From: Pseudomonadota bacterium
GTDB taxonomy: Bacteria > Pseudomonadota > Gammaproteobacteria > Xanthomonadales > Ahniellaceae
NCBI GenBank assembly: GCA_022843465.1
Contig: JALHNO010000015.1
Span: 62,001 to 126,000 of the forward strand
Length of the DNA stretch: 64,000 nt
Direction of reading: 5' to 3'
Position numbers and translations under genes: made by a program. The notes under the pieces are model-generated. The model was not told the DNA's origin and searched no databases. It worked only from the letters and a program-made list of their open reading frames with translations. Position 1 is the first letter of the stretch. Every line of letters begins with the position of its first letter. Shown here piece by piece: positions 1 through 64,000 of the stretch.

Positions 1-1074
1 GAACTGATCCGCAGCCTGGCCGAGCCCGCAGGCGATGGCAATGTGGCGCTGTTGATGGAACGCGTGAAGTCACTGGAGCAACGCGCGCATCTCGCCAAGA
101 GCCTGCTCGCAGATCGCCAGATATCGGCGCGGGTGATCCATGGCCTGCCGCTGACCCAGACCGATGCCACGGTCAGCCTGATGCCCTTCCTGCAGGTCTG
201 GGATGGCGAGGCGCAGCGCTGGGACACCATCAGTGCCGACAATGGGGTCGAGGGCTGGCCCGAAGAAATGTTCCTGTGGAGCATCAGCCAGAAGCCGGTC
301 CTGGAGGTCGAGGGCAACCCGCGCGCGCGCCTGGAGTTCGCGGTGCAGAGCACGCTCGATGACGCGCTCGAGGTCGCCAAGGCCAGGCTTGAGGCCAAGG
401 ACAAGAACCTCGTTGCCTATTCGCTGCTCAATCTTCCGCTGCAGACCCAGGACGTCTATCGCATCCTGCTGATGATGCCGATCGGCGCCTTCCTGATGCT
501 GCTGCTGCGCAATGTGGTCGGCATCAAGACCTTTGGCACCTTCATGCCGGTTCTGGTGGCGCTGGCATTCCGTGAGACCCGATTGCTGCCCGGCGTCATC
601 CTGTTCCTGACCGTCGTCAGCCTGGGCCTGCTGGTGCGTTTCTACCTCGAGCGTCTGCGCCTGCTGCTGGTACCCAGATTGACCGCGGTATTGATCCTCG
701 TGGTCTTCCTGATGGCCATGGTTTCGGTCGTCAGCAACAAGCTGGGCATCGACCAGGGGCTTTCCATCGCGCTGTTTCCGATCGTCATCATGACGATGAC
801 GATCGAGCGCATGTCGATCGCCTGGGAAGAGCGCGGCGCCGCCTTCGCCCTCAAGGAGGGTATCGGCACCCTGATCGTGGCCATCCTGGCCTACCTGGTG
901 ATGAGCGTCGACTGGCTCGAGCATGTCATCTTCGTGTTCCCGGAGCTGCTGCTGGTGCTGTTTGCCCTGACCTTGCTGATCGGCCGCTACTCCGGCTACC
1001 GGATCAGCGAGCTGTTCCGCTTCCGCGCCCTGGCCACCGACCCGGTGGAACCGGTGCCGCCAAAGGCAGGCTGA
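1..1074 (+). CDS. inactive transglutaminase / 7TM protein, C-terminal part
   Basis: The reading frame is open from the first base, so the true start lies left of the window; 357 residues are visible. The first 140 or so are soluble and end a degenerate transglutaminase-like region. From about residue 150 there are six or seven hydrophobic segments (for example around MMPIGAFLMLLL, VILFLTVVSLGLLV, AVLILVVFLMAMV and LLLVLFALTLLIG), the layout of the 7TM transglutaminase-inactive family. Family knowledge: these inner-membrane proteins are almost always encoded beside an alpha-L-glutamate-ligase-like ATP-grasp protein, and that gene starts 2 bases after this stop. I infer a membrane-bound system that makes or transfers a peptide-like product; the substrate is unknown. 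Confidence 0.8.
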   Translation, partial: ELIRSLAEPAGDGNVALLMERVKSLEQRAHLAKSLLADRQISARVIHGLPLTQTDATVSLMPFLQVWDGEAQRWDTISADNGVEGWPEEMFLWSISQKPVLEVEGNPRARLEFAVQSTLDDALEVAKARLEAKDKNLVAYSLLNLPLQTQDVYRILLMMPIGAFLMLLLRNVVGIKTFGTFMPVLVALAFRETRLLPGVILFLTVVSLGLLVRFYLERLRLLLVPRLTAVLILVVFLMAMVSVVSNKLGIDQGLSIALFPIVIMTMTIERMSIAWEERGAAFALKEGIGTLIVAILAYLVMSVDWLEHVIFVFPELLLVLFALTLLIGRYSGYRISELFRFRALATDPVEPVPPKAG

Positions 1075-1076
1075 CC

Positions 1077-2039
1077 GTGCTCAATCCTTTCCGCATTGCC
1101 AAGCGATTGCGCGCCATCGGACTGACCGGCATCGGTCAGCGCAACGCCGAGTTCGTGCTGATGTACAACCAGCGCCGCAACTATCCGCGCGTCGACGACA
1201 AGCTGATCACCAAGAAGCTGGCGCTGGCCGCCGGATTGCCGGTGCCCCAGCTGTACGCCGTAGTGCGCGAAGAGCACGAAATCGAAGAGCTGCACGAAAA
1301 ATTGCGCGGCCGCGAGAGCTTTGTCGTGAAACCCGCCCATGGTTCCGGTGGCGATGGCATCCTGGTCATTACCGGCCGCCGCGGTGATCGCTATCGACGA
1401 TCCAATGGCGCCCTGCTGGCGCGCGAGGAATTCGACCACCACATCTCCAACATGCTGTCGGGACTGTTCTCGCTTGGCGGTCAGCCCGACCATGCCCTGG
1501 TCGAGTATTGCGTGCAGTTCGATCCCATTTTCGACAATGTCAGCTACAAGGGTGTGCCCGACATCCGCATCATCAGCTTCCTCGGTTACCCGGTGATGTC
1601 GATGATCCGCCTGCCGACCCGGATGTCGGACGGCAAGGCCAATCTGCACCAGGGCGCCATCGGGGTAGGCATCGACATCCCGACCGGCATCACCCGACGC
1701 GGAGTCTGGGGCCGCGAGATCATCCGCGAGCACCCGGATACCGAGAGCACCATTGTTGGCCTGGAAATCCCGCACTGGGATGAGCTGCTGATGATCGCGG
1801 CACGCTGCTACGAGCTGGTCGAACTCGGCTACGTCGGTGTCGACATCGTGCTCGACAAGGACCTGGGGCCGTTGATCCTCGAGCTCAATGCACGCCCCGG
1901 GTTGGCAATCCAGATGGCCAATGGCAACGGCCTGCTGCATCGGCTGCGCCGGGTCCAGGAACTTGAACAGCAGGGCACCCTGTCGCGCGATCCAGCCGAA
2001 CGCGTCGCGTTTTCCAAGGCCAATTTCCCAACCCTGTAA
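1077..2039 (+). CDS. alpha-L-glutamate ligase-like ATP-grasp protein
   Basis: A 320-residue protein starting with GTG two bases after the previous stop, so the two are surely co-translated. It has an ATP-grasp fold: the phosphate-binding loop region FVVKPAHGSGGDGI at residues 82-95 and the metal-binding end LILELNARPGLA near residues 266-277, with the conserved E, N and R. RimK-type enzymes ligate an amino acid to a carboxyl group using ATP. This subfamily is named alpha-L-glutamate-ligase-like and is found as a pair with the 7TM inactive-transglutaminase protein, as here. No signal peptide, so it is cytoplasmic. The real substrate is not known, and I would not call it RimK. Confidence 0.85.
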   Translation: MLNPFRIAKRLRAIGLTGIGQRNAEFVLMYNQRRNYPRVDDKLITKKLALAAGLPVPQLYAVVREEHEIEELHEKLRGRESFVVKPAHGSGGDGILVITGRRGDRYRRSNGALLAREEFDHHISNMLSGLFSLGGQPDHALVEYCVQFDPIFDNVSYKGVPDIRIISFLGYPVMSMIRLPTRMSDGKANLHQGAIGVGIDIPTGITRRGVWGREIIREHPDTESTIVGLEIPHWDELLMIAARCYELVELGYVGVDIVLDKDLGPLILELNARPGLAIQMANGNGLLHRLRRVQELEQQGTLSRDPAERVAFSKANFPTL

Positions 2040-2399
2040 ACGATTCAAGGGCACCGCCTTGCGGCGAGCGTGGTGCCAACACGCGAGCTCAGCCGCCCGC
2101 ATTCAGCTTGGGCGCCCTCCGCTCGCCATGGTGCAACGCGAATCCGCGGCAGGATGAGCGCAATGACAGGCTGAGCGGCTGCCCGCTGGCGACGAGCCGG
2201 ATCAAGCCAACAAGGACCACAAAGAGTGCCTGAGGTTCCAGACTTGCGGGTACCGGTGATTTCCGCCCCGGCGACCGTTAAGCTCTGGAGTCGCACAATT
2301 CAAACAGGCGTCAGTTGTCGCCTGCCTGGGCGGGCGCTACGCTCTCGCCCCTTTGCGCCCCGGTGTGGGCGCTGTCAATAGCTTGAGGAGGGTAGGGCC
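2040..2399 (+). other. gene-free stretch upstream of the TPR gene
   Basis: A 360-base gap with no convincing small gene on either strand. It contains a 6-bp inverted repeat (CAGGCG...CGCCTG) around 2305-2325 and, at 2385-2391, a strong GAGGAGG ribosome binding site 8 bases before the TPR start codon. It presumably carries the promoter of the TPR gene, but I see no clear -35/-10 pair. Confidence 0.5.
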
Positions 2400-3752
2400 A
2401 TGACACAGAACAAACTGCAATTGCCACAGCTGGCCGGACTGATGGTGGCGGGCTTGCTGCTGCTGGGGACGGACTACGTGCTGGCTCAGGGTATTGGCAG
2501 CCGCGGCGGCAGCGAGCAGAGCACCTCGGCCATGGCAGGGCGCAACTCCAAGGCCAAGAAGGCCAAGGCCGACAAGAACAAGAAGACTGAAGTCGCGTTC
2601 CCGAACAGTTCCCGCGAAGAACCTCCGTTCAAGATGTCGGCCAAGCTTGGCAAGAAGGTTCAGACCGGCCTGGACGCGCTGAACGAAGAGGATTACGAGA
2701 AGGCGGAGGAAATCTTCAACGATATCCTCGGCCAGTCCAAGGCCATGGACAGCGAAAAGGGCACCTCCTACCAGGCGCTCGGCACCATCGCCTATGAGCG
2801 CGACGAGGATTCGCTGAAGGCGATCGAGTACAACATCAAGGCGATCGAAACCAACGCGCTGCCGAACAATTCGCACTTCGGCCTGATGCAACTCAATGCC
2901 CAGCTGTACCTGCAGGAAGACCAGTTCGACAACGCCATCCTCTGGGCCGATCGCTGGATGCGCGAGACCGGTGAAGAGAAGGACACCCTGCTGATCGTCA
3001 AGGGACAGGCCTACTATCAGCAGGAAAAATACGAGCCGGCGGCAACCGCCATCAAGCGCGCCATCGAAATTTCGGAAAAGCCCAACGACAGCTGGTACGC
3101 GGCCCTGATGGCCTGCTACACGGAGAGCGAGAACTACGCCGAGGCGATCCGCTATGGCGAAGAGGTGCTGGCACGCGATCCCAACAACAAGTCGATCATC
3201 AAGCAGCTGTCCAACGTCTTTATCGAGAGCGACCAGGAGCCCAAGGCACTGGCCCTGATGGACCGTGCCTACGCGACCGGCCTGCTCAGCACCGAGCCCG
3301 AACTGCGGCAGCTTGCCCAGCTCTATGCCTACGCCGAACAGGCGGAACAGGGTGCCAAGGTGATCGAGGAAGGTCTGGCAAAGGGCGTGCTGAAGGAGAA
3401 TCTGGCGACCTATTCCCTGCTCGGCGAGGTCTATTCGCAGGGCGACGACTACCTCAAGACCGCGGCTGCGTACAACAAGGCGGCCCTCTACGCAAAAGAT
3501 GGTGACATGAAATTCCGTGAGGCCTATGCCCTGATGGACGCCGACAAGGTCGCCGAGGCCAAGGCCGCAGCGCTCGAGGCACTCAAGAAAACGCCATTCA
3601 AGCACGAGGGCGAGTGCTGGGTGATCCTGGGCAATGCCGAGATCGAACTCGACAATAAAGCCGGCGCCATCGCGGCTTTCGAGAAGGCAGCGCAGTTCCC
3701 GTCAACCAAGAAGAATGCGGAAACCTGGCTGAAAAATGTCCGCAGAATGTGA
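2400..3752 (+). CDS. exported TPR-repeat protein of the tonB locus
   Basis: A 450-residue protein. The start is fixed by a GAGGAGG site 8 bases upstream. Residues 1-29 form a Sec signal peptide (hydrophobic core LMVAGLLLLGTDYVLA), followed by a basic, lysine-rich linker (AKKAKADKNKKTE) and then 8-10 degenerate tetratricopeptide repeats from about residue 80 to the end. TPRs mediate protein contacts, so it is probably periplasmic. A stem-loop terminator follows, so it is likely its own transcription unit ahead of tonB-exbB-exbD. I infer a periplasmic partner of the TonB machinery, like other TPR proteins found in such clusters; this is from position and not from a specific motif. No gene symbol is justified. 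Confidence 0.8.
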   Translation: MTQNKLQLPQLAGLMVAGLLLLGTDYVLAQGIGSRGGSEQSTSAMAGRNSKAKKAKADKNKKTEVAFPNSSREEPPFKMSAKLGKKVQTGLDALNEEDYEKAEEIFNDILGQSKAMDSEKGTSYQALGTIAYERDEDSLKAIEYNIKAIETNALPNNSHFGLMQLNAQLYLQEDQFDNAILWADRWMRETGEEKDTLLIVKGQAYYQQEKYEPAATAIKRAIEISEKPNDSWYAALMACYTESENYAEAIRYGEEVLARDPNNKSIIKQLSNVFIESDQEPKALALMDRAYATGLLSTEPELRQLAQLYAYAEQAEQGAKVIEEGLAKGVLKENLATYSLLGEVYSQGDDYLKTAAAYNKAALYAKDGDMKFREAYALMDADKVAEAKAAALEALKKTPFKHEGECWVILGNAEIELDNKAGAIAAFEKAAQFPSTKKNAETWLKNVRRM

Positions 3753-3760
3753 ACGGAACG

Positions 3761-3803
3761 GGGCGGCCCAACCCCTGGGCCGCCCTGGTTACGTTTCCGT
3801 TTT
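3761..3803 (+). terminator. Rho-independent-like terminator after the TPR gene
   Basis: A perfect 10-bp stem, GGGCGGCCCA (3761-3770) with TGGGCCGCCC (3776-3785), and a 5-base ACCCC loop. It starts 8 bases after the TPR stop codon. The tail is T-rich but interrupted. Confidence 0.7.
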
Positions 3804-3853
3804 GTAACGCACGTACGTCATGCTGTGCGGAAGTCTGGGGATCATTCAGTCCC

Positions 3854-3882
3854 TAGTTAGCAACCGGGCCTCCCGCTATACT
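3854..3882 (+). promoter_or_regulatory. candidate sigma-70 promoter of tonB
   Basis: A good -10 box TATACT at 3877-3882, preceded 17 bases earlier by a weak -35-like TAGTTA (3854-3859). It lies 80 bases before the TonB start and after the terminator of the upstream gene. No convincing Fur box is seen. Confidence 0.4.
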
Positions 3883-3962
3883 CGCTCTCCCTTGTGTCGC
3901 CGACCCCGCTGGGGCGGGACTCCGGTAGCGCGTAGCGAGGGGCCAAAAGAGACCCAAGTCCC

Positions 3963-4619
3963 ATGTCCATGCATTTGAAAGAAGACAAGAGTTTCAGTTT
4001 GCGTCGGGTGACCGGGCAGGCCTTCGCCTTGGCCTTGCACACCAGCATGTTCCTGTTCCTGATGGCGCCAGTAAAGCCGCCTGCGCAGGAAGACGAGGAA
4101 GAGGACGACATGGTGGAAGTGGTCTTCCTCGAGCCGCCGCCGCCGCCGCCGCCACCGCCGCCACCGCCGCCGGAACCGCCGAAGAAGATCGAGCCCAAGA
4201 TCATCGAGAAGCGCCCGACACCGACACCGCCGCCGGAAGAACCGCCGCCGGAAATCGTTTTCGAAGAAGCGCTGCCGATGGCCGAAGAAGCGCCGCCGCC
4301 GGCTCCGCCCGCGCCGCCGGCTCCTGACATTCGTGCCGACACGGGCGCCTCGGAAGATCCGAGCTATCGCCGCATGCGCCCGCCGCGTTATCCGCCAGCG
4401 GCAATGCGTCGTCGTCTCGAAGGCGAAGTCATTCTATTGATCACTGTCGGCGCCGATGGTTCACCGATCGACGTACAGGTGCAAAAGTCCAGCCGTCATC
4501 GCGAACTCGACCAGGAAGCGATCCGTGCCGCACGCAGTTGGAAGTTCAACCCCGAAATCCGCGACGGTCGTCCGGTCCAGGGTCGTGTTTTGATTCCCAT
4601 CAAATTCTCGCTCAGCTAA
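3963..4619 (+). CDS. tonB: TonB energy-transducing protein
   Basis: A 218-residue TonB. It has one N-terminal membrane anchor (about residues 18-37, FALALHTSMFLFLMAP), an acidic patch EDEEEDD, a long periplasmic spacer of PP and PE/PK repeats (about residues 58-120), and a C-terminal TonB domain (about 135-218) with the RYPPAAMRRRLEGEV and SSRHRELDQEA motifs typical of the family. It carries proton-motive energy from ExbB/ExbD in the inner membrane to outer-membrane receptors such as the one at 15527-17791. ExbB begins 27 bases downstream, so they form an operon. The proline-rich codons give a local CCG repeat tract. The start has a hydrophilic N-tail (MSMHLKEDK) as usual for TonB. Confidence 0.93.
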   Translation: MSMHLKEDKSFSLRRVTGQAFALALHTSMFLFLMAPVKPPAQEDEEEDDMVEVVFLEPPPPPPPPPPPPPEPPKKIEPKIIEKRPTPTPPPEEPPPEIVFEEALPMAEEAPPPAPPAPPAPDIRADTGASEDPSYRRMRPPRYPPAAMRRRLEGEVILLITVGADGSPIDVQVQKSSRHRELDQEAIRAARSWKFNPEIRDGRPVQGRVLIPIKFSLS

Positions 4620-4646
4620 TAATCCCGTCTAACCAAAGGTGATGCC

Positions 4647-5522
4647 ATGCTTCAAGACCAGACCTCGACTCAGCCTGCGGATGCAGGAATCGCAGACGCC
4701 GCGGCGGCTGCAGCACCTGCGGCGGTCGAACCCGCAGCGGGCAGCGTAATGGCCGCAGCATCATCGGCGCCGCCGCCGGTGGACGCCGCTGCTCCGATGT
4801 CCGATGCAGCCGCGCTGCAGACAATGGGCTTCAGCCATCTGATTCAAAATCTCGACTGGATCGGCTGGATGGTTCTGGTCACGCTGGTCATCCAGTCGCT
4901 CGGCAGCTGGGTCTACATCATCGTCAACGGCCTCCGGAACCTCAGCATCACCGCCCGCATGGAGCGCGTGATCTCGACGTTCTGGGAAACCCCGTCGGCC
5001 GCCGATGCCGTGCGCTTCATGGAAGAGCAGCCTTCATCCGAGCCGTTCTCGAAGATCGCGCTCGACTGCGCCGGTGCCGCCGCCCATCATCAGCGCCACG
5101 AAGGTTCGCGTCTGGTCGAGGCGCTCAACCGCTCCGAGTTCATCGATCGCTCCCTGCGTCAGGCTGTCACCCGCGAGAGTTCGCGTCTTGAAAATGGTCT
5201 GACCTGGCTGGCAACCACCGGCTCGTCGGCACCGTTCGTCGGTCTGCTTGGTACCGTCATGGGTATCTACCACGCCCTGATCGCCATCGGCGCATCCGGC
5301 CAGGCCTCCATGGACGTGGTGGCCGGCCCGGTCGGCGAGGCGCTGATCATGACCGCGTTCGGTCTGTTCGTCGCTATCCCGGCCGTGCTTGCCTACAACT
5401 TCTTCATGCGCTCCAACCGCAAGATCAATGCCCGTTTCGACGAATTCGCGCACGACCTGCACGACTTCTTCGCAACTGGTTCGCGCGTGGAAGGCGTCGG
5501 TCCGAAGCCGGTCAAGAAGTAA
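4647..5522 (+). CDS. exbB: ExbB / MotA-TolQ-type proton channel protein
   Basis: A 291-residue inner-membrane protein of the MotA/TolQ/ExbB family. It has an alanine/proline-rich N-terminal extension (about residues 1-60) then three transmembrane helices: about 70-92 (WIGWMVLVTLVIQSLGSWVY), about 200-222 (APFVGLLGTVMGIYHALIAI) and about 240-262 (AFGLFVAIPAVLAYNF). The second carries the GLLGTVMG signature that lines the ion path. With ExbD it forms the proton-driven motor for TonB. It sits between tonB and exbD with 25-27-base gaps. The Ala/Pro-rich leader is longer than in E. coli ExbB, as in Xanthomonas-type ExbB. Confidence 0.92.
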   Translation: MLQDQTSTQPADAGIADAAAAAAPAAVEPAAGSVMAAASSAPPPVDAAAPMSDAAALQTMGFSHLIQNLDWIGWMVLVTLVIQSLGSWVYIIVNGLRNLSITARMERVISTFWETPSAADAVRFMEEQPSSEPFSKIALDCAGAAAHHQRHEGSRLVEALNRSEFIDRSLRQAVTRESSRLENGLTWLATTGSSAPFVGLLGTVMGIYHALIAIGASGQASMDVVAGPVGEALIMTAFGLFVAIPAVLAYNFFMRSNRKINARFDEFAHDLHDFFATGSRVEGVGPKPVKK

Positions 5523-5547
5523 GCCCCAGGGCTGCCAGGAGGATCGC

Positions 5548-5958
5548 ATGGCTTTCTCAAGCAATACCGGCGGCGTCATGGCCGAAATCAATGTCACGCC
5601 GCTGGTCGACGTGATGTTGGTGCTGCTGATCATCTTCATGATCACGGCGCCCCTGATGCAGCACAAGGTGAAGATCGAACTGCCGGAGAAGTCCGTGGTC
5701 GACCGGGAGCCACTGAGTTCCCAGCCGATCTCGCTCGCGGTAAAGACCAATGGCGATCTGTTCTGGAACGATGAGCCCCTGCTCATGTCAACCCTGGATC
5801 GCCGCCTGCGCGTGGAAGCCCGTCGCGAACCCCAGCCGATGCTGGAGATTCGCGCCGATAAGACCACCCGCTACGGTGTATTGCAGGACGTCATGGGCGT
5901 GGCCAAGGTCGCCGGCATGAAGAAGATCGGTTTCGTTACCACGCCGGAAGGCAAGTAA
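5548..5958 (+). CDS. exbD1: ExbD biopolymer transporter, first copy
   Basis: A 136-residue ExbD/TolR protein. I start it at the ATG that gives MAFSSNTGGVMAE, with an AGGAGG site just upstream; the open frame extends further 5' only through exbB. It has a short cytoplasmic tail, one transmembrane helix (MLVLLIIFMITAP) with the conserved aspartate in LVDVM that takes part in proton transfer, then a periplasmic domain. It partners ExbB and TonB. The second copy starts 20 bases downstream, with the same MAFSSN start and the same length, so the pair is a tandem duplication. Confidence 0.92.
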   Translation: MAFSSNTGGVMAEINVTPLVDVMLVLLIIFMITAPLMQHKVKIELPEKSVVDREPLSSQPISLAVKTNGDLFWNDEPLLMSTLDRRLRVEARREPQPMLEIRADKTTRYGVLQDVMGVAKVAGMKKIGFVTTPEGK

Positions 5959-5978
5959 GGCGTCGCGAGGAATTCACC

Positions 5979-6389
5979 ATGGCTTTTTCAAGCAACCAGG
6001 ACGGCGGGCCGATGGCCGAAATCAACGTCACGCCCCTCGTGGACGTGATGCTGGTGCTGCTGATCATCTTCATGATCACGGCGCCGATGATGTCGCAGCG
6101 CATCCAGATCGATCTTCCGCAGAAATCCACCGTCAAGAACGACGAAGAGCCGCCACCGCCGATCGCGCTGACGATCAATTCGGCCGGCAATCTGTTCTGG
6201 GACGGCCAGCCGTTGACCAAGGATGTCTTCGAACTGCAACTGCAGTTCGAAGCCAAGAAGGATCCGCAGCCGATGCTGCAGATCAAGGCCGATCTGTTTA
6301 CCGAGTATCAGGTGCTGGCCGATGTGATGGGCTCGGCCAAGAACCTTGGCATGAACAAGATCGGATTCGAGACCACGGCAACGAACTGA
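5979..6389 (+). CDS. exbD2: ExbD biopolymer transporter, second copy
   Basis: A 136-residue ExbD paralogue, the same length as the first copy and sharing the MAFSSN start, the EINVTPLVDVMLVLLIIFM membrane segment with its aspartate, and the PQPMLQIKAD periplasmic motif. In Xanthomonas, exbD1 and exbD2 are both present and only one is needed for iron uptake, the other being linked to plant responses; whether this split applies here is inference. It ends the operon, because a strong terminator follows 21 bases after its stop. Confidence 0.92.
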   Translation: MAFSSNQDGGPMAEINVTPLVDVMLVLLIIFMITAPMMSQRIQIDLPQKSTVKNDEEPPPPIALTINSAGNLFWDGQPLTKDVFELQLQFEAKKDPQPMLQIKADLFTEYQVLADVMGSAKNLGMNKIGFETTATN

Positions 6390-6410
6390 GCGTCCAGCGA
6401 CAGGCACAAG

Positions 6411-6440
6411 AAGGCCGGGCCAGTCCCGGCCTTTTCTTTT
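6411..6440 (+). terminator. Rho-independent terminator of the tonB-exbB-exbD operon
   Basis: A perfect 9-bp stem, AAGGCCGGG (6411-6419) with CCCGGCCTT (6425-6433), a 5-base loop and the T-rich tail TTCTTTT. It separates exbD2 from the third ExbD gene. Confidence 0.88.
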
Positions 6441-6512
6441 GCGCGGACGCAAACCCGCTAACCCCGATCACCTCTGCGCCGCGTTGGATTGCCTGCCAAC
6501 CACGGAGCCGTC

Positions 6513-6935
6513 ATGCCCAACACCCAGGCCACTGCGCAAACCCAGGCGATCAGCGAGATCAATGTGACTCCGCTGGTCGACGTCATGCTCTGCCTGCTGA
6601 TCATCTTCATGATCGCGGCGCCCATGCTCAGCAGCCGGCTGCCGCTGGCGTTACCGCAGCCGACGCCACCGCCGGTGACGCGCACCGAGCCGGAACCGCC
6701 GCTGCGCCTGCGCATTCTCGCCGATGGCCACTTGCTGCTGGAGGATCAACCGATCCGCGACGAAACCCTGGCCGCGGAACTGGCCTGGCAGGCGGATCGC
6801 GATCCCCGGCGTATCCTGCAGATCGACACCGATCGTCAAGCGGTCTACCAGCGCTTTGTCGATGTGCTGGCGAGCGCACGTGAACAGGGCATCAGCCAGA
6901 TTGCACTGGCCAAGCAAACGCCCGGCGGCCACTGA
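6513..6935 (+). CDS. third ExbD/TolR family protein
   Basis: A 140-residue ExbD-family protein. I start it at ATG 6513 because a GGAG lies just upstream; a TTG at 6489 in frame is less likely. It keeps the SEINVTPLVDVML helix start with the conserved aspartate and the helix LCLLIIFMIAAPM, but the periplasmic part is more diverged: a proline-rich linker (PQPTPPPVTRTEPEPP) followed by the LQIDTDRQ motif. It lies after the operon terminator, so it may have its own promoter or depend on read-through. It may serve a different TonB or Tol-like motor. The next gene, pdxJ, is convergent, with 9 bases between the stops. Confidence 0.88.
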   Translation: MPNTQATAQTQAISEINVTPLVDVMLCLLIIFMIAAPMLSSRLPLALPQPTPPPVTRTEPEPPLRLRILADGHLLLEDQPIRDETLAAELAWQADRDPRRILQIDTDRQAVYQRFVDVLASAREQGISQIALAKQTPGGH

Positions 6936-6944
6936 CAACGGCGA

Positions 6945-7724
6945 TCAAGTCGGCTCGCAGGCCTCAAGGTAGGCACGCACCGCCGAATCGAGGCCCAGAT
7001 AGAGCGCATCATTGATCAGCGCGTGGCCGATCGAGACTTCAGCGATGTCCGGGATTGCCGCCAGCAGCAGCGGCAGATTGAGCAGATCCAGATCATGGCC
7101 GGCATTGATCGCCAGGCCGGCAGAGCGCGCCTGCGCCGCCGCTCTGCGGCACTGTTCGATTACGGCGACGGACGCGCCGGCCTGCACGCCGGAGGCAAAT
7201 GGCCCGGTATAGATCTCGATCCGTTGCGCGCCAAGATCGGCGGCACGCTGTATGGAATCGCTGTCGGCATCGACGAACAGACTGACCCGGGCGCCGAGGC
7301 CAGCGCCGTCGCGGATCAAGGCCTGCAGTCGCTGCGGTGGCGTCGCCAGATCAAAACCATGATCCGAGGTGATCTGGCCATCGGCATCCGGCACAAAGGT
7401 GACCTGGTCCGGTCGCGCCTGACGTACCAGTTCCAGCAGTCCGGGGTACCCATTGCCGCGCGCCGGCGCAAACGGATTGCCTTCGATGTTCAGCTCAACA
7501 CGGGCCCCCTCGGCTACGGCATCATTGTGCCGTGCCAACCATTCCGCGAGGTTCAGCACATCATCGGGCCGTACATGCCGAAGGTCCGGACGTGGATGTA
7601 CGGTCAGTCCGCGCGCCCCGGCGGCGACCACGACCTCGGCGGCACGCAGGATGGAGGGCAGGGTGCCGCCACGCGAATTGCGCAGCACGGCAATCTTGTT
7701 GAGGTTGACGCTGAGACGAGCCAT
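6945..7724 (-). CDS. pdxJ: pyridoxine 5'-phosphate synthase
   Basis: A 259-residue PdxJ. It joins 3-amino-2-oxopropyl phosphate (from PdxA) with 1-deoxy-D-xylulose 5-phosphate to make pyridoxine 5'-phosphate, the last ring-closing step of the DXP-dependent vitamin B6 route, in the cytosol. Motifs seen: the N-terminal strand [48 protein letters not shown] and the C-terminal NAGHDL and SIGHALI. The N-terminal histidine of the E. coli NIDHIA motif is a lysine (NLNK), as in the other PdxJ branch; this is a family variant and not a lesion. The start at 7724 fits the family length, and the extra upstream codons are not conserved. Confidence 0.95.
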
Positions 7725-7819
7725 GCGATCATCTTGCCAGCGGCCTTGCCCGGAAGCGAGCTTCCGGCGCCGCCCAGATGGAGCCGTCAGGCGCGCTCCA
7801 CAATCCGACAGGAGAAGCA

Positions 7820-8740
7820 ATGTCCACGATCGAAGCCCAGGCGCCGCCCAATCTCGAGGCCGCCGAACTCTGGCTGAGAGGCCTGCAGGATCGACTATGT
7901 GCGGCCATTGAAAAGACGGACGGCGTGGCGCACTTTCGCGAGGACAGCTGGAAGCGCGAGCAGGGTGGCGGCGGACGTACCCGGGTACTGCGTGATGGTG
8001 CCGTGTTCGAGCAGGCCGGCATCGGTTTCTCCAAGGTCATGGGCGAGACCCTGCCGGCGTCTGCGAGCGCACATCGGCCGGAATTGGCCGGACAGCCGTG
8101 GACCGCCATGGGCGTGTCCCTGGTTTTCCATCCGCACAATCCGCGGGTACCGACCACGCACATGAACGTGCGTCTGTTTGCCACCACGGGTGACAAGCCA
8201 GCCTGGTGGTTTGGCGGCGGCTACGATTTGACGCCCTGTTATGTTGAAGAAGAGGATGTCCGCCACTGGCATCGCACCGCGCAGGAGGTCTGCGCGCGTT
8301 TTGGCTCCGGGCTGTATCAGGAATTCAAGGAATGGTGCGATCGCTACTTCTACCTGAAGCACCGCAACGAAACCCGCGGTGTCGGCGGCATCTTTTTCGA
8401 CGATCTCAATCGCTGGTCGTTTGCGCGCAGCTTCGATTTTACCCGCAGCGTTGCCGATTCCTTCCTTGATGCCTATCTGCCCATCGTTCAGCGCCGCAAG
8501 AACCTGCCGTTCGGCGAACGCGAACGTTCATTCCAGCTGTATCGGCGCGGACGCTATGTCGAATTCAATCTGGTCCTCGATCGCGGCACCCTGTTCGGGC
8601 TGCAAAGTGGCGGGCGCACCGAATCGATCCTGATGTCCCTGCCGCCGCTGGTGCGCTGGGAATATGGCTTTACGCCAGAACCGGGCAGCCCGGAGGCCAG
8701 ACTGGCCGAATACCTGCGGCCACGCGACTGGCTGGTCTGA
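7820..8740 (+). CDS. hemF: oxygen-dependent coproporphyrinogen III oxidase
   Basis: A 306-residue HemF. It oxidatively decarboxylates two propionates of coproporphyrinogen III to give protoporphyrinogen IX, using O2, in heme synthesis. The start at 7820 has AGGAG 6 bases upstream; the frame runs further 5' but without a site. Family signatures seen: [39 protein letters not shown] and [18 protein letters not shown]. Length matches the usual 300-310. It is divergent from pdxJ across 95 bases that hold a small hairpin (7750-7767). The aerobic enzyme implies oxygen-rich growth; an oxygen-independent HemN would have to lie elsewhere. Confidence 0.96.
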
Positions 8741-8785
8741 GCCATCACCGGCGCGCCGTGCTGCGCGTTGAAAGCCAGACCGCAG

Positions 8786-8912
8786 AAAAAAGTTGGCCCC
8801 GGTCACTTGGGGGTGTGCCGGGGCCGGATCGCAGAGTGACTTGGGGAAAGTCCAGTCCGCTGTGTTCACTCAGGGGAGGGAGTGAACGGATCGTTGGGGG
8901 TCGATCCGTACA
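8786..8912 (-). ncRNA. sX13-like small RNA downstream of polA
   Basis: The 413-base gap between hemF and polA holds a chain of stem-loops on the minus strand, each with a C-rich loop. In order they are: 8908-8902 with 8893-8887 (7 bp, CGGATCG/CGATCCG), 8887-8880 with 8871-8864 (8 bp, GTTCACTC, loop CCTCCCCT), 8852-8848 with 8842-8838 (5 bp, loop TCCCC), and 8825-8818 with 8802-8795 (8 bp, GGCCCCGG, loop containing CCCCC). The last is followed by TTTTTT (8791-8786), a Rho-independent terminator. The gene lies downstream of polA on the same strand, as do sX13 of Xanthomonas, Spot 42 and ErsA. sX13 is a roughly 115-nt RNA with C-rich loops that pair with GGGG motifs in mRNAs. The 5' end is my estimate; a weak TTGAAC -35 is at 8942-8937. 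Confidence 0.72.
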
Positions 8913-9153
8913 CTTTGATGGGGTCTGGCACGGAAGGTTCAACGGCGTTATCAGTTCCGTTTACTCTGCATTTAGTTAGGTATCAGCAGGTAAACATGAA
9001 ATTTCCGTTAGCAAACTACCGGACTAGTGCCCCGCCGCAATAGCCCGCTCCGTCAGCGGGATCACCGCAGATTTCTGGCACAGGCAAGCGCAGGTCGCTG
9101 GCGAATGCGAGGCAGTGACCTGCTCCGATCTCCACCACCCAATGGCGCGATGC

Positions 9154-11904
9154 TCAGTGCGCTTCATCCCAGTTGTCACCAGCGCCGGTCTCGACCAGCA
9201 GCGGAACCCGCAAGTCCGCAGCACGGCCCATGCGTTCGCGCAGACCGGCGCTGATCTCGTCAACACAGTCGGCACGCACTTCCAGCACGAGTTCGTCGTG
9301 CACCTGCAACAGCAGTCGCGCCTCTTCATGGCGTCCGCGCAGCCACTGGTCGACGTCGAGCATGGCGCGCTTGATGATGTCGGCGGCGGTGCCCTGCATC
9401 GGCGCATTGATGGCGGCACGTTCGGCGCCCTGGCGCTGTGCCGGATTACGCGAATGGATCTCGCGCAGATGCAGGCGGCGTCCGAACACGGTTTCGACAA
9501 AGCCATCGCGCCGCGCACGTTCCCGCACCGATTCCATATAGCCCTGGACACCGGGGTAGCGCTGGAAATAGAGATTGATGTATTCCTGCGCCTGGCCACG
9601 ACCAACCCCCAGTTGGCGGGCAAGGCCGAAGGCCGACATGCCGTACATCAGTCCGAAGTTGATCGCCTTGGCGGCGCGCCGCTGATCAGCGTTCACCGCA
9701 TCCCGCGACACCCCGAACACTTCAGCCGCTGTTGCCCGATGCACATCCTCGCCATGGGCGAAGGCGTCGAGCAGACCGGGGTCCTCGGAAAGATGCGCCA
9801 TGATGCGCAACTCGATCTGAGAATAGTCAGCCGCCACCACCTTGAATCCGGGCGGTGCAATGAACGCGGTGCGGATTCGCCGGCCTTCTTCGGTGCGGAT
9901 CGGGATGTTCTGCAGATTTGGATCGGTTGAACTCAGGCGCCCGGTCGCAGCCACCGCCTGATGGAACGAGGTGTGCACGCGACCGCTGTCGGGATTGATC
10001 TGCTCCGGCAACTTGTCGGTGTAGGTCGAGACCAGCTTGGCATAGCCGCGATACTCAAGAATCAGCCGCGGCAGTTCGTGATGCTCGGCCAGATCCGTAA
10101 TCGCATCCTCATTGGTCGACGGCTGTCCGGTCGGCGTCTTCGCGAGCACCGGCAACTTGAGTTCATCGTAGAGCACCGCCTGCAACTGCTTGGGCGAGTC
10201 CAGACTGAAACTGTGACCGACGCTGGCATGCGCCTGCTCGATGGTGGCATGCATGCGCTTGCGCAACTCGTGGGTCTGCGCACGCAGTTTGCCGGCATCG
10301 ATCAGAAAACCCTCGCGCTCCATCCGCGCCAGAACTGGGACCAGGGGCATCTCGATCTCGTCGAACACCCGGCACACGGAAGGCACGGACTCCAGCAAGG
10401 GCCGCAGATGCTGGTGCAGACGCAGGGTGACATCGGCATCCTCGGCCGCATAGGCAACTGCCTGCTCCAGCGCGACATCGGCAAACGAAATCTGCTTGGC
10501 GCCCTTGCCGGCAACCTCCTCGAAAGCCACCGTCTTGATGCCCAGATACAGCCGGGCCAGAGAATCCATATCGTGGCGGGTAATCGTCGAATTCCAGACG
10601 TAGCTCTCCAGCATGGTGTCGTAGCGATAGCCCTGCACCGCTACGCCATAGCGCGCGAGTACATGCATGTCGTACTTGCCATGCTGCCCCACTTTCGCGC
10701 GCGCTGGATCTTCCAGCAGAGGCTTGAGCGCGGCGAGGGTGTCCATCAAGTCCAGTTGCGGCGGTGTTCCTGGCGCGCGATGCCCGAGTGGAATATAGGC
10801 GGCGTGGCCAGGTTCGCAGGCCAGCGAAATGCCCACCAGTTCGGCACGGTGGGCGTCCAGACTGGTGGTCTCGGTATCGAACGCGAACACTTCGGCAGCG
10901 CTCAGCCGCGCAATCCAGCGCTCCAGCGCTGCCCGATCCAGGATCGCCTCATACTGCAATTCGCGTGGTGGCGCGGGGGGCGGCGCGGAGCCAGTGCCGT
11001 TCGGATCGCGCTCGCTCGCGGCAGCGGCAGGCGCGGCAACCGGTGCTGGCGAGGAACCTCCATCGAGGTCACGAAGCGCCGCCCGAAAACCGTAGCGGGT
11101 ATACAACGCGCGCAACTGTTCCGCGTCAGGCGCGCCGGCAATCAATTGCTCGGGTGCCGAGTCGAGTTCGAGTTCGGTACGCACGCGGGCAAGTTCACGC
11201 GACAGCGGCAGCTGGGGCAGGGCGGCGCGCAGGTTTTCGCCGATCTTGCCGCTGAAGCGATCAGCATTGGCGATGATCGCATCAAGGCTGCCGTACTCGG
11301 CCAGCCACTTGGCAGCAGTCTTCTCGCCGCACTTCTCGACACCCGGAATATTGTCCACCTTGTCGCCCATCAGTGCGAGAAAGTCGACGATCTGATCCGG
11401 CCGTACCCCGAACTTGGCAAAGACGCCCTCGGCATCCAGCGACTGGTTGCTCATGGTATTGATCAGGTGGATACGCTCGTCGACCAGCTGGGCCAGGTCC
11501 TTGTCACCGGTCGAGATCGTCACCTCGATCCCTTTCGCTGCGGCCTGCCGGGCCAGGCTGCCAATGACATCGTCGGCCTCGACCCCGGACACGCGCAGCA
11601 CCGGAATGCCGAGCGCGCGTACGATCGCCAGCATCGGCTCAATCTGCGCACGCAGCTCATCGGGCATCGGCGGTCGATTCGCCTTGTAGGCGGGAAACAG
11701 CTCGTGGCGGAAGTTCTTGCCACTGGCGTCCATCACGAAGCCAAGAAAATCCGGCTTCTGCGCCATATGCGCACGCAACATGTTGACTACGCCAAACAGC
11801 GCGCCGGTTGGCTCGCCCTGCTCATTGCTCAGCGGCGGCAAGGCGTGAAAGGCTCGGAACAGGTAGGCGGAGCCATCGATCAGGATCAGGCGTGGAGCGG
11901 ACAT
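9154..11904 (-). CDS. polA: DNA polymerase I
   Basis: A 916-residue DNA polymerase I, close to the E. coli length of 928. Domains in order: a 5' nuclease domain to about residue 300 (LILIDGSAYLFRAFHA; FPAYKANR), a 3'-5' exonuclease domain (about 330-510) with an intact DxE motif, FDTETTSLD, and YAAEDADVT, then the polymerase domain with motif A (VVAADYSQIELRIM), motif B (RRAAKAINFGLMYG) and motif C (LLQVHDELVLEV). All catalytic residues are present, so it should have proofreading and nick translation for Okazaki processing and repair. The start is ATG 11904 or 11910, which differ by two residues; no strong ribosome site decides. The stop is followed by a 413-base gap with an sRNA. Confidence 0.97.
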   Translation of the reverse strand: MSAPRLILIDGSAYLFRAFHALPPLSNEQGEPTGALFGVVNMLRAHMAQKPDFLGFVMDASGKNFRHELFPAYKANRPPMPDELRAQIEPMLAIVRALGIPVLRVSGVEADDVIGSLARQAAAKGIEVTISTGDKDLAQLVDERIHLINTMSNQSLDAEGVFAKFGVRPDQIVDFLALMGDKVDNIPGVEKCGEKTAAKWLAEYGSLDAIIANADRFSGKIGENLRAALPQLPLSRELARVRTELELDSAPEQLIAGAPDAEQLRALYTRYGFRAALRDLDGGSSPAPVAAPAAAASERDPNGTGSAPPPAPPRELQYEAILDRAALERWIARLSAAEVFAFDTETTSLDAHRAELVGISLACEPGHAAYIPLGHRAPGTPPQLDLMDTLAALKPLLEDPARAKVGQHGKYDMHVLARYGVAVQGYRYDTMLESYVWNSTITRHDMDSLARLYLGIKTVAFEEVAGKGAKQISFADVALEQAVAYAAEDADVTLRLHQHLRPLLESVPSVCRVFDEIEMPLVPVLARMEREGFLIDAGKLRAQTHELRKRMHATIEQAHASVGHSFSLDSPKQLQAVLYDELKLPVLAKTPTGQPSTNEDAITDLAEHHELPRLILEYRGYAKLVSTYTDKLPEQINPDSGRVHTSFHQAVAATGRLSSTDPNLQNIPIRTEEGRRIRTAFIAPPGFKVVAADYSQIELRIMAHLSEDPGLLDAFAHGEDVHRATAAEVFGVSRDAVNADQRRAAKAINFGLMYGMSAFGLARQLGVGRGQAQEYINLYFQRYPGVQGYMESVRERARRDGFVETVFGRRLHLREIHSRNPAQRQGAERAAINAPMQGTAADIIKRAMLDVDQWLRGRHEEARLLLQVHDELVLEVRADCVDEISAGLRERMGRAADLRVPLLVETGAGDNWDEAH

Positions 11905-12011
11905 GGACATACTCGATGGCAACCAGGGTCGCCGCCATGTTAGGCGCTCCGCGCCTTGCAGCAAACCCGCCGCAGCGTAAGCTTGGCCGCGGTGCAGCCA
12001 TGGAGACCCTC

Positions 12012-12455
12012 ATGCCCAAGTCGGCCGAGACCATTCAAATCAGGCGACTCAACAGCCGCGCGGGCAGCCGGACCGCATTCAAGCTGATGTCCGAGTTGCG
12101 CCCACACCTGGACCTGCGGCAGTTCCTCGATCTGGTAACGACAATGCGCGTCGAGGGCTATCGACTGGTGGGTCTGTTTGATGCCGACGTGCTCATGGCA
12201 GTCGCCGGCTATCGCGTACAGACCATGCTGGTGCGCGGGCGCAGCCTCTATGTCGATGACCTGGTGACCACCGCCGCCAAGCGCGGCAAGGGCTATGGCA
12301 CTCAGTTGCTCGACTGGCTGGTTCGGGAGGCGACAACACTACGCTGCAACGAGTTTCACCTCGATTCCGGCGTTCAGCGATTCGCCGCGCATGGCTTTTA
12401 CTTCGGACGCGGCATGCACATCGCCAGCTACCATTTTGCGCGCGCCCTGAAATAG
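12012..12455 (+). CDS. GNAT family N-acetyltransferase
   Basis: A 147-residue protein of the GNAT fold. I use ATG 12012, with GGAG just upstream; an ATG at 12000 is possible. The acetyl-CoA-binding loop is seen as TTAAKRGKGYGTQLLDWL (R/Q-x-x-G-x-G/A) near residues 91-108, preceded by the strand LYVDDLVT and followed by CNEFHLDSGVQRFAAHGFY, as in many GNAT proteins. The target is unknown. The gene is divergent from polA, with 107 bases between start codons. No signal peptide, so it is cytosolic. Confidence 0.85.
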   Translation: MPKSAETIQIRRLNSRAGSRTAFKLMSELRPHLDLRQFLDLVTTMRVEGYRLVGLFDADVLMAVAGYRVQTMLVRGRSLYVDDLVTTAAKRGKGYGTQLLDWLVREATTLRCNEFHLDSGVQRFAAHGFYFGRGMHIASYHFARALK

Positions 12456-12643
12456 GGCCGGCTTTGCCCTCGTCACAAGGTGGCCGTCCCTGGCCACTCG
12501 CCCCACCCACCCTCCTCCTGGCCACAGCGGGCATGGGGACCGCTGCAACGGTGGGGCACAGACAAAACCACGGAACCCGCGAGGATCCGACGGCGCCGAC
12601 GGCGCCCGATCAGGCGGACCCAAACGCAGACAGCGATCACCCG

Positions 12644-12799
12644 TCAGCCACCGGATGCAGCAGAATCGGAGACGGCCGGACCCGCCGCCGGGAAGGCAGC
12701 CAGCGGCGCATCCGCGCGGACTGCTGTCGCCCAGGACAACAGGAAGCTCAACATCCAGAAGCCAGCCACAATCGCCGGGCGTCGCAGAGAGAAGTTCAT
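12644..12799 (-). CDS. possible 51-residue secreted peptide
   Basis: An open frame of 51 codons in the 536-base gap between the GNAT and YcgL genes (12456-12991). GGAG lies 9 bases before the ATG. The product starts MNFSLRRPAIVAGFWMLSFL, has a hydrophobic core to about residue 24, and an AxA-like cleavage site (VRA-DA) near residue 29. The mature part is about 22 residues, Ala/Pro/Gly-rich, and ends SDSAASGG. Sequence supports a Sec signal peptide and a good ribosome site, but I know no family, and coding bias in such GC-rich DNA could make this by chance. The rest of the gap shows no clear gene, only a short GGCGCC repeat near 12592-12606. Confidence 0.4.
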   Translation of the reverse strand: MNFSLRRPAIVAGFWMLSFLLSWATAVRADAPLAAFPAAGPAVSDSAASGG

Positions 12800-12991
12800 C
12801 GGCCTACTCCGATAGCGCAAGCCTGATTCCAGTCAGCGACTCAGGCGACTCATTCAAGCACCGGTAGCGGGCGCTGACAGCTGTCGATAGTTACAGGTGC
12901 CGGGCGCCGATGGCGGCACAGAAGCGCCGAAACTGGACCGCGCCGCCGCCAGCGCCCACACTGACGGGCCAGCTTCCAGGAACTACCCCGC

Positions 12992-13243
12992 ATGCAATGC
13001 CACATCTATCGCAGCCGCAAGCGGCCGGGCACCTACGTTTATCTGCTGCAACGCGACGACTTTGCCTGTCTGCCAGCGGCGCTCAGCGCCGGACTGGGCC
13101 AGCTGGAATTCAGCATGGAGATCGAACTGCGGCCCGAGACGCGGCTGGCAACCCAGGATGTCGGTCTGGTTCTGAAGCATCTCGCTGAGCTTGGCTACCA
13201 TGTCCAGTTTCCGCCCAACGAGCAGTTGCCGAGTACCGACTGA
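12992..13243 (+). CDS. YcgL domain-containing protein
   Basis: An 83-residue protein that matches the YcgL (DUF709) family: a start like MQCHIYRSRKRPGTYVYL, then DDFACLPAAL, then the C-terminal GYHVQFPP. The family is small, cytosolic and common in gammaproteobacteria; the function is not settled, and the fold is a compact alpha/beta domain. The ATG has AGGA 10 bases upstream. The MFS gene starts 68 bases downstream in the same direction. Length is normal for the family (about 85-100). Confidence 0.88.
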   Translation: MQCHIYRSRKRPGTYVYLLQRDDFACLPAALSAGLGQLEFSMEIELRPETRLATQDVGLVLKHLAELGYHVQFPPNEQLPSTD

Positions 13244-13311
13244 GACGGCGCGGACAGCTGCCGCCGAGGCCGATCTGCTAGCCTCGCGGGCACCCCTGAT
13301 CGCGTTCCGAC

Positions 13312-14586
13312 ATGACCCCGCCGCCGTCCCCGCTCCAGCCAGCGCGCAAGGCCGCGCTCGCCTTCATCATCGTCACTGTGGTGCTCGACATGCTGGCGCT
13401 CGGCATCATCATTCCGGTGCTGCCCAAGCTGGTCGAGAGCATGCTGGGCGGAAATACTTCGCGGGCGGCAGCGGTCTATGGCTGGTTTGGTTTCACCTGG
13501 GCGCTGATGCAGTTCGTCTGCTCACCGGTGCTTGGCGCACTGTCGGATCGCTTTGGTCGGCGCCGGGTGATCCTGATGTCCAATCTCGGCCTCGGCCTCG
13601 ACTACATCGTGATGGCGCTTGCCGGCACCGTGCCCTGGCTGCTGCTCGGGCGGGCGATTTCGGGCATGTTCGCAGCCAGCATCAGTACCGCCTACGCCTA
13701 TATCGCCGACGTCACCCCACCCGAACAACGCGCGGCACGCTTTGGCATGCTGGGCGCGGCGTTCGGTCTGGGCTTCATCATCGGACCGGCGCTCGGCGGT
13801 GAACTTGGCGAGTACGGCGCAAGGGCGCCGTTCTGGGTGGCCGCTGGCCTGAGTCTGGCCAATGCCCTGTACGGCTACTTCATCTTGCCCGAGTCGCTGC
13901 CGCCCGAGAAGCGCGACAGCTTCCAGTGGTCCCGTGCCAATCCGTTCGCCTCGTTGAAGCTGCTGCGCAGCCACGCCGAGTTGCTGGGACTGGCTGGGGT
14001 TGGCTTCCTGATGAACTTTGCGCACTTCGTGTTGCCCAGCACGATGGTGCTCTATGCCAGCTATCGTTATGGCTGGACCGATCGTTCGGTTGGCTGGTTT
14101 CTTACCCTGGTTGGCATCTGCAGTGTCATCGTCCAGGGCGGCATGGTGCGGCCTGCGGTTGCGCGCTTCGGGCAGCGCCGGGTCCTGCTGACCGGGCTCG
14201 GATTCGGGGCCGTCGGATTTGCCATCTACGGTCTTGCGCCGACCGGAGCCTGGGTACTGGTGGGGATCCCGGTCATGGCCCTGTGGGGACTGTCCGGCCC
14301 GGCGCTGCAGGGCCTGATGAGCGAGCGCCTCGGGCCGAGCGAACAGGGCAAGCTGCAGGGTGCCAACACCAGCCTGATGGGCTTCGCCGGCATGATTGCG
14401 CCGCTGACCTTCACTGGACTGTTCTCCAACGCGATCGGAGCGCACCGTGACTGGCACTTGCCGGGCGCGCCGCTGCTGCTGGCATCGGCGGTGATGCTGA
14501 TCGGTCTGCTGCTGGCATGGCGGGTCGCCCGGCCGCTGGCGATATCGCCCCTGCCGGAACCGCCTATGCCCACTCCAATCGACTGA
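13312..14586 (+). CDS. MFS transporter, TetA-like drug/H+ antiporter family
   Basis: A 424-residue inner-membrane protein with 12 predicted helices. The loop between helices 2 and 3 carries the MFS motif [15 protein letters not shown] (about residues 74-87), and helix 5 has the antiporter-type motif with [10 protein letters not shown]. Overall it resembles the TCR/Tet branch of drug antiporters (for example [12 protein letters not shown] after helix 1, and [19 protein letters not shown]). It may export a drug or metabolite in exchange for protons. The specific substrate is not evident, and I would not call it a resistance gene from sequence alone. No regulator of the TetR type lies next to it. 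Confidence 0.88.
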
Positions 14587-14772
14587 GTCGGCGGACTGCC
14601 AGGATGCCGTTGCCCGCCAAACCTCGCGTGTGATCGGCCGCCAGGCTGCCGGCAGGCATCCCGGCCCTCGGCCATACTGCTGCCGGCCGTGCGCCCGGTG
14701 CCGGTAACAAGGGTGGGGCGCCCGCAGGGCCGTGGCAACGGGGCATGGTTCGTCAGGCTCAGGGGAATTTCG

Positions 14773-14873
14773 GGAAGCCTCCTGCGCTCCGTGCGCCTCG
14801 CACTCGAACTGCGCAGGAGTCCATGGATGGACGAAGATCGGGCAACGCAGGAGCGGTTGCCGAGGAGGCTTCC
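14773..14873 (+). promoter_or_regulatory. structured leader with two competing stems upstream of yajQ
   Basis: The 340-base gap 14587-14926 has no gene I can support. It holds a perfect 10-bp inverted repeat, GGAAGCCTCC (14773-14782) with GGAGGCTTCC (14864-14873), and a second perfect 9-bp stem, CTCCTGCGC (14779-14787) with GCGCAGGAG (14811-14819). They share 14779-14782, so they exclude each other. A third hairpin GGCAAC/GTTGCC is at 14841-14861. This could be an attenuator or an RNA gene; strand is inferred from yajQ. Confidence 0.35.
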
Positions 14874-14926
14874 AGAGGTCCGCTCATGTATCGTGATGCT
14901 GTTTCAGACCCTTACGGAGACCGCAG

Positions 14927-15409
14927 ATGCCTTCCTTCGACATCGTATCCAAGATCGACAAGCACGAACTGACCAATGCGGTGGACCAGGCCAACCGCGA
15001 ACTCGGCAATCGCTTCGACTTCAAGGGCAGTGATGCGAAGTTCGAACTCGCCGATCCGGTGATCACGCAGTCGGCGCCCAGCGACTTCCAGCTCAAGCAG
15101 ATGCTCGACATCCTGCGTGGCCGGCTGATCGCGCGCGGCATCGATGTCAAATGCATGGAAGTCGATGAACCCGAGAGCAACCTGGCCGGCGCGCGCCAGA
15201 AGATCACCATCAAGCAGGGTATCGAACAGGCGCTTGCCAAGAAGGTGGTGGCGACGATCAAGGAAGCCAAGCTCAAGGCCGAGGCCCAGATCAATGGCGA
15301 CAAGCTCCGCGTCAGCAGCAAGAAGCGCGACGATTTGCAGACCGTGATTGCCTTGCTGCGCGCCAGCGAATTCGATCTGCCCCTGCAGTTCGAGAACTTC
15401 CGCGACTGA
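14927..15409 (+). CDS. yajQ: YajQ family cyclic di-GMP-binding protein
   Basis: A 160-residue protein of the YajQ/UPF0234 family: MPSFDIVSKIDKHEL at the start, then ANRELGNRFDFKG, ARQKITIKQGIEQALAKK and the C-terminal DLQTVIALLR. It has two alpha-beta domains of the same fold. In Xanthomonas a member (XC_3703) binds cyclic di-GMP and interacts with a transcription factor to control virulence genes. A diguanylate cyclase that could make this signal lies at 19844-21019 in this window, though that is not evidence that they work together. Start context is a typical ATG without a perfect ribosome site; length is normal for the family. Confidence 0.92.
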   Translation: MPSFDIVSKIDKHELTNAVDQANRELGNRFDFKGSDAKFELADPVITQSAPSDFQLKQMLDILRGRLIARGIDVKCMEVDEPESNLAGARQKITIKQGIEQALAKKVVATIKEAKLKAEAQINGDKLRVSSKKRDDLQTVIALLRASEFDLPLQFENFRD

Positions 15410-15526
15410 CTGTGGCACGGGCTTGTCCGGACAGAAGTGCCGATCGGCGGCAAACTGAGTTCCATGACAATTAAAAAAGTGTTCAAATCGAGCGGCAGTC
15501 CCCCCATACCTTCAGGAGCTTCGAGC

Positions 15527-17791
15527 ATGTCCGCAGCCCCCGCATCACCCAAGTCCTTGCAACGTCGCGTTCTCGCGCTGGCGGTAGCCAGCATCATCAC
15601 TTCGGGCAGTCTGGCCGCCCAGGAGTCTCCTGAGGACAGCGCCGGTACCGCCCAGCTGGAGACGGTTACGGTCACCGCGCAGCGCAAGGAGGAAGACCTG
15701 CAGAAGGTGCCGATCTCGATCACGACCCTGGACACCGAAAAGCTCGATGTGCTCGGTTCCGGCGGTGAAGACATCCGCTTCCTGTCCTCACGCCTGCCCA
15801 GTTTGCAGATCGAATCCTCGTTCGGGCGTGCCTTCCCGCGCTTCTATATCCGCGGCCTGGGCAATACCGATTTCGACCTGAATGCCTCGCAGCCGGTCTC
15901 GCTGATCTATGACGGCGTCGTCCAGGAAAATCCGATCCTCAAGGGTTTCCCGGTCTTCGACCTTGACCGCATCGAGATGCTGCGTGGTCCGCAGGGCACC
16001 CTGTTCGGTCGCAACACACCGGCCGGGGTTCTGAAGTTCGAATCCCGTCGTCCCGAGCAGACCCCCGATGGCTATGGCCAGATTTCCTATGGCCGCTTCG
16101 GCACCCTGAATCTGGAGGGCGCCATCGGCGGCGGACTCAGCGAGGACTGGTCGGCACGCGTATCGGCGCTCTATCAACGCCGTGATGATTGGGTCGACAA
16201 CACCCGCAACGGCCCCGGCGATGATCTCGAGGGCTATCGCGAATTCGCCATGCGGGCCCAGCTGTTGTACGCACCGGGCAATGATTTCGAAGCACTGTTC
16301 AATCTGCATGCGCGCTCGCTCGATGGCACCGCACGGCTGTTCCGCGCCAACATCATCCGTCCGGGCAGCAGTGAGCTGATCAGCGGTTTTGACCCTGACT
16401 CGATCAGCATCGATGGCGACAACTTCCAGGAACTCGATACCTGGGGCGCCAACGCCCGCATGAGCTGGAATTTCGAGGGCTTCAATCTGCACTCGATCAC
16501 CGGCTATGAAACCGTCGACACGCTGTCGCGTGGTGACATCGACGGCGGCTTCGGCGCCGTGTTTGCGCCGCCGTCCGGACCCGGCTTCATTCCGTTCACC
16601 GCGGAGTCCGCCGATGGCCTGCCCGATCACCACCAGATCAGCCAGGAGTTCCGTCTCGAGTCGAACACCGATGCCGCCCTGCAATGGCAGGCCGGGGTCT
16701 ACTATTTCGACGAAGACATCACCATCGACAGCTTCAACTACGACAGTCTGGCACCTGGTCGGCCGCAGAATGGCTATGCCGAGCAGCGTCAGGAAAACAC
16801 CGCATACGCGGTATTCGGCTCACTGGAATACGCCGTCAACGATCAGTTCAAACTGCGCGGTGGCTTGCGCTACACCCACGATGAAAAGGACTTCGTCGCC
16901 GAGCGCACGCAGTCGCCACTGTCCTTCCTGGGCGTCGGTCCGATCGGTCCGCTGTATGCCAATCCCAGCGATTCCGATGTCAGCTGGGATGTCAGCGGTG
17001 TCTATCAGATCACCGATGACTTCAATACCTTCGTCCGGGTTGCCAAGGGCTATCGCGCACCCAGCATCCAGGGTCGCCTGTTGTTCGGCGATGTGGTTTC
17101 AGTTGCCGATGCCGAGACGGTGATTTCCTACGAGGCCGGGTTCAAGAGCGACTTCTGGGATCGCCGCGCGCGCCTGGGCTTCACGCTGTTCAGCTATACC
17201 GTGGATGATCAGCAGCTGACGGCGGTCGGTGGCGGTGCCAACTTCAATACACTGGTCAATGCCGACAAGACCGTGGGCTCAGGATTTGAACTCGATGCCG
17301 AGGCCTATCTGACCGATCGCCTGCTGGTGACCGCCGGCTTCAGCTACAACGATACCGAGATCCAGGACGATACCCTCGCCGTGCAACCCTGCGGCGGCGG
17401 CTGCATGGTTTACGATCCGGCCGGCCCGGTTGCGGGCACGGTGCTGCTCGATGGCAATCGTCTGCCACAGGCGCCGCTGAAGGTCGCCAATATCACGGCC
17501 CGTTACAGCATTCCGATGGCCAGCGGCGAGCTGTTCTTCTTCACCGACTGGGCCTATCGCGACGAGATCAGTTTCTTCCTGTATGACTCGGCCGAGTTCA
17601 ATGGCAAGGCCCTGCTCGAAGGTGGTCTGCGCGTTGGTTACAACTGGAGTGGTGGCCGTTACGAAGTCGCCGCCTTCGGTCGCAATATCACCAATGAGCA
17701 GCAACTGGTCGGCGGCATCGACTTCAACAATCTGACCGGCTTCATCAACGAGCCGCGCATCTACGGGCTGGAGTTCAGCGCCCGCTTCTGA
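15527..17791 (+). CDS. TonB-dependent outer-membrane receptor
   Basis: A 754-residue TonB-dependent receptor. Its start is ATG 15527, with AGGAG 8 bases upstream; the frame is open to 15437 but without support. It has a signal peptide (residues 1-about 29, ending SLAA), a TonB box-like LETVTVTAQ, a plug domain (about 60-170) with the LRGPQGTLFGRNT motif, and a 22-strand-type beta-barrel ending in an aromatic residue (EFSARF). It takes up a bulky ligand across the outer membrane, driven by TonB-ExbB-ExbD at 3963-6389. The barrel resembles the iron-complex/cobalamin or uncharacterised TonB receptors of this lineage, so the ligand is unknown. A strong hairpin follows its stop. Confidence 0.93.
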   Translation: MSAAPASPKSLQRRVLALAVASIITSGSLAAQESPEDSAGTAQLETVTVTAQRKEEDLQKVPISITTLDTEKLDVLGSGGEDIRFLSSRLPSLQIESSFGRAFPRFYIRGLGNTDFDLNASQPVSLIYDGVVQENPILKGFPVFDLDRIEMLRGPQGTLFGRNTPAGVLKFESRRPEQTPDGYGQISYGRFGTLNLEGAIGGGLSEDWSARVSALYQRRDDWVDNTRNGPGDDLEGYREFAMRAQLLYAPGNDFEALFNLHARSLDGTARLFRANIIRPGSSELISGFDPDSISIDGDNFQELDTWGANARMSWNFEGFNLHSITGYETVDTLSRGDIDGGFGAVFAPPSGPGFIPFTAESADGLPDHHQISQEFRLESNTDAALQWQAGVYYFDEDITIDSFNYDSLAPGRPQNGYAEQRQENTAYAVFGSLEYAVNDQFKLRGGLRYTHDEKDFVAERTQSPLSFLGVGPIGPLYANPSDSDVSWDVSGVYQITDDFNTFVRVAKGYRAPSIQGRLLFGDVVSVADAETVISYEAGFKSDFWDRRARLGFTLFSYTVDDQQLTAVGGGANFNTLVNADKTVGSGFELDAEAYLTDRLLVTAGFSYNDTEIQDDTLAVQPCGGGCMVYDPAGPVAGTVLLDGNRLPQAPLKVANITARYSIPMASGELFFFTDWAYRDEISFFLYDSAEFNGKALLEGGLRVGYNWSGGRYEVAAFGRNITNEQQLVGGIDFNNLTGFINEPRIYGLEFSARF

Positions 17792-17801
17792 GTGGTGCGG
17801 G

Positions 17802-17830
17802 AACAGCCCGGGCAGACGGCCCGGGCTGTT
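17802..17830. terminator. bidirectional terminator hairpin between convergent genes
   Basis: A perfect 12-bp stem, AACAGCCCGGGC (17802-17813) with GCCCGGGCTGTT (17819-17830), and a 5-base loop. It sits between the receptor stop (17791) and the ABC-F stop (17833), so it can end transcription from both sides. The T tail is short. Confidence 0.7.
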
Positions 17831-17832
17831 GC

Positions 17833-19752
17833 TCAGAGCGAAATCGCCTCGAGCGCGGCAGCGGCCTCAAGCCAGGCTTCCTCGGCACGACCCAGATCAT
17901 CCTTGACCTTGGCCTGTTCCTGCAGCAGCAGGGCCAGTTCGATCCGCTTGCCGGCATCGAACATGGTCGGCGACTGCATCGTGGCTTCGATTTCCTGCAG
18001 GCGTGCCTGCAGCTTCTGCATATTGCCTTCGGTGAGCTTGAGGGCCTGACGCAGCGGCTTCTCGCGCGCTTTCTGATCGGCACCGAGCTTCTTCTGCGCG
18101 CGCGCTTCGGCACCGCTGCCGGTATCCGGCGCGGATTTGGCCGCCTTGCCGCCGCCGCGTTCCAGGCTGCGGTTGTACTCACGCTCGCGCTGCGACAACC
18201 AGCGCGCATAGTCATCGAGATCGCCATCGAACTCACCGACACTGCCATCACTGACCCGCCACAGCACATCGCAGACACTGCCGACCAGATGGCGATCATG
18301 CGAGACCAGGACCAGGGCGCCCTCGAATTCCTGCAGGGCCATCTCCAGTGCCTGGCGCATGTCCAGATCAAGATGGTTGGTCGGTTCGTCGAGCAGCAGC
18401 AGATTGGGCTTGAGGTGCACCACCATCGACAGCGCCAGCCGCGCCTTTTCGCCGCCGGAAAACGGGCCGACCGGTTCGAACACGCGATCACCGGTGAAGT
18501 TGAAGGTGCCCAGGATCTTGCGCAGTTCCTGCTCGCCCTTGTTGGGCTCGAGCTTGCGGAAGTGATCGAGCGGCGAGCCGTTGACGTCGAGTTGCTCCAG
18601 CTGATGCTGGGCAAAGTAGCCGACCTTCAGATCAGGATGCCGGGTGGCGTCGCCGCTCTGCGCCTGCAATTCGCCGGCGAGCAATTTGACGAAGGTCGAC
18701 TTGCCGGCGCCATTCGGGCCGAGCAGGCCGATGCGGTCGCCGGGTTCGATGCTGGCCTTGATCCCCGAGATCACGGTGCGCTCGCCGTAACCCACTGCGG
18801 TGTCATACAGGCGCAGCAGCGGTGACGGCAGACGGTCGGGCTTGTGGAAATTGAAATTGAATTCGTTCTCGGCAGCAGCGAGCGTGGTCAGCTGGATGCG
18901 TTCGATCATCTTGACGCGTGACTGCGCCATCCGCGCCTTGGCCGCGGATGCCTTGAAGCGATCGACAAAGCTTTGCAGATGCGCGATCTGGCGCTGCTGC
19001 TGATCGCGCTGGGCCGATTGCTGGGCAGTGCGTTCGGCGCGCAGCCGCTCGAATGCCGAGTAATTGCCGGTATAGAAGGTGCCGGTACCCTGCGACAGAT
19101 GCATCGTATGCGTGGTCACCGCATCGAGGAACTCGCGGTCATGCGAGATCACCAGCAGGGTGCCCTCGTACGCGGTCAGCCATTCCTGCAACCAGAATAC
19201 GGCGTCGAGATCGAGATGGTTGGTCGGTTCATCGAGCAGCAGCAACTGGCTGCGGCACATCAGCGCCTTGGCCAGATTCAGGCGCATGCGCCAGCCGCCG
19301 GAAAAATTGGCCACCGACTGGTTCTGTTCTTCGGCCGAGAAGGCCAGGCCATGCAGCAGGCGGCCGGCGCGCGAGCGTGCGGCATAACCGCCGATCGCAT
19401 TCAGGCGCTCGTGCAGGTCGCTGATCCGGTGGGCATCGTGATCGTGCTCGGCGCGCTCCAGGTCGGCCTCGATCTGACGCAGTTCGGCGTCGCCATCGAG
19501 CACATAGTCCAGTGCAGACTGGGTGCTGACCTTGGCTTCCTGCGCGACGGTAGCGATTTCCAGGTTGCGCGGTAGCGAGCATTCACCTTTGTCAGGGGCG
19601 ATTTCGCCGAGAATAAGCGCGAACAGGCTGGACTTGCCGGTGCCGTTGCGACCGACCAGGCCAACGCGTTGGCCGGCAAAGATCGTCGCCGACAGGTTTT
19701 CGACGAGCGCGCGTGGTCCACGGCGCAGGGTGAGGTTATTGAATGAGAGCAT
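17833..19752 (-). CDS. yheS: ABC-F family ATPase, YheS-like
   Basis: A 639-residue soluble tandem ABC ATPase. I choose ATG 19752 (start MLSFNNLTLRRG), matching the 637-residue E. coli YheS, and not the ORF's longer end. It has two nucleotide-binding domains: Walker A GRNGTGKSS and GPNGAGKST, signature FSGGWRMRLNLAKAL and FSGGEKARLALSM, and Walker B LLLLDEPTNHLD twice, with the interdomain linker of about 70 residues that gives ABC-F its function, and a C-terminal coiled coil. No membrane domain. ABC-F proteins bind the ribosome E site and relieve stalls on certain peptides. YheS is the nearest family; the alternatives are Uup and EttA. The neighbour GGDEF gene is divergent. Confidence 0.92.
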   Translation of the reverse strand: MLSFNNLTLRRGPRALVENLSATIFAGQRVGLVGRNGTGKSSLFALILGEIAPDKGECSLPRNLEIATVAQEAKVSTQSALDYVLDGDAELRQIEADLERAEHDHDAHRISDLHERLNAIGGYAARSRAGRLLHGLAFSAEEQNQSVANFSGGWRMRLNLAKALMCRSQLLLLDEPTNHLDLDAVFWLQEWLTAYEGTLLVISHDREFLDAVTTHTMHLSQGTGTFYTGNYSAFERLRAERTAQQSAQRDQQQRQIAHLQSFVDRFKASAAKARMAQSRVKMIERIQLTTLAAAENEFNFNFHKPDRLPSPLLRLYDTAVGYGERTVISGIKASIEPGDRIGLLGPNGAGKSTFVKLLAGELQAQSGDATRHPDLKVGYFAQHQLEQLDVNGSPLDHFRKLEPNKGEQELRKILGTFNFTGDRVFEPVGPFSGGEKARLALSMVVHLKPNLLLLDEPTNHLDLDMRQALEMALQEFEGALVLVSHDRHLVGSVCDVLWRVSDGSVGEFDGDLDDYARWLSQREREYNRSLERGGGKAAKSAPDTGSGAEARAQKKLGADQKAREKPLRQALKLTEGNMQKLQARLQEIEATMQSPTMFDAGKRIELALLLQEQAKVKDDLGRAEEAWLEAAAALEAISL

Positions 19753-19843
19753 CCGCCATTGTAACGAGACATTGCCCCGCGCTTGTGGTTGTCGAGGATT
19801 CCGGTTGGAATGCGGACAGCGCAGGTAGCTGGAGTCGTTCAGG

Positions 19844-21019
19844 GTGAGCTTCGATATCAGGACAGCCATGTTGTTGGCCGTTGCCGGCATCGTGTCGTTG
19901 TGCCTGCTGCTGCTCTGGTATTCGCCCGGAAAGGACGCGCTCGGCCAGCGTTCCTATCGCATCTGGTCGGTCGGGATCGGGCTGACCGCGGTTTCCATCG
20001 TGGTACTGGCGCTCCGTATCGTGCTGCCGGAGTGGTTCTGCGTACTGTTCGGCAATGCCCTGCTGATGATCGGAATCGCGCGGCTGCAGCGCGCGCTCGA
20101 AGTGCTGAGCGACCCCCCTCCGCCGGCCTGGCATCACCTGGCGGCGGCCGGCTGCGCCTGGTTGACCATCATCCCCTTCACCCTGATCTGGCCGAGCATC
20201 CACGCCCGCGTGATCATCATCTCGATCGGCCTGGGTGGCTCGCTCGCCTTCATGGCCTGGCGCATCTACCGGATTCCCGGACTGTGGAGCTATCGCAGTG
20301 CGCGTGCCCTGATGATGGTAGCCCTGATCGGCACGGCCATTCTGGTGATGCGCGCCAGCTTCGAAGCCTGGGGAATCGAGGAAAAGCTCGACTACTACAC
20401 CAGCACCACGATCGATGTGGCCTCCTACACCTACTACGGTGTCGGGCCGCTGTTGCTCACGCTGGCATTCCTGATGCTGCTCAATGACCGGGCCTTCGCC
20501 GAACTCGAACGCCAGGCTTCGCTCGACCCGCTGACCGGGATCTTCAACCGCCGCAATTTCGAGCGCCAGGCGCGCCGCCTGTTGACGGCGGCCGCGCAGC
20601 AACAGCACAACCTGGCCCTGTTGTTGATCGATGCCGATCACTTCAAGAGCGTCAACGACCAGCATGGTCATCAGGTCGGCGATGAGGCATTGCGGGTGAT
20701 CGTCAAGGCCCTGCAGTCGCAGTTGCGCGGCGATGATCTGCTGGCGCGCCATGGTGGCGAGGAGTTTGTCGTGCTGTTGAAGGCACAGGATGCCGCAGCC
20801 GCCTGCGCGGTCGCCGAACGCCTGCGGGTCGCGGTTGCCGAAGCGAAGTTCAGCAACGCCGGAGTTCTGGTGCCGCTGCGGATCAGCATCGGCGTCGCCT
20901 ACGCTGGCATCCAGGGCGATCAGCTCACCCAGTCGATGCAGCAGCTGATCCGGCGTGCTGACTCGGCCCTGTATCTGGCCAAGCGCGAAGGGCGCAACCG
21001 CTGCCGCCTGGCGGCCTAG
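19844..21019 (+). CDS. membrane diguanylate cyclase (GGDEF protein)
   Basis: A 391-residue protein. It starts with GTG 19844, with GGAG 9 bases upstream. Six or seven transmembrane helices fill residues 8-213, then a GGDEF domain follows (about 225-391). The active-site motif is GGEEF (304-308) with the preceding LLLIDADHFKSVND metal-binding region, so it should be catalytically active and make cyclic di-GMP from two GTP. The inhibitory I-site RxxD (R295-D298, RGDD) lies exactly five residues upstream of GGEEF, so product inhibition is expected. The membrane part is a sensor of unknown input. Genes for cyclic-di-GMP binding (yajQ) lie nearby. The next gene, a secreted nuclease, starts 150 bases downstream. 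Confidence 0.93.
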   Translation: MSFDIRTAMLLAVAGIVSLCLLLLWYSPGKDALGQRSYRIWSVGIGLTAVSIVVLALRIVLPEWFCVLFGNALLMIGIARLQRALEVLSDPPPPAWHHLAAAGCAWLTIIPFTLIWPSIHARVIIISIGLGGSLAFMAWRIYRIPGLWSYRSARALMMVALIGTAILVMRASFEAWGIEEKLDYYTSTTIDVASYTYYGVGPLLLTLAFLMLLNDRAFAELERQASLDPLTGIFNRRNFERQARRLLTAAAQQQHNLALLLIDADHFKSVNDQHGHQVGDEALRVIVKALQSQLRGDDLLARHGGEEFVVLLKAQDAAAACAVAERLRVAVAEAKFSNAGVLVPLRISIGVAYAGIQGDQLTQSMQQLIRRADSALYLAKREGRNRCRLAA

Positions 21020-21169
21020 CCGGCAGCGGGCCCGATCGCACGGTCTGTTGCGGCGCTGCGTCAAGACTTGTCACAAATTGCGGATATGCTCGCGACGCCC
21101 CGCGCCCGCAGGGATGCAAGATCGCGCGGGACTCAGGCCGGAGCTGGCCTTCATTCGGGGAGTCACCGT

Positions 21170-23185
21170 ATGTCGTGTATGCGCACCGCAAGCCGGGCGC
21201 TGGGCGTTTGCCTCGCGTTCTCGTTTTCGCCCCTCAGCCGGGCCGATGTGTTCATCAATGAATTCCATTATGACAACAACGGCACCGACACCAATGAAAA
21301 GGTCGAGGTCATCGCGCCGGCCGGCACCAGCCTGGCGGGCTGGAAGATCGTGCTCTACAACGGCGGCGATGGTCGCCAGTACAGCACGCTGAATCTGAGC
21401 GGTACGACCACCAACCAGTGTGGCGGACACGGCACCGCAGTCGTCACCGCGCCCACCGCCACCGGCATCCAGAACGGCAGTCCCGATGGTCTGGCCCTGG
21501 TCAATGCCAGCAATGTGGTCGTTCAGTTCCTGAGCTACGAAGGCAGCTTCAGCGCGATCGACGGTCCCGCCAGTGGCATCAGCAGCAGCGCGATATCGCA
21601 ATCGGAAAGCAGCACGTCGCCGACCGGGCAATCCCTGCAACTGGCAGGTACCGGCACCAGCTACAGTCAGTTCAGCTGGCAACCCTCACGCACCAGTTCC
21701 TTTGGCGCCTGCAATACCGGGCAGACGCTCAGCGGTGGCGGCGGTTCGCCGGCCACGCTCAGCAATGGCGTTCCGCTCACTGGCCTGGCGGCCGCGACCA
21801 ATGCCAGCCTGAACTACACGATGCAGGTGCCCGCAGGCGCCAGCAATCTGGTGATTGCCAGCAGTGGTGGCAGCGGTGATGGCGATCTCTATGTGCGTTA
21901 TGGCAGTGCGCCGACCACGACCACGTACGATTGCCGGCCGTACCTGAGCGGCAACAACGAGAGCTGCAGTTTCCCGACGCCAACGGCCGGCACCTACCAT
22001 GTGATGCTGCGCGCCTACAGCGCCTATTCTGGCGTCACGCTCAACGGCAACTACAGCACGGGCGGCGGCGATGTCGCACCCACCCTGGTCAGTTCGACAC
22101 CCGCTTCGGGTGCCAGCAATGTGGCACTGGCCAGCAATATCACGCTGACCTTCAGCGAACCGGTCACGGTGACCGGCACCTGGTTCACGATCAGCTGCGC
22201 CAACAGCGGCGCGCATGCAGCCGTGGTGAGCGGTGGCCCGACGACCTACACGCTCAATCCGTCAACGGATTTCGGTGCGGTCGAAAGCTGTACGCTGAAC
22301 CTGGTCGCCGCCAATATCCGCGATCAGGACGGCACCATCCATCCGATGGCGAGCAATGTCAGCCGCAGTTTCACCACCACCTCGGCGGCGAGCGGCTACT
22401 ACGGAACGGTCAATACGACATCGGCCGCAGCGATGCGCAGTTCCCTGCATCTGGTCATCGACGATCACATCCGCTTCGGCTATACCGCCACGACGACGGA
22501 TACCTGGGACGTGCTGGCGATTGCCGACCAGGATCCGATGAACAGTGCGCGCATTCTCGACATCTACAAGAATGCTTCATACGCCAAGGAGACCGGCGGC
22601 AATACCTTCTACAACCGCGAACACACCTGGCCCAATTCGCTCGGCTTCCCCACCGATGGCGCCAGCAACTATCCCTACACCGATCTGCATATGCTGATGG
22701 CCTCGGACATCAGCTACAACAGCGCACGCAGCAACAAGCCCTACGACAACTGTCCCTCGGGCTGTACCGAGTACCCGACCCAGGCGACCAATGGTCAGGG
22801 CGGTGGCAGTGGCGTTTATCCCGGCAATTCCAACTGGACCAATGCCAGCGTGTTCCAGGTCTGGCACAAGCTCAAGGGCAATGTCGCGCGGGCGATGTTC
22901 TACATGGATCTGCGCTACGAGGGCGGCACCCATGGCGGCACCGGCGCCAGCGAACCCGACCTGCGCCTGACCAGCGACCTCAGCCTCGTCGTCGGCACCG
23001 GCAGCAATGCCTCGGTCGCCTATATGGGCAAGCTGTCGACGCTGTTGCAGTGGCACCAGGACGACCCGGTCGACGCCAACGAACAACTGCGCAACGAAGT
23101 CATCTACAGCTATCAGGGCAACCGCAACCCGTTCATCGACAATCCGCAGTGGGTTGCCTGCATCTACCAGTCGATCTGTCCCTGA
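21170..23185 (+). CDS. secreted endonuclease I with lamin-tail-like, PPC and Ig-like domains
   Basis: A 671-residue exported nuclease. ATG 21170 follows a CGGGGAG ribosome site; an ORF start at 21068 is unlikely. Order: signal peptide (1-about 25), a lamin-tail-like domain (FINEFHYDNNGTDTNEKVE onward, about 25-185), a prepeptidase C-terminal-like domain (about 205-300, with DGDLYVRYG), a bacterial Ig-like (Big_5) domain (about 305-400, LTFSEPV), and the endonuclease I domain (about 410-671). The latter has the YNREHTWPNSLG beta-beta-alpha metal motif, with catalytic His, and the DLHMLM motif. Cysteine pairs suggest disulfides in the exported form. It would cut extracellular DNA, for nutrition, biofilm release or predation. 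Confidence 0.92.
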   Translation: MSCMRTASRALGVCLAFSFSPLSRADVFINEFHYDNNGTDTNEKVEVIAPAGTSLAGWKIVLYNGGDGRQYSTLNLSGTTTNQCGGHGTAVVTAPTATGIQNGSPDGLALVNASNVVVQFLSYEGSFSAIDGPASGISSSAISQSESSTSPTGQSLQLAGTGTSYSQFSWQPSRTSSFGACNTGQTLSGGGGSPATLSNGVPLTGLAAATNASLNYTMQVPAGASNLVIASSGGSGDGDLYVRYGSAPTTTTYDCRPYLSGNNESCSFPTPTAGTYHVMLRAYSAYSGVTLNGNYSTGGGDVAPTLVSSTPASGASNVALASNITLTFSEPVTVTGTWFTISCANSGAHAAVVSGGPTTYTLNPSTDFGAVESCTLNLVAANIRDQDGTIHPMASNVSRSFTTTSAASGYYGTVNTTSAAAMRSSLHLVIDDHIRFGYTATTTDTWDVLAIADQDPMNSARILDIYKNASYAKETGGNTFYNREHTWPNSLGFPTDGASNYPYTDLHMLMASDISYNSARSNKPYDNCPSGCTEYPTQATNGQGGGSGVYPGNSNWTNASVFQVWHKLKGNVARAMFYMDLRYEGGTHGGTGASEPDLRLTSDLSLVVGTGSNASVAYMGKLSTLLQWHQDDPVDANEQLRNEVIYSYQGNRNPFIDNPQWVACIYQSICP

Positions 23186-23199
23186 GTACCTGATTGCGG

Positions 23200-23229
23200 C
23201 CGGGGCTTCGAGTGCTATCGAAGCCCCGG
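23200..23229. terminator. bidirectional terminator hairpin
   Basis: A perfect 12-bp stem, CCGGGGCTTCGA (23200-23211) with TCGAAGCCCCGG (23218-23229), and a 6-base loop. It sits between the convergent endonuclease (stop 23185) and globin (stop 23243) genes. There is no long T run. Confidence 0.6.
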
Positions 23230-23242
23230 AGACCGCCCGCTT

Positions 23243-23659
23243 TCAGGCTTCGACCGATCGGCCGGCGGCCATCATGGCTTCGGCGAGCGCGCCGTAGACG
23301 CTGGCCCAGGCTTCTTCGACCTCGTCGCTGTAGTGGGCGCCCAGCCCGGCGTGCAGGGTGTGCAGCAGGGCGGTACCGACATCGTCATAATGCGATTCCT
23401 GCACGCCGTAGCCGGCATGTCGCTCGCCGAGCGCGCGCGCGCGATCCAGCAATTGCTCAGGCTGATCGAGGTGCTCGACGACGCTGGCGAGCATGTCCAT
23501 CAGCTTGCGCGCCTGCGCCTCGATATCGCCGACGAACAGCCGGCGAAGTTCCGGGTTCAACTCGAACAGGAAGCGGTAGAACGCGCTGCCCATTGCCTGC
23601 GCCTGCGGAGCCAACAGCGCGTGGGAAGCGCGTACTCGATCAATCTGCACCTGGTCCAT
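23243..23659 (-). CDS. single-domain bacterial globin
   Basis: A 138-residue protein of the globin fold: helix A to C in MDQVQIDRVRASHALLAP with FYRFLFELNPELRRLF, and the proximal histidine of helix F in LGERHAGYGV (H81). The length fits a single-domain (Vitreoscilla-type) haemoglobin without the reductase domain of flavohaemoglobins. It likely binds O2 or NO; the role may be NO detoxification or oxygen supply, but no reductase lies beside it. The start is ATG 23659. Ends are convergent with endonuclease I. Heme for it could come from the HemF pathway, though this is a general and not a specific link. Confidence 0.85.
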   Translation of the reverse strand: MDQVQIDRVRASHALLAPQAQAMGSAFYRFLFELNPELRRLFVGDIEAQARKLMDMLASVVEHLDQPEQLLDRARALGERHAGYGVQESHYDDVGTALLHTLHAGLGAHYSDEVEEAWASVYGALAEAMMAAGRSVEA

Positions 23660-23706
23660 GTCCGTGCCTCAGTCGGTCGGCAGAGCGGTGGTTGCTGCCG
23701 CCATGG

Positions 23707-23979
23707 CTACTTGAGTGCGGCGTCGATCTGATCGATGCGGACCACGATGCGTTCGTGCTGCTGACTCTTGCCGACCACGAAGTCCTTGCCGATTTCGGTG
23801 ACCAGCAGATTGACGTCGCGACCATCGACAACCACGGTGACGCCGCGCTTGTCATCGCGGCTCTGTTCCAGGATCGACAGCAGCGGATCGCTGCTGGCTG
23901 CCTGCGCCAGGTTGCCGGCGAACAGGCTCAACAACAACAGGGCGGATCGGCGTGGTGCAAGCGTGCGGGCGGTTTTCAT
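23707..23979 (-). CDS. small exported protein of unknown function
   Basis: A 90-residue protein with a signal peptide (MKTARTLAPRRSALLLLSLF, cleaved near AQA-AS) and a 60-residue mature part of predicted beta strands (RGVTVVVDGRDVNLLVTEIGKDFVVGKS). GGAG lies 6 bases before the ATG, which fixes the start at 23979 and not the upstream TTG inside the site. I do not recognise the family. It is upstream of the globin gene on the same strand, separated by 47 bases, so they may share a transcript. Confidence 0.7.
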   Translation of the reverse strand: MKTARTLAPRRSALLLLSLFAGNLAQAASSDPLLSILEQSRDDKRGVTVVVDGRDVNLLVTEIGKDFVVGKSQQHERIVVRIDQIDAALK

Positions 23980-24094
23980 CGTGTACTCCAATTTGTCGGC
24001 AGGGTCGGGATTGCCGGGGCGGGACTGTGGAAACAGCGGAGCGCGGCCTGGGGCCGGCGCCTTGCAGCTGGCCGGAGCGACTGACGGATCATGC

Positions 24095-24298
24095 TCAGGT
24101 CAACCACTCGTGCATGGTACGCGGCCGCCAGACGACGAGTTCGGGTCGGCCAACCGGGGTGTCCGGGGTTACCCTGTTGTCGCTGCCTGCCAGAGGGCCC
24201 CGGAGATCGGCGGTCGGCGCGCAGCCGACCGCAGCCGAGGTCATGGGCGCGGTTGCGGCGGCATCGTCGAATTCAAAAAGGCCAGGGTTGAACAACAT
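24095..24298 (-). CDS. small hypothetical protein
   Basis: A 67-residue open frame (MLFNPGLFEFDDAAATAPMT onward, ending EWLT) with GGAG 8 bases before its ATG, the same GGAGTAC context as the exported-protein gene at 23979. No signal peptide or known domain. It is the only frame that makes sense in the 510-base stretch between that gene and the CadC-like regulator. The rest of that stretch, 24299-24489, has an AT-rich part and an imperfect palindrome around ACTGCGTTACGCCAGT (near 24387-24402), an operator-like site. I am not sure this is a real gene. Confidence 0.4.
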   Translation of the reverse strand: MLFNPGLFEFDDAAATAPMTSAAVGCAPTADLRGPLAGSDNRVTPDTPVGRPELVVWRPRTMHEWLT

Positions 24299-24489
24299 CT
24301 CGAGTACTCCAGGGCAGAGCCGGTCAGGGCGGTGGGAAGCCATCCTGCCGCACCCCCGAGCTACCCACCTGACGGCGGGCTTACCACTGCGTTACGCCAG
24401 TATTTGGGTCAAAATTGTGTTGTTTTACAATCACTTGGGCAGACAGAGGGATAGCCGCACAAGCACCCATCGACGCCCGTACAGCAGAA

Positions 24490-26343
24490 TCAGCGTGGGG
24501 TACCGGCGGTCGCCTCGCGGATATCGCGCCGCAACACGAAGACCGCGAGCGGAGGGAAGGGCGGATCCACCGCACGCTCGGCCGGCACATCGGCGCCCAG
24601 TTGCTGGGCAAGAAAACGCGCCTCATCGGCCAATCGTGCATTGAAGACGCCGCGATGGCGGGCCTCGGTCAACGCCGAATGCGCGGCGTCCCGGTCGCCC
24701 CGGTTGTAGGCCAGCCGCGCACGCCAGAGTGCCTCGGCCTCGTCAGGCGCACCGTCTGGCCATGCCGTGTCGAGTTCGGGTCGCAGACGCCTGGCCGCGA
24801 GCAGGGTGAACACGCGTATCCCGATGGCATTGGTGTCACGACTTACCTGCAGCGCCCGCTCCAGTTCGGTATGCATCTGCGCTATTCGACCGGCACGTGC
24901 ATGCAGTTCGGCGAGAAACAGGCTGGCGTCGATCTCATCGATGCGACCGCCGGATTCGATGGTGCCGACACGGGCGCGTTCGAGCGCGGCAATCGCGGCG
25001 TCATCGCGATGCCGGGTGACTTCGATCGCGGCGATGTAGAGCAGGGCGCGCCTGTGCAAGTCATGGCGTGCCGACGCGAAACCCTTGACTTCCGCCTCGC
25101 TGAAGTGCCGGTGCGCCGAGTCGAAATCGCCGCGGCTCCAGGCGATCCGGCCATTGAGAAAGGCATAGGCGGCGGAGTCATCAATCGTGGGCAGACGATC
25201 GAGCAGCGCCTGGGCGCCCTCGATGTCGCCCATCGAGGCGCGATCGGCAATGACCATCGCCAGCTTGCGATGGCCCAATGCCGGCACCTCGATCTGCTGT
25301 ACCTCACGCAACGCGGCCTCGCGCATGCCGCTCGCACTCATCAGGTGCGAGCGTGCCGAGCGCATCCGCCAGGCTTCCGGGCGTATATCCAGAATCGCGC
25401 CGGCATGGCGGATGACATCGGCGGCATCGCCATGCGCCTCGGCGTTGACATAGTCGAGCAGGAGATGCAGGTAGACGTCGTGACTGCTGTCGACCCGCGT
25501 GCGCGCCGCCGCCAGCCAGGTGCGCGCGTGCTCGCCGTCGCCGACACCAGACGCCCACAGTGCGAGGAAAATACTGGGCACCGGCGTGCGTGCATCGGAA
25601 TCGTGTACTGCCTGCAGCAGTACCTGGCCACGCGTGCGCTCACCGATTGCGTCGTTGCGGAAGGCTTCGCGAATCAGCGCGGCGGTTCCTGGCTGAGCAG
25701 CGTGCAGATCGGACTCGTACAGGCCATAGCCGCTGTCGACCAGTACCGGTCCGGCTTGCATCAGCCGGTACGCCAGCAACACGATGGCGAACGCGGCAGC
25801 CAGCAGCAGCCACAACCAGCGTCCCGACCAGCGCCGGCGGGTCGTCGCAGGCGTCTGTTCAACAGCGACCGCGTCGGCGGCGATCGCGGGCAAGGCGGCA
25901 TCAGCGGCGACTGCGCTCTCTGACGCCAGCGCCGCGCCAGCGCGGCCCGTGCCGACACGATCTGCGGCTCTGCGGTCGCGGGATGGCTCGCCGGGGGTCA
26001 GCGCCAGCGGCTGGACCTCGGCGTCGATCCGCAGACCGACCCCGCGCACGGTCAACAGCAGTGGCGCGTGGCGCCCGAGCACCGCACGAGCGCGAAAGAT
26101 CACCTGGGTGAGCGCTTCATCCGACACGATCTGCCCGCCGGGCCAGAGCACCGAGATCAACTCATCGCGGGTCTGCACGCGTCCCGGGACACGACAGAGT
26201 TGCACCAGCAGATCGAATGCCTTGCGCGAGCAGGCGACCGGGCGGCCGTCGACGCGCAGGTCGTGCGTCGCAGTATCGAGTTCGACACCGGCGAAGCAAT
26301 ATCCTGCAAGCCTGATCTGGTCGTCCGGTTCGTCCTGTTGCAT
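24490..26343 (-). CDS. CadC/ToxR-type winged-helix regulator with TPR-like domain
   Basis: A 617-residue protein that starts at ATG 26343; the longer frame to 26412 is not conserved in style. An N-terminal OmpR-type winged-helix DNA-binding domain (about residues 10-105, with CSRKAFDLLVQLCR, QTRDELISVLWPG, and TVRGVGLRIDAEV) is joined by an alanine-rich linker to one transmembrane helix (about 183-203, WLWLLLAAAFAIVLLAYRL). A periplasmic part of about 400 residues is built of helical repeats of TPR type (for example FLNGRIAWSRGDFDSAHRHFSEAE). The layout is that of CadC-like one-component regulators. The signal is unknown. No candidate target is obvious, but the small genes and operator-like repeat just downstream could be regulated by it. 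Confidence 0.85.
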   Translation of the reverse strand: MQQDEPDDQIRLAGYCFAGVELDTATHDLRVDGRPVACSRKAFDLLVQLCRVPGRVQTRDELISVLWPGGQIVSDEALTQVIFRARAVLGRHAPLLLTVRGVGLRIDAEVQPLALTPGEPSRDRRAADRVGTGRAGAALASESAVAADAALPAIAADAVAVEQTPATTRRRWSGRWLWLLLAAAFAIVLLAYRLMQAGPVLVDSGYGLYESDLHAAQPGTAALIREAFRNDAIGERTRGQVLLQAVHDSDARTPVPSIFLALWASGVGDGEHARTWLAAARTRVDSSHDVYLHLLLDYVNAEAHGDAADVIRHAGAILDIRPEAWRMRSARSHLMSASGMREAALREVQQIEVPALGHRKLAMVIADRASMGDIEGAQALLDRLPTIDDSAAYAFLNGRIAWSRGDFDSAHRHFSEAEVKGFASARHDLHRRALLYIAAIEVTRHRDDAAIAALERARVGTIESGGRIDEIDASLFLAELHARAGRIAQMHTELERALQVSRDTNAIGIRVFTLLAARRLRPELDTAWPDGAPDEAEALWRARLAYNRGDRDAAHSALTEARHRGVFNARLADEARFLAQQLGADVPAERAVDPPFPPLAVFVLRRDIREATAGTPR

Positions 26344-26493
26344 CACGGTCCCGCGATTGGCGCCTGCCCGGCATATTAGCGATGGACAGGCGAACGATGC
26401 AGCGGCGCTCATGCACCGCAGGCGGGATCGGCAGGTTTTCGTTGGGAAAGCTAGACTGCGGTTCTCCCCCTACAGGCGGCACAGGGCATCGCC

Positions 26494-27036
26494 ATGGCTA
26501 CTGCATCCAGACCGCTGCTCGAAACCGCGCGCCTCATCCTGCGCCCGACGGCGCTGGAGGACTTCCCGCGCTGGGCCGAGTTGATGGCCGATCCCGTGGC
26601 GACCCGTTACATCGGCGGCGTGCAGGCGCCGTCGATGGCCTGGCGCAGTCTGATGGCCATGGCCGGCGCCTGGACCCTGACCGGCGTATCCATGTTCTCG
26701 CTGATCGAGAAACAGAGCGGCCGTTGGCTCGGGCGTTGTGGACCCTGGCAACCTGAGGGTTGGCCGGGTACCGAAGTTGGCTGGAGCCTGCATCCGGATT
26801 CCCGAGGTCAGGGCTATGCCACCGAGGCCGCCCGCGCCGCGATCGACTACGCCTTCGATGTCCTCGGCTGGAGCGATGTCATCCACTGCATCGATCCCAG
26901 GAATCTGACCTCGCAGAGAGTCGCCGAGCGGCTGGGCTCCAGCAATCGTGGACCCGGTCGGATGCCACCACCGCACGAGCATGCGCCCTGCGATCTGTGG
27001 GGGCAGACACGGGCGCAATGGCGTGCGCGCGGCTAG
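26494..27036 (+). CDS. GNAT acetyltransferase of the RimJ/RimL type
   Basis: A 180-residue GNAT-fold protein. It begins with LLETARLILRPTALEDFPRW, the start of RimJ/RimL-type acetyltransferases, and has the acetyl-CoA motif SLHPDSRGQGYATEAARAAIDY (residues about 96-117). The NLTSQRVAERLG end is also typical. It may acetylate an amino terminus or small molecule; the substrate is unknown. The neighbouring regulator is divergent and the MrfB gene is convergent, with 25 bases between the stops. Confidence 0.87.
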   Translation: MATASRPLLETARLILRPTALEDFPRWAELMADPVATRYIGGVQAPSMAWRSLMAMAGAWTLTGVSMFSLIEKQSGRWLGRCGPWQPEGWPGTEVGWSLHPDSRGQGYATEAARAAIDYAFDVLGWSDVIHCIDPRNLTSQRVAERLGSSNRGPGRMPPPHEHAPCDLWGQTRAQWRARG

Positions 27037-27061
27037 CGCAGAAGCAGGCCCGCACGCCGGC

Positions 27062-27901
27062 TCAGGGCGCTGCGATCGCCAGCCGGCGCAGCAACTGCGC
27101 CAGGCTGATCACGTCCTGATCGTTGTGCGCCAGCACGCGACGCAGATCGCGGGCATCGCCGCGCGTCAGATAGCTACGCCAGGCGCGCGGTGCCTCCGAG
27201 CCGGGCAGGTCATCTTCGCGCAAGACGCCGAGCAGCTGGCGTTCGATGGTGGCGAGGCGACAGTTTTCCCAGACCCCGCGGTAGCGGCGGCGCACCGGGA
27301 ACAGCAGATCAAGATGGCGCAGTGCGGCCAGTGGATTGTGCATGCGTGCGAGCCGGTAGCGGGTCGCCAGCAGGGGTGCGTCGTAGCAGCGACCGTTGTA
27401 ACTGACGAGAATATGCTCGGGCCGCAACCAGGAGGCAAAGGTTTCCAGCATCGCCGACTCCGCCGCCATCGTCGCGAGATAGAGCTGACGGATGCGCAGT
27501 CGATCATCCCGCCAATCGGCTACGCCGATCATGAAGGCGCGCGTCCCGGTGCCGCCGGAGAGGCCAGTGGTCTCGGTGTCGAAGTGCAGCAGTCGGGGGG
27601 GATCGATGTGCTCGAAGCCGGCGATATCGGTGTACAGCACGGCGTCCGCAGGGCCAAGATCAAGGTGCCGCTCGACATAGCGCAGACCCGGCGCGAGCTC
27701 GCTACCGGGCAGATCGCCGTCGACCGCAGTCTGGCTGGCGGTGCTGCGCAACCTCAGGCCGAGCAGCCGGCGCAGATGGTCGAGCTCGATGGCGGCGGAC
27801 CCGCTGGCAAGCGGGGCGATGACGGCTTGCGCAGCGGGCTGAATGCGCACGGCACCGGATTGCTGGCGCCAACGCTCCAGCTGGGCAGCCAGCGCCGTCA
27901 C
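27062..27901 (-). CDS. mrfB: MrfB-like 3'-5' exonuclease (YprB RNase H-like domain)
   Basis: A 279-residue protein with an RNase_H_2/YprB-like exonuclease domain. Exo I is FDTETTGLSGG (D and E), Exo II is in LVSYNGRCYDAPLL (D), and Exo III is LAHNDQDVISL (H and D), a complete DEDDh set. In Bacillus subtilis MrfB is an exonuclease acting with the MrfA helicase in a repair pathway for mitomycin C adducts, independent of UvrA. The gene overlaps the helicase stop by 4 bases (27898-27901), as coupled MrfAB pairs do. The C-terminal TPR of some homologues is missing, so it is a short form. I assign it from motifs and context. Confidence 0.83.
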   Translation of the reverse strand: MTALAAQLERWRQQSGAVRIQPAAQAVIAPLASGSAAIELDHLRRLLGLRLRSTASQTAVDGDLPGSELAPGLRYVERHLDLGPADAVLYTDIAGFEHIDPPRLLHFDTETTGLSGGTGTRAFMIGVADWRDDRLRIRQLYLATMAAESAMLETFASWLRPEHILVSYNGRCYDAPLLATRYRLARMHNPLAALRHLDLLFPVRRRYRGVWENCRLATIERQLLGVLREDDLPGSEAPRAWRSYLTRGDARDLRRVLAHNDQDVISLAQLLRRLAIAAP

Positions 27902-30312
27902 GGCACGAACAGCAGGTTGAGCACACGCAGCGCCAGCGCCCGCGGTGTATCCAGGGCGGCTTCATCAGCGGCGAGAATCGGACCGACGCAGGCCGGGCAA
28001 CCGGCCCGGCAGGCGCAGCCCTCGATCAGTGCGCGCGCCTGCACGACCAGTTCGCCCTGACGCCGCCACAGCGGATCGCTCAAGCCGACGCCCCCGGGGT
28101 AGTTGTCATAGAGGTACACGGTCGGGATGAAGCCTGGCACGTCACGCGGATCGGCCAGCCCGCCATCGATGGCACGCAACTGGCCGCGGCCGCGCCCATC
28201 GGCGGCGGCGAACCAGGCGCCGTCGGCGCTGCCGACCGATTTCTGCAGATCGCGTGCTTCGGCCATCACCGCCACCGTCGCCACCAGGTGCAGGGCATAA
28301 GCGGCCCCGAGAAATCCGTCGAGGGCATCCTGACGACTGCTGAACCCAGCATCGAGTACCGATTGCGGCAGTTGCCACCAGATTGCCGTTGTATGCAATT
28401 CCTGATCCGGCAGGTTGACCGGGCCGTAGCCGATATTCTCGTGACTGTAATAGCGGATCTTCTTGTAGCCCGATACCCGGCGCACCACATGAACCTCGCC
28501 ATGCAGGGCGCTGCCGGCACCGGCGACACAGCCTTCGAATTGCGCCAGCACCTTGAGTCGCGAGTAGTCGATGGCATCGGTGTAGTAGTCGACATGGGTA
28601 CGGGTGACAAAGGCCTTGCGACCCTCCCAGTCGAGCCGCTCAACCTGGTAGGGCTGGGCCTGGATCATGTGGATCGCGCCTTCGTACAGGGTCAGCGCAG
28701 CAGCGGAGTAATCGACTTCGGCGATGATGGTCTGGCGACCTTCGCTGCGATCGACCACGACGAAATTGCCATCGGCGACCGAACGCAGCGAGACGGCATT
28801 GGCCGGATAGCTGTCGGCGATCCATTCCCAGCGCGTGCCCTCATGGTGGAGCACGCCACTCTCGGCGAGCACCTGCAGGAACGGATCGATGGCATCGCTG
28901 CCGAAGCCGTCACCATCATGAAAGGGCAGCTCGAAGGCGGCGCAGCGGATATGGTCGAGCAGGATCAGCGGCTGGTCGGCGTGCAGGCGCGCATGCTCGG
29001 GTGCGGCGCCGGAGAAAAACTCCGGATGCCGGATCAGGTACTGGTCGAGCGGATCGCTGCTGGCCACCAGGATGCCGAGCGCCGGTTGCTGGCGACGCCC
29101 GGCGCGGCCGAAGCGCTGCCAGGTCGCCGCGATTGATCCCGGATAACCATTGAGCACGACGACATCGAGACTGCCGATATCGACGCCGAGTTCGAGTGCC
29201 GACGTGCTGACCACAGCATCGACCTCGCCCGAGCGCATCGCGCGTTCGGCGGCTCGGCGCTCGCCGGGCAGATAACCGCCGCGATAGGCGCGGATGCGCG
29301 CGGGTTTGCGCGGGTCGTGGTCGAAGACATCCTTCAGATACTTGGTCAGCACTTCCACCATCAGCCGTGACTGCGCAAACACCAGGGTCTTCAGGCCGGC
29401 ACGGACGGCAAGCCGGGCGATCCGGTTGGACTGCGACCGTGCCGAGGCGCGCAGGCCAAGGTCGGGATTGCACACCGGCGGATTCCACAGCAGCACATGC
29501 CTTTCGCCATGCGGGGCCCCACTGCGGGTGATCGCGGTGACTTCGCGCTCGATCAGGGCCTCGGCATGTGCCTTCGGATTGCCGATCGTCGCCGAGCACA
29601 GGATGAACTGCGGCGTGCTGCCATAGAAGGCGCAGACCCTGCGCAATCGGCGCAGGACGTTGACCAGGTGCGAGCCGAACACACCGCGATAGCTGTGGAT
29701 CTCATCAATCACGATGTAGCGCAGATTCTCGAAGAACTGCGCCCACTTGGTGTGATGCGGCAGGATGCCCTGGTGCAGCATGTCGGGATTGCTGACCACG
29801 ACGGTGCCGTGCAGGCGGATCGCCTGACGCGCATCGCCCGGTGTATCACCGTCAAAGGTGTGTGCCCGGAGCCCCAGATCGCCGGCACGATTGAGCTCGA
29901 GCAATTCCGTGACCTGATCCTGCGCCAGCGCCTTGGTCGGGAACAGATACAGCGCGCGTGTCGACTGCGTCATGGCCGAGGCCACCACCGGCAGGGTGTA
30001 GCACAGGCTCTTGCCGCTCGCGGTCGGTGTCACCACCACGACATCGGCACCGCGCCCGACCGCATCCCAGGCCTCGGCCTGATGGCTGTAGAGCTGGTTG
30101 ATGCCGCGCGCCTGCAGGGCGCGCCGCAAGGCAGCCGGCAATGACTCGGGCAGTGGCCGGTAGTCGGCCGAACGCGCCGGCTGCACGCTGTGTCCGGTAA
30201 TCCTTTCGGCGTATTTTCGCTGCAGCGCAGCGCCCAGTTGGGCGGCATCGGCACCCTGCATGCGCGGCAGGCCGCGGTCTGACAGGGTCAATTCGGACTG
30301 GATCGCGGACAT
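27898..30312 (-). CDS. mrfA: MrfA-like DEAD/DEAH helicase with DUF1998 zinc domain
   Basis: An 804-residue helicase. It starts at ATG 30312. Motif I is TPTASGKSL, motif II is VIDEIHSY (DEIH), motif III is CSATIGNP, and motif VI is RFGRAGRRQ, with the second RecA domain containing TSALELGVDIG. The C-terminal part (DUF1998) carries CACRAGCPAC, four cysteines spaced to bind zinc. This is the architecture of B. subtilis YprA/MrfA, which repairs mitomycin C lesions with MrfB. Its start is 79 bases from the SMP-30 gene stop upstream on the same strand. MrfA and MrfB are translationally coupled. Confidence 0.88.
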   Translation of the reverse strand: MSAIQSELTLSDRGLPRMQGADAAQLGAALQRKYAERITGHSVQPARSADYRPLPESLPAALRRALQARGINQLYSHQAEAWDAVGRGADVVVVTPTASGKSLCYTLPVVASAMTQSTRALYLFPTKALAQDQVTELLELNRAGDLGLRAHTFDGDTPGDARQAIRLHGTVVVSNPDMLHQGILPHHTKWAQFFENLRYIVIDEIHSYRGVFGSHLVNVLRRLRRVCAFYGSTPQFILCSATIGNPKAHAEALIEREVTAITRSGAPHGERHVLLWNPPVCNPDLGLRASARSQSNRIARLAVRAGLKTLVFAQSRLMVEVLTKYLKDVFDHDPRKPARIRAYRGGYLPGERRAAERAMRSGEVDAVVSTSALELGVDIGSLDVVVLNGYPGSIAATWQRFGRAGRRQQPALGILVASSDPLDQYLIRHPEFFSGAAPEHARLHADQPLILLDHIRCAAFELPFHDGDGFGSDAIDPFLQVLAESGVLHHEGTRWEWIADSYPANAVSLRSVADGNFVVVDRSEGRQTIIAEVDYSAAALTLYEGAIHMIQAQPYQVERLDWEGRKAFVTRTHVDYYTDAIDYSRLKVLAQFEGCVAGAGSALHGEVHVVRRVSGYKKIRYYSHENIGYGPVNLPDQELHTTAIWWQLPQSVLDAGFSSRQDALDGFLGAAYALHLVATVAVMAEARDLQKSVGSADGAWFAAADGRGRGQLRAIDGGLADPRDVPGFIPTVYLYDNYPGGVGLSDPLWRRQGELVVQARALIEGCACRAGCPACVGPILAADEAALDTPRALALRVLNLLFVP

Positions 30313-30391
30313 CGTCGACACCGGCGGCTGGGACAGATGCCTTGGATCGCGCAATCCCGTCTCAGCGGCTGAGACTGGGTGCCTGGCGCGA

Positions 30392-31387
30392 CTATCCGGT
30401 CGCTGCGATCCGCACCTGAAAGATGCTGGGATCGGCCATCATGAAGATCACATTGCGCCCGGGTCCGCCGAAGCAGAAATTTGCGACACCGGGGGCGAGG
30501 ATTTCGCCGATCAGATCGCCCTCCGGATTGAATACCTGCAGACCGCTGGCCGAGGAGCTGTAGACGCGGCCGGCATCATCGACTTTCAGTCCATCCGGAA
30601 TGCCCGGGCTGACCACGGCAAACAGTCGACCGTTGCGCAGATGGCGGCCATCGACGACATCGAATGCGCGCAGATGATGTGGCAGGGCGGGGTAATAGCT
30701 GCCAGGTCCCTGGATCGCCGCGCTGTCATTGATGTACAGGACCGATTCGTCCGGTGAGAACGCCAGCCCGTTGGGCTTGTTGAAATCATCGGCGACGACG
30801 CTGATCTGTTGCGTACGTGGATCGAAGCGATAGACATAGTCGCCGAGCATCGGCGCGTCCTTGAAGCCCTGCAGCGCGCCATAGGAGGGATCAGTGAACC
30901 AGACCGCGCCATCGCGGCTGACCACCACATCATTCGGCGAGTTGAAGCGCAGGCCGCGCCAGTCATCAACCAGGGTTTCCAGTGCGCCTCCAGACAGGGG
31001 CAGCCGGGAAATGCGCGCCGGCAACGCGCGCGTGCCCTGCTCGCAGATCAGCAGATCGCCATGGCGATCCAGTGTCATGCCATTGGCCACGCGCGCGGCA
31101 ATCGGCAGCGCTTCATCCGTCCGCACGGTGAACGGAAACTGCGCGGTGTCCAGGGCCAGTCTGCGCACCTGAACGGATTTGGACCCCGCGATCGGCGCCT
31201 CGCTATTGACCGGCGTGGTGGTGAAATACAGCGACTGGCGAGCGGCGACATAGACCGGCCCCTCATGGGCATCGGTATCGATCAGGGTCGCGAACGCCGG
31301 CTCGGCGCCCAGGACCGCGGCGAATTCCCGGCTGTGGGACACGAAGTGAACCACCTCCCCGCTGCCATTTTGCTCGGGCTTGCCCAT
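30392..31387 (-). CDS. SMP-30/gluconolactonase family protein
   Basis: A 331-residue six-bladed beta-propeller hydrolase. Start at ATG 31387, with GGAG 8 bases upstream. The metal-binding residues of SMP-30 lactonases can be placed: E in DAHEGPVYV, N in FNSPNDVVV, and D in LAFSPDESVLYIND, so it should bind a divalent cation and open a sugar lactone, such as gluconolactone. No signal peptide is seen, so it is cytosolic. It is divergent from the giant-protein operon and could share the 427-base region with its promoter. Confidence 0.88.
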   Translation of the reverse strand: MGKPEQNGSGEVVHFVSHSREFAAVLGAEPAFATLIDTDAHEGPVYVAARQSLYFTTTPVNSEAPIAGSKSVQVRRLALDTAQFPFTVRTDEALPIAARVANGMTLDRHGDLLICEQGTRALPARISRLPLSGGALETLVDDWRGLRFNSPNDVVVSRDGAVWFTDPSYGALQGFKDAPMLGDYVYRFDPRTQQISVVADDFNKPNGLAFSPDESVLYINDSAAIQGPGSYYPALPHHLRAFDVVDGRHLRNGRLFAVVSPGIPDGLKVDDAGRVYSSSASGLQVFNPEGDLIGEILAPGVANFCFGGPGRNVIFMMADPSIFQVRIAATG

Positions 31388-31568
31388 CACAGAAACTCCG
31401 GAAAACCAGGCCAGGCGTCCAGCGTACGCCGGATCGCTACGGCCGCCAGCTGCGAAGTCTTTCAGCTTGACAGTGGTGCAGGCGGTGCTCGGACCTCCGG
31501 CGCGCTCCGGCGGCAGGCCCGGGGCATGCTCGGATTGTGGCCGTTTTCTGCTTATGAGTTATTGATCC

Positions 31569-31597
31569 TTCAACAAAACTTGGTAATTGTGTAAATA
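31569..31597 (+). promoter_or_regulatory. candidate promoter of the giant-protein operon
   Basis: In the 427-base gap 31388-31814, an AT-rich island lies at 31555-31610. TTCAAC (31569-31574), 17 bases, then TAAATA (31592-31597) could be -35/-10; TTGATC (31562) and TAATTG (31584) form a second option. There are 217 bases to the start codon. I see no other gene in the gap. Confidence 0.35.
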
Positions 31598-31814
31598 TGT
31601 GTCGTCATCATCGCTGATCAGGTATCCGGTCACTTTCCGAACAAGGGGAAGAGGGCGGGATGGGGTCGGGCAGGTTGCGGCCGGCCGATGCCTGCCGATG
31701 GGGCCCTCAGGTCGACACGCACGGGCGACTGCGGGTGATGGTGGTTGATCAGATCAAGTGTGCCGGTCGGGCTGCAGCCCGCAGCCGGCTGGATTGCTGC
31801 GCAAAGGGATGTCG

Positions 31815-34800
31815 ATGAAGCATGCACTGATGAAAAATCTGCTGCGCCGGAGTTTTGCCCTGGCCCTGCTGCTGGCGGCCTCCGCTGCCCACACCCAGAC
31901 CGTGCCACCGGAACAAGGCGCACCGCCGGAAGGCGTGGCCTGTGTCGTCAGTGCCGGCAACCGGGTCGCGCCCCTGCGTCCCGACGGCAGCTACGCCGTA
32001 TTCGGCATTCCCGGAAATCTGGGCGCGATCCGCGCCCGCGCGACTTGTTCCGACGGCAGCGTCGGCCAGAGCGCCATCGGATTCACCAATCCACTGTCGC
32101 CTGCCACCGTCGAGCTCGGTCCGATCAGTTTCGGTCAGCTTGACCCGGTACCGGTTGCCGTGGCGCTGAACGCGCCTGTTCGGCAACTGGGCAGCGGCGA
32201 GGACTCCCAACTGCAGGCCCTGGCCGTCGCAGCCGATGGCACCCAACGCGATGTCACGCCGCGCAGCGAGGGCAGTGTCTACACGATTTCCAATGACCTG
32301 CTTGCCACGGTCACGGAAGACGGCCTCGTGCACATCTATCCGCAATTCGCGCCGGGCTCCTCCAGTCGCGTCGTGGCCGGTGTCACCAGCGAAGGCAGCG
32401 TCTCGGCAACCTTCATGTATCTGCTCGGGCCGCGTGCCAGCCTGACCGGCAGCGTGATGCAGCCCGATGGCCTGACCCCGGTGGTCGGCGCCGAAGTGTC
32501 GGTATTGCGCCTGCAACCGATGGAGCAGGCCGGCACCGTGGTGACCGGCGCCGATGGCCGATTCTCGATGGCTGGCGTCAATGCCGGCAGTTTCATTGTC
32601 TCGGCGATTCATCCCGCGACCGGTGATCGCGCCCTGACCTATGCCCGCATCGCCAACGAAGCCGAAGTGGTTGATGTCCAGCTCCGCCTCAACGGGCTCG
32701 GCCGCGTCGATGTCACCGTGCTCGATGCGCTTGATGCAACTGTTGCTGCGACCGAAGTCACCTTCACCGCGCTCGGTGCCTATCGCGATGTGCGCACCCT
32801 GGCGACCGATGCCAGCGGCGTGGCCGCGTTCCAGGGCGTCGCCGCGGGGGACTTCACGGTATCGGTACGCGATCCGGCGACCCGATTGATCGGCACGGCC
32901 GTTGCCCGCGTGAGCGCTGGCGAGGTGTTGCCGGTCACCCTGAAGCTGCAGCCAATCGGCGAGATCCGTGGCCGTGTCTTTGATGTCGGAGGCAGTGCCC
33001 TGCGTGCCGGCGTCCAGGTGCGTATCCTCAGTCGCGAGCGCGGCATCATCACCCAGGCCGTGACCGGCGCCGATGGCGCCTTTGCGTTCGATACCCTGCC
33101 GATCGCCGACAGCCCGTTCACTCTGGATGCCTTTGTCGACGGCCGCCTGCGGGCGCGCCTGCCCGGCGTGGTGTTGGCGAGCGCCAACGAGATTCTCAAC
33201 CGCGACATCGTGCTCGACCCGGTCGGCACCGTCAGTGGTCATGTGGTCGGCGGTGGCGGCACCCTGCCGGATGCCCGCGTCGTACTGCAATCGCTGGAAG
33301 GTCTGCGCCTGAGTTTCGAGACGCGCAGCGATGCCAACGGGCGCTTTGCGTTCCCGGCTGTGCCAGTCGGTGACTTCGAACTGCTGGCGACCGCCGCGAA
33401 CGGTCAGACCGGTCGGGCGCTGGGACGCGTAGACAGCGACGCCCAGCAGGTCAATATCGACGTCGCCATTGCCGACGACACCCTGGTCGGCGTGGTCCAC
33501 CAGCGTGATGGCATAACCCCGGTCGGAGCCGGCGTCACCGTCTATCTGGCACCGAAATCCCTGGGTGCGCGTTACAGCTACGACGGTGTCGCCAATGTGC
33601 TGTCGACCCAGACCGCTGCCGATGGCCGCTTCGGCTTCATCGTGGCGGCCACCGGCACCTACTACGTGCAGGCCGAGGATGCGCTCGAACGCGGTCGCTC
33701 CGAACTGATCGTGGTCAACCTCAATCCCAGCCAGCCGTTGCAGGCCCGGGTCGTCTATCTGGCCAAGGGAACCGTGTCCGGCACGGTGCGCGACGTCAAC
33801 GGGGTCGCCCAGGCCGGTATTCCGGTGACCGTGCGCAGCGAAGGCGCGTTCACCCTCGATCGGCAGACCCAGACCGATGGCAATGGCCACTACGCGATGA
33901 CCGGTGTGTTTGCCGGCGACATCGTGGTGACCGCACGCAATCCGGCGACTGCACTTGCCGGTCAGGGCAGCAGCCGTCTGATTGCCGAGGGCGAAGCGGT
34001 AGCGATCAATATCACCCTGGCCGCCACCGCGACCATCAGCGGGCGCGTGCTGCAGCGTGTTGGCGGGGTCAGTCCCGGGCCGGTGCGGATCAGCCTGCGG
34101 CGCAATGGCAGCCAGATCGCACTGCGCGAATTCCCCACCGGTGATGCCTACAGCTTTGATCTGGTCCCGATCGGCGAGTTCGAACTGATCGCCGAAGAAC
34201 TGGCGACCGGCGACAAGGGCGTCGCCACCACCCGTATCGCGGCCGCCAATGACGACAAGCAGATCGATATCCGTCTGGTTGGTCAGGGCACCATCACGGT
34301 CACCCTGCGCGATGAGGGCGGGTTGCCGGTGACGGGTGCCAAGGTCACCGCCAACACGGTGCGGCCATTCGCATCCAATCAGCAGCTGATCAGCGATGGC
34401 AACGGCCAGGTCAGCTTCGAACGTGTGTTCGCTGGCGACTTCAGCATCAGTGCCAGCAAGCAGCTCACCCTCGGTGCGCTCGGCGGCTCGGCCAGTGGCA
34501 CCCTGCTGCCCAATCAGCAGCTCAGCATCGACATCACCATGAGCACCCTGGTGATCGGCGGCGTGGCGGGCGTGGTCTACCAGCCTGATGGCATCACGCC
34601 AGCGGGTGCCGGGCTCGTGGTGCGCATGTTGCCCGAGCCATTCCAGTATGCCTTCGTCGGCACCACCGATGCCCAGGGTCGCTACGCGTTCAGCGATGTG
34701 CCCGCCGGCAGCTACAGCATCGATGTCCTGCGCTTCTTCAATCCGCAGACCTGTCCGCAGCGCGATCGTGTGCGCGGTCGTACCAGCGGCATCCAGGTGC

Positions 34801-37800
34801 AGCAGCAGGGCGCGGTCACCACCGCCGATGTGCAGTTGATCGGCGCTGGTGTGGTGCGTGGCCGGGTGACCAATGCCCAGGGCAATCCGGTCGCAGGCAT
34901 CGAAGTGCGGATGACCAATCCCGATCCGATCTATGGCCTCAACGTGACCTGTGTCGGACGCACCACCTATGACCGCAATACCGACGCCAATGGCGAATAC
35001 CTGATCGAGGATGCACCGCCCGGCGACTTCACACTTACCGCGGAGAACAGTGCGCGCACCCTGCGCGCCGAAGGCAGTGGCCGGGTACGTTTCGATGGTG
35101 ACGAGGCGGTGGTCGATCTTGAGCTGGTCGACAGCGCCATCACGATGCCGTACACGCTCTACGACGCCAATGGATTCCGCTTCGATCTGAACGGCATCGG
35201 CGCGATCGCCAATGGCACCAACAATGTCTTTGCCGGCAGTGCGCCGGACAACGCCGGCATGCGTCTGGAGATCATCCGCGATGGCATCGCCGTGCCCTTC
35301 AGCAATGGCAATGGCAGCGTCGGTCGCCTGGTCAAGAACGGTCAGCAGGTCGATGTCGATGACAGCGTTCCGGCTGGCTTGATCGTGACGCGGCAGGTCT
35401 ATGTCCCGCGCGCCGGCTATTTCTCGCGCTATCTGGAGATACTCGAGAATCCGGGTGCGACCGCGATCACCGTCGATGTCCGCGTCAAGTCGCATCACCG
35501 CAACTCGAATTCGAATCCGCGCGTTGTCGATACCTCGGACGGTGACCAGATCCTCACCGTGACCGCGGGCGCGCAGCGCGATCGCTGGGCCATCGTCGAT
35601 GATCAGCAGGACGCCGATCCGTTTGCGACCGGCTCGATTCCGGCCACCGGCCATCTGTTCGATGGCCCGGACGCGCCGACCCAGGTCGCCGCTGCGACCT
35701 ACGATCTGATCGGCCAGACCGGTCGTCTGAGCTATCGCTGGGATGGCATCACCGTCGCGCCCGGTCAGCGCGTGATCCTGATGCACTTCACGCTGAACCA
35801 GCTCAATCGCTTTGCTGGCCGCGAGGCCGCCATGCGGCTGTCGGCACTGCCGCCCGAGGCGATCGACGATCTGACCACCGATGAGCGTCAGGCGATCGTC
35901 AACTTCGTCGTCCCCGAGGTGTCAGCGCTGCCGGCATTGCCCAATCTGGATGCCGGCCGCCTCGATGGCCGGGTATTCAGTGGCGACGGGGTTACGCCGA
36001 TTGCCGCTGCCGATGTGCGCTTCAAGAGCAAGCACCCATTGTTCGGCCGCGTGCGCAACCGGACCACCAACAGTGACGGCTATTTCGAGTTCCGCTCGAC
36101 GCTGGACGGCAGCGCCGCCAACTACGTGATCCCGGTACATGGCTTTGATCTCAGCGCCAGCTATCCGCAGACGGGCGCGGCCAGTGCGCTGACGCCGGGC
36201 GATTTTGACGAAGGCAGCACCAGCGAGACCCAGGACCTGATCTTTGTCGGTCAGGGCGACGTGCGCGGTCTGGTCAAACGCCACAACGATGCCCTGGTGG
36301 CATCGGCGACGGTAAATCTCTGTCGCCTCAACAATCGCAACCAGTGCAGCGATGTCCCGCCCAATCCCTCGAACTCGGCCACCAGCGGCGCCGATGGCGG
36401 CTTCGCGATGTATGCCAATACGCCGCGCCAGTACTATCTGTTCGCCAGCAAGCCGCATCCGCAGAACCCACGCGGCACCGGTGCGCGGCCGATCCTTGGC
36501 GAAGGCACCGTAACAGTCACCGCCGGCGATACCGCAGTAGCCGATGCCATCATGGAAGCTACCGGTTCGATCACCGGCATCGTGCGGGCAGCGGACAACA
36601 CACCCGTAGTCGGTGCCTGGGTAGACCTCTACCTGATCGTGGGCGGCAGCCAGCAGCGTGCCCGCGGAACCCGAACCGATACCGCTGGCCGCTATCGACT
36701 GTTCGATGTGCCGCTGGGCCCGGTTCGCCTGATCGCGGAAGATGACGCCAGTGCCGCGCAGGGATCCATCGACGCCAACATTTCGGTCGATACCGAGACG
36801 GTCGCGGACATCAGCCTGCGCCCATTCGGTGCCGCCCATGTCCAGGTCAATTACGCGCGCGGTGCCACCGCGGGTGGTGCCTACCTGCGCACCAGCCTCG
36901 GCAACCAGGCGTTCGCCGACAGCAATGGCCGCATGAGCTTCCAGCTGCCCGAGGGCGTGCATACGATCACAGCCGATCATCCCGACGACGGCAATCCGGT
37001 ACTGCGCGGCGCGGCGACCGCCACCATCAGTGCACCGGGCGAGCAGGTCAACGTGGTCATCACCCTGGGTCCGGCGGGATCGGTGACCGGCACCGTGGTG
37101 CGCCCCGATGGCACCACCCTGGCCGACGGCTTCCCCTATACCGTGCAGCAGCTCAGTGGCGCCGGCAATGAACACCGCAGCGCCAACACGCTGAACACCG
37201 GCAATTACCGTGCAGACGGTCTGCCGATCGGCCACTACGTGATCACAGCCTACGACGCGGCGCAGGATCGTTACGCCGATGCCGAGTTCGTGCTCACTGA
37301 AGACGGCGAGGAAGTCGTCGTCGATCTGACCCTGCTGGAAAACCGTATCGCCCTGCCTGCCGATCTGCGTGACGCCAACCGCTTCCGCTTCGATGTGCAG
37401 CGCTCCGGTGCGCTCAATCACGGCAGCGGAAATTTCAATGTCGCCGCGGCCAGTCTGACGGTCAACGGACAGGCCTATGTCGGTGAGACCAGCGCCAGGC
37501 TCGAAGCCCAGCGTCGTCAGTTCCTGATCGCACAGCCGGCAGCCATCGATGGGGTTCAGGTCAGTCGACGCATTCATGTGCCGCGTGGCGCCTACTACGC
37601 GCGTTACCTCGAGATCTTCGAAAACCCGGGCAGCGAGCCGCGGGTGCTGCAGGTGCAATTGCGCAACAGATTGTCGGCCGGGACCGTGCTGTCAACATCC
37701 AGCGCCGATGCCGAGGTCACGACCGCCGATCGCTGGGTCAGCTTCGACGATGCAGTGGACGAGGACATCCTGTTGCGCGACAACCAGATCGCGCCGTCGG

Positions 37801-40800
37801 CCTTTGTCTACGCCGGCGTCAATGCGACTCAGCCCCCGGACGTGGTGGAGCTGGTCACCGTGGACGACCGGCCCCAGCTGAGCCAACGCTGGTCGGCACT
37901 GACGATTCCGGCCGGAGGCCGTGTCGTACTGATGCACTTTGTTGCCCAGCAGATCAATCGCGCCGGCATCCAGGCAGCCGCCGAGCGCCTGGTGCAGCTG
38001 CCGCCCGAGGTGCTTGCCGAGCTCGATCCAGCCGACCGCGATGCGATCGTCAACTTCGTGATGCCGGCGCCCGAGGATCAGCCGCTGCCGGCCATTCCGT
38101 CCCTGACGGGACGCCTGAACGGCATCGCCTTCGAAGGCGACGAGCGGACACCCGTGCGTGGCGCGCGCATCACCGTGCAATCGACGCATCCCTTGTTCAA
38201 CCGCATCTGGGGCAAGATTCCGGATCCGTATTGCCCGCCCGGTACCGGCGTCGGCAGTCTGCGTTCGCTATCCAGCGTGCCGCCCAATCAGCCGAACCCG
38301 CCGTTGCTCGGCAGCTTCAGCCTGCAGGGTCAGCTCACCGCCAACGATTCGATCGCACTGCCCGAGGGCGTGCCGGTCCGCATGGTTGCCCAGGAACCCA
38401 CGCCCTGCTTCGGTGGCGCCTCCGGTCATCCCTGGACGCATGTGCCCTCGCGTGTCGAGATGGTGTCGCCGAGTGCCGAGCGCAATGTGGTGTGGGATAC
38501 CGGCGTGCTGACCGGAACCGTGGTCGGCGCGGCGGACTTCTCGGTCACCAGTGGTCGTCTGTATCGCTCGATCGACAACCCGGATGCCTGGGAATACATG
38601 TACGTGCCGATCGGTGCCGACGGCAGCTATGTGTATCCGGGTCTGCTGCCTGGCAATTACGATCTGCTGTTTGATACCCAGCATCCGGATGCCGCCGGCA
38701 GCGATGTGCTGCGTGGTCAGCGCAGCCAGGTCATCGTCGAACTCGGCGAGATCACCGTCACCGATCTCTCCTTGCAGCCGACCGGCCGCATCCAGGGCGC
38801 GATCGTGACCTATACCGGCGAGCAGTCGGTCGGTGCCCGCGTCATTCTCAGCGGCCTGGCGGCCGACCAGACCTATGACCAGTGCGCCAGCGATTGTGTA
38901 CCGCAGACGCTCAGCAAGCATCGGGGCAAGCGCGCGGTAAACCGCGAAGTGCGCACCGACAGCCTCGGCCGCTATGCCTTTGCGGCCGTCCCGACCGGCA
39001 GCTATACGCTGACCGTGGTTGATCCGATTTCCGATGGTCGCAAGTCGGTGGCGCTGACGGTGAGCACCGATCAGACCACGGTGCAGAACATGACCCTGCT
39101 CCAGCTCGGTCGCGTCGATCTGACCGTGCATACCGCAACCGGTACGCCGGCAGCAGACGCCTATGTGCATCTCTTTGCCGTTGCCCAGGGTTTCGAGGAA
39201 GTCGCCGGTCGCACCAATGGACTGGGTCAGCTGACGATCGCCAATATCCCGGAAGGCGACTACACGATCCGTGTCCGTGATCCGCGCTTCCCCAACGCGG
39301 CTTACATGGATCGAACCACCAGTGGCAGCATCCTCAGCCAGGGTCAGGCCGACAGCCGGACCGTGCAGTTGCGTGCTGCGGTATCGCTGGCCATTCACGT
39401 CATCGACAGCAGTACCGGCGGCGCCGGAATAGCAGGCGCTACGGTCAGCCTGATCGACGGCCGCGGAACCAGCACGCTGGCCAACACCAATGCCTCGGGT
39501 GATACCTCGGCAACAGCGGTGCCCGAAGGCACGGTAGCGGTGCGCGCGCGGGCGCGGATCAACAACATCGACCGCGAAGGCATCGTCAATGTTGCGGTCA
39601 ACGCCGGCAATGACAATCAGAACATCGCTGTGGTGGTCGATCTCGCGCTCGCCCTGGTGCCGTTGCCACGAAATCTGTATGACGCCAACCGTTCGAGCTA
39701 CGACATCCAGCGCGATGGCGCCGGCTGGCGCATGCCCGATCTCAGCATCGCGGGCGTGGCCTATACCGGTGCCACCACGGCCTCACAGCAACTCGATCAA
39801 CGGCAGTACCTGATCGAGCAGTCCACGCCGATCGCGGGCCTGCTGGTCAGTCGCAAGGTGCATGTGCCGCGCAATGGCTACTACGCGCGCTATCTCGAGG
39901 TACTGGAGAATCCGACCGCCGAGGCGATCACGGTCGACGTGGTGCTGCGGGCCTTTGGCGGCTCCAGCGAAACTGTGCGCGACACCAGCAGCGGCGACAG
40001 CACCCTGAGCAACGAGGGCGTCGACCGCGATCGCTGGTTCAGCGTCGGGTCGTTCTCGGGCAGTCAGCTCGACACCACGGTGCACATCGCCGGCAGTGCC
40101 GGAGCTGCGTTGCCCGATGCCCAGCTTTCGCATCAGTACGTGCCGCAGCAGGGCGCCTATGAATCGCGGATTGCCTGGAACGGGGTCACCGTGGCTGCTG
40201 GTGCACGCGTCGTGCTGATGCACTTCGTTGCCCACCAGAGTGATCGCCTTGCCGCGATCGCCAGTGCCGAACGACTGGCACAGTTGCCGCCCGAAGTCCT
40301 CGATGGCCTGATCGACGAGCCTGCCGCCGGCATCGTGACCCACGCGGTACCGGCCAACGGCCAGAGTGCCCTGCCAGCCCTGCCCAGCCTGCTCGGTCGC
40401 ATCAGTGGCCGCGTGCTCGAAGGCGACGGCAGTACCGTGGCCGGCGCCCGGATCAGTGCGCGCAGCCAGAACCCGCTGTACAGCCGGAGCTGGGATTCCT
40501 ACGACGTCGCCGGCCTGCAGAGCAGCGCGGAAGGCGTCTATGTATTCGACGGCGTGCTGCGCGACGATCAATACTCGGTCGCCATTCCGGTCGATGCGGC
40601 GGTCGAACTGGTCGCCGATCATCCGCAGTCCGTCGAATCGGCGACGGCACTGGCGACCCTGACGCCACAGACGCCGGAGACCACGGTGGATGTGCAGTTC
40701 AACTCCGGTGTCGTCCATGGCCGGGTAACGGGCATCTTCCAGTACGCGCCGATCGCGGGCACCGTGCGCGCCTATGTCGGTGCCAGCCTGCGCGGCGAGA

Positions 40801-43800
40801 CGAGCTTCGGCAGCGATGGCATCTACCGCATCGGCGGTCTTGCAGCGGGCAGCTATCGTCTGCGCGCCAATCTGTCGATCCAGCAAGGAACCGATCTGCT
40901 GGTCGATCTGGACAACGTCGCGATAGTCGCCGGGCAGGACAGGGAGCAGGACCTGGTCATGCCGCCCAATGGTGCGGTGTCCGGTGTGGTGCGCACGGCG
41001 GCGGGCAATGCCCTGCCCAATACGCACGTACGTCTGAGCGGTGCCGGCTACAGCCGGGAGATCTACACGGATGCGGATGGTCGCTATGCGCACAACGCCG
41101 TGCCGGCAGGTACCGCACTGCTGGCAGTGACCGATCCGCGCACCACCGCCGTGCTCGAATCCGAGGTCATCGTGGTTGCGAATCAGAATCTGGTCGCCGA
41201 TGTCAGCCTGCCAGCGGCGGGTGTGGTGACGATCACTACGCGCTATGCCCGCGGCGAGATCGCTCCCAGTGTAGGGCTGTATCTGACCGCCCCATCGATC
41301 AGTGGCGAGCGCTGGCTTGGCCAAAGCAATGCGAGCGGCGTACTCGCCGTCTCGGTACCGGTGGGATCGTACTCGGTCCGGGCGCTGCACCCGTTGACCA
41401 GCGAGAGCTCCACAACGACGGGCCAAGTCGACAGCGATGGCCAACTGCTGAGTCTGGACGCGGTGCTGATGCCGTCAGCGCGTGCCCAGGTGCTGGTCCA
41501 TCGCTCCGGGGTCGCGCAGTCAGGCGTGCGTGTCAACGCCCAGCGTCTGGGCAGCTCGGGCAACACCAGTTCCGGAACCACGGACGCCAACGGTCGCTTC
41601 ACCACCAGCCATCTGCGCGCTGCTCGCCACGCCCTGACAGCGGTGACGACCACCACCACCGGCAGCAGTGAAATACTGATCGATGCCGCTGTTGACGGTC
41701 AGATCGTGCCGATCGAAATCGATCTGGATACGGCGCTGTTCAGCGAGGGCCTGCTGTCATTTGCCGGCGAGCGTCATCTCTACAGTGTGCAGCTGACAAC
41801 CGGCCAGCGGCTGGCGATCGCCATCAATGGTGCCGTGGTCGACTCGGTCGCCGCGCTCTGTCAGGCACGCGCCCAGGTCTATGCACCCAACAACAGTCTG
41901 ATTGCCGATGGCTATGGGGCGGGCGCATCGCCGTACAGCCAGCAGAACACCACGGGGGACCTGCGCAATGTGCAGGCGACCAGCGATGGCCGCTATATCG
42001 TGGCGGTCTCGCGCTATCAGTCCAGCTGCAGTGTCGGGGGTTACCGCGTCGCGGCGATGCGTGATGGCCAGCCGCAGGCGTTCTCGCGCGATGTCGGTGG
42101 CGGCACGGTCGCTGGCCGGGTCCTGCGCCCTGACGGAGTGACGCCGGTGGTTGGCGCCATCGTTCGTCTGCAGGCGAGCGGTGCACCTGGCTCCCACGAA
42201 CAGCGTTTGACTGCGGCCGATGGCAGCTTCCAGTTTGCGCCGATTCCGATCGGCGGCTTCGTGCTCGGCTACCACCCCTCGGGCGCCCAGCCGGCCCTGG
42301 TCAGCCACAACGGCTACCTGGCGCAGACCGGTGAGGCCATCGTGCAGGATCTGGTCCTGCCGGCCACTACCACCGTCAATATCCAGGTACTCGGTGACGA
42401 TGCCCTGCCCTATCCAGGAACCGTGCAATTGTCGCTGCGCTCCGGCGGAAGCTGGTTGACGCGCTATACCGACAACCAGGGGCGCTACAGCCACCTGCAC
42501 GTCGGCAATAATCCGCTGACTGTGCTGGCCTATCACCCGCAGAACAGTACCGTGATCGATTCGGTCGAGGTGCAGGCGCTCGACGGTGGCGTTCGCGATG
42601 TCAGCCTGAGTCTGGCGTCCGGTCGCTTCTCCGGCAGTGTGCTCAATAGCGCCGCGCAGCCGGTGCCGCATGCCGAGGTCGAAATCCGCAGTGAGTCGGA
42701 TGACTATCTGACCTACACGCAGTCCGATGCCGCCGGCGCCTATCTGACACCACCGCTGGCTTCGGCGCGACCGCTGCGCCTGCTGGCAAGGGACCCGCAA
42801 AATTACGTGACCGTCGAGACGCTGGCGCAGCCGGTCACCGGCGCCACCACGCCGCTGGATCTGGTATTGCCGGCGCGTGGTGAAGTGCTGGTTCGCGTCG
42901 TCAATGGTGCGGGCGCACCGATCCCGGAGGCCTACAGCCATGCCGCATTCGAAACCCGACTCGGCAGTGGCGATTACAGCACCCACGGCTGGGGCGGCAC
43001 CGACAGCAATGGTGAGCATCTGATCGAGCATCTGCCGGTCGGACGGCCCTTGAGCATCCGTGCCGAGTACTACCTCGGGGGTGGCTATCGCGGCAAGGGC
43101 GAAGGTGGCGGTGGCGGCAACTACGTGTATGCCGAAACCGAAATCACACTCGATACGCCGGGCGCCCAGGTGCTGGTTGAACTCGTGCTCGACATCCCCG
43201 GCGGCGCTGTCCGTGCCGTCGTCAGCACCGCCGACGGCGAGCCGCTGGATGGTCAGGGCACCTGCTATCTGGTGCTCGATCCGGGTCCGGAGAATGGCGA
43301 GTACGCCGAGGGTGACTGCAGCGAGCCGCTTCTGCTCAATAGTGTTCCCGAAGGTGAGCATGAGGCGACGGTGTACGGGTCCGACTTCTACGAGTCGGGC
43401 ATACCAGTGACCGTGGTCGATGGCGAAACCGCCGAGATTGAAGTGTTCCTGTCCGTGGTGAAGGGCCAGGTACGCTTTGCCAATGGCAGCGTGGCCGACG
43501 ATGCCTATGTCGACATCGAATCCGCCGACGGCAGTGGCCGCTCGACGAACACCGACGCCGAGGGACGCTATCGCGTGTTCAATGTGCCCCTGGGCGATCT
43601 GGTTGCCCGCGCCGACGACAACAACAGTGGCCTGCACGTCGAGGCGAGCGCCAGCCTGGCGGATGCCGGCGTGCCGTTGATCATCGATCTGCAACTGCCC
43701 GCCAGCGCCCGCATCGAAGGCATTGTGCGCGACGCCGCCGCCCAGCCGCTGGCAAATGCCAGGGTGGTCGCGCGCAACCTCGAGCACGATATCTACCGCA

Positions 43801-44954
43801 CTGCCGAGACCGATGCCAATGGCGCCTATCAGATCGACCGGATGGCACTGGGGGCCTTCGATGCCGCCGCGATTCCCGCCGACAGCGCCAATCTGGCCCA
43901 GGCCAGCGGCAGCCTGGACATCGCCGAAACGACCCTGAACCTGGATCTCACCCTGGCCGAGTCCGCGGCTGTCGGCGGCAGCGTCCGTGGTGCAGACACG
44001 CTGCCGGTTGCCGGCGCCTGCGTCGAGTACCGTTCCAGCGTGGCTGGCTTTGGCTATCAGGAACTCTACCTGTCGACCATCAGCGACGCCCAGGGCGGCT
44101 ATTCCTTTGGCAGCGTATACGGTGGCCCCTACTCGATCCTGGCGCGCAACTGCAGTGACTACGTCAATGCCGGATTGGCCGACGGTGTCGTTGCCAGCGC
44201 CGGCGTCGCAGTCAGTGACGTCGACATCGGCAATGCCCGGATGCTGGGGCTTGCCCTGGCCGACAGCGTCTCCGGCTTCAGCTTCCATGCCAATGGTGAC
44301 GGCAGTGTCTACGCCTGGACGATGCCGAACTACTGGCACTCGGTGTTCGACTATCCGATCCAGTTGATGCTGGCCGACGAGTACTTCCCTTACTTCCCGG
44401 CGGCGCGTCACGCCCAGTCGATGCGCCAGATGGATGTCGGCCCAGCCTATGTCGAGGGACTACGCGTGACCCGGCAGACCTACGTGCCGGCGGCCGGCGG
44501 CTATGCCCGCGTCGTCGACGTATTCAGCAATGTCGGCGATCAGCCGATCAGTGTGCCGCTGTCGTTGCGGGGCGCGCACAACTCCGGCGCCGTGCTGGTG
44601 GCTCCACCCGCACAGCAGGGCGGTCGCTATCTGCTGCAGCGGTCTTCGGATACCACTGGCAGTTACACGCCCGGCGTCGCCGCGTACGTGTTGTCGGGCG
44701 TCGGCGGAACGGCTGCCGACACGGTGGACTTCGTGGAAGGCCGCGGCGCCTTCAGCTTCGGCTGGCAGCTGAGCCTGGCGCCCGGCGAGACCCGGCGCTA
44801 CCTGCACTATCTGGTGGTGCGCCAGCCAGACGCGGCCGCTGCCGCAGAATCGCAGGCGCAATCGCTGATGCAGATGACCGAGCCCGGAATGTTCGATGGG
44901 CTGAGCAATAGCGAGCGCGCCGAGATCATCAACTTCCTGGTACCTGCACAATGA
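31815..44954 (+). CDS. giant secreted carboxypeptidase-regulatory-repeat protein
   Basis: A 4379-residue protein, the largest in the window. ATG 31815 has AAGGG 6 bases upstream and gives a signal peptide (MKHALMKNLLRRSFALALLL, cleaved near AHT). The body is built of 30 or more modules of about 80-95 residues with the pattern GxVxDxxGxPLxGAxVxV...TDANGxYxFxxVPxGxYxLxAxD, the carboxypeptidase-regulatory-like/SdrD-B-like beta-sandwich. Four copies of a larger domain of about 240 residues (see repeats) break this up, and after the first three comes a LPALPxLxGRxxGxVxEGD junction. One PPC-like module lies at about 41740-42070. There is no LPxTG, no sortase signal and no beta-barrel, so anchoring is unknown. 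The stop overlaps the next start (ATGA). Confidence 0.9.
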   Translation: MKHALMKNLLRRSFALALLLAASAAHTQTVPPEQGAPPEGVACVVSAGNRVAPLRPDGSYAVFGIPGNLGAIRARATCSDGSVGQSAIGFTNPLSPATVELGPISFGQLDPVPVAVALNAPVRQLGSGEDSQLQALAVAADGTQRDVTPRSEGSVYTISNDLLATVTEDGLVHIYPQFAPGSSSRVVAGVTSEGSVSATFMYLLGPRASLTGSVMQPDGLTPVVGAEVSVLRLQPMEQAGTVVTGADGRFSMAGVNAGSFIVSAIHPATGDRALTYARIANEAEVVDVQLRLNGLGRVDVTVLDALDATVAATEVTFTALGAYRDVRTLATDASGVAAFQGVAAGDFTVSVRDPATRLIGTAVARVSAGEVLPVTLKLQPIGEIRGRVFDVGGSALRAGVQVRILSRERGIITQAVTGADGAFAFDTLPIADSPFTLDAFVDGRLRARLPGVVLASANEILNRDIVLDPVGTVSGHVVGGGGTLPDARVVLQSLEGLRLSFETRSDANGRFAFPAVPVGDFELLATAANGQTGRALGRVDSDAQQVNIDVAIADDTLVGVVHQRDGITPVGAGVTVYLAPKSLGARYSYDGVANVLSTQTAADGRFGFIVAATGTYYVQAEDALERGRSELIVVNLNPSQPLQARVVYLAKGTVSGTVRDVNGVAQAGIPVTVRSEGAFTLDRQTQTDGNGHYAMTGVFAGDIVVTARNPATALAGQGSSRLIAEGEAVAINITLAATATISGRVLQRVGGVSPGPVRISLRRNGSQIALREFPTGDAYSFDLVPIGEFELIAEELATGDKGVATTRIAAANDDKQIDIRLVGQGTITVTLRDEGGLPVTGAKVTANTVRPFASNQQLISDGNGQVSFERVFAGDFSISASKQLTLGALGGSASGTLLPNQQLSIDITMSTLVIGGVAGVVYQPDGITPAGAGLVVRMLPEPFQYAFVGTTDAQGRYAFSDVPAGSYSIDVLRFFNPQTCPQRDRVRGRTSGIQVQQQGAVTTADVQLIGAGVVRGRVTNAQGNPVAGIEVRMTNPDPIYGLNVTCVGRTTYDRNTDANGEYLIEDAPPGDFTLTAENSARTLRAEGSGRVRFDGDEAVVDLELVDSAITMPYTLYDANGFRFDLNGIGAIANGTNNVFAGSAPDNAGMRLEIIRDGIAVPFSNGNGSVGRLVKNGQQVDVDDSVPAGLIVTRQVYVPRAGYFSRYLEILENPGATAITVDVRVKSHHRNSNSNPRVVDTSDGDQILTVTAGAQRDRWAIVDDQQDADPFATGSIPATGHLFDGPDAPTQVAAATYDLIGQTGRLSYRWDGITVAPGQRVILMHFTLNQLNRFAGREAAMRLSALPPEAIDDLTTDERQAIVNFVVPEVSALPALPNLDAGRLDGRVFSGDGVTPIAAADVRFKSKHPLFGRVRNRTTNSDGYFEFRSTLDGSAANYVIPVHGFDLSASYPQTGAASALTPGDFDEGSTSETQDLIFVGQGDVRGLVKRHNDALVASATVNLCRLNNRNQCSDVPPNPSNSATSGADGGFAMYANTPRQYYLFASKPHPQNPRGTGARPILGEGTVTVTAGDTAVADAIMEATGSITGIVRAADNTPVVGAWVDLYLIVGGSQQRARGTRTDTAGRYRLFDVPLGPVRLIAEDDASAAQGSIDANISVDTETVADISLRPFGAAHVQVNYARGATAGGAYLRTSLGNQAFADSNGRMSFQLPEGVHTITADHPDDGNPVLRGAATATISAPGEQVNVVITLGPAGSVTGTVVRPDGTTLADGFPYTVQQLSGAGNEHRSANTLNTGNYRADGLPIGHYVITAYDAAQDRYADAEFVLTEDGEEVVVDLTLLENRIALPADLRDANRFRFDVQRSGALNHGSGNFNVAAASLTVNGQAYVGETSARLEAQRRQFLIAQPAAIDGVQVSRRIHVPRGAYYARYLEIFENPGSEPRVLQVQLRNRLSAGTVLSTSSADAEVTTADRWVSFDDAVDEDILLRDNQIAPSAFVYAGVNATQPPDVVELVTVDDRPQLSQRWSALTIPAGGRVVLMHFVAQQINRAGIQAAAERLVQLPPEVLAELDPADRDAIVNFVMPAPEDQPLPAIPSLTGRLNGIAFEGDERTPVRGARITVQSTHPLFNRIWGKIPDPYCPPGTGVGSLRSLSSVPPNQPNPPLLGSFSLQGQLTANDSIALPEGVPVRMVAQEPTPCFGGASGHPWTHVPSRVEMVSPSAERNVVWDTGVLTGTVVGAADFSVTSGRLYRSIDNPDAWEYMYVPIGADGSYVYPGLLPGNYDLLFDTQHPDAAGSDVLRGQRSQVIVELGEITVTDLSLQPTGRIQGAIVTYTGEQSVGARVILSGLAADQTYDQCASDCVPQTLSKHRGKRAVNREVRTDSLGRYAFAAVPTGSYTLTVVDPISDGRKSVALTVSTDQTTVQNMTLLQLGRVDLTVHTATGTPAADAYVHLFAVAQGFEEVAGRTNGLGQLTIANIPEGDYTIRVRDPRFPNAAYMDRTTSGSILSQGQADSRTVQLRAAVSLAIHVIDSSTGGAGIAGATVSLIDGRGTSTLANTNASGDTSATAVPEGTVAVRARARINNIDREGIVNVAVNAGNDNQNIAVVVDLALALVPLPRNLYDANRSSYDIQRDGAGWRMPDLSIAGVAYTGATTASQQLDQRQYLIEQSTPIAGLLVSRKVHVPRNGYYARYLEVLENPTAEAITVDVVLRAFGGSSETVRDTSSGDSTLSNEGVDRDRWFSVGSFSGSQLDTTVHIAGSAGAALPDAQLSHQYVPQQGAYESRIAWNGVTVAAGARVVLMHFVAHQSDRLAAIASAERLAQLPPEVLDGLIDEPAAGIVTHAVPANGQSALPALPSLLGRISGRVLEGDGSTVAGARISARSQNPLYSRSWDSYDVAGLQSSAEGVYVFDGVLRDDQYSVAIPVDAAVELVADHPQSVESATALATLTPQTPETTVDVQFNSGVVHGRVTGIFQYAPIAGTVRAYVGASLRGETSFGSDGIYRIGGLAAGSYRLRANLSIQQGTDLLVDLDNVAIVAGQDREQDLVMPPNGAVSGVVRTAAGNALPNTHVRLSGAGYSREIYTDADGRYAHNAVPAGTALLAVTDPRTTAVLESEVIVVANQNLVADVSLPAAGVVTITTRYARGEIAPSVGLYLTAPSISGERWLGQSNASGVLAVSVPVGSYSVRALHPLTSESSTTTGQVDSDGQLLSLDAVLMPSARAQVLVHRSGVAQSGVRVNAQRLGSSGNTSSGTTDANGRFTTSHLRAARHALTAVTTTTTGSSEILIDAAVDGQIVPIEIDLDTALFSEGLLSFAGERHLYSVQLTTGQRLAIAINGAVVDSVAALCQARAQVYAPNNSLIADGYGAGASPYSQQNTTGDLRNVQATSDGRYIVAVSRYQSSCSVGGYRVAAMRDGQPQAFSRDVGGGTVAGRVLRPDGVTPVVGAIVRLQASGAPGSHEQRLTAADGSFQFAPIPIGGFVLGYHPSGAQPALVSHNGYLAQTGEAIVQDLVLPATTTVNIQVLGDDALPYPGTVQLSLRSGGSWLTRYTDNQGRYSHLHVGNNPLTVLAYHPQNSTVIDSVEVQALDGGVRDVSLSLASGRFSGSVLNSAAQPVPHAEVEIRSESDDYLTYTQSDAAGAYLTPPLASARPLRLLARDPQNYVTVETLAQPVTGATTPLDLVLPARGEVLVRVVNGAGAPIPEAYSHAAFETRLGSGDYSTHGWGGTDSNGEHLIEHLPVGRPLSIRAEYYLGGGYRGKGEGGGGGNYVYAETEITLDTPGAQVLVELVLDIPGGAVRAVVSTADGEPLDGQGTCYLVLDPGPENGEYAEGDCSEPLLLNSVPEGEHEATVYGSDFYESGIPVTVVDGETAEIEVFLSVVKGQVRFANGSVADDAYVDIESADGSGRSTNTDAEGRYRVFNVPLGDLVARADDNNSGLHVEASASLADAGVPLIIDLQLPASARIEGIVRDAAAQPLANARVVARNLEHDIYRTAETDANGAYQIDRMALGAFDAAAIPADSANLAQASGSLDIAETTLNLDLTLAESAAVGGSVRGADTLPVAGACVEYRSSVAGFGYQELYLSTISDAQGGYSFGSVYGGPYSILARNCSDYVNAGLADGVVASAGVAVSDVDIGNARMLGLALADSVSGFSFHANGDGSVYAWTMPNYWHSVFDYPIQLMLADEYFPYFPAARHAQSMRQMDVGPAYVEGLRVTRQTYVPAAGGYARVVDVFSNVGDQPISVPLSLRGAHNSGAVLVAPPAQQGGRYLLQRSSDTTGSYTPGVAAYVLSGVGGTAADTVDFVEGRGAFSFGWQLSLAPGETRRYLHYLVVRQPDAAAAAESQAQSLMQMTEPGMFDGLSNSERAEIINFLVPAQ
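35145..35918 (+). repeat. 240-residue domain, copy 1 of the giant protein
   Basis: Residues 1111-1368. Starts near YDANGFRFDLN and contains VTRQVYVPRAGYFSRYLE, ILENPG, VILMHFT and ends with AIVNFVVPE. I do not recognise the domain. Confidence 0.75.
37344..38075 (+). repeat. 240-residue domain, copy 2 of the giant protein
   Basis: Residues 1844-2087. It shares DANRFRFDVQ, VSRRIHVPRGAYYARYLE, FENPG, VVLMHFVAQQ, AERLVQLPPEVL and AIVNFVMPA with copies 1 and 3. Confidence 0.75.
39654..40355 (+). repeat. 240-residue domain, copy 3 of the giant protein
   Basis: Residues 2614-2847. It shares YDANRSSYDIQ, VSRKVHVPRNGYYARYLE, LENP, VVLMHFVAHQ and AERLAQLPPEVL. The end motif is diverged (IVTHAVPA in place of IVNFVVPE). 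Confidence 0.75.
44244..44951 (+). repeat. 240-residue domain, copy 4 (C-terminus of the giant protein)
   Basis: Residues 4144-4379. It is the most diverged copy, with VTRQTYVPAAGGYARVVD, YLHYLVV and the final EIINFLVPAQ. It forms the C-terminus of the protein, so the domain may be a cap or an outer-surface binding part. Confidence 0.65.
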
Positions 44955-45463
44955 AACGCGTCCTCGAAATCGGCTTTGGCGCCGCGCTGATCGCCCTGCT
45001 GGCCACATCCGCCAGCGGCGCCGGCGGGCTCGATCTGGGCAGTCTTCCGGTCCACGCAGAACGCGGTCGTGCCGCGGCACTGCGCGAACAGCTGCCGGAG
45101 GCGCGCACCGTGGTCATCGTGATCGACGTCGGTGCTGCCCGCAGTGCGCGCTGGCTTGATGAACTGGCCGACACCGGCTTCAACGGCAACGGTGCCCTGA
45201 TCGTCCAGGTCGGCCAGATCGGCAGTCAGCAGCGCATCAGCCGACAGCGCGACCGCCTGCGCAACGCGCGCTGGGCCGGTGCCCCACTGGGAAGCACACT
45301 GGAACATCTCGAAGCCAGCGCGCTGCCCGCCATCTACGGCGTCGATGCTGCCGGCATCGTGCAATGGCGTCTGCCCACCAGCGGCCGTCGCAGCGACGAG
45401 ATCGCGCTGCGCATCAGTGACTGGCTGAACCACGAACCGCGCCCGGCGCCGGGATCAGAATGA
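44951..45463 (+). CDS. small exported thioredoxin-like protein without cysteines
   Basis: A 170-residue protein whose start codon overlaps the stop of the giant gene (ATGA), so it is translationally coupled. It has a signal peptide (MKRVLEIGFGAALIALLATS, cleaved near SGA). The mature part has a beta-alpha-beta pattern (ARTVVIVIDVG; NGALIVQVG) and the ALPAIYGVDAAGIVQWR motif typical of the thioredoxin fold after the cis-proline, but no CXXC and no cysteine anywhere. It therefore cannot be a redox protein; a chaperone or periplasmic partner role for the giant protein is inferred from coupling. I know no family with this exact pattern. Confidence 0.6.
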   Translation: MKRVLEIGFGAALIALLATSASGAGGLDLGSLPVHAERGRAAALREQLPEARTVVIVIDVGAARSARWLDELADTGFNGNGALIVQVGQIGSQQRISRQRDRLRNARWAGAPLGSTLEHLEASALPAIYGVDAAGIVQWRLPTSGRRSDEIALRISDWLNHEPRPAPGSE

Positions 45464-45543
45464 ATTTTCCGAAATATCCAACCGCCACGAACCAGTACAT
45501 CAGCACCCGCATCGGGTGTGATGTCAGCACGGAGCAGAGCGTA

Positions 45544-48500
45544 ATGAGCGCAACAAATGGAATCGGCCATGGCGCGCTCCGCCATATCCGGAATGCACTG
45601 GCCATGGTCGGCCTGCTGGCCGTCGCCGCGTTGGCACAGGCTGACGAGGTTCTGTTCTGCAGCGGTTTTGAATCACCCGACTGCCAAGTCACCCAGGATC
45701 AGCAACCGCCCATCTTCGTACATGCCGAGCCAGCCGAAATCGTCGTCACCCCAGGCAGCATCCCCCTCATAGGCGCGGATATTGTCGAGGAGCGTTCAGG
45801 GCTTGACCCGACTTCCATTCAGCTGTTCCACGATGACGTGGATGTCTCCGCCGAAATTGCGCTGGTGGACATGCAAGTCCGCTACGCACTGGCGGCTCCC
45901 CCAGGTGCGGGAGCCCACCGTTGGCGCATACGGGCGCGCGACAACGCAGGCAATCAGGCCGAGTACGAGTGGCGTTACCTGGTGACCTCATCACCGGAAA
46001 TCAGCGCGATGGCCCCGGTCGAAGAAAGTGAGGCGGCAGAAGCGGTCACGATCAGCGCGCGCATCGTCGACCAGCACACCGCGCTGCGGGCGGACCTGGT
46101 GAGCCTTCGCCTCGACGGTGAGCGGGTCGAACTCGGTACTGCACTCGAGCTGATCGACGCGCACACAGCGCAACTGGACTGGACACCACCAGCCAGCCTG
46201 GCGGTTGGCAGGCATGTGGTAATCCTTGAAGCAGTCAACGAGCGTGGCGCAACCACGGTCGAAACCTGGGGCTTCTGGGTTCGCGAAGCACCGATTTACC
46301 AGGCCGAGTTTCTGGAGCCCGCTGAGGGCTTCGTCACTCAGCAACCGAGCGTGCGGGTTGCCATACTGGCTGGCTCCAACGAGTCGGATGTTGCCTCGGT
46401 ACTGATCAATGGGGAGATTGCCGGGACCGACGCCGGAGCAGACCGCCGCGTCTTCTACACGCGCGATGTGGTGCTGGCGCCTGGCGCCAATTCCATCAGC
46501 GTTGTGATCGGCTTCAGCAATGGGCAAGTCCGCAGCCTGAGCAGAACGGTGACCTTCGATGCAGCGCCCGTCGTGGTGATCAGTACGCCGGCTGACTTCC
46601 ATACATTCGGGCCCGACCTGCGCACTCCGGTCACCCCTGGTGGTGCACTCAATCTGACCGGCAATGTCGAGCATCCTGTTCGAATCAGCGGCAGCACAGA
46701 TCGCCCTGTCGTCAGTGTCGAGATCAACCAGCAGGCGGCAACTCTGGATGCCAGTGGCACGGCGTTCGAGTTCACTGGCTTTTTCCTGCACGAGGGCACC
46801 AATGTCCTGACGGCGACGGCGGTAGATGCTCAGGGTCGCAACGGCAGTGCCAGCGTCACAGTATACGTTGATCACACTGCGCCCCTGCTCGCCATCGAGG
46901 GACCGAGTGCGGACGCGGTGACCTCGGCTCAGAGGATTGATATCCGCGGCAGCGTCTCCGACGCGGTTTCCGGTCTGGTCAATACGCCCAACCCCCAGGT
47001 CAGTGTGCGCAACCTCGCGAACGACACGACAACCATCGCCCAGGTCTATCAGGCCTTTTTCATCGCCGAGGACGTGCCCCTGGCGGTCGGTGCCAATGCC
47101 CTGGAGGTTGTTGCCGTGGATGGCGTGGGCAACGTGCGCACGCAGACCATCCGGGTGACCCGGGTGGGTGTCGGAAGCAAGCGCGTGGTGCAGTATTCGG
47201 GCAATCGTCAGCAGGCCCAGATCGGCAGCGAGTTGCCCGAAGCACTGGCAGCGCATGTGCTCGATGCCGAGGGCAATCCGCTCACCAACACCGCCGTGCG
47301 CTTCGATATCCTGCGTGGTGACGGCAGCCTCGCAATGCAGGCAGGCACACCGACCACAGGCGACGGTGTGAATCCGGCCCGCAATATGGTGGTCAATACC
47401 GATGGCAACGGAATTGCCCAGGTCTGGCTGACCCTCGGCAGTGAATCCGGTGTCGCCGCCAATGTAGTGCGGGCGGCGGTCGACGGAATTGCCGAAGAAG
47501 TAGAGTTCACTGCCTCCGCCGTGCGCGGCGCGCCGAAGTGGGTGCTGGCCGACGGCAGTTCTGGCACGCAATTCGCACTCAGCAACAGTCGCGCCATGGA
47601 ACCACTGACGGTCGTGGTCTACGACTCCGAGCGCAATCGGGTCGAGAACGCGACGGTCGAATACCGCATCCAGCGTGGTGATGCCGCATTCGATGCACAA
47701 TCCTGGCCTGGCGGCACGGTGATCGACGAAGGCGCCGCATTGCGCGTTCAGACCGATCGAAACGGCAATGCCAGTGCACGACCATTGCTGGGTTTTGCCG
47801 AAGGTGACGTCAGGATCACGGCCCGTGCGGTCGATGCCGAATCCACGCCTGCTGCGATGTTCACCATATCTGTGCTCGCCCAGCGCGACGGCGACACCGC
47901 GTTGCGCGGCACCGTACTTGACCACACCGGTGCGCCACTGCCGGGCGTGCAGCTCTCGATCAGTCGAACCAACCTGAGCACGAGCTCGGACCAGGACGGC
48001 ATCTTCCGGTTTGAATCCCAGGTCCCGCCAGGCAAGATCGACGTATTCATCGATGGTCGAACCGCGCCCGCACCCGCCGGTACCGAGTACCCGGCGCTGC
48101 ATTTCGAAACCACGATCATCCGCGGCCGCGACAACCAGTTGCCGCATGCCATCTATCTGCCGCCGGTGAACCTGTCACAGGCCAAGGTGGTTGGTGGCAA
48201 CGAAGATGTCAGCCTGACGATACCCGGACTCGAAGGTTTCGAATTGATCGTCAAGGCCGGAAGTGTCACCTTTCCGGACGGCAGTCGGATTGGACCGGTC
48301 GTCGTCAGCCCGGTTCACGCCGACCGTCTGCCGATGGTACCGACCGGTGGCGCCGCCAGTTTTGGCCCGGTTGCCTGGACCCTGCAGCCCTCGTCAACGA
48401 GGTTCGACCCCCCGATCGAAGTGCGTATCCCCAACACGGGTGGGCTGCGGCCTGGTGAGACGACCTCCATCGTGCAGTGGGACCACGACCTGGCCACCTT

Positions 48501-49902
48501 TGTGCCGATGGGCCTCGGCACGGTGAACGAGGACGCCACCCAGATCGTATCCAACCCCGGATCCGGCATTACCAAGGCCGGCTGGGGCGGTTGCACGGGC
48601 GACTGCCCGCCGCCGCCGCCGAACTGTGGTGCGAGTTCGGATGCGCCGCAGCCCCCCGCCTATCGCGAGGTCGAGGCGTTCAACCTGCGACCGGAGTACT
48701 TCGGCTGGATCGTCTACGAGGACATAGTCGATCTCGACCGGATCAGCAAGAACCACAAGACCCGCTTCAAGGACAAGACCTTCCGCGTCGAGAGCAACTG
48801 GTTCTTCGAAGGCCGCTGCGATTCCGCTCGCTACGAGTGGCTGTTCGGCGACGGCGGCAATGGCAGCGGCGCCGAAGTCGACCATCAGTATGAGATGCGC
48901 GGCAGCACGACACTCCGCGAAACCATTGTCTGCAACTACACCAGCAAGTGCGATGCGTCGCCGGGCTCGGTCGATTGGCCAAAGGACTGGCCGATCCGTT
49001 TGCGCGACACCAAGTGGATCGAGTTCAAGGAGGCCATGGACGAGTGTGGCTGGACCGCAGGTTGCTGGCTGTATGTGCGCGCCCAGGAAGACATTGGGGA
49101 GATCTCCGAGTTGATGGGTCAACTTGAGATCGAATGGCTGTCGGATCTGCGGGACTGGAACCGCGAGACGCTGGACATGATGGGCCCCGGATCGGGACAG
49201 GTGCCTGCGGAGGCAAAGCTTGCCACGCTTGCGTTTCTGCACGCTGCCAATGAAACAGTGTTTCCAACCGGCATCCTGGATGTTGTGCCGGTTGGAAAGG
49301 CAACCAAGGCACTGAAGCTGATCCGCTTCAAGTATGGTGCCTCGGTCGACGAGTTGGCTGACCTCGCCAGCAAGGCGGCGCAGACCTGTGGAATCGGGCG
49401 CGCGCCGGATGCCGTCAATCCATGCAAGCTGGCTTGGCAGCGCTTCGAAGATGCGGGCCGACTGAAGGCCCAATTTCGGCGTTGTGGGGGACTCTGCCCC
49501 AAGGCCTGGCAACCGATCCGCAATGTCAACAATGGTTTTGACGGTGCGGTCGTCTGGCGCGACCCGTTCGGCAAGCTCAAGTTGACACTTACGGAATCCA
49601 AGATGTGGTCACGAACCACCGACCCCGTGGAAGTGAGTGATCTGACTGCATTTGGCTTCGGTGCCAATCCTGGAACCCTGGGGCAGAATCTGGATATCGT
49701 GGTGCGGGATCTGCGAACCCCGGGATTCGTGCCGGGAGCAACAGTCGACGAGATCGAGGAACTTATTGAGAACATCACGCTGCGCAATGACTTCGACATT
49801 GTCATTCATACACTGGCCGAAACCCGTCTCGACACAGCCGCCATCAGCGCACGAATTGCGGCTCTGACAGGCCGTGCGCCCGACTTCATCACGGGGTTCT
49901 GA
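45544..49902 (+). CDS. large exported modular protein with a PD-(D/E)XK-like C-terminus
   Basis: A 1452-residue protein. ATG 45544 has GGAG upstream and gives a good signal peptide ending AQA-DE; ATG 45460 overlaps the previous stop and would add 28 residues. After LFCSGFESPDC it has several Ig-like domains (about 60-530), an invasin-like Big_1 domain (about 550-650, AEGNPLTNTAVRFDI), a carboxypeptidase-regulatory-like module (about 785-840), a ZU5-like stretch (about 880-1000), a PKD-like domain (about 1080-1150) and a C-terminal region from about 1180. The last 140 residues hold NNGFDGAVVW (D1333) and LTLTESKMW (E1351, K1353), a D-x17-E-x-K core like PD-(D/E)XK nucleases of polymorphic toxins. 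I infer a secreted nuclease toxin. The next gene may be its immunity gene. Confidence 0.7.
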   Translation: MSATNGIGHGALRHIRNALAMVGLLAVAALAQADEVLFCSGFESPDCQVTQDQQPPIFVHAEPAEIVVTPGSIPLIGADIVEERSGLDPTSIQLFHDDVDVSAEIALVDMQVRYALAAPPGAGAHRWRIRARDNAGNQAEYEWRYLVTSSPEISAMAPVEESEAAEAVTISARIVDQHTALRADLVSLRLDGERVELGTALELIDAHTAQLDWTPPASLAVGRHVVILEAVNERGATTVETWGFWVREAPIYQAEFLEPAEGFVTQQPSVRVAILAGSNESDVASVLINGEIAGTDAGADRRVFYTRDVVLAPGANSISVVIGFSNGQVRSLSRTVTFDAAPVVVISTPADFHTFGPDLRTPVTPGGALNLTGNVEHPVRISGSTDRPVVSVEINQQAATLDASGTAFEFTGFFLHEGTNVLTATAVDAQGRNGSASVTVYVDHTAPLLAIEGPSADAVTSAQRIDIRGSVSDAVSGLVNTPNPQVSVRNLANDTTTIAQVYQAFFIAEDVPLAVGANALEVVAVDGVGNVRTQTIRVTRVGVGSKRVVQYSGNRQQAQIGSELPEALAAHVLDAEGNPLTNTAVRFDILRGDGSLAMQAGTPTTGDGVNPARNMVVNTDGNGIAQVWLTLGSESGVAANVVRAAVDGIAEEVEFTASAVRGAPKWVLADGSSGTQFALSNSRAMEPLTVVVYDSERNRVENATVEYRIQRGDAAFDAQSWPGGTVIDEGAALRVQTDRNGNASARPLLGFAEGDVRITARAVDAESTPAAMFTISVLAQRDGDTALRGTVLDHTGAPLPGVQLSISRTNLSTSSDQDGIFRFESQVPPGKIDVFIDGRTAPAPAGTEYPALHFETTIIRGRDNQLPHAIYLPPVNLSQAKVVGGNEDVSLTIPGLEGFELIVKAGSVTFPDGSRIGPVVVSPVHADRLPMVPTGGAASFGPVAWTLQPSSTRFDPPIEVRIPNTGGLRPGETTSIVQWDHDLATFVPMGLGTVNEDATQIVSNPGSGITKAGWGGCTGDCPPPPPNCGASSDAPQPPAYREVEAFNLRPEYFGWIVYEDIVDLDRISKNHKTRFKDKTFRVESNWFFEGRCDSARYEWLFGDGGNGSGAEVDHQYEMRGSTTLRETIVCNYTSKCDASPGSVDWPKDWPIRLRDTKWIEFKEAMDECGWTAGCWLYVRAQEDIGEISELMGQLEIEWLSDLRDWNRETLDMMGPGSGQVPAEAKLATLAFLHAANETVFPTGILDVVPVGKATKALKLIRFKYGASVDELADLASKAAQTCGIGRAPDAVNPCKLAWQRFEDAGRLKAQFRRCGGLCPKAWQPIRNVNNGFDGAVVWRDPFGKLKLTLTESKMWSRTTDPVEVSDLTAFGFGANPGTLGQNLDIVVRDLRTPGFVPGATVDEIEELIENITLRNDFDIVIHTLAETRLDTAAISARIAALTGRAPDFITGF

Positions 49903-49939
49903 TGAAATCAGAAAATCTGGTTCCGTGCGGGGGTAAACG

Positions 49940-50773
49940 ATGATTGCCGGTCTGAATTCGGTACGCGGGCTCTGGCGGGAAACCTACAAGCGGGTCGAAT
50001 TCCAGAAACCGAGCGCCGCATTCGTGGAACGCCTGATCGGCAAGATTGCCTTGCCGATCACACAGCACCAGCTCGATTCGACCCTGGATTTTTCGTTGCG
50101 CGGCGCGCTGCAGCTTCTGCTGATGGACGAAGACCGAGAGGCAGCGCACGGGCTACTTTCAGCCATGAACGAGCACAGTGTTCGCATTGTCGAAGAAGTG
50201 CTGGCGGACCAGCGCGATCCGATGTTGTTTGGGACCGAAGCCCTGGTCTGGCTGGCTGCCGCGCGCACGATGGCTGTCGCGGAGGCTCCCGATCGCGCCC
50301 TGTTGCGGGTGGCAGCCGAGTCTACGGTCGCCCGTTTCAGCGCGCTCGGCAAGCGCAAGAGCATTGCTCCCGCCGGACTCGCGCGTATCCAGTTCGCTGC
50401 CTACGCCGCACTTCTCGCGGGCGAGCTTGAGCTGTTTCGGGTTGTCCTGAGTCTGCGCAGCAGCATGGCGCACCTGCCGCAACAGTGGACACTGCTGCAA
50501 ATGATTGCTGAGACCGCGGGGCAATCCGAGCATGAGGGCAGGCCCGTGATTCGCTGCAGCGCGCCGCACGCGCACGAAAGGTTTCTCAGGATGTTCCAAT
50601 TGCACCGGCACCCGAGCAATCAGCACGTACAGGCCGAACTCGGTGCCGAGGGCCTTCTTGCGGGGGGGCAGCTGGGCGGATACGTCTACACGTGGATGTA
50701 CTTGCAGTGTTTCGCACCAGCACCCAGCCTGCGCAGCGACTGGTCGATGCTCAGGGAGCTGTTGATTGGATGA
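49940..50773 (+). CDS. cytoplasmic protein, candidate immunity protein of the preceding toxin
   Basis: A 277-residue protein without signal peptide or membrane helix, largely alpha-helical. It starts 37 bases after the stop of the PD-(D/E)XK-like protein with the ribosome site GCGGGGGTAAACG-ATG. I know no family: no DUF1911 or SUKH signature is seen. A cytoplasmic, helical, lineage-specific protein directly downstream of a nuclease toxin is the usual place for its immunity protein, but this is context and not a motif. Residues 1-110 are charged and Leu-rich (FVERLIGKIALPITQHQL); the second half resembles a helical repeat (LARIQFAAYAALLAGELE). An ankyrin gene follows and overlaps near 50770. 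Confidence 0.55.
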   Translation: MIAGLNSVRGLWRETYKRVEFQKPSAAFVERLIGKIALPITQHQLDSTLDFSLRGALQLLLMDEDREAAHGLLSAMNEHSVRIVEEVLADQRDPMLFGTEALVWLAAARTMAVAEAPDRALLRVAAESTVARFSALGKRKSIAPAGLARIQFAAYAALLAGELELFRVVLSLRSSMAHLPQQWTLLQMIAETAGQSEHEGRPVIRCSAPHAHERFLRMFQLHRHPSNQHVQAELGAEGLLAGGQLGGYVYTWMYLQCFAPAPSLRSDWSMLRELLIG

Positions 50774-50820
50774 GCCTGGATTGGCATGGTTGTGTGCAGC
50801 GTATTGGATTGAGAAAAGAA

Positions 50821-51390
50821 ATGGCTTGGAATCGGATATTGATCCTGTTGGCGGGTGTCCTGCTATCTGGAAGTGCCATCGCGACGGACGGGATCGAGTC
50901 TGAGGCGGAACGGTTGGCGCGGCTGGCTGCGCTTGGTGATCAGAACGGGCTGCGGCTGATGCTCGACTCCGGCGTATCGCCGATGCTGCAGGAGCCCAGG
51001 CACGGCGCCACCGCGCTGCACAATGCGGCGGCGCAGGGACATCTGAAACTGGTACAGCTGCTGCTCGAGCGCGGGGCATCCCTTGCCAGCGAGGACCACA
51101 CTGGCGCGACGCCACTGATCTATGCGGCTTATCAGGGGCGCACGGCGATCATCGAGTTGCTGCTGAAGCACGGCGCTGCGGTGGATCATCTTCCTGCGGC
51201 GGGTCCGACTGCCATGACGGCTGCCTGTTTGCGTGGCCATGAGGCGATCGTGCGGCTGCTGCTGCAGGCCGGCGCTGCGCCCGAATTGGCCGATGCCAAT
51301 GGACTGACGCCACGGGCGGCAGCCGAACTGGGTGCCCGGGCTGGGATCATAGCCCTGATTGTCCAGGCGGAACGGGAGTCAGCTCAGTGA
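50821..51390 (+). CDS. periplasmic ankyrin-repeat protein
   Basis: A 189-residue protein with a signal peptide (MAWNRILILLAGVLLSGSAIA) and four ankyrin repeats from about residue 35 to the end, with the classic TALHNAAAQGHLKLVQLLLE and TPLIYAAYQGRTAIIELLLK patterns. An ATG at 50770 overlaps the stop of the preceding gene (ATGA) and would add 17 residues; I prefer the start that begins the signal peptide. Its stop overlaps the PAP2/haloperoxidase start by 4 bases. In Pseudomonas, a periplasmic ankyrin (AnkB) supports catalase KatB, so a partner role for the enzyme encoded next is plausible. Ankyrin proteins also occur as immunity proteins. Confidence 0.78.
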   Translation: MAWNRILILLAGVLLSGSAIATDGIESEAERLARLAALGDQNGLRLMLDSGVSPMLQEPRHGATALHNAAAQGHLKLVQLLLERGASLASEDHTGATPLIYAAYQGRTAIIELLLKHGAAVDHLPAAGPTAMTAACLRGHEAIVRLLLQAGAAPELADANGLTPRAAAELGARAGIIALIVQAERESAQ

Positions 51391-52763
51391 CTCGTCTGCA
51401 GGTCTGCAAGAAGATCGTATTGAGCTGCCTGTTGGCATGGGCAACGCCAGGGCTCTGGGCACAGTCGATCCTGCCCCTGCCCGAGGCCGTTGCAATGGCG
51501 GCCAGCGCCTTGCCACAGGATCCGCGCTCGGCTTATCACGCCTGGGATGAGGCCGAGGCCGAGGCGGCGCGGATTGCCGAAGCCTGGACCCAGGAGCCTG
51601 CCTCGCTGGCGTGGACCCGGGTGCAGCTCGCCCGCATCATCAAGCACAAGACCATGCCGACCCGCGCTGCCCGCGGACTCGCCCTGGTGCATGTCGCGAT
51701 GCACGATGCCTATGCCCTGGCGGTACGCGAACAGTTGTCTCCCACCGGGCGGCGGCTTGCGTTGTCGATGGCGGCGGCCGATGTGCTGGGTTATCTGTAT
51801 CCGGCCGAGGAACGAGCATTCGAGCGCATCGTTTTTGCCCTTGCGGCGCGGATCGAAGGCGCAACTGTCGAGACGCTGGCGGACGCCACTCGCTTGGCAA
51901 TGGCCCATGGTCGCAGCGTGTCGGAACTGGTGATCGCGCGCGCCGAGGGCGATGGCGCGCAACGCGGCTGGAACGGATCGCGATTGCAGTACTACGCGCA
52001 GAACCGCTACTACGGTCCCGGCAGCTGGGAACCGACACCGCCGTACTTCTATTACCCACCCGATGAACCGTTCGCGCCGGGATGGAAAACCTGGGCACTG
52101 CAGTCGGGCAGCGAGTTCCGCCCGACGCCACCAGCCTTCGCCTCGCCTGTGTATCTGGAAGCACTCGACGAGGTCATCCGGATCAATGCCGAAATTGCCG
52201 CCATTGCGCCGCTCGCGGGGGCGATGGGCGCCACCGACAAACTGGTGCAAGGCAGTGCCGCCGATCGCCTGCGCATCGCGAAGTTCTGGGTCGATGGCCA
52301 TGGCTCGGTGACACCACCTGGTCACTGGAACCAGATCGCCATCGACGAGGCAGTGCGTGCCGGGCTCGAAGAGCAAGCCACCCTGAGGCTGTTTGCCCAG
52401 CTCGACATGGCCTTGGCGGATGCCTTCATCGCCTGCTGGGACGCCAAGTATCATTGGTGGACCGTGCGCCCGGTCACGGTGGCCAAGAGCCTGCGCAATA
52501 TCACGATGAAGCCGGCGGTACTGACCCCGCCGTTTCCTTCCTATCCTTCCGGCCATGCCACCTTCAGCGGCGCTGCCGCCGAGATCATTTCCCAGGCCAT
52601 TCCGGATCGGCGCGCAGCGCTCGAGGCGATGGCCGAAGAAGCTGCCGCGTCGCGACTCTACGGCGGCATCCACTTCGCGTTCGACAATGACGATGGCCTG
52701 AAGCTTGGCCGAAAGGTCGCGAATGCCGTGATCGAACGTTTCGGGAATGCCGCTCAGCACTGA
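51387..52763 (+). CDS. exported vanadium-haloperoxidase / PAP2-family protein
   Basis: A 458-residue protein that starts with GTG 51387, overlapping the ankyrin stop. It has a signal peptide (IVLSCLLAWATPGLWA-QS). The acid phosphatase/haloperoxidase signature is complete: KX6RP at K354 (KYHWWTVRP), PSGH ending at H390 (YPSGHATFSG), and SRX5HX3D from S422 (SRLYGGIHFAFD) with H429 and D433. The fold binds phosphate or vanadate. Family members include vanadium-dependent haloperoxidases and lipid phosphatases; sequence alone does not say which. The two-half arrangement of about 450 residues is more like the haloperoxidase-type bacterial proteins. It acts outside the cytoplasm. Its coupling to a periplasmic ankyrin is notable. 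Confidence 0.87.
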   Translation: MTRLQVCKKIVLSCLLAWATPGLWAQSILPLPEAVAMAASALPQDPRSAYHAWDEAEAEAARIAEAWTQEPASLAWTRVQLARIIKHKTMPTRAARGLALVHVAMHDAYALAVREQLSPTGRRLALSMAAADVLGYLYPAEERAFERIVFALAARIEGATVETLADATRLAMAHGRSVSELVIARAEGDGAQRGWNGSRLQYYAQNRYYGPGSWEPTPPYFYYPPDEPFAPGWKTWALQSGSEFRPTPPAFASPVYLEALDEVIRINAEIAAIAPLAGAMGATDKLVQGSAADRLRIAKFWVDGHGSVTPPGHWNQIAIDEAVRAGLEEQATLRLFAQLDMALADAFIACWDAKYHWWTVRPVTVAKSLRNITMKPAVLTPPFPSYPSGHATFSGAAAEIISQAIPDRRAALEAMAEEAAASRLYGGIHFAFDNDDGLKLGRKVANAVIERFGNAAQH

Positions 52764-52817
52764 CGCGCATCGACGCAGACGCCCGCAACATCGAGCCAGC
52801 AGTCCTGGCGTACGCGA

Positions 52818-54056
52818 CTACGGCGCTTCCCTGGTCTTCAGGCCCAGGTAGGTGCCATTGCTGATGCCGAGCAGGAGCAGCAGATTGGTGGCGAACACCG
52901 GCATCGAAATCACCGAAGTGACCTCGCAGACGAAGACCACGCCGAGGATCAGGGTCCAGGCTGCGGCCTGTGTACGGTGGACGCTCATGCCATCGCCATC
53001 GGAACAGATGTCGCGCACGAAATTCTCGGCCTCGCGCAGGTGATCGCCCTTCAGGATCCGCTGGATTTTCGAGTCCATGCCCTGCAGGCGAATCTGGTGC
53101 TCCGGTGAGGCAGCGACACTGGCATCGCTGCTTGCCTGCAACTGATTGCGATCACTGGCGATGCTGGCCACCGCACTGGCATCCCGGCTATTGCCGGCTA
53201 CCGTCGACAACCAGCCGGTACTGGCCGAGATGCCGAGCAGGATCAGCACACCGTCAGGAATGTGTTCGGTGGTACCGGTCACGAACCAGATTCCGGAAAA
53301 ACTCAGCGCCACGATCAGACCCCAGAACGCCATCTGCGCCTTGGCCAGACTATGGGTACCACCCGGTGCATCGCGGAGCAGACCGGGGCTGCGGATCGCC
53401 AGTCCGTAGAGCACGATGAAGGCCAGCAGCAGCACCCAGAAAGTGGCGGCGACCAATCCGCGATTGGCGACCCGGAACTGCACATTCTGCTCCTTGCCCA
53501 GTGCAATGGCTGCCGTACTGCCAAGCGCCAGCGCGATGGCCACGTCCATCTCACCCTGGTCAAGCAGGTGATCGCAGCAGGTCTGGTTGTTGCGCAGGAA
53601 GGTATTCCAGGTCTCGTGGTTGTCTTCGCTGTCGTCGTTGCCATCGCGCAGCAGACGGAAGCTCAGCAGCAGTTGATTGCGGTCGTTGCTTTGCGCCGCC
53701 AGCAGCGGCAGCATCTCCATCGGTACCTTGTTGAGCAGCAACACGATGCCGTCGTCCTTGTCCGCGGTACCGGCGGCGACATCCGTTTGCAGAAGCAGCG
53801 TCTCGGCCAGCTGCTTGCAATGACCGCTGAGGCGCAGGGTCAACCATTGTCCGAGGCGCAGCGGTGCATCCCGGTGACGGGGATCGACCTGGATGGACGC
53901 AGGTAGACAGCTGGAATCGGCTTCGGCTTCGGCAGCGACCGCAGGGGCGCCGGTGCCGGCGGGCGCCAGCGGCGGATCTGCTGCGGCCTCCTGGGCCTGG
54001 ACGGGAGCGCCAGCCAGCAGACTGAAGAGGAGAAACAAGAATCTGATGCTGCGCAT
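52818..54056 (-). CDS. exported/membrane protein of unknown function
   Basis: A 412-residue protein that starts at ATG 54056, with GAGG 8 bases before the ATG. Signal peptide 1-21 (MRSIRFLFLLFSLLAGAPVQA), then an exported domain of about 180 residues with cysteines (SSCLPASIQVD; SGHCKQL; NNQTCCDHLL) and a set of four hydrophobic segments (VAATFWVLLLAFIVLYGLAI; AFWGLIVALSFSGIWFV; GVLILLGISASTGWLS; LLLLLGISNGTYLGL). The pattern looks like a membrane sensor or channel with an external domain. I know no family. It is convergent with the haloperoxidase gene (55 bases between stops) and divergent from the lipoprotein. Confidence 0.7.
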   Translation of the reverse strand: MRSIRFLFLLFSLLAGAPVQAQEAAADPPLAPAGTGAPAVAAEAEADSSCLPASIQVDPRHRDAPLRLGQWLTLRLSGHCKQLAETLLLQTDVAAGTADKDDGIVLLLNKVPMEMLPLLAAQSNDRNQLLLSFRLLRDGNDDSEDNHETWNTFLRNNQTCCDHLLDQGEMDVAIALALGSTAAIALGKEQNVQFRVANRGLVAATFWVLLLAFIVLYGLAIRSPGLLRDAPGGTHSLAKAQMAFWGLIVALSFSGIWFVTGTTEHIPDGVLILLGISASTGWLSTVAGNSRDASAVASIASDRNQLQASSDASVAASPEHQIRLQGMDSKIQRILKGDHLREAENFVRDICSDGDGMSVHRTQAAAWTLILGVVFVCEVTSVISMPVFATNLLLLLGISNGTYLGLKTREAP

Positions 54057-54441
54057 TGGACGGCCCTCGTGCAAGGAAGCAATCTTGCCAGCGAAGCACG
54101 ATCCCCGTTCGGTATCGCCGCCTGCGCCAGGACTGTGGCTGTCCGCACCACGGTCCCGACTGCCGGCAGGCCCGTGCCACGGACAGCCAGCAGCCCTGCC
54201 TGCGCACAGCTGATCCGGCCCCACTGTCTGTGGGCGCACTATCGCGCCCGCGCCGGCAGCCGCCCAGCTGTCAAATTGGACAGGTGCGGCGGGCGCGCGA
54301 CAGCGGATAGGAAAACCCCGGCGCCGGCCGGTCGCCATTGCGTTCAGCGACTGAACCGTCGGTCAACGCGAATTCTGCGACAGCGCTCAAAGCCGGCGGC
54401 CGGCGTATATTGTCGGCAACGCCGGTTGCCGGAGTAGGCCC
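54057..54441. other. divergent intergenic region with a -10-like site
   Basis: A 385-base gap between a membrane-protein gene (minus) and a lipoprotein gene (plus). No gene is seen in either direction. A clear -10 TATATT sits at 54406-54411, 30 bases before the lipoprotein ATG, without a good -35. GGAG lies 7 bases before that ATG. Confidence 0.5.
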
Positions 54442-54897
54442 ATGGTTCGCCTCGTCATCCTCGCGATCCTGCTGCTGTCAGCGGCCGGATGCGCCAACAA
54501 CCGCGCGCTGCGCGTGGAACAGCAATTGCAGCGCTTCGAAGCCGCGGCCGGACTGCCCGTCAAGTCGTTCCGCTATTTCGGTTTCAATTCGTGGACCTCG
54601 CTGGGGCGCGAACACCTCGCGGTGTGGACACGGCCCAATGAGGCCTGGCTGATCAATGTGCATGGCTTCTGCCCCGATCTGGATTTCGCCCAGAGGATCG
54701 GCATCACTTCGTCGATGAACCGGGTCTATGCACGCTTTGACACCGTAATCACCGAGCAGGGACGCTGCCGGATCAAGACGATCCGACCGGTCGACGTCAA
54801 GGCGTTGCGGGAACTGCAGCGCGAGGCGCGCCGGCAGGAGGTCGAGATGCGCGATTCGGGAACGCCGCATCGCCAGGATGGCGACATGCTCGAATAG
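54442..54897 (+). CDS. DUF6491-like lipoprotein
   Basis: A 151-residue lipoprotein. It has a short signal peptide (MVRLVILAILLLSAAGC) with a lipobox LSAAGC and a cysteine at 17 for lipidation. The mature part (about 25-125) has FRYFGFNSWTSLGREHLAVWTRPNEAW, LINVHGFCPDLDFAQRIG, and FDTVITEQGRCRIKTIRPVDV, a pattern of the DUF6491 family common in Xanthomonadales. Two other cysteines (in GFCPDLD and GRCRIK) may form a disulfide. Function is unknown. The gene starts 30 bases after a TATATT box and its stop is 21 bases from that of the convergent gloA. Confidence 0.75.
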   Translation: MVRLVILAILLLSAAGCANNRALRVEQQLQRFEAAAGLPVKSFRYFGFNSWTSLGREHLAVWTRPNEAWLINVHGFCPDLDFAQRIGITSSMNRVYARFDTVITEQGRCRIKTIRPVDVKALRELQREARRQEVEMRDSGTPHRQDGDMLE

Positions 54898-54918
54898 CCC
54901 CGGCTTGCCGGGCACCGG

Positions 54919-55341
54919 CTACCAGATGCCCTGATTGGCCATCGACAACCAGGGTTCCTGTGGCGGCAGCGGCTCGCCGAGTTGCAGCAGTTCGATGGAA
55001 ATCAGATCCGGGCTGCGGACGAAGGCCATGCGGCCATCGCGGGGTGGCCGGTTGATGCAGACACCGGCGTCCTGCAGTCGCTGACAGAGGCCATAGATGT
55101 CAGCGACCGCAAAGGCGAGATGACCGAAGTTGCGTGCGCTGCCGTAGTCCTCGTCGTCCCAGTTCCAGGTCAGTTCGATCTCGGCGACGTCCTGCTGGCC
55201 GGGCGCGGCCAGAAACACCAGGGTGAAGCGTCCCGCAGGAACTTCCTTGCGGCGGACCTCATGCAGGCCGAGCAGGTCGCAGTAGAACCGGATCGAAGCG
55301 TCCAGATTGCGGACGCGGACCATGCTGTGCAGAAAGCGCAT
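54919..55341 (-). CDS. gloA: lactoylglutathione lyase (glyoxalase I)
   Basis: A 140-residue GloA. It converts the hemithioacetal of methylglyoxal and glutathione to S-lactoylglutathione. All metal ligands of the E. coli enzyme can be aligned: H5 (MRFLH), E56 (EIELTWN), H74 (GHLAFAV) and E117 (ISIELLQL). The start at 55341 is clear from these positions; the frame continues 5' without meaning. The gene is divergent from the GH44 gene by 125 bases. Length is close to the 135 residues of the family. A glyoxalase II gene is not in the window, though the MBL protein at 60198-61133 is a distant fold relative. Confidence 0.88.
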   Translation of the reverse strand: MRFLHSMVRVRNLDASIRFYCDLLGLHEVRRKEVPAGRFTLVFLAAPGQQDVAEIELTWNWDDEDYGSARNFGHLAFAVADIYGLCQRLQDAGVCINRPPRDGRMAFVRSPDLISIELLQLGEPLPPQEPWLSMANQGIW

Positions 55342-55466
55342 TGGGATTTCCTCATCGGGCCAGGCATTCTGCCACCGACTCGTCGCTGACGTGGGCGGGC
55401 TGGGCGACAGATCACAGCCGGCAGCAGAGCGTTCACTATGATGCTCAACAGCACTGGAGTACCGAC

Positions 55467-57650
55467 ATGCTGCGTACCAAGACCTGGTTGATCCTGATCC
55501 TGCTGCTGGCTGGCGTAACCGAGGCGGCGCCACTGATCTGGTACGCCGATGCGCCGCGCGCCGGCCTGATCGACGGCAGTTGGACCGATCACGATCTCGC
55601 CAATACCACACCCGTGCACGCCGGCAACCGCTCGATCCGGATGGAGCCCGATTTCTGGGGTGGTGTCTATCTGTACAACCAGGCCGAGAAAATCCGCTTC
55701 GATGCCTACCAGTCGCTGACGCTCTGGGTACATGGCGGCAGCAGCGGCGGCCAGCGCCTGGAATTGTTGCTCACTTACGAGGGGCTGAATGTCGCCTCAC
55801 TCAATATCAACAGCTTCATCAGCGGTGGCGCCGTGGCCGCCAACTCCTGGCGCCAGGTCACCATCCCCTTCGATGCCGTCACCACGCTGACCCATGGCGC
55901 GTTCGATGGTGTGATCGTGATGGATTTCTCCGGCAACAATCAGGGCGTTGTCTATCTCGATGACCTCCAGTTCAATGAGCGCGCTGTGCCCCTGGCAGCG
56001 ACGGCAGTCACCGCAACGGTGAATCTGGCGGTGAATCGTCGCCCGGTCGATCCGGATATCTATGGCGTCAATTTCGGCAGCGATGCCCAACATGTCGACC
56101 TGCGCTATCCGGTACGTCGCTCCGGCGGCAACAGCACCACCCGGGTCAACTGGGAAGCGGATTCGCACAACACGGCATTCGACTATTTCTATCAGAACAT
56201 CGCCGATGGCTCAGGCACAGGGCTGCCCGGCAACTCGACCATCAACCAGTTCATCGAGGCGACGCGGGCGCAGGGCGGCGATGCCATCGTGACGATTCCG
56301 ACCATTGGCCTGAAACCGATCGGCGACCGCATCAAGCGCTGGGGATTCTCGATCCTGAAATACGGCCCGCAGGACAGCAACGAGTGCGCGATCTACAACC
56401 CGCAGCCACCGTGGTGCAGTGCCGACGCCGGCAATGGTGAATGCGCCAATGTGGTCAACAATACCGGCTTCTGCAGCAATGGCCTGATCGTCGGCAACGA
56501 CATTGCCGATACCTCGGTGGCGCTGACCACCGGCAATATCCAGTCCTGGGTAGGCCATCTGCTGTCGCGGCCGGGTGCGACGGCACCTGGGGTGACGCGG
56601 ATGTACTCGCTCGACAACGAACCGATGCTGTGGAACTCGACGCACCGCGACATCCATCCGGTGCCACCGACCTATGACGAAGTCTGGATGCGCGGGCGTG
56701 ATGTGGCCGTGGCCATCAAGACCGCCGATCCGGCGGCGCAGGTGATGGGCCCGGTCACCTGGGGCTGGTGCGATCTGTTTACCTCGGCCGCCGATGCTGC
56801 GGTTGGGCCGAGCTGCATCGATGGACAGGATCGGCAGAATCATGGGGGGATGCCCTTCGTCGAGTGGTATCTGCAGCAGGTTTGCGCGCACGAGACGCAA
56901 ACCGGCATCCGGCCGGTGGACTATCTGGACATCCACTTCTATCCGCAGGGCAATGTCACCGGACTCGGCGGTGCATCGGATTCGGAGCTACCCGACGACT
57001 CGGCCAGACGCCTGCGTTCATTGCGTGAACTCTACGACCCCAGCTATACCTCGGAGTCCTGGATTGCCGATCAGGTGCAATTGCTGCCGCGCGTGAAGGC
57101 ATGGATGAATGCGCGCTGCCCGGCAATGAAGCTGGCCGTCACTGAATACAAATGGGGACCGGATCGCGGACCGAGTGGCGCGCTCGCGCAGGCCGAGGCG
57201 CTCGCGATTTTCGCGCGCGAAGGTGTCGATCTGGCGACCCGCTGGGTCGCCCCGGCGGATGGATCGCTCAGCGAGACCGCGTTCCGCCTCTACCTCGACT
57301 ACGATGGCCAGAACACCCGGGTGGTCGGCGACAGTGTGCAGGCGCTGTCGGGCAACCCGAACGAACTCGGTGTCTATGCCCTGGACCAGATCGGCGGCCA
57401 TTTGCGCGTGCTGTTGTTCAATCGCGCCACCGCCCCGCGCGACATCACGGTCAATCTGTCGAGCGCACTGGATGGTGGCTATCAGGTCTATCGCTTCGAT
57501 GCCGCGCAGCCCCTTGCCCAGATCGCGAGTGGAACGATCAATGGCAGCAGTCTGCTGCTTACGGCGGTACCTGGACGTTCGGCCAGCCTGCTGGTGCTCC
57601 CGGCGAGCGCGGGTGCGGCTTCCCAGATATTTGCCAACGGTTTCGAATAA
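55467..57650 (+). CDS. secreted glycoside hydrolase family 44 enzyme
   Basis: A 727-residue exported enzyme. ATG 55467 has GGAG upstream. Order: signal peptide (MLRTKTWLILILLLAGVTEA), a carbohydrate-binding-like beta-sandwich (about 22-180, LTLWVHGGSSGGQRLELLLT), the GH44 catalytic TIM-barrel (about 190-590) and a beta domain to about 715. The acid/base glutamate is E385 in YSLDNEPMLW and the nucleophile E560 in LAVTEYKWG, as in GH44 endoglucanases/xyloglucanases. It would cut beta-1,4-glucan or xyloglucan. The last residues are SQIFANGFE. The stop is 33 bases from the convergent protease-like gene. Confidence 0.88.
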   Translation: MLRTKTWLILILLLAGVTEAAPLIWYADAPRAGLIDGSWTDHDLANTTPVHAGNRSIRMEPDFWGGVYLYNQAEKIRFDAYQSLTLWVHGGSSGGQRLELLLTYEGLNVASLNINSFISGGAVAANSWRQVTIPFDAVTTLTHGAFDGVIVMDFSGNNQGVVYLDDLQFNERAVPLAATAVTATVNLAVNRRPVDPDIYGVNFGSDAQHVDLRYPVRRSGGNSTTRVNWEADSHNTAFDYFYQNIADGSGTGLPGNSTINQFIEATRAQGGDAIVTIPTIGLKPIGDRIKRWGFSILKYGPQDSNECAIYNPQPPWCSADAGNGECANVVNNTGFCSNGLIVGNDIADTSVALTTGNIQSWVGHLLSRPGATAPGVTRMYSLDNEPMLWNSTHRDIHPVPPTYDEVWMRGRDVAVAIKTADPAAQVMGPVTWGWCDLFTSAADAAVGPSCIDGQDRQNHGGMPFVEWYLQQVCAHETQTGIRPVDYLDIHFYPQGNVTGLGGASDSELPDDSARRLRSLRELYDPSYTSESWIADQVQLLPRVKAWMNARCPAMKLAVTEYKWGPDRGPSGALAQAEALAIFAREGVDLATRWVAPADGSLSETAFRLYLDYDGQNTRVVGDSVQALSGNPNELGVYALDQIGGHLRVLLFNRATAPRDITVNLSSALDGGYQVYRFDAAQPLAQIASGTINGSSLLLTAVPGRSASLLVLPASAGAASQIFANGFE

Positions 57651-57682
57651 GTGCAGTGATCAGGTGCTGCGCGAACTCCGGA

Positions 57683-58690
57683 TCACTTCGCCGAAGCCGC
57701 GCGAAGCGCGGCGCCGTCCTGCATGTAGCCACTGTCGGACAGGAAGCGGTCGAAGTCGTCAATATTGAGGATGTCGCTGACTGCCTGCTGCTTGTCGGCC
57801 GCGCTGGCGTAGTAGGCGGCGCAGATCCGGTAGCCGATGTAGTAGCCCAGGTCGGCAGGACGGCCCTTGGCAGCGGCGCCCTGGTAGAGCCAGTTGCTGT
57901 ATTGCGCGGTGTGCATTTCGGCCACAAATTCCTGCCACAGCACGCGCTCGCGCGGGTTGCCATAGACATGCAGGTGCCCATTGATATGACGACCGGCAAT
58001 CAGCTCGGCGATGAAATCTGCGGCGCCTTCCTTTATGGCATGCGCGAGCAGACGTTGGTCGTCCGTCGGGTAGCGTTGCTGGAAGTGCACCAGTTCGTGG
58101 GCGACGATGTACGGGATTTCATCGATGCCCTTGATCACCGCGCGTTCCCAGTCGCCCAGTTCGTCCAGCGGCGCCTGCGGGTTGCGACCATGCATGTCGA
58201 CCCCGATCAGCAGCATTGACCCGGTCAGCGTGCCGGCCGACGTCATCGAACCGATCACAAAATAGACATCGGGAAATACGGAAGGCGGATACAGCGACTG
58301 CAATTGCGCGAACGAGCGCAGCATCTGCGGCCGGTAGGACTCCAATTTGCCGGACGGTTCACGCAAGGCCGCGTAGTAACCCGGGCGTCGCCGGATGGTC
58401 GCGGCGAGCTGCTCGGCACCGCCGATGCGCATCGTGTTGAAGGCCTGCAGTCCTGGACTGCCGACATCCAGATAGCCCGTCTGCAATGACGACTGCAGAT
58501 CAACGCCAGTTTCGGCGGCGTCGTCGAGGGCCGCCCAGAAGTGGGCGAGATCGGCGCTCACCAGCCGGGCGGCATCGGGGTCGCGATTGACCACGGCCTG
58601 CGCTGACTGCGCCGAGGCGGACGTCGCCGCGCCCTGCGGCGCCAGGATCAGGAGCAACAGCAACGGGCAGGTCAGCAGCTTCAGCTTCAT
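57683..58690 (-). CDS. exported HExxH metalloprotease-like protein
   Basis: A 335-residue exported protein. The start at 58690 gives MKLKLLTCPLLLLLILAPQG, a signal peptide cleaved near residue 28. It has HELVHFQQ (HExxH-like zinc-binding helix) and the downstream KEGAADFIAEL, where an E or D could be the third metal ligand; this arrangement resembles DUF2268 and related putative Zn proteases. Near the N-terminus is ARLVSADLAHFW. The exact family and activity are uncertain. The long open frame upstream to 59833 is only on the opposite strand of other genes and I do not include it. The adjacent YkgJ gene is divergent (83 bases). Confidence 0.72.
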   Translation of the reverse strand: MKLKLLTCPLLLLLILAPQGAATSASAQSAQAVVNRDPDAARLVSADLAHFWAALDDAAETGVDLQSSLQTGYLDVGSPGLQAFNTMRIGGAEQLAATIRRRPGYYAALREPSGKLESYRPQMLRSFAQLQSLYPPSVFPDVYFVIGSMTSAGTLTGSMLLIGVDMHGRNPQAPLDELGDWERAVIKGIDEIPYIVAHELVHFQQRYPTDDQRLLAHAIKEGAADFIAELIAGRHINGHLHVYGNPRERVLWQEFVAEMHTAQYSNWLYQGAAAKGRPADLGYYIGYRICAAYYASAADKQQAVSDILNIDDFDRFLSDSGYMQDGAALRAASAK

Positions 58691-58772
58691 GGCAGTCTCT
58701 CGCAGATGCACGCCGATTCGATGCCCGCAGTGGGCCGCGGGTTTAACCTTGGCCGGCGCCCTACAATGCAGC

Positions 58773-59075
58773 ATGAGTGATCTCGAAACCCCACTGGTGG
58801 CCGACCCTGGCGGCGGCTGGCTCTGCCGCAGCGGCTGCGGTGCCTGCTGCATCGCGCCGTCGATCAGTTCGCCGATTCCGGGCATGCCCGAAGGCAAGCC
58901 GGCAGGTGTGCGCTGCGTGCAATTGAGCGATGCCAATCTCTGCCTGATCTTCGGACGGCCGGATCGTCCCGATGTCTGTGTGCGCCTGCGCCCTGAGCCG
59001 GCGATGTGCGGACGCAGTCGCGCCGAGGCGATCAGCAGGATCAGCCTGATGGAAGCGCAGACCCAGCCGAGCTGA
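58773..59075 (+). CDS. YkgJ family cysteine-cluster protein
   Basis: A 100-residue protein of the YkgJ/CxxCxxCC family. It has LCRSGCGACCIAPSI near the N-terminus, GVRCVQL, LCLIF, and PDVCVRLRPEPAMCG, a set of eight cysteines that would bind metal, likely zinc or iron. The family is small and cytosolic; the function is not settled. The upstream in-frame extension to 58587 is not conserved. A sigma-70-like gene starts 33 bases downstream and might be co-transcribed. Confidence 0.85.
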   Translation: MSDLETPLVADPGGGWLCRSGCGACCIAPSISSPIPGMPEGKPAGVRCVQLSDANLCLIFGRPDRPDVCVRLRPEPAMCGRSRAEAISRISLMEAQTQPS

Positions 59076-59107
59076 AGTTGCAGCACCGTCGGTGGCAGAA
59101 TCGCCGG

Positions 59108-59704
59108 ATGGATCTTGCCACTTACCGCGCCCTGCGCCGCCAGGCTCAGCGATTGACCAGGACCCCGGACGAAGCCGAGGACCTCGTACAGGACACCCTG
59201 CTGTCGGCGCTGCAAGCCGGACGCCAGGATGCGCCCTGGTTGGCCGGAACGCTGCGCAGGCAGGCCGCGCTGCAGGTGCGCAGCGCGGTGCGGCGGCGGC
59301 GGCGCGAGAGCAGCGTACTCTCGCCGCAGCAGGACGATCCCGCGATAGCGCCGACGCTCGATCGGGTCCGCGTGCGCGCGCTGCTCGGGCCACTGCCGCC
59401 CGCGGCACGGCGCCTCGCCACGCTGGCCCTGCACGGATTGAATGCTGACGAGGTGCGCTGGATACTGGGCATCAGCGATGCTGCATTTCGACAGCGGTTG
59501 ACCAGTATCCGCAAGCAACTGACGCAGCTGGCGGACGCCGACCGCCTTGGCACCATGGTGGCCGCGGAGCGCGATGCCGTGAACGGCAGCGCCCTGCCGT
59601 TCGGTCTGATCCGGCGCGCACTGAAGGCCGCCCTGCATGGCGGCGATGGCCTGGGCACGCATGACGCCGACGGCCATCTGATCGTATTGCGCAGGGGGCG
59701 CTGA
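59108..59704 (+). CDS. RNA polymerase sigma-70 (ECF-like) protein
   Basis: A 198-residue protein with ECF-sigma features. Region 2 has TPDEAEDLVQDTLLSAL (about residues 19-35), where the core-binding DxxEDLVQDT is seen, and region 4 has LPPAARRLATLALHGLNADEVRWILGISDAAFRQRLTSIRKQL, a helix-turn-helix with a shortened linker. It lacks an anti-sigma gene beside it. The region 2.4 residues that read the -10 are weak, so it may be a diverged ECF or an ORF with a non-promoter role. The extra C-terminal 45 residues (LPFGLIRRALKAALHGG) are unusual. The start is ATG 59108; the ORF extends 5' into the YkgJ gene. Confidence 0.72.
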   Translation: MDLATYRALRRQAQRLTRTPDEAEDLVQDTLLSALQAGRQDAPWLAGTLRRQAALQVRSAVRRRRRESSVLSPQQDDPAIAPTLDRVRVRALLGPLPPAARRLATLALHGLNADEVRWILGISDAAFRQRLTSIRKQLTQLADADRLGTMVAAERDAVNGSALPFGLIRRALKAALHGGDGLGTHDADGHLIVLRRGR

Positions 59705-59804
59705 CCGCTGCTCACAAAATCGCCCGACGCGGCAACAGACAACGGCCAGAGTCGCCCTCGCGTCCGCGGCGTCCGAACCTCTTCCATTGAACCAGGAGTT
59801 TTCC

Positions 59805-60182
59805 ATGCTCAAAGACTGCAGCGTTGGTGCCATCGTGTTCTTCGTGGCGCATCTCGATCGCTCGATCGCCTTCTACCGCGACACCCTGGGCCTGCCGGTC
59901 GCGGCCCTCGAGGGCGCCGATGGCCCTTATGCGCTGGCCGAGGTCGGCGGCGTCGCCCTGGTGTTCATTGCCCGCCCGGTCAGGATTGGCGAGTCTCCAG
60001 TGATCGTATTCAATGTCGAGGGCGGCATCGACGACTACGCTGACGCGCTCGCAACGCGCGGCGTCGAGATCGTGGTGCCGGTCAGCGAGTGCCCCGACGG
60101 TGGCCTGTCGGTGGACTTCGTCGATCCGGATCGCAATGCCCTGAGCATCTATCAGCCCAAGGGCGCACCGCGGCGCCAATAG
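59805..60182 (+). CDS. VOC (glyoxalase/bleomycin-resistance fold) protein
   Basis: A 125-residue VOC-fold protein. Start at ATG 59805, with AGGAG 8 bases upstream. It shows FFVAHLDRSIAFYRDTLGLPV, an FxFxxxxxEGG-like pattern (IVFNVEGGIDDY) and FVDPDRNALSIYQP, the typical tail. VOC proteins bind metal and act on small molecules; this one has no identifiable substrate. It differs from gloA at 54919-55341, which has the full glyoxalase metal site. The stop is 15 bases from the convergent MBL gene. Confidence 0.85.
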   Translation: MLKDCSVGAIVFFVAHLDRSIAFYRDTLGLPVAALEGADGPYALAEVGGVALVFIARPVRIGESPVIVFNVEGGIDDYADALATRGVEIVVPVSECPDGGLSVDFVDPDRNALSIYQPKGAPRRQ

Positions 60183-60197
60183 GACAACGCCGCTCCG

Positions 60198-61133
60198 TCA
60201 CGGTGTTGGCGTCAGCTGCGGCAGCCGGTCCCAGACGCGCTGGTCGTGCGCCGGTACCACGACAAGGCCGGGTAGCTCGCGCTGCAGTCGATGCAGATGC
60301 ACCAGCAGATCGCGCACGGCAGCGGCATCGTGGTCGACCAGGCGACGCGGCAGCCACGGCCGCTCGGCCGGCAGTTCGACGCCTTCGATCTGCCAGGCCA
60401 GATCTCCGATCAGGGCGTAGCGGGCGCCGTCGGCGAGATGGACGAAGGCAATGATCGAGCCCGGTGTATGACCGGGCGCCTCGACCAGGACCACACTGCC
60501 GTCGCCAAACAGGTCGTGGCTGCTGGCGAAGCCGAGATAGGCACCGTCACTGAACTCTAGCGTGCGGTAGTCACGCGCGCCGAGCTGGCGCGCCAGTTCG
60601 GTCGAAGGATCTCCGCTGCGGATGAAGGCGAGTTCGGCGGCGTGCAGCCAGACCGGGATGCCCGGCAGGTCTTCCAGGCCGCTGACATGGTCCCAGTGCG
60701 CATGCGTCAGCACGACGCCGCGCAGATGTTCGGGCGCGATCCCGGCTGCGCGCAAACGATCCGCCACTGGCGTTGCGGCACGGTACTGCGATGTCCATTG
60801 CATCAAGCGCGGCGTAGTGCGCACATGGGCGGCGACACTGCGGCCGAAGCCGGCATCGAAAAGCAGATCGCCCTGTGGATGGCGGACCAGGATCGAGCCC
60901 ATCGCAAATACGCGATGATCGGAGAAACTGCCACCGCGATACGCCAGCGCAGCACGCGAGGCCATGCTGCCCGACGCAATCGCGTACAACTGAAGTTCGG
61001 GCGGTGGCCGCGGCGTCGGCAATGTGAACGCCGCGCCGGCCGGCACCGGCAACACGGCGCCGCTGAAGCTCCATGCAAGCGCGGTCGCGGCCGCAGCCAG
61101 CAAGATCAACGATCCGATCAACCAACGCTTCAT
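60198..61133 (-). CDS. metallo-beta-lactamase-fold hydrolase
   Basis: A 311-residue protein with an N-terminal hydrophobic anchor or signal (MKRWLIGSLILLAAAATALA). The MBL fold shows the zinc site THAHWDHVSG (HxHxDH), GHTPGS, GDLAWQ, and PAHD. It has a long front region (RRALAYRGG-like) like lactonase-type MBL proteins, such as those that open acyl-homoserine lactones, but this is not a proof of activity. ATG 61133 has GGGA 8 bases upstream. It is probably exported or membrane-bound. Confidence 0.85.
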   Translation of the reverse strand: MKRWLIGSLILLAAAATALAWSFSGAVLPVPAGAAFTLPTPRPPPELQLYAIASGSMASRAALAYRGGSFSDHRVFAMGSILVRHPQGDLLFDAGFGRSVAAHVRTTPRLMQWTSQYRAATPVADRLRAAGIAPEHLRGVVLTHAHWDHVSGLEDLPGIPVWLHAAELAFIRSGDPSTELARQLGARDYRTLEFSDGAYLGFASSHDLFGDGSVVLVEAPGHTPGSIIAFVHLADGARYALIGDLAWQIEGVELPAERPWLPRRLVDHDAAAVRDLLVHLHRLQRELPGLVVVPAHDQRVWDRLPQLTPTP

Positions 61134-61298
61134 CAACCCGCTCCCTGTGCCGACGCCAGGCTTTGAGCTGGCGGCGATCAGCCACGCCGGCGCGATCGCC
61201 GGCGCAGTGTGCAACGACCGGGCAGTCAATACCAAGTCGCGATCGGACAGCAGCGGGTGCAAACGCGCCAGTTGGCGCCCCGGTTTGACGCTCAGGCG

Positions 61299-62603
61299 TT
61301 ACAGCCGACCGGCACGCTTGATCGCCAGATAATGTTCGACCAGGGCCGCGGGCAGCTCGCTGCAGGTGACGTCGAGCACTTCGGTACCCTGCGCGCGTAG
61401 CGCGAGATGGGCGCGCCGACGTTGCTCGACGTACTGCGCCATGGCCGCGACGGTCACCGCTTCCTTCAGGGTGACTGGTTGGCCCTCGAGCAGATTGTCG
61501 AGCACCTGTTCGCGCAGGCTGGCGACACAGACCAGATGGCGTTTCTGCAACAGCCGCACGGCGGCGACCAGATCCTCGATGTCCTCGTCGCGGACATTGG
61601 TGACCAGCAACACCAGGGAACGCCTGGGCTGGCGCGCCGACAGCTGCATGGCGGCGTCCAGATAATCGGTCGCGATCGGCTCGGCCTTCAGATCGAATAC
61701 GGTATTGAGCAGGCTGTCGATCGTGCCGAGCCCGCGTGCCGGCGCCAGATAGCGGGTCTTGCCGCCGGCCGCGAGCAGACCGACGGCATCGCCCTGACGC
61801 AGCGCCATGTAGGCAACCATCAGCGCGGCATTGAGCACATGATCGAAATGGATCAGCCCGGCATCGTGGGCGAGCAGGCGCCGACCGGTATCGAGCAGCA
61901 GCAGGACCTGCTGGTTGCGCTCGTCCTGGTAATCCCGCGAGATCAGCTTGCGTGCGCGCTGGCTGGCCTTCCAGTCGATCTGCCGCATCGAATCGCCGGT
62001 GCGGTATTCACGCAACTGCTGGAACTCGGTGCCTTCGCCGCGGCGACGCTTGAGGTGGGCACCGACCACGCGCGATGCCTGTTCGGCACCGATCATTGCG
62101 AGCTTGGCCAGCGGAGCGAAGTTGGGATAGACCCGAACGGACTGTGCCCTGCCAGCCTTGCGCTGTTGCCACCAGAGTCCGAGCGGCGAGCGCAGGCGCA
62201 GCTGACACTGGCCGAACTCGAACTGGCCACGCTCGATCGGCGTGATCCGGTAGGGCACTTCGAGTTCGCGGCCGACCGGCAGCAGCACGCGCCGCGGCAG
62301 ACCATGCACGGGCCAGTCGCCGGGATGCAGATCCTGCACTTCGAGCAGCAGCGGCCGGCGCTCGTGGCCGCGCAGACGCAGGTTGACCAGACGCTCGCTG
62401 GCCACGGCGACCACCGGGGGCAGATCGCGCTCAACTTCCGGTGTGGCGCGCGCGCGCAGCAACAGGGCATCCTGGGCAGCAATCAGGACCAGCACCAGGG
62501 CGGCAATCAGGAAGACCTGCAACGGCGCCCAGCCGAGGGCGACCAGAAGCCCGATCAGGCCCCAGCCGATCAGCGCCGCCACCAGGGCAGCGGCTGGCCT
62601 CAT
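61299..62603 (-). CDS. DUF58 domain protein
   Basis: A 434-residue protein with two N-terminal hydrophobic helices (about 7-45) then a cytosolic part. The DUF58 core has GTEFQQLREYRTGDSMRQID (about residues 190-209), where the RxYxxGDxxRxIDW signature lies, and a von Willebrand-like domain with LLLDTGRRL. The MoxR gene (62600-63592) overlaps it by 4 bases, and DUF4350 is next. This MoxR-DUF58-DUF4350 set is seen in many bacteria; MoxR AAA+ ATPases act as metal-chelatase-like chaperones for a VWA partner. Role in this organism is unknown. Confidence 0.88.
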   Translation of the reverse strand: MRPAAALVAALIGWGLIGLLVALGWAPLQVFLIAALVLVLIAAQDALLLRARATPEVERDLPPVVAVASERLVNLRLRGHERRPLLLEVQDLHPGDWPVHGLPRRVLLPVGRELEVPYRITPIERGQFEFGQCQLRLRSPLGLWWQQRKAGRAQSVRVYPNFAPLAKLAMIGAEQASRVVGAHLKRRRGEGTEFQQLREYRTGDSMRQIDWKASQRARKLISRDYQDERNQQVLLLLDTGRRLLAHDAGLIHFDHVLNAALMVAYMALRQGDAVGLLAAGGKTRYLAPARGLGTIDSLLNTVFDLKAEPIATDYLDAAMQLSARQPRRSLVLLVTNVRDEDIEDLVAAVRLLQKRHLVCVASLREQVLDNLLEGQPVTLKEAVTVAAMAQYVEQRRRAHLALRAQGTEVLDVTCSELPAALVEHYLAIKRAGRL

Positions 62604-63592
62604 CGACGCGGTGCGTCCACTTTCAGCAGCAGGGCATCGAGCACATCGTCGATCCTGCGGCCTTCGATCTGCATTTCCGGTGCCAGCGCAATGCGATGGC
62701 GCAGGGCCGGTTTGGCGACGCTGCGGATGTCATCGGGGGTGACGAAGTCGCGCGCCTCGAGCACGGCCTGGGCGCGTGCCGCGCGGATCAGGGCGAGACT
62801 GCCGCGCGGGCCGGCGCCCATGGTGATGCCGGGCCAGTCGCGGGTCGTGCGCGCGATGCGCACGGCATAGTCGAGCACCACGCTGTCGACCCGGACCAGG
62901 GCGGTGCCGAGCTGCATGGCGACGATGTCCTGCGGCTTGGCCACCGCGCGTACCCGCGACAGGTCAAAATCGCTGGCGGTGCGCCCGCTGCTGACTTCGC
63001 TGACCATGCGCACCTCATCCTCGAGGCCGGGATAGTTCATCAGGATCTTCAGCAGGAAGCGATCGAGTTGCGCCTCGGGCAGCGGATAGGTGCCCTCCTG
63101 TTCAATCGGGTTCTGCGTCGCCACGGTCAGGAACGGAGGTGACAGCGCGAAGCTGCGCGACTCGATCGTGACCTGCTGTTCCTGCATCACCTCGAGCAGG
63201 GCGGCCTGGGTCTTGGCCGGAGCGCGGTTGATCTCATCGGCAAGCAGCAGATTGGTGAACACCGGGCCGCGGCGGATCTTGAAGCTCTCGGTCTTCGGAT
63301 CGTAGAAGGCGTGTCCGCTGACATCGCTGGGCATCAGGTCCGGAGTGAACTGCACGCGTGCGAACGCGCATTCGAGCGCGGTCGCCAGCGAGCGCACCAG
63401 CAGGGTCTTGCCGAGGCCGGGAACGCCTTCGAGCAGCACATGGCCGCTGGCCAGCAGGGCGATCAGCAATTGATCGAGGACTTCGGTCTGGCCGACAAAG
63501 GCCTGGGCGATCTGTTGCCGGATGGCATCGGTGCGCTCGGTCAACTCGGCGCCGGACATCGGCTGCGGGGGTGCGACGGTTTCCTGGCTCAT
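62600..63592 (-). CDS. MoxR family AAA+ ATPase
   Basis: A 330-residue AAA+ ATPase. Walker A is GVPGLGKT (residues 57-64), Walker B LLLADEIN (115-122), sensor-1 in ATQNPIEQEGTYPLPEAQLDRF, typical of MoxR proteins. It is a chaperone-type ATPase that acts with VWA-domain proteins such as DUF58 protein; its start overlaps the stop of the partial DUF4350 gene by 4 bases (63589-63592) and its stop overlaps the start of the DUF58 gene by 4. The three genes thus form one coupled transcript reading right to left. Confidence 0.93.
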   Translation of the reverse strand: MSQETVAPPQPMSGAELTERTDAIRQQIAQAFVGQTEVLDQLLIALLASGHVLLEGVPGLGKTLLVRSLATALECAFARVQFTPDLMPSDVSGHAFYDPKTESFKIRRGPVFTNLLLADEINRAPAKTQAALLEVMQEQQVTIESRSFALSPPFLTVATQNPIEQEGTYPLPEAQLDRFLLKILMNYPGLEDEVRMVSEVSSGRTASDFDLSRVRAVAKPQDIVAMQLGTALVRVDSVVLDYAVRIARTTRDWPGITMGAGPRGSLALIRAARAQAVLEARDFVTPDDIRSVAKPALRHRIALAPEMQIEGRRIDDVLDALLLKVDAPRR

Positions 63593-64000
63593 GTTTTTGC
63601 TCTCAGCTGCATCAGGGTTCTGGTGGTGGCGAGGAACTGGTCGGGGCGCGCCAGATCAACGGGGTTGAGCGCCTGGCGGATGGCGCTGGCGGCAATCTGG
63701 CTGCGCGCACACAGCGCCTGGACCAATGCTTCGCCCTCGAGCGCGGCCAGTGCCGGATCGCGACGTTTCAGGCGGGCATGGAACATCCGCTGCAGCGCCG
63801 CGTACAGCGCCAATGAACGGCCACGGTGGAAGGCGAATTCACCGGCTGCCTGGACGTGTTCGAGCAGGGCGCGCCGATGCGGCGCCGCCAGCGGCTGCAG
63901 CGGACCAAAGCGCTGGCTGCGCATCCACAGCCAGCCCAGCAGCGCCAGCAGCAGGGGCAGCAGCACCGGCCAGCCATCGCGTACCAGGGTCACGTACAGG
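63589..64000 (-). CDS. DUF4350-type protein, C-terminal part (partial)
   Basis: The reading frame is open to the right window edge, so the start lies beyond 64000; about 137 residues are visible. A membrane segment (VLLPLLLALLGWLWM) is followed by a cytosolic tail with FGPLQPLAAPHRRALLEHVQAAGEFAFHRG and a C-terminal helical part. The RFGPL...RRxLLEHxxAxGxF pattern fits the C-terminus of DUF4350 proteins, which sit with MoxR and DUF58. Family assignment rests on this short piece. Confidence 0.7.
   Translation of the reverse strand, partial: LYVTLVRDGWPVLLPLLLALLGWLWMRSQRFGPLQPLAAPHRRALLEHVQAAGEFAFHRGRSLALYAALQRMFHARLKRRDPALAALEGEALVQALCARSQIAASAIRQALNPVDLARPDQFLATTRTLMQLRAKT

Follow-up and report, generated by a model that had tools for sequence, protein, structure and literature searches.

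The small RNA sX13 (RF02232) of Xanthomonas campestris pv. vesicatoria was reportedly first described in a 2012 paper. It is encoded behind polA, folds into three hairpins with CCCC or CCCCC loops and ends in a terminator. The parts of PMC3771888 drawn on here describe it as exclusive to the Xanthomonadaceae and as always lying behind polA, and the authors of that 2013 study raised the question of similar RNAs at the polA loci of other bacteria. As described in Xanthomonas, sX13 acts independently of Hfq and represses hfq through a 4G site close to the start codon of that gene. In Xanthomonas the C-rich loops of sX13 repress mRNAs with G-rich sites near the start codon, which requires C motifs in the loops and G motifs in the targets (PMC3771888, in part). 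Compensatory mutants of sX13 did not restore repression (PMC3771888, in part), so that direct pairing is not fully proven for this RNA.

Several other small RNAs are associated with polA. Pseudomon-1/ErsA (RF01719) of Pseudomonas lies behind the gene, has a C-rich terminator loop and is raised by sigma-22, a sigma-E homologue (PMC8575079, in part). Spot 42 and the alpha-r7 RNAs are also linked to polA, and the alpha-r7 RNAs have three stem-loops with C-rich motifs (PMC3771888, in part). Another described RNA, anti-hemB (RF02837; ncS04 of Burkholderia), is stated to have been shown to bind Hfq (PMC5688073, in part).

The RNA described here is encoded in the window, the whole stretch of 64,000 nucleotides that was analysed. 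Like ErsA, Spot 42 and the alpha-r7 RNAs, it is associated with polA. With sX13 it shares the position behind polA, a similar size, and three hairpins (SL1-SL3) with such loops and a terminator end, and one covariance model, R1, finds both RNAs. It differs from sX13 in having four C-rich loops instead of three, in a host that lies outside the clade of the Xanthomonadaceae and Rhodanobacteraceae, in a clearer sigma-E-type promoter and in an hfq gene devoid of the 4G site. The favoured reading, with a probability of roughly 0.77, is that of a trans-acting sRNA homologous to sX13, which has its own sigma-E-type promoter and whose C-rich loops would hold down the translation of mRNAs with G-rich sites. 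This reading starts from the observed structure, homology, covariation and conservation of promoter and repeat, and extends by analogy to transcription, sigma-E dependence, the regulator, the targets and the mode of action.

The locus and its kinship with sX13

The original prediction had placed four stem-loops on the minus strand, with CCCC in each loop and a T run at the end, just downstream of polA and on the same strand. Both the fold and the position are borne out (Table 1). The minus strand from 8912 to 8786 folds with a minimum free energy of -53.4 kcal/mol (z -6.16), none of 200 shuffles being as stable, and CCCC is present in the loops of SL0, SL1, SL2 and SL3. The stop codon of polA is at 9154, and the RNA follows about 240 nt downstream. 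A simple promoter and terminator scan at the RNA locus reported neither a sigma-70 promoter nor a terminator; the latter may have been missed because of an unpaired A in the stem and the AAC that precedes the T run. The convergent neighbour presumably encodes coproporphyrinogen oxidase, a name suggested by its translation. Elsewhere in the window, one ExbB-like and three ExbD-like ORFs stand in series on the plus strand (4647-6935; translations, by eye).

Table 1. Features of the RNA locus in the window (window coordinates)
Feature	Position	Strand	Basis or remark
SL0, 5' hairpin	8907-8888	minus	C-rich loop ACCCCCAA; window-family variant
SL1	8887-8864	minus	loop CCUCCCCU; counterpart of sX13 hairpin 1
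SL2	8860-8831	minus	loop UCCCC; counterpart of sX13 hairpin 2
SL3, terminator hairpin	8825-8795	minus	loop ACCCCCAA; counterpart of sX13 hairpin 3
AAC, then TTTTTT (8791-8786)	3' of SL3	minus	tail of predicted terminator
Sigma-E-type promoter, GAAC-N18-TCAAA	8914..8940 (-35 8940-8937, -10 8918-8914)	minus	motif conservation
11-bp direct repeat, TAAAT-N6-TAAAC (TRAAY-N6-TRAAY)	8959..8974	minus	putative OmpR/PhoB-type response-regulator site
polA (DNA polymerase I)	9154..11964	minus	translation; C-terminal 348 aa match PolA loci of relatives
hemF-like gene	7778..8740	plus	convergent neighbour of the RNA; name from translation

A large part of the RNA is also covered by three ORFs of at least 60 aa: one of 65 aa (8745-8942) and one of 113 aa (8528-8869) on the minus strand, and one of 73 aa (8758-8979) on the plus strand. 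A protein-coding reading of the locus was rejected: the homologues in the window family are 126-143 nt long, and these lengths together with the compensatory changes in the stems argue for an RNA rather than codons.

At gathering score no Rfam family matched anywhere in the window, neither RF01719 nor RF02837 nor a family of Spot 42 or alpha-r7. At permissive settings RF02232 aligned over its full length (1-115) to positions 8895-8790 with 25.8 bits (E 0.0072 in 561 bases), below its gathering cut-off of 50 bits, and the RNA is therefore a divergent homologue and not a member of RF02232 as curated. A genome search with RF02232 under strict filters gave no match in the nine window-family genomes shown, that of the window included. 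Across the order it matched 133 of 249 genomes at E<=0.01, 71 of them over the cut-off, and among the control genomes 1 of 14, below the cut-off.

A covariance-model search based on sX13 homologues, which had been named as a check on the original prediction, was made with R1. This model was built from alignment A3 of 16 Rhodanobacteraceae-type sequences from behind polA, with no Xanthomonadaceae and no window-family sequences, and its structure was set by hand from one sequence. R1 matches the window at 8914-8788 with 45.6 bits and an E-value, rough as all those of R1 are, of 4.6e-10; the sole other match in the window has 8.9 bits. In the whole genome of the window, where its E-value is 3.7e-8, no other match is listed at E<=10. 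The GTDB family of the window (f1) comprises 10 genomes, 7 of which gave polA matches, and R1 matches in all seven of these polA loci with 28.6-53.2 bits, partially in L037. In the fragmented assemblies G001 and G009 of this family R1 found nothing convincing; in the likewise fragmented G003 it scored 26.3 bits with no PolA beside the match, and this row was dropped.

Among polA loci counted as Xanthomonadales, 96 of 98 have an R1 match at E<=1. The 98 are L031-L142 less 14 assigned elsewhere by title or tree; some sequences occur twice (L044/L076), 16 of the loci are inside the model, and L088 and L110 are truncated where their contigs end. The match in L130 is 1.8 kb from polA, and L050 and L067 have none. 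In the PolA tree, which was midpoint-rooted for drawing only, the seven window-family sequences form one group (support 91/76) that falls outside the well-supported clade of Xanthomonadaceae and Rhodanobacteraceae (98/94).

The features of sX13 in a wide sense are all found at this locus: a match to the model of a sister family, a site downstream of polA and three stable hairpins with C-rich loops (SL1-SL3). Linkage to polA, the order of the hairpins, the loop motifs and the sister-family covariance model agree, and the kinship with sX13 claimed at the outset stands. The description of the window RNA as related to sX13 and as having an additional C-rich loop is supported.

The original prediction had also staked itself on the conservation of the stems by compensatory change, and here too it passed. 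An alignment of 52 sequences to R1 has changes on both sides in 34 of 38 pairs, and 92.6% of its cells pair. Both-side changes number 502 cells, against 150.1 +- 12.9 in shuffles of this alignment, and the covariation score is 0.657, compared with 0.213 for shuffled and at most 0.113 for slid alignments. These counts were made on the model-based alignments A4 and A5, both of which lean towards structure, the 52-sequence alignment because it was fitted to the model. In the MAFFT alignments A1 and A2, as read, SL0 and SL1 are out of register between families, and RNAalifold on A2 gave pairs for SL2 and SL3 alone.

Three genomes of one Xanthomonadaceae genus contain a second match of 93 nt and 33-34 bits off the main locus (G030:C128:10116-10208, G045:C4:113458-113550 and G051:C1:136810-136902), possibly a paralogue.

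The fourth C-rich loop

Most of the branches that were folded have four hairpins once the 5' hairpin SL0 is counted. All 7 window-family loci have CCCC in their first loop, against none of 105 other sequences scored (0/36, 0/42 and 0/27 by group), which identifies SL0 as the hairpin that carries the extra C-rich loop. The 105 omit identical sequences as well as L196, L189, L088 and L110, the last two being truncated; among those counted are L119, placed by the tree on a long branch outside the order, and two sequences in which the loop of SL1 was predicted first. The expectation of one loop more than in sX13 was thus correct as to the extra C-rich loop and mistaken as to the hairpin. The 5-bp stem with loop UCCCC that had been singled out (GACUU-UCCCC-AAGUC) is the tip of SL2, the counterpart of sX13 hairpin 2 in the alignment.

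Sequences of the Rhodanobacteraceae and Xanthomonadaceae types have a GCAA-like SL0 loop, such as CGACAGGCGCAACGCCTGTCG, and elsewhere this loop is variable. Within the window family the pairing of SL0 is maintained through changes such as A-U to G-C (by eye). The 5' region of sX13 was described as unstructured (PMC3771888, in part). In the Xanthomonas codiaei locus L078, RF02232 starts at 3721 and the R1 match (3704-3837) at 3704, which puts the 5' end of RF02232 inside the SL0 loop. We infer that the 5' end of sX13 either is processed or needs to be re-mapped; since the RF02232 start lies within the loop of a conserved 5' hairpin, the RNA described as sX13 may be a processed form.

The acquisition of a C-rich loop by SL0 could be drift in a spacer hairpin that has no separate function, and sX13 devoid of its first 14 nt still complements in Xanthomonas (PMC3771888, in part). 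The retention of CCCC in SL0 in all seven genomes, despite differing stem and loop sequences and a PolA C-terminal identity to that of the window of 70-80%, makes such drift rather unlikely. The same is indicated by G002 of the window family, in which the loops of SL1 and SL2 have become GUGA and GCAA and CCCC is kept in SL0 and SL3. According to the favoured reading, the 5' hairpin of the window family, whose loop in relatives is different and often GCAA-like, would be an added fourth pairing module. A single hairpin loop that has turned C-rich offers a natural experiment on the gain of such a module by an sRNA.

Promoter region and proposed action

The -35 region of sigma-E promoters in E. 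coli is GAACTT-like and is separated by a spacer of about 16 nt from a TCNNA-like -10 region. A GAAC..TC element, which we take to correspond to this consensus, is found upstream of both the RNA and rpoE. The pattern GAAC-N17-19-TC[AT] precedes the RNA in all 7 window-family loci, with 0.19 expected from dinucleotide shuffles, in 18 of 36 Rhodanobacteraceae-type loci (1.18 expected) and in 24 of 49 Xanthomonadaceae-type loci (1.52 expected), so that about half of the loci of the latter two types do not have the exact pattern. AAC[CT] occupies the promoter position in 36/36 Rhodanobacteraceae-type loci, and a fuller form, such as GGAACTT...GGTCTGA, was seen by eye in some loci of the families f3, f4, f6, f7, f9, f10 and f11. 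Among the rpoE upstream regions of the f1 genomes, GAACT is present in 10/10 and TC 18 nt after GAAC in 9/10, as read from the alignment with no shuffle control; the strict promoter pattern is found there in 4/10. The RNA appears to be preceded by its own ECF sigma-E (RpoE)-type promoter: the pattern is present, and dependence on this sigma factor is putative. Searches of open-access papers turned up none that describes a promoter of this type for sX13.

Alternatively, an sX13-type sRNA might be driven by the housekeeping sigma factor, GAAC and TC being parts of another element. The element has drifted in Xanthomonas (CACGATCC...TTATAT), and sX13 was termed constitutively expressed (PMC3771888, in part). 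The parts that are invariant within the window family are, however, GAAC and ATC rather than TTGACA/TATAAT, the simple scan returned no sigma-70 match at the window locus, and beyond the order the GAAC..TC element is present in 39 of 53 class-wide loci (recount), against 279 of 11200 random 69-mers drawn from those loci. This alternative is accordingly considered unlikely, and a sigma-E-type promoter is preferred.

A direct repeat, TRAAY-N6-TRAAY, lies further upstream. In each of the seven window-family loci a distance of 17-19 nt separates it from the -35 element downstream, and 0.01 such loci are expected in shuffles. By type, the repeat is present in 7/7 window-family, 30/36 Rhodanobacteraceae-type and 29/49 Xanthomonadaceae-type loci (0.01, 0.10 and 0.26 in shuffles). 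Of 29 other loci of the order one has it (L184, of the Xanthomonadaceae family f2; 0.05 in shuffles), and of the 53 loci outside the order none does. Altered spacers of 3-5 and 7-9 gave 2 sites in all. With a widened pattern a -35 element was assigned in 63 of the 66 repeat-bearing loci, and its distance to the repeat is 17-19 in 25 loci, 28-29 in 32, 15-16 in 4 and 25-26 in 2. The distances form two classes that differ by roughly one turn of the helix, which is what an activator bound to one face of the DNA would require.

The PhoP box is GTTTA, the reverse complement of which is TAAAC. The half-site of the repeat resembles this box, and we infer the possible identity of the regulator from this likeness. 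In the genome of the window RTTYA-N6-RTTYA is not enriched (9 sites, that of the window included, against 13 for a control pattern), and a search of the open-access literature yielded no paper linking the PhoP box, Xanthomonas and a direct repeat.

The RNA would be a minus-strand transcript of about 120-125 nt, with a predicted start near 8911-8907 and an end near 8787, made from the ECF sigma-E (RpoE)-type promoter, which a response regulator on the 11-bp repeat probably tunes. Its four rigid hairpins would present C-rich loops for kissing or loop-linear pairing with ribosome-binding or enhancer sites that are rich in G and close to start codons. Pairing would hold down translation, and an envelope-stress signal would in this manner lower the output of many mRNAs. 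That the RNA acts as sX13 does, with envelope stress as the likely signal, is suggested by the experiments on sX13. High salt, 37 C and minimal medium A raise the level of sX13, and H2O2, 4 C and lack of nitrogen leave it unchanged (PMC3771888, in part); for ncS04/anti-hemB of Burkholderia a qPCR table of seven conditions showed no change (PMC5688073, in part). Because both RNAs are unchanged in several conditions, the stress response is not a general one.

Several similar C-rich single-stranded loops on rigid stems might also serve as a decoy that titrates a C-binding protein and does not pair with mRNA. To our knowledge, no C-binding protein is known for sX13. The requirement of sX13 repression for G motifs in target mRNAs also argues against a decoy (PMC3771888, in part), which is extremely improbable; repression by pairing loops remains the preferred mode of action.

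The hfq gene was rejected as a conserved target: GGGG was found between -40 and +60 in 0 of 9 window-family hfq loci, one of which has GGGG at -41 and -58. The missing 4G site in f1 counts against a regulon common with sX13. Repression of hfq through this site is a property of one member and is not needed for homology.

Distribution beyond the order

R1 was run under strict filters over 370 genomes of the class with a threshold of E<=1e-4. It matched 58 of them, a minority, of which 53, from about 33 families, are outside the order. In a separate draw of 249 genomes of the phylum R1 matched nine, eight in the order and one outside the class (34.4 bits), and none elsewhere in the class; this draw serves as a control and also indicates that a different sample of class genomes can give no match. 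In 65 matches from loci outside the order 37 of 38 pairs have changed on both sides. CCCC in the first loop was found in 1 of the 53 loci (L236).

In 37 of the 53 loci outside the order the RNA lies behind PolA on the same strand, in 32 of them within 500 nt of the PolA match; one of the others has a convergent PolA and 15 have no PolA in the fetched stretch. Fifty-six class-wide loci were analysed, and L275-L277, being further copies, were left out of the 53; with them the counts are 39/56 behind PolA and 41/56 for the GAAC..TC element. Some of the weak matches apart from polA may be due to chance, as in L268, which has no C-rich loops. Several families of the order also have no PolA match beside the RNA in the fetched stretch. 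As relatives in the order and the class are not all linked to polA, this linkage is a weak defining feature. In L203 and L204 (family f7) the RNA is at the 3' end of polA and convergent with it.

These observations bear on whether the RNA is a gene at all. It follows polA on the same strand at a distance of some 240 nt, and its terminator-like hairpin is the closest one to that gene, as would be so for a structured 3' untranslated region and terminator of polA or an RNA processed from its mRNA. The conserved promoter-type motif and the phased repeat that separate polA from the RNA, the families of the order with no PolA match beside it, and the 16 of 53 class-wide loci in which PolA is not upstream on the same strand make such an origin very improbable, and a separate sRNA gene is preferred.

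Rfam models applied to the 16 best of the 53 loci gave one match at gathering score, L235, where anti-hemB (RF02837, 57.9 bits) overlaps the R1 family (48.1 bits). This match (1501-1626, minus strand) is outside the order and 58 nt behind the PolA match; the coincidence of the two models behind polA calls the antisense name "anti-hemB" into question. Nine Pseudomonas-type loci among 15 polA loci scanned are RF01719 (ErsA), and R1 scores 15.5-25.4 bits on them with alignments that lean on the terminator. ErsA perhaps belongs to a wider sX13-type family. Searches of open-access papers found none joining sX13 and ErsA and no report of such a wider family, and for sRNAs encoded downstream of polA they found only the sX13 paper.

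We consider it moderately probable that sX13 is a branch of an old, mostly polA-linked family of sigma-E-controlled, four-hairpin RNAs with C-rich loops scattered across the Gammaproteobacteria (in the GTDB sense), which would include anti-hemB and perhaps ErsA and would sometimes occur in tandem copies. In the window family the 5' hairpin would have been reshaped to provide a fourth C-rich loop for pairing, and the added response-regulator repeat would be common to the window family, the Xanthomonadaceae and the Rhodanobacteraceae. The data speak for a wide family and offer a hypothetical promoter arrangement, sigma-E with a phased repeat, that would tie sX13 to envelope-stress control and to ErsA.

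Several loci outside the order hold more than one copy of the RNA. Tandem copies number four in G551 (L224/L275), three in G644 (L238) and three in G612 (L230), and L228, L236, L247, L250 and L260 have two copies each, the second copy of L260 being weak (21.9 bits). Five of these eight multi-copy loci are behind polA.
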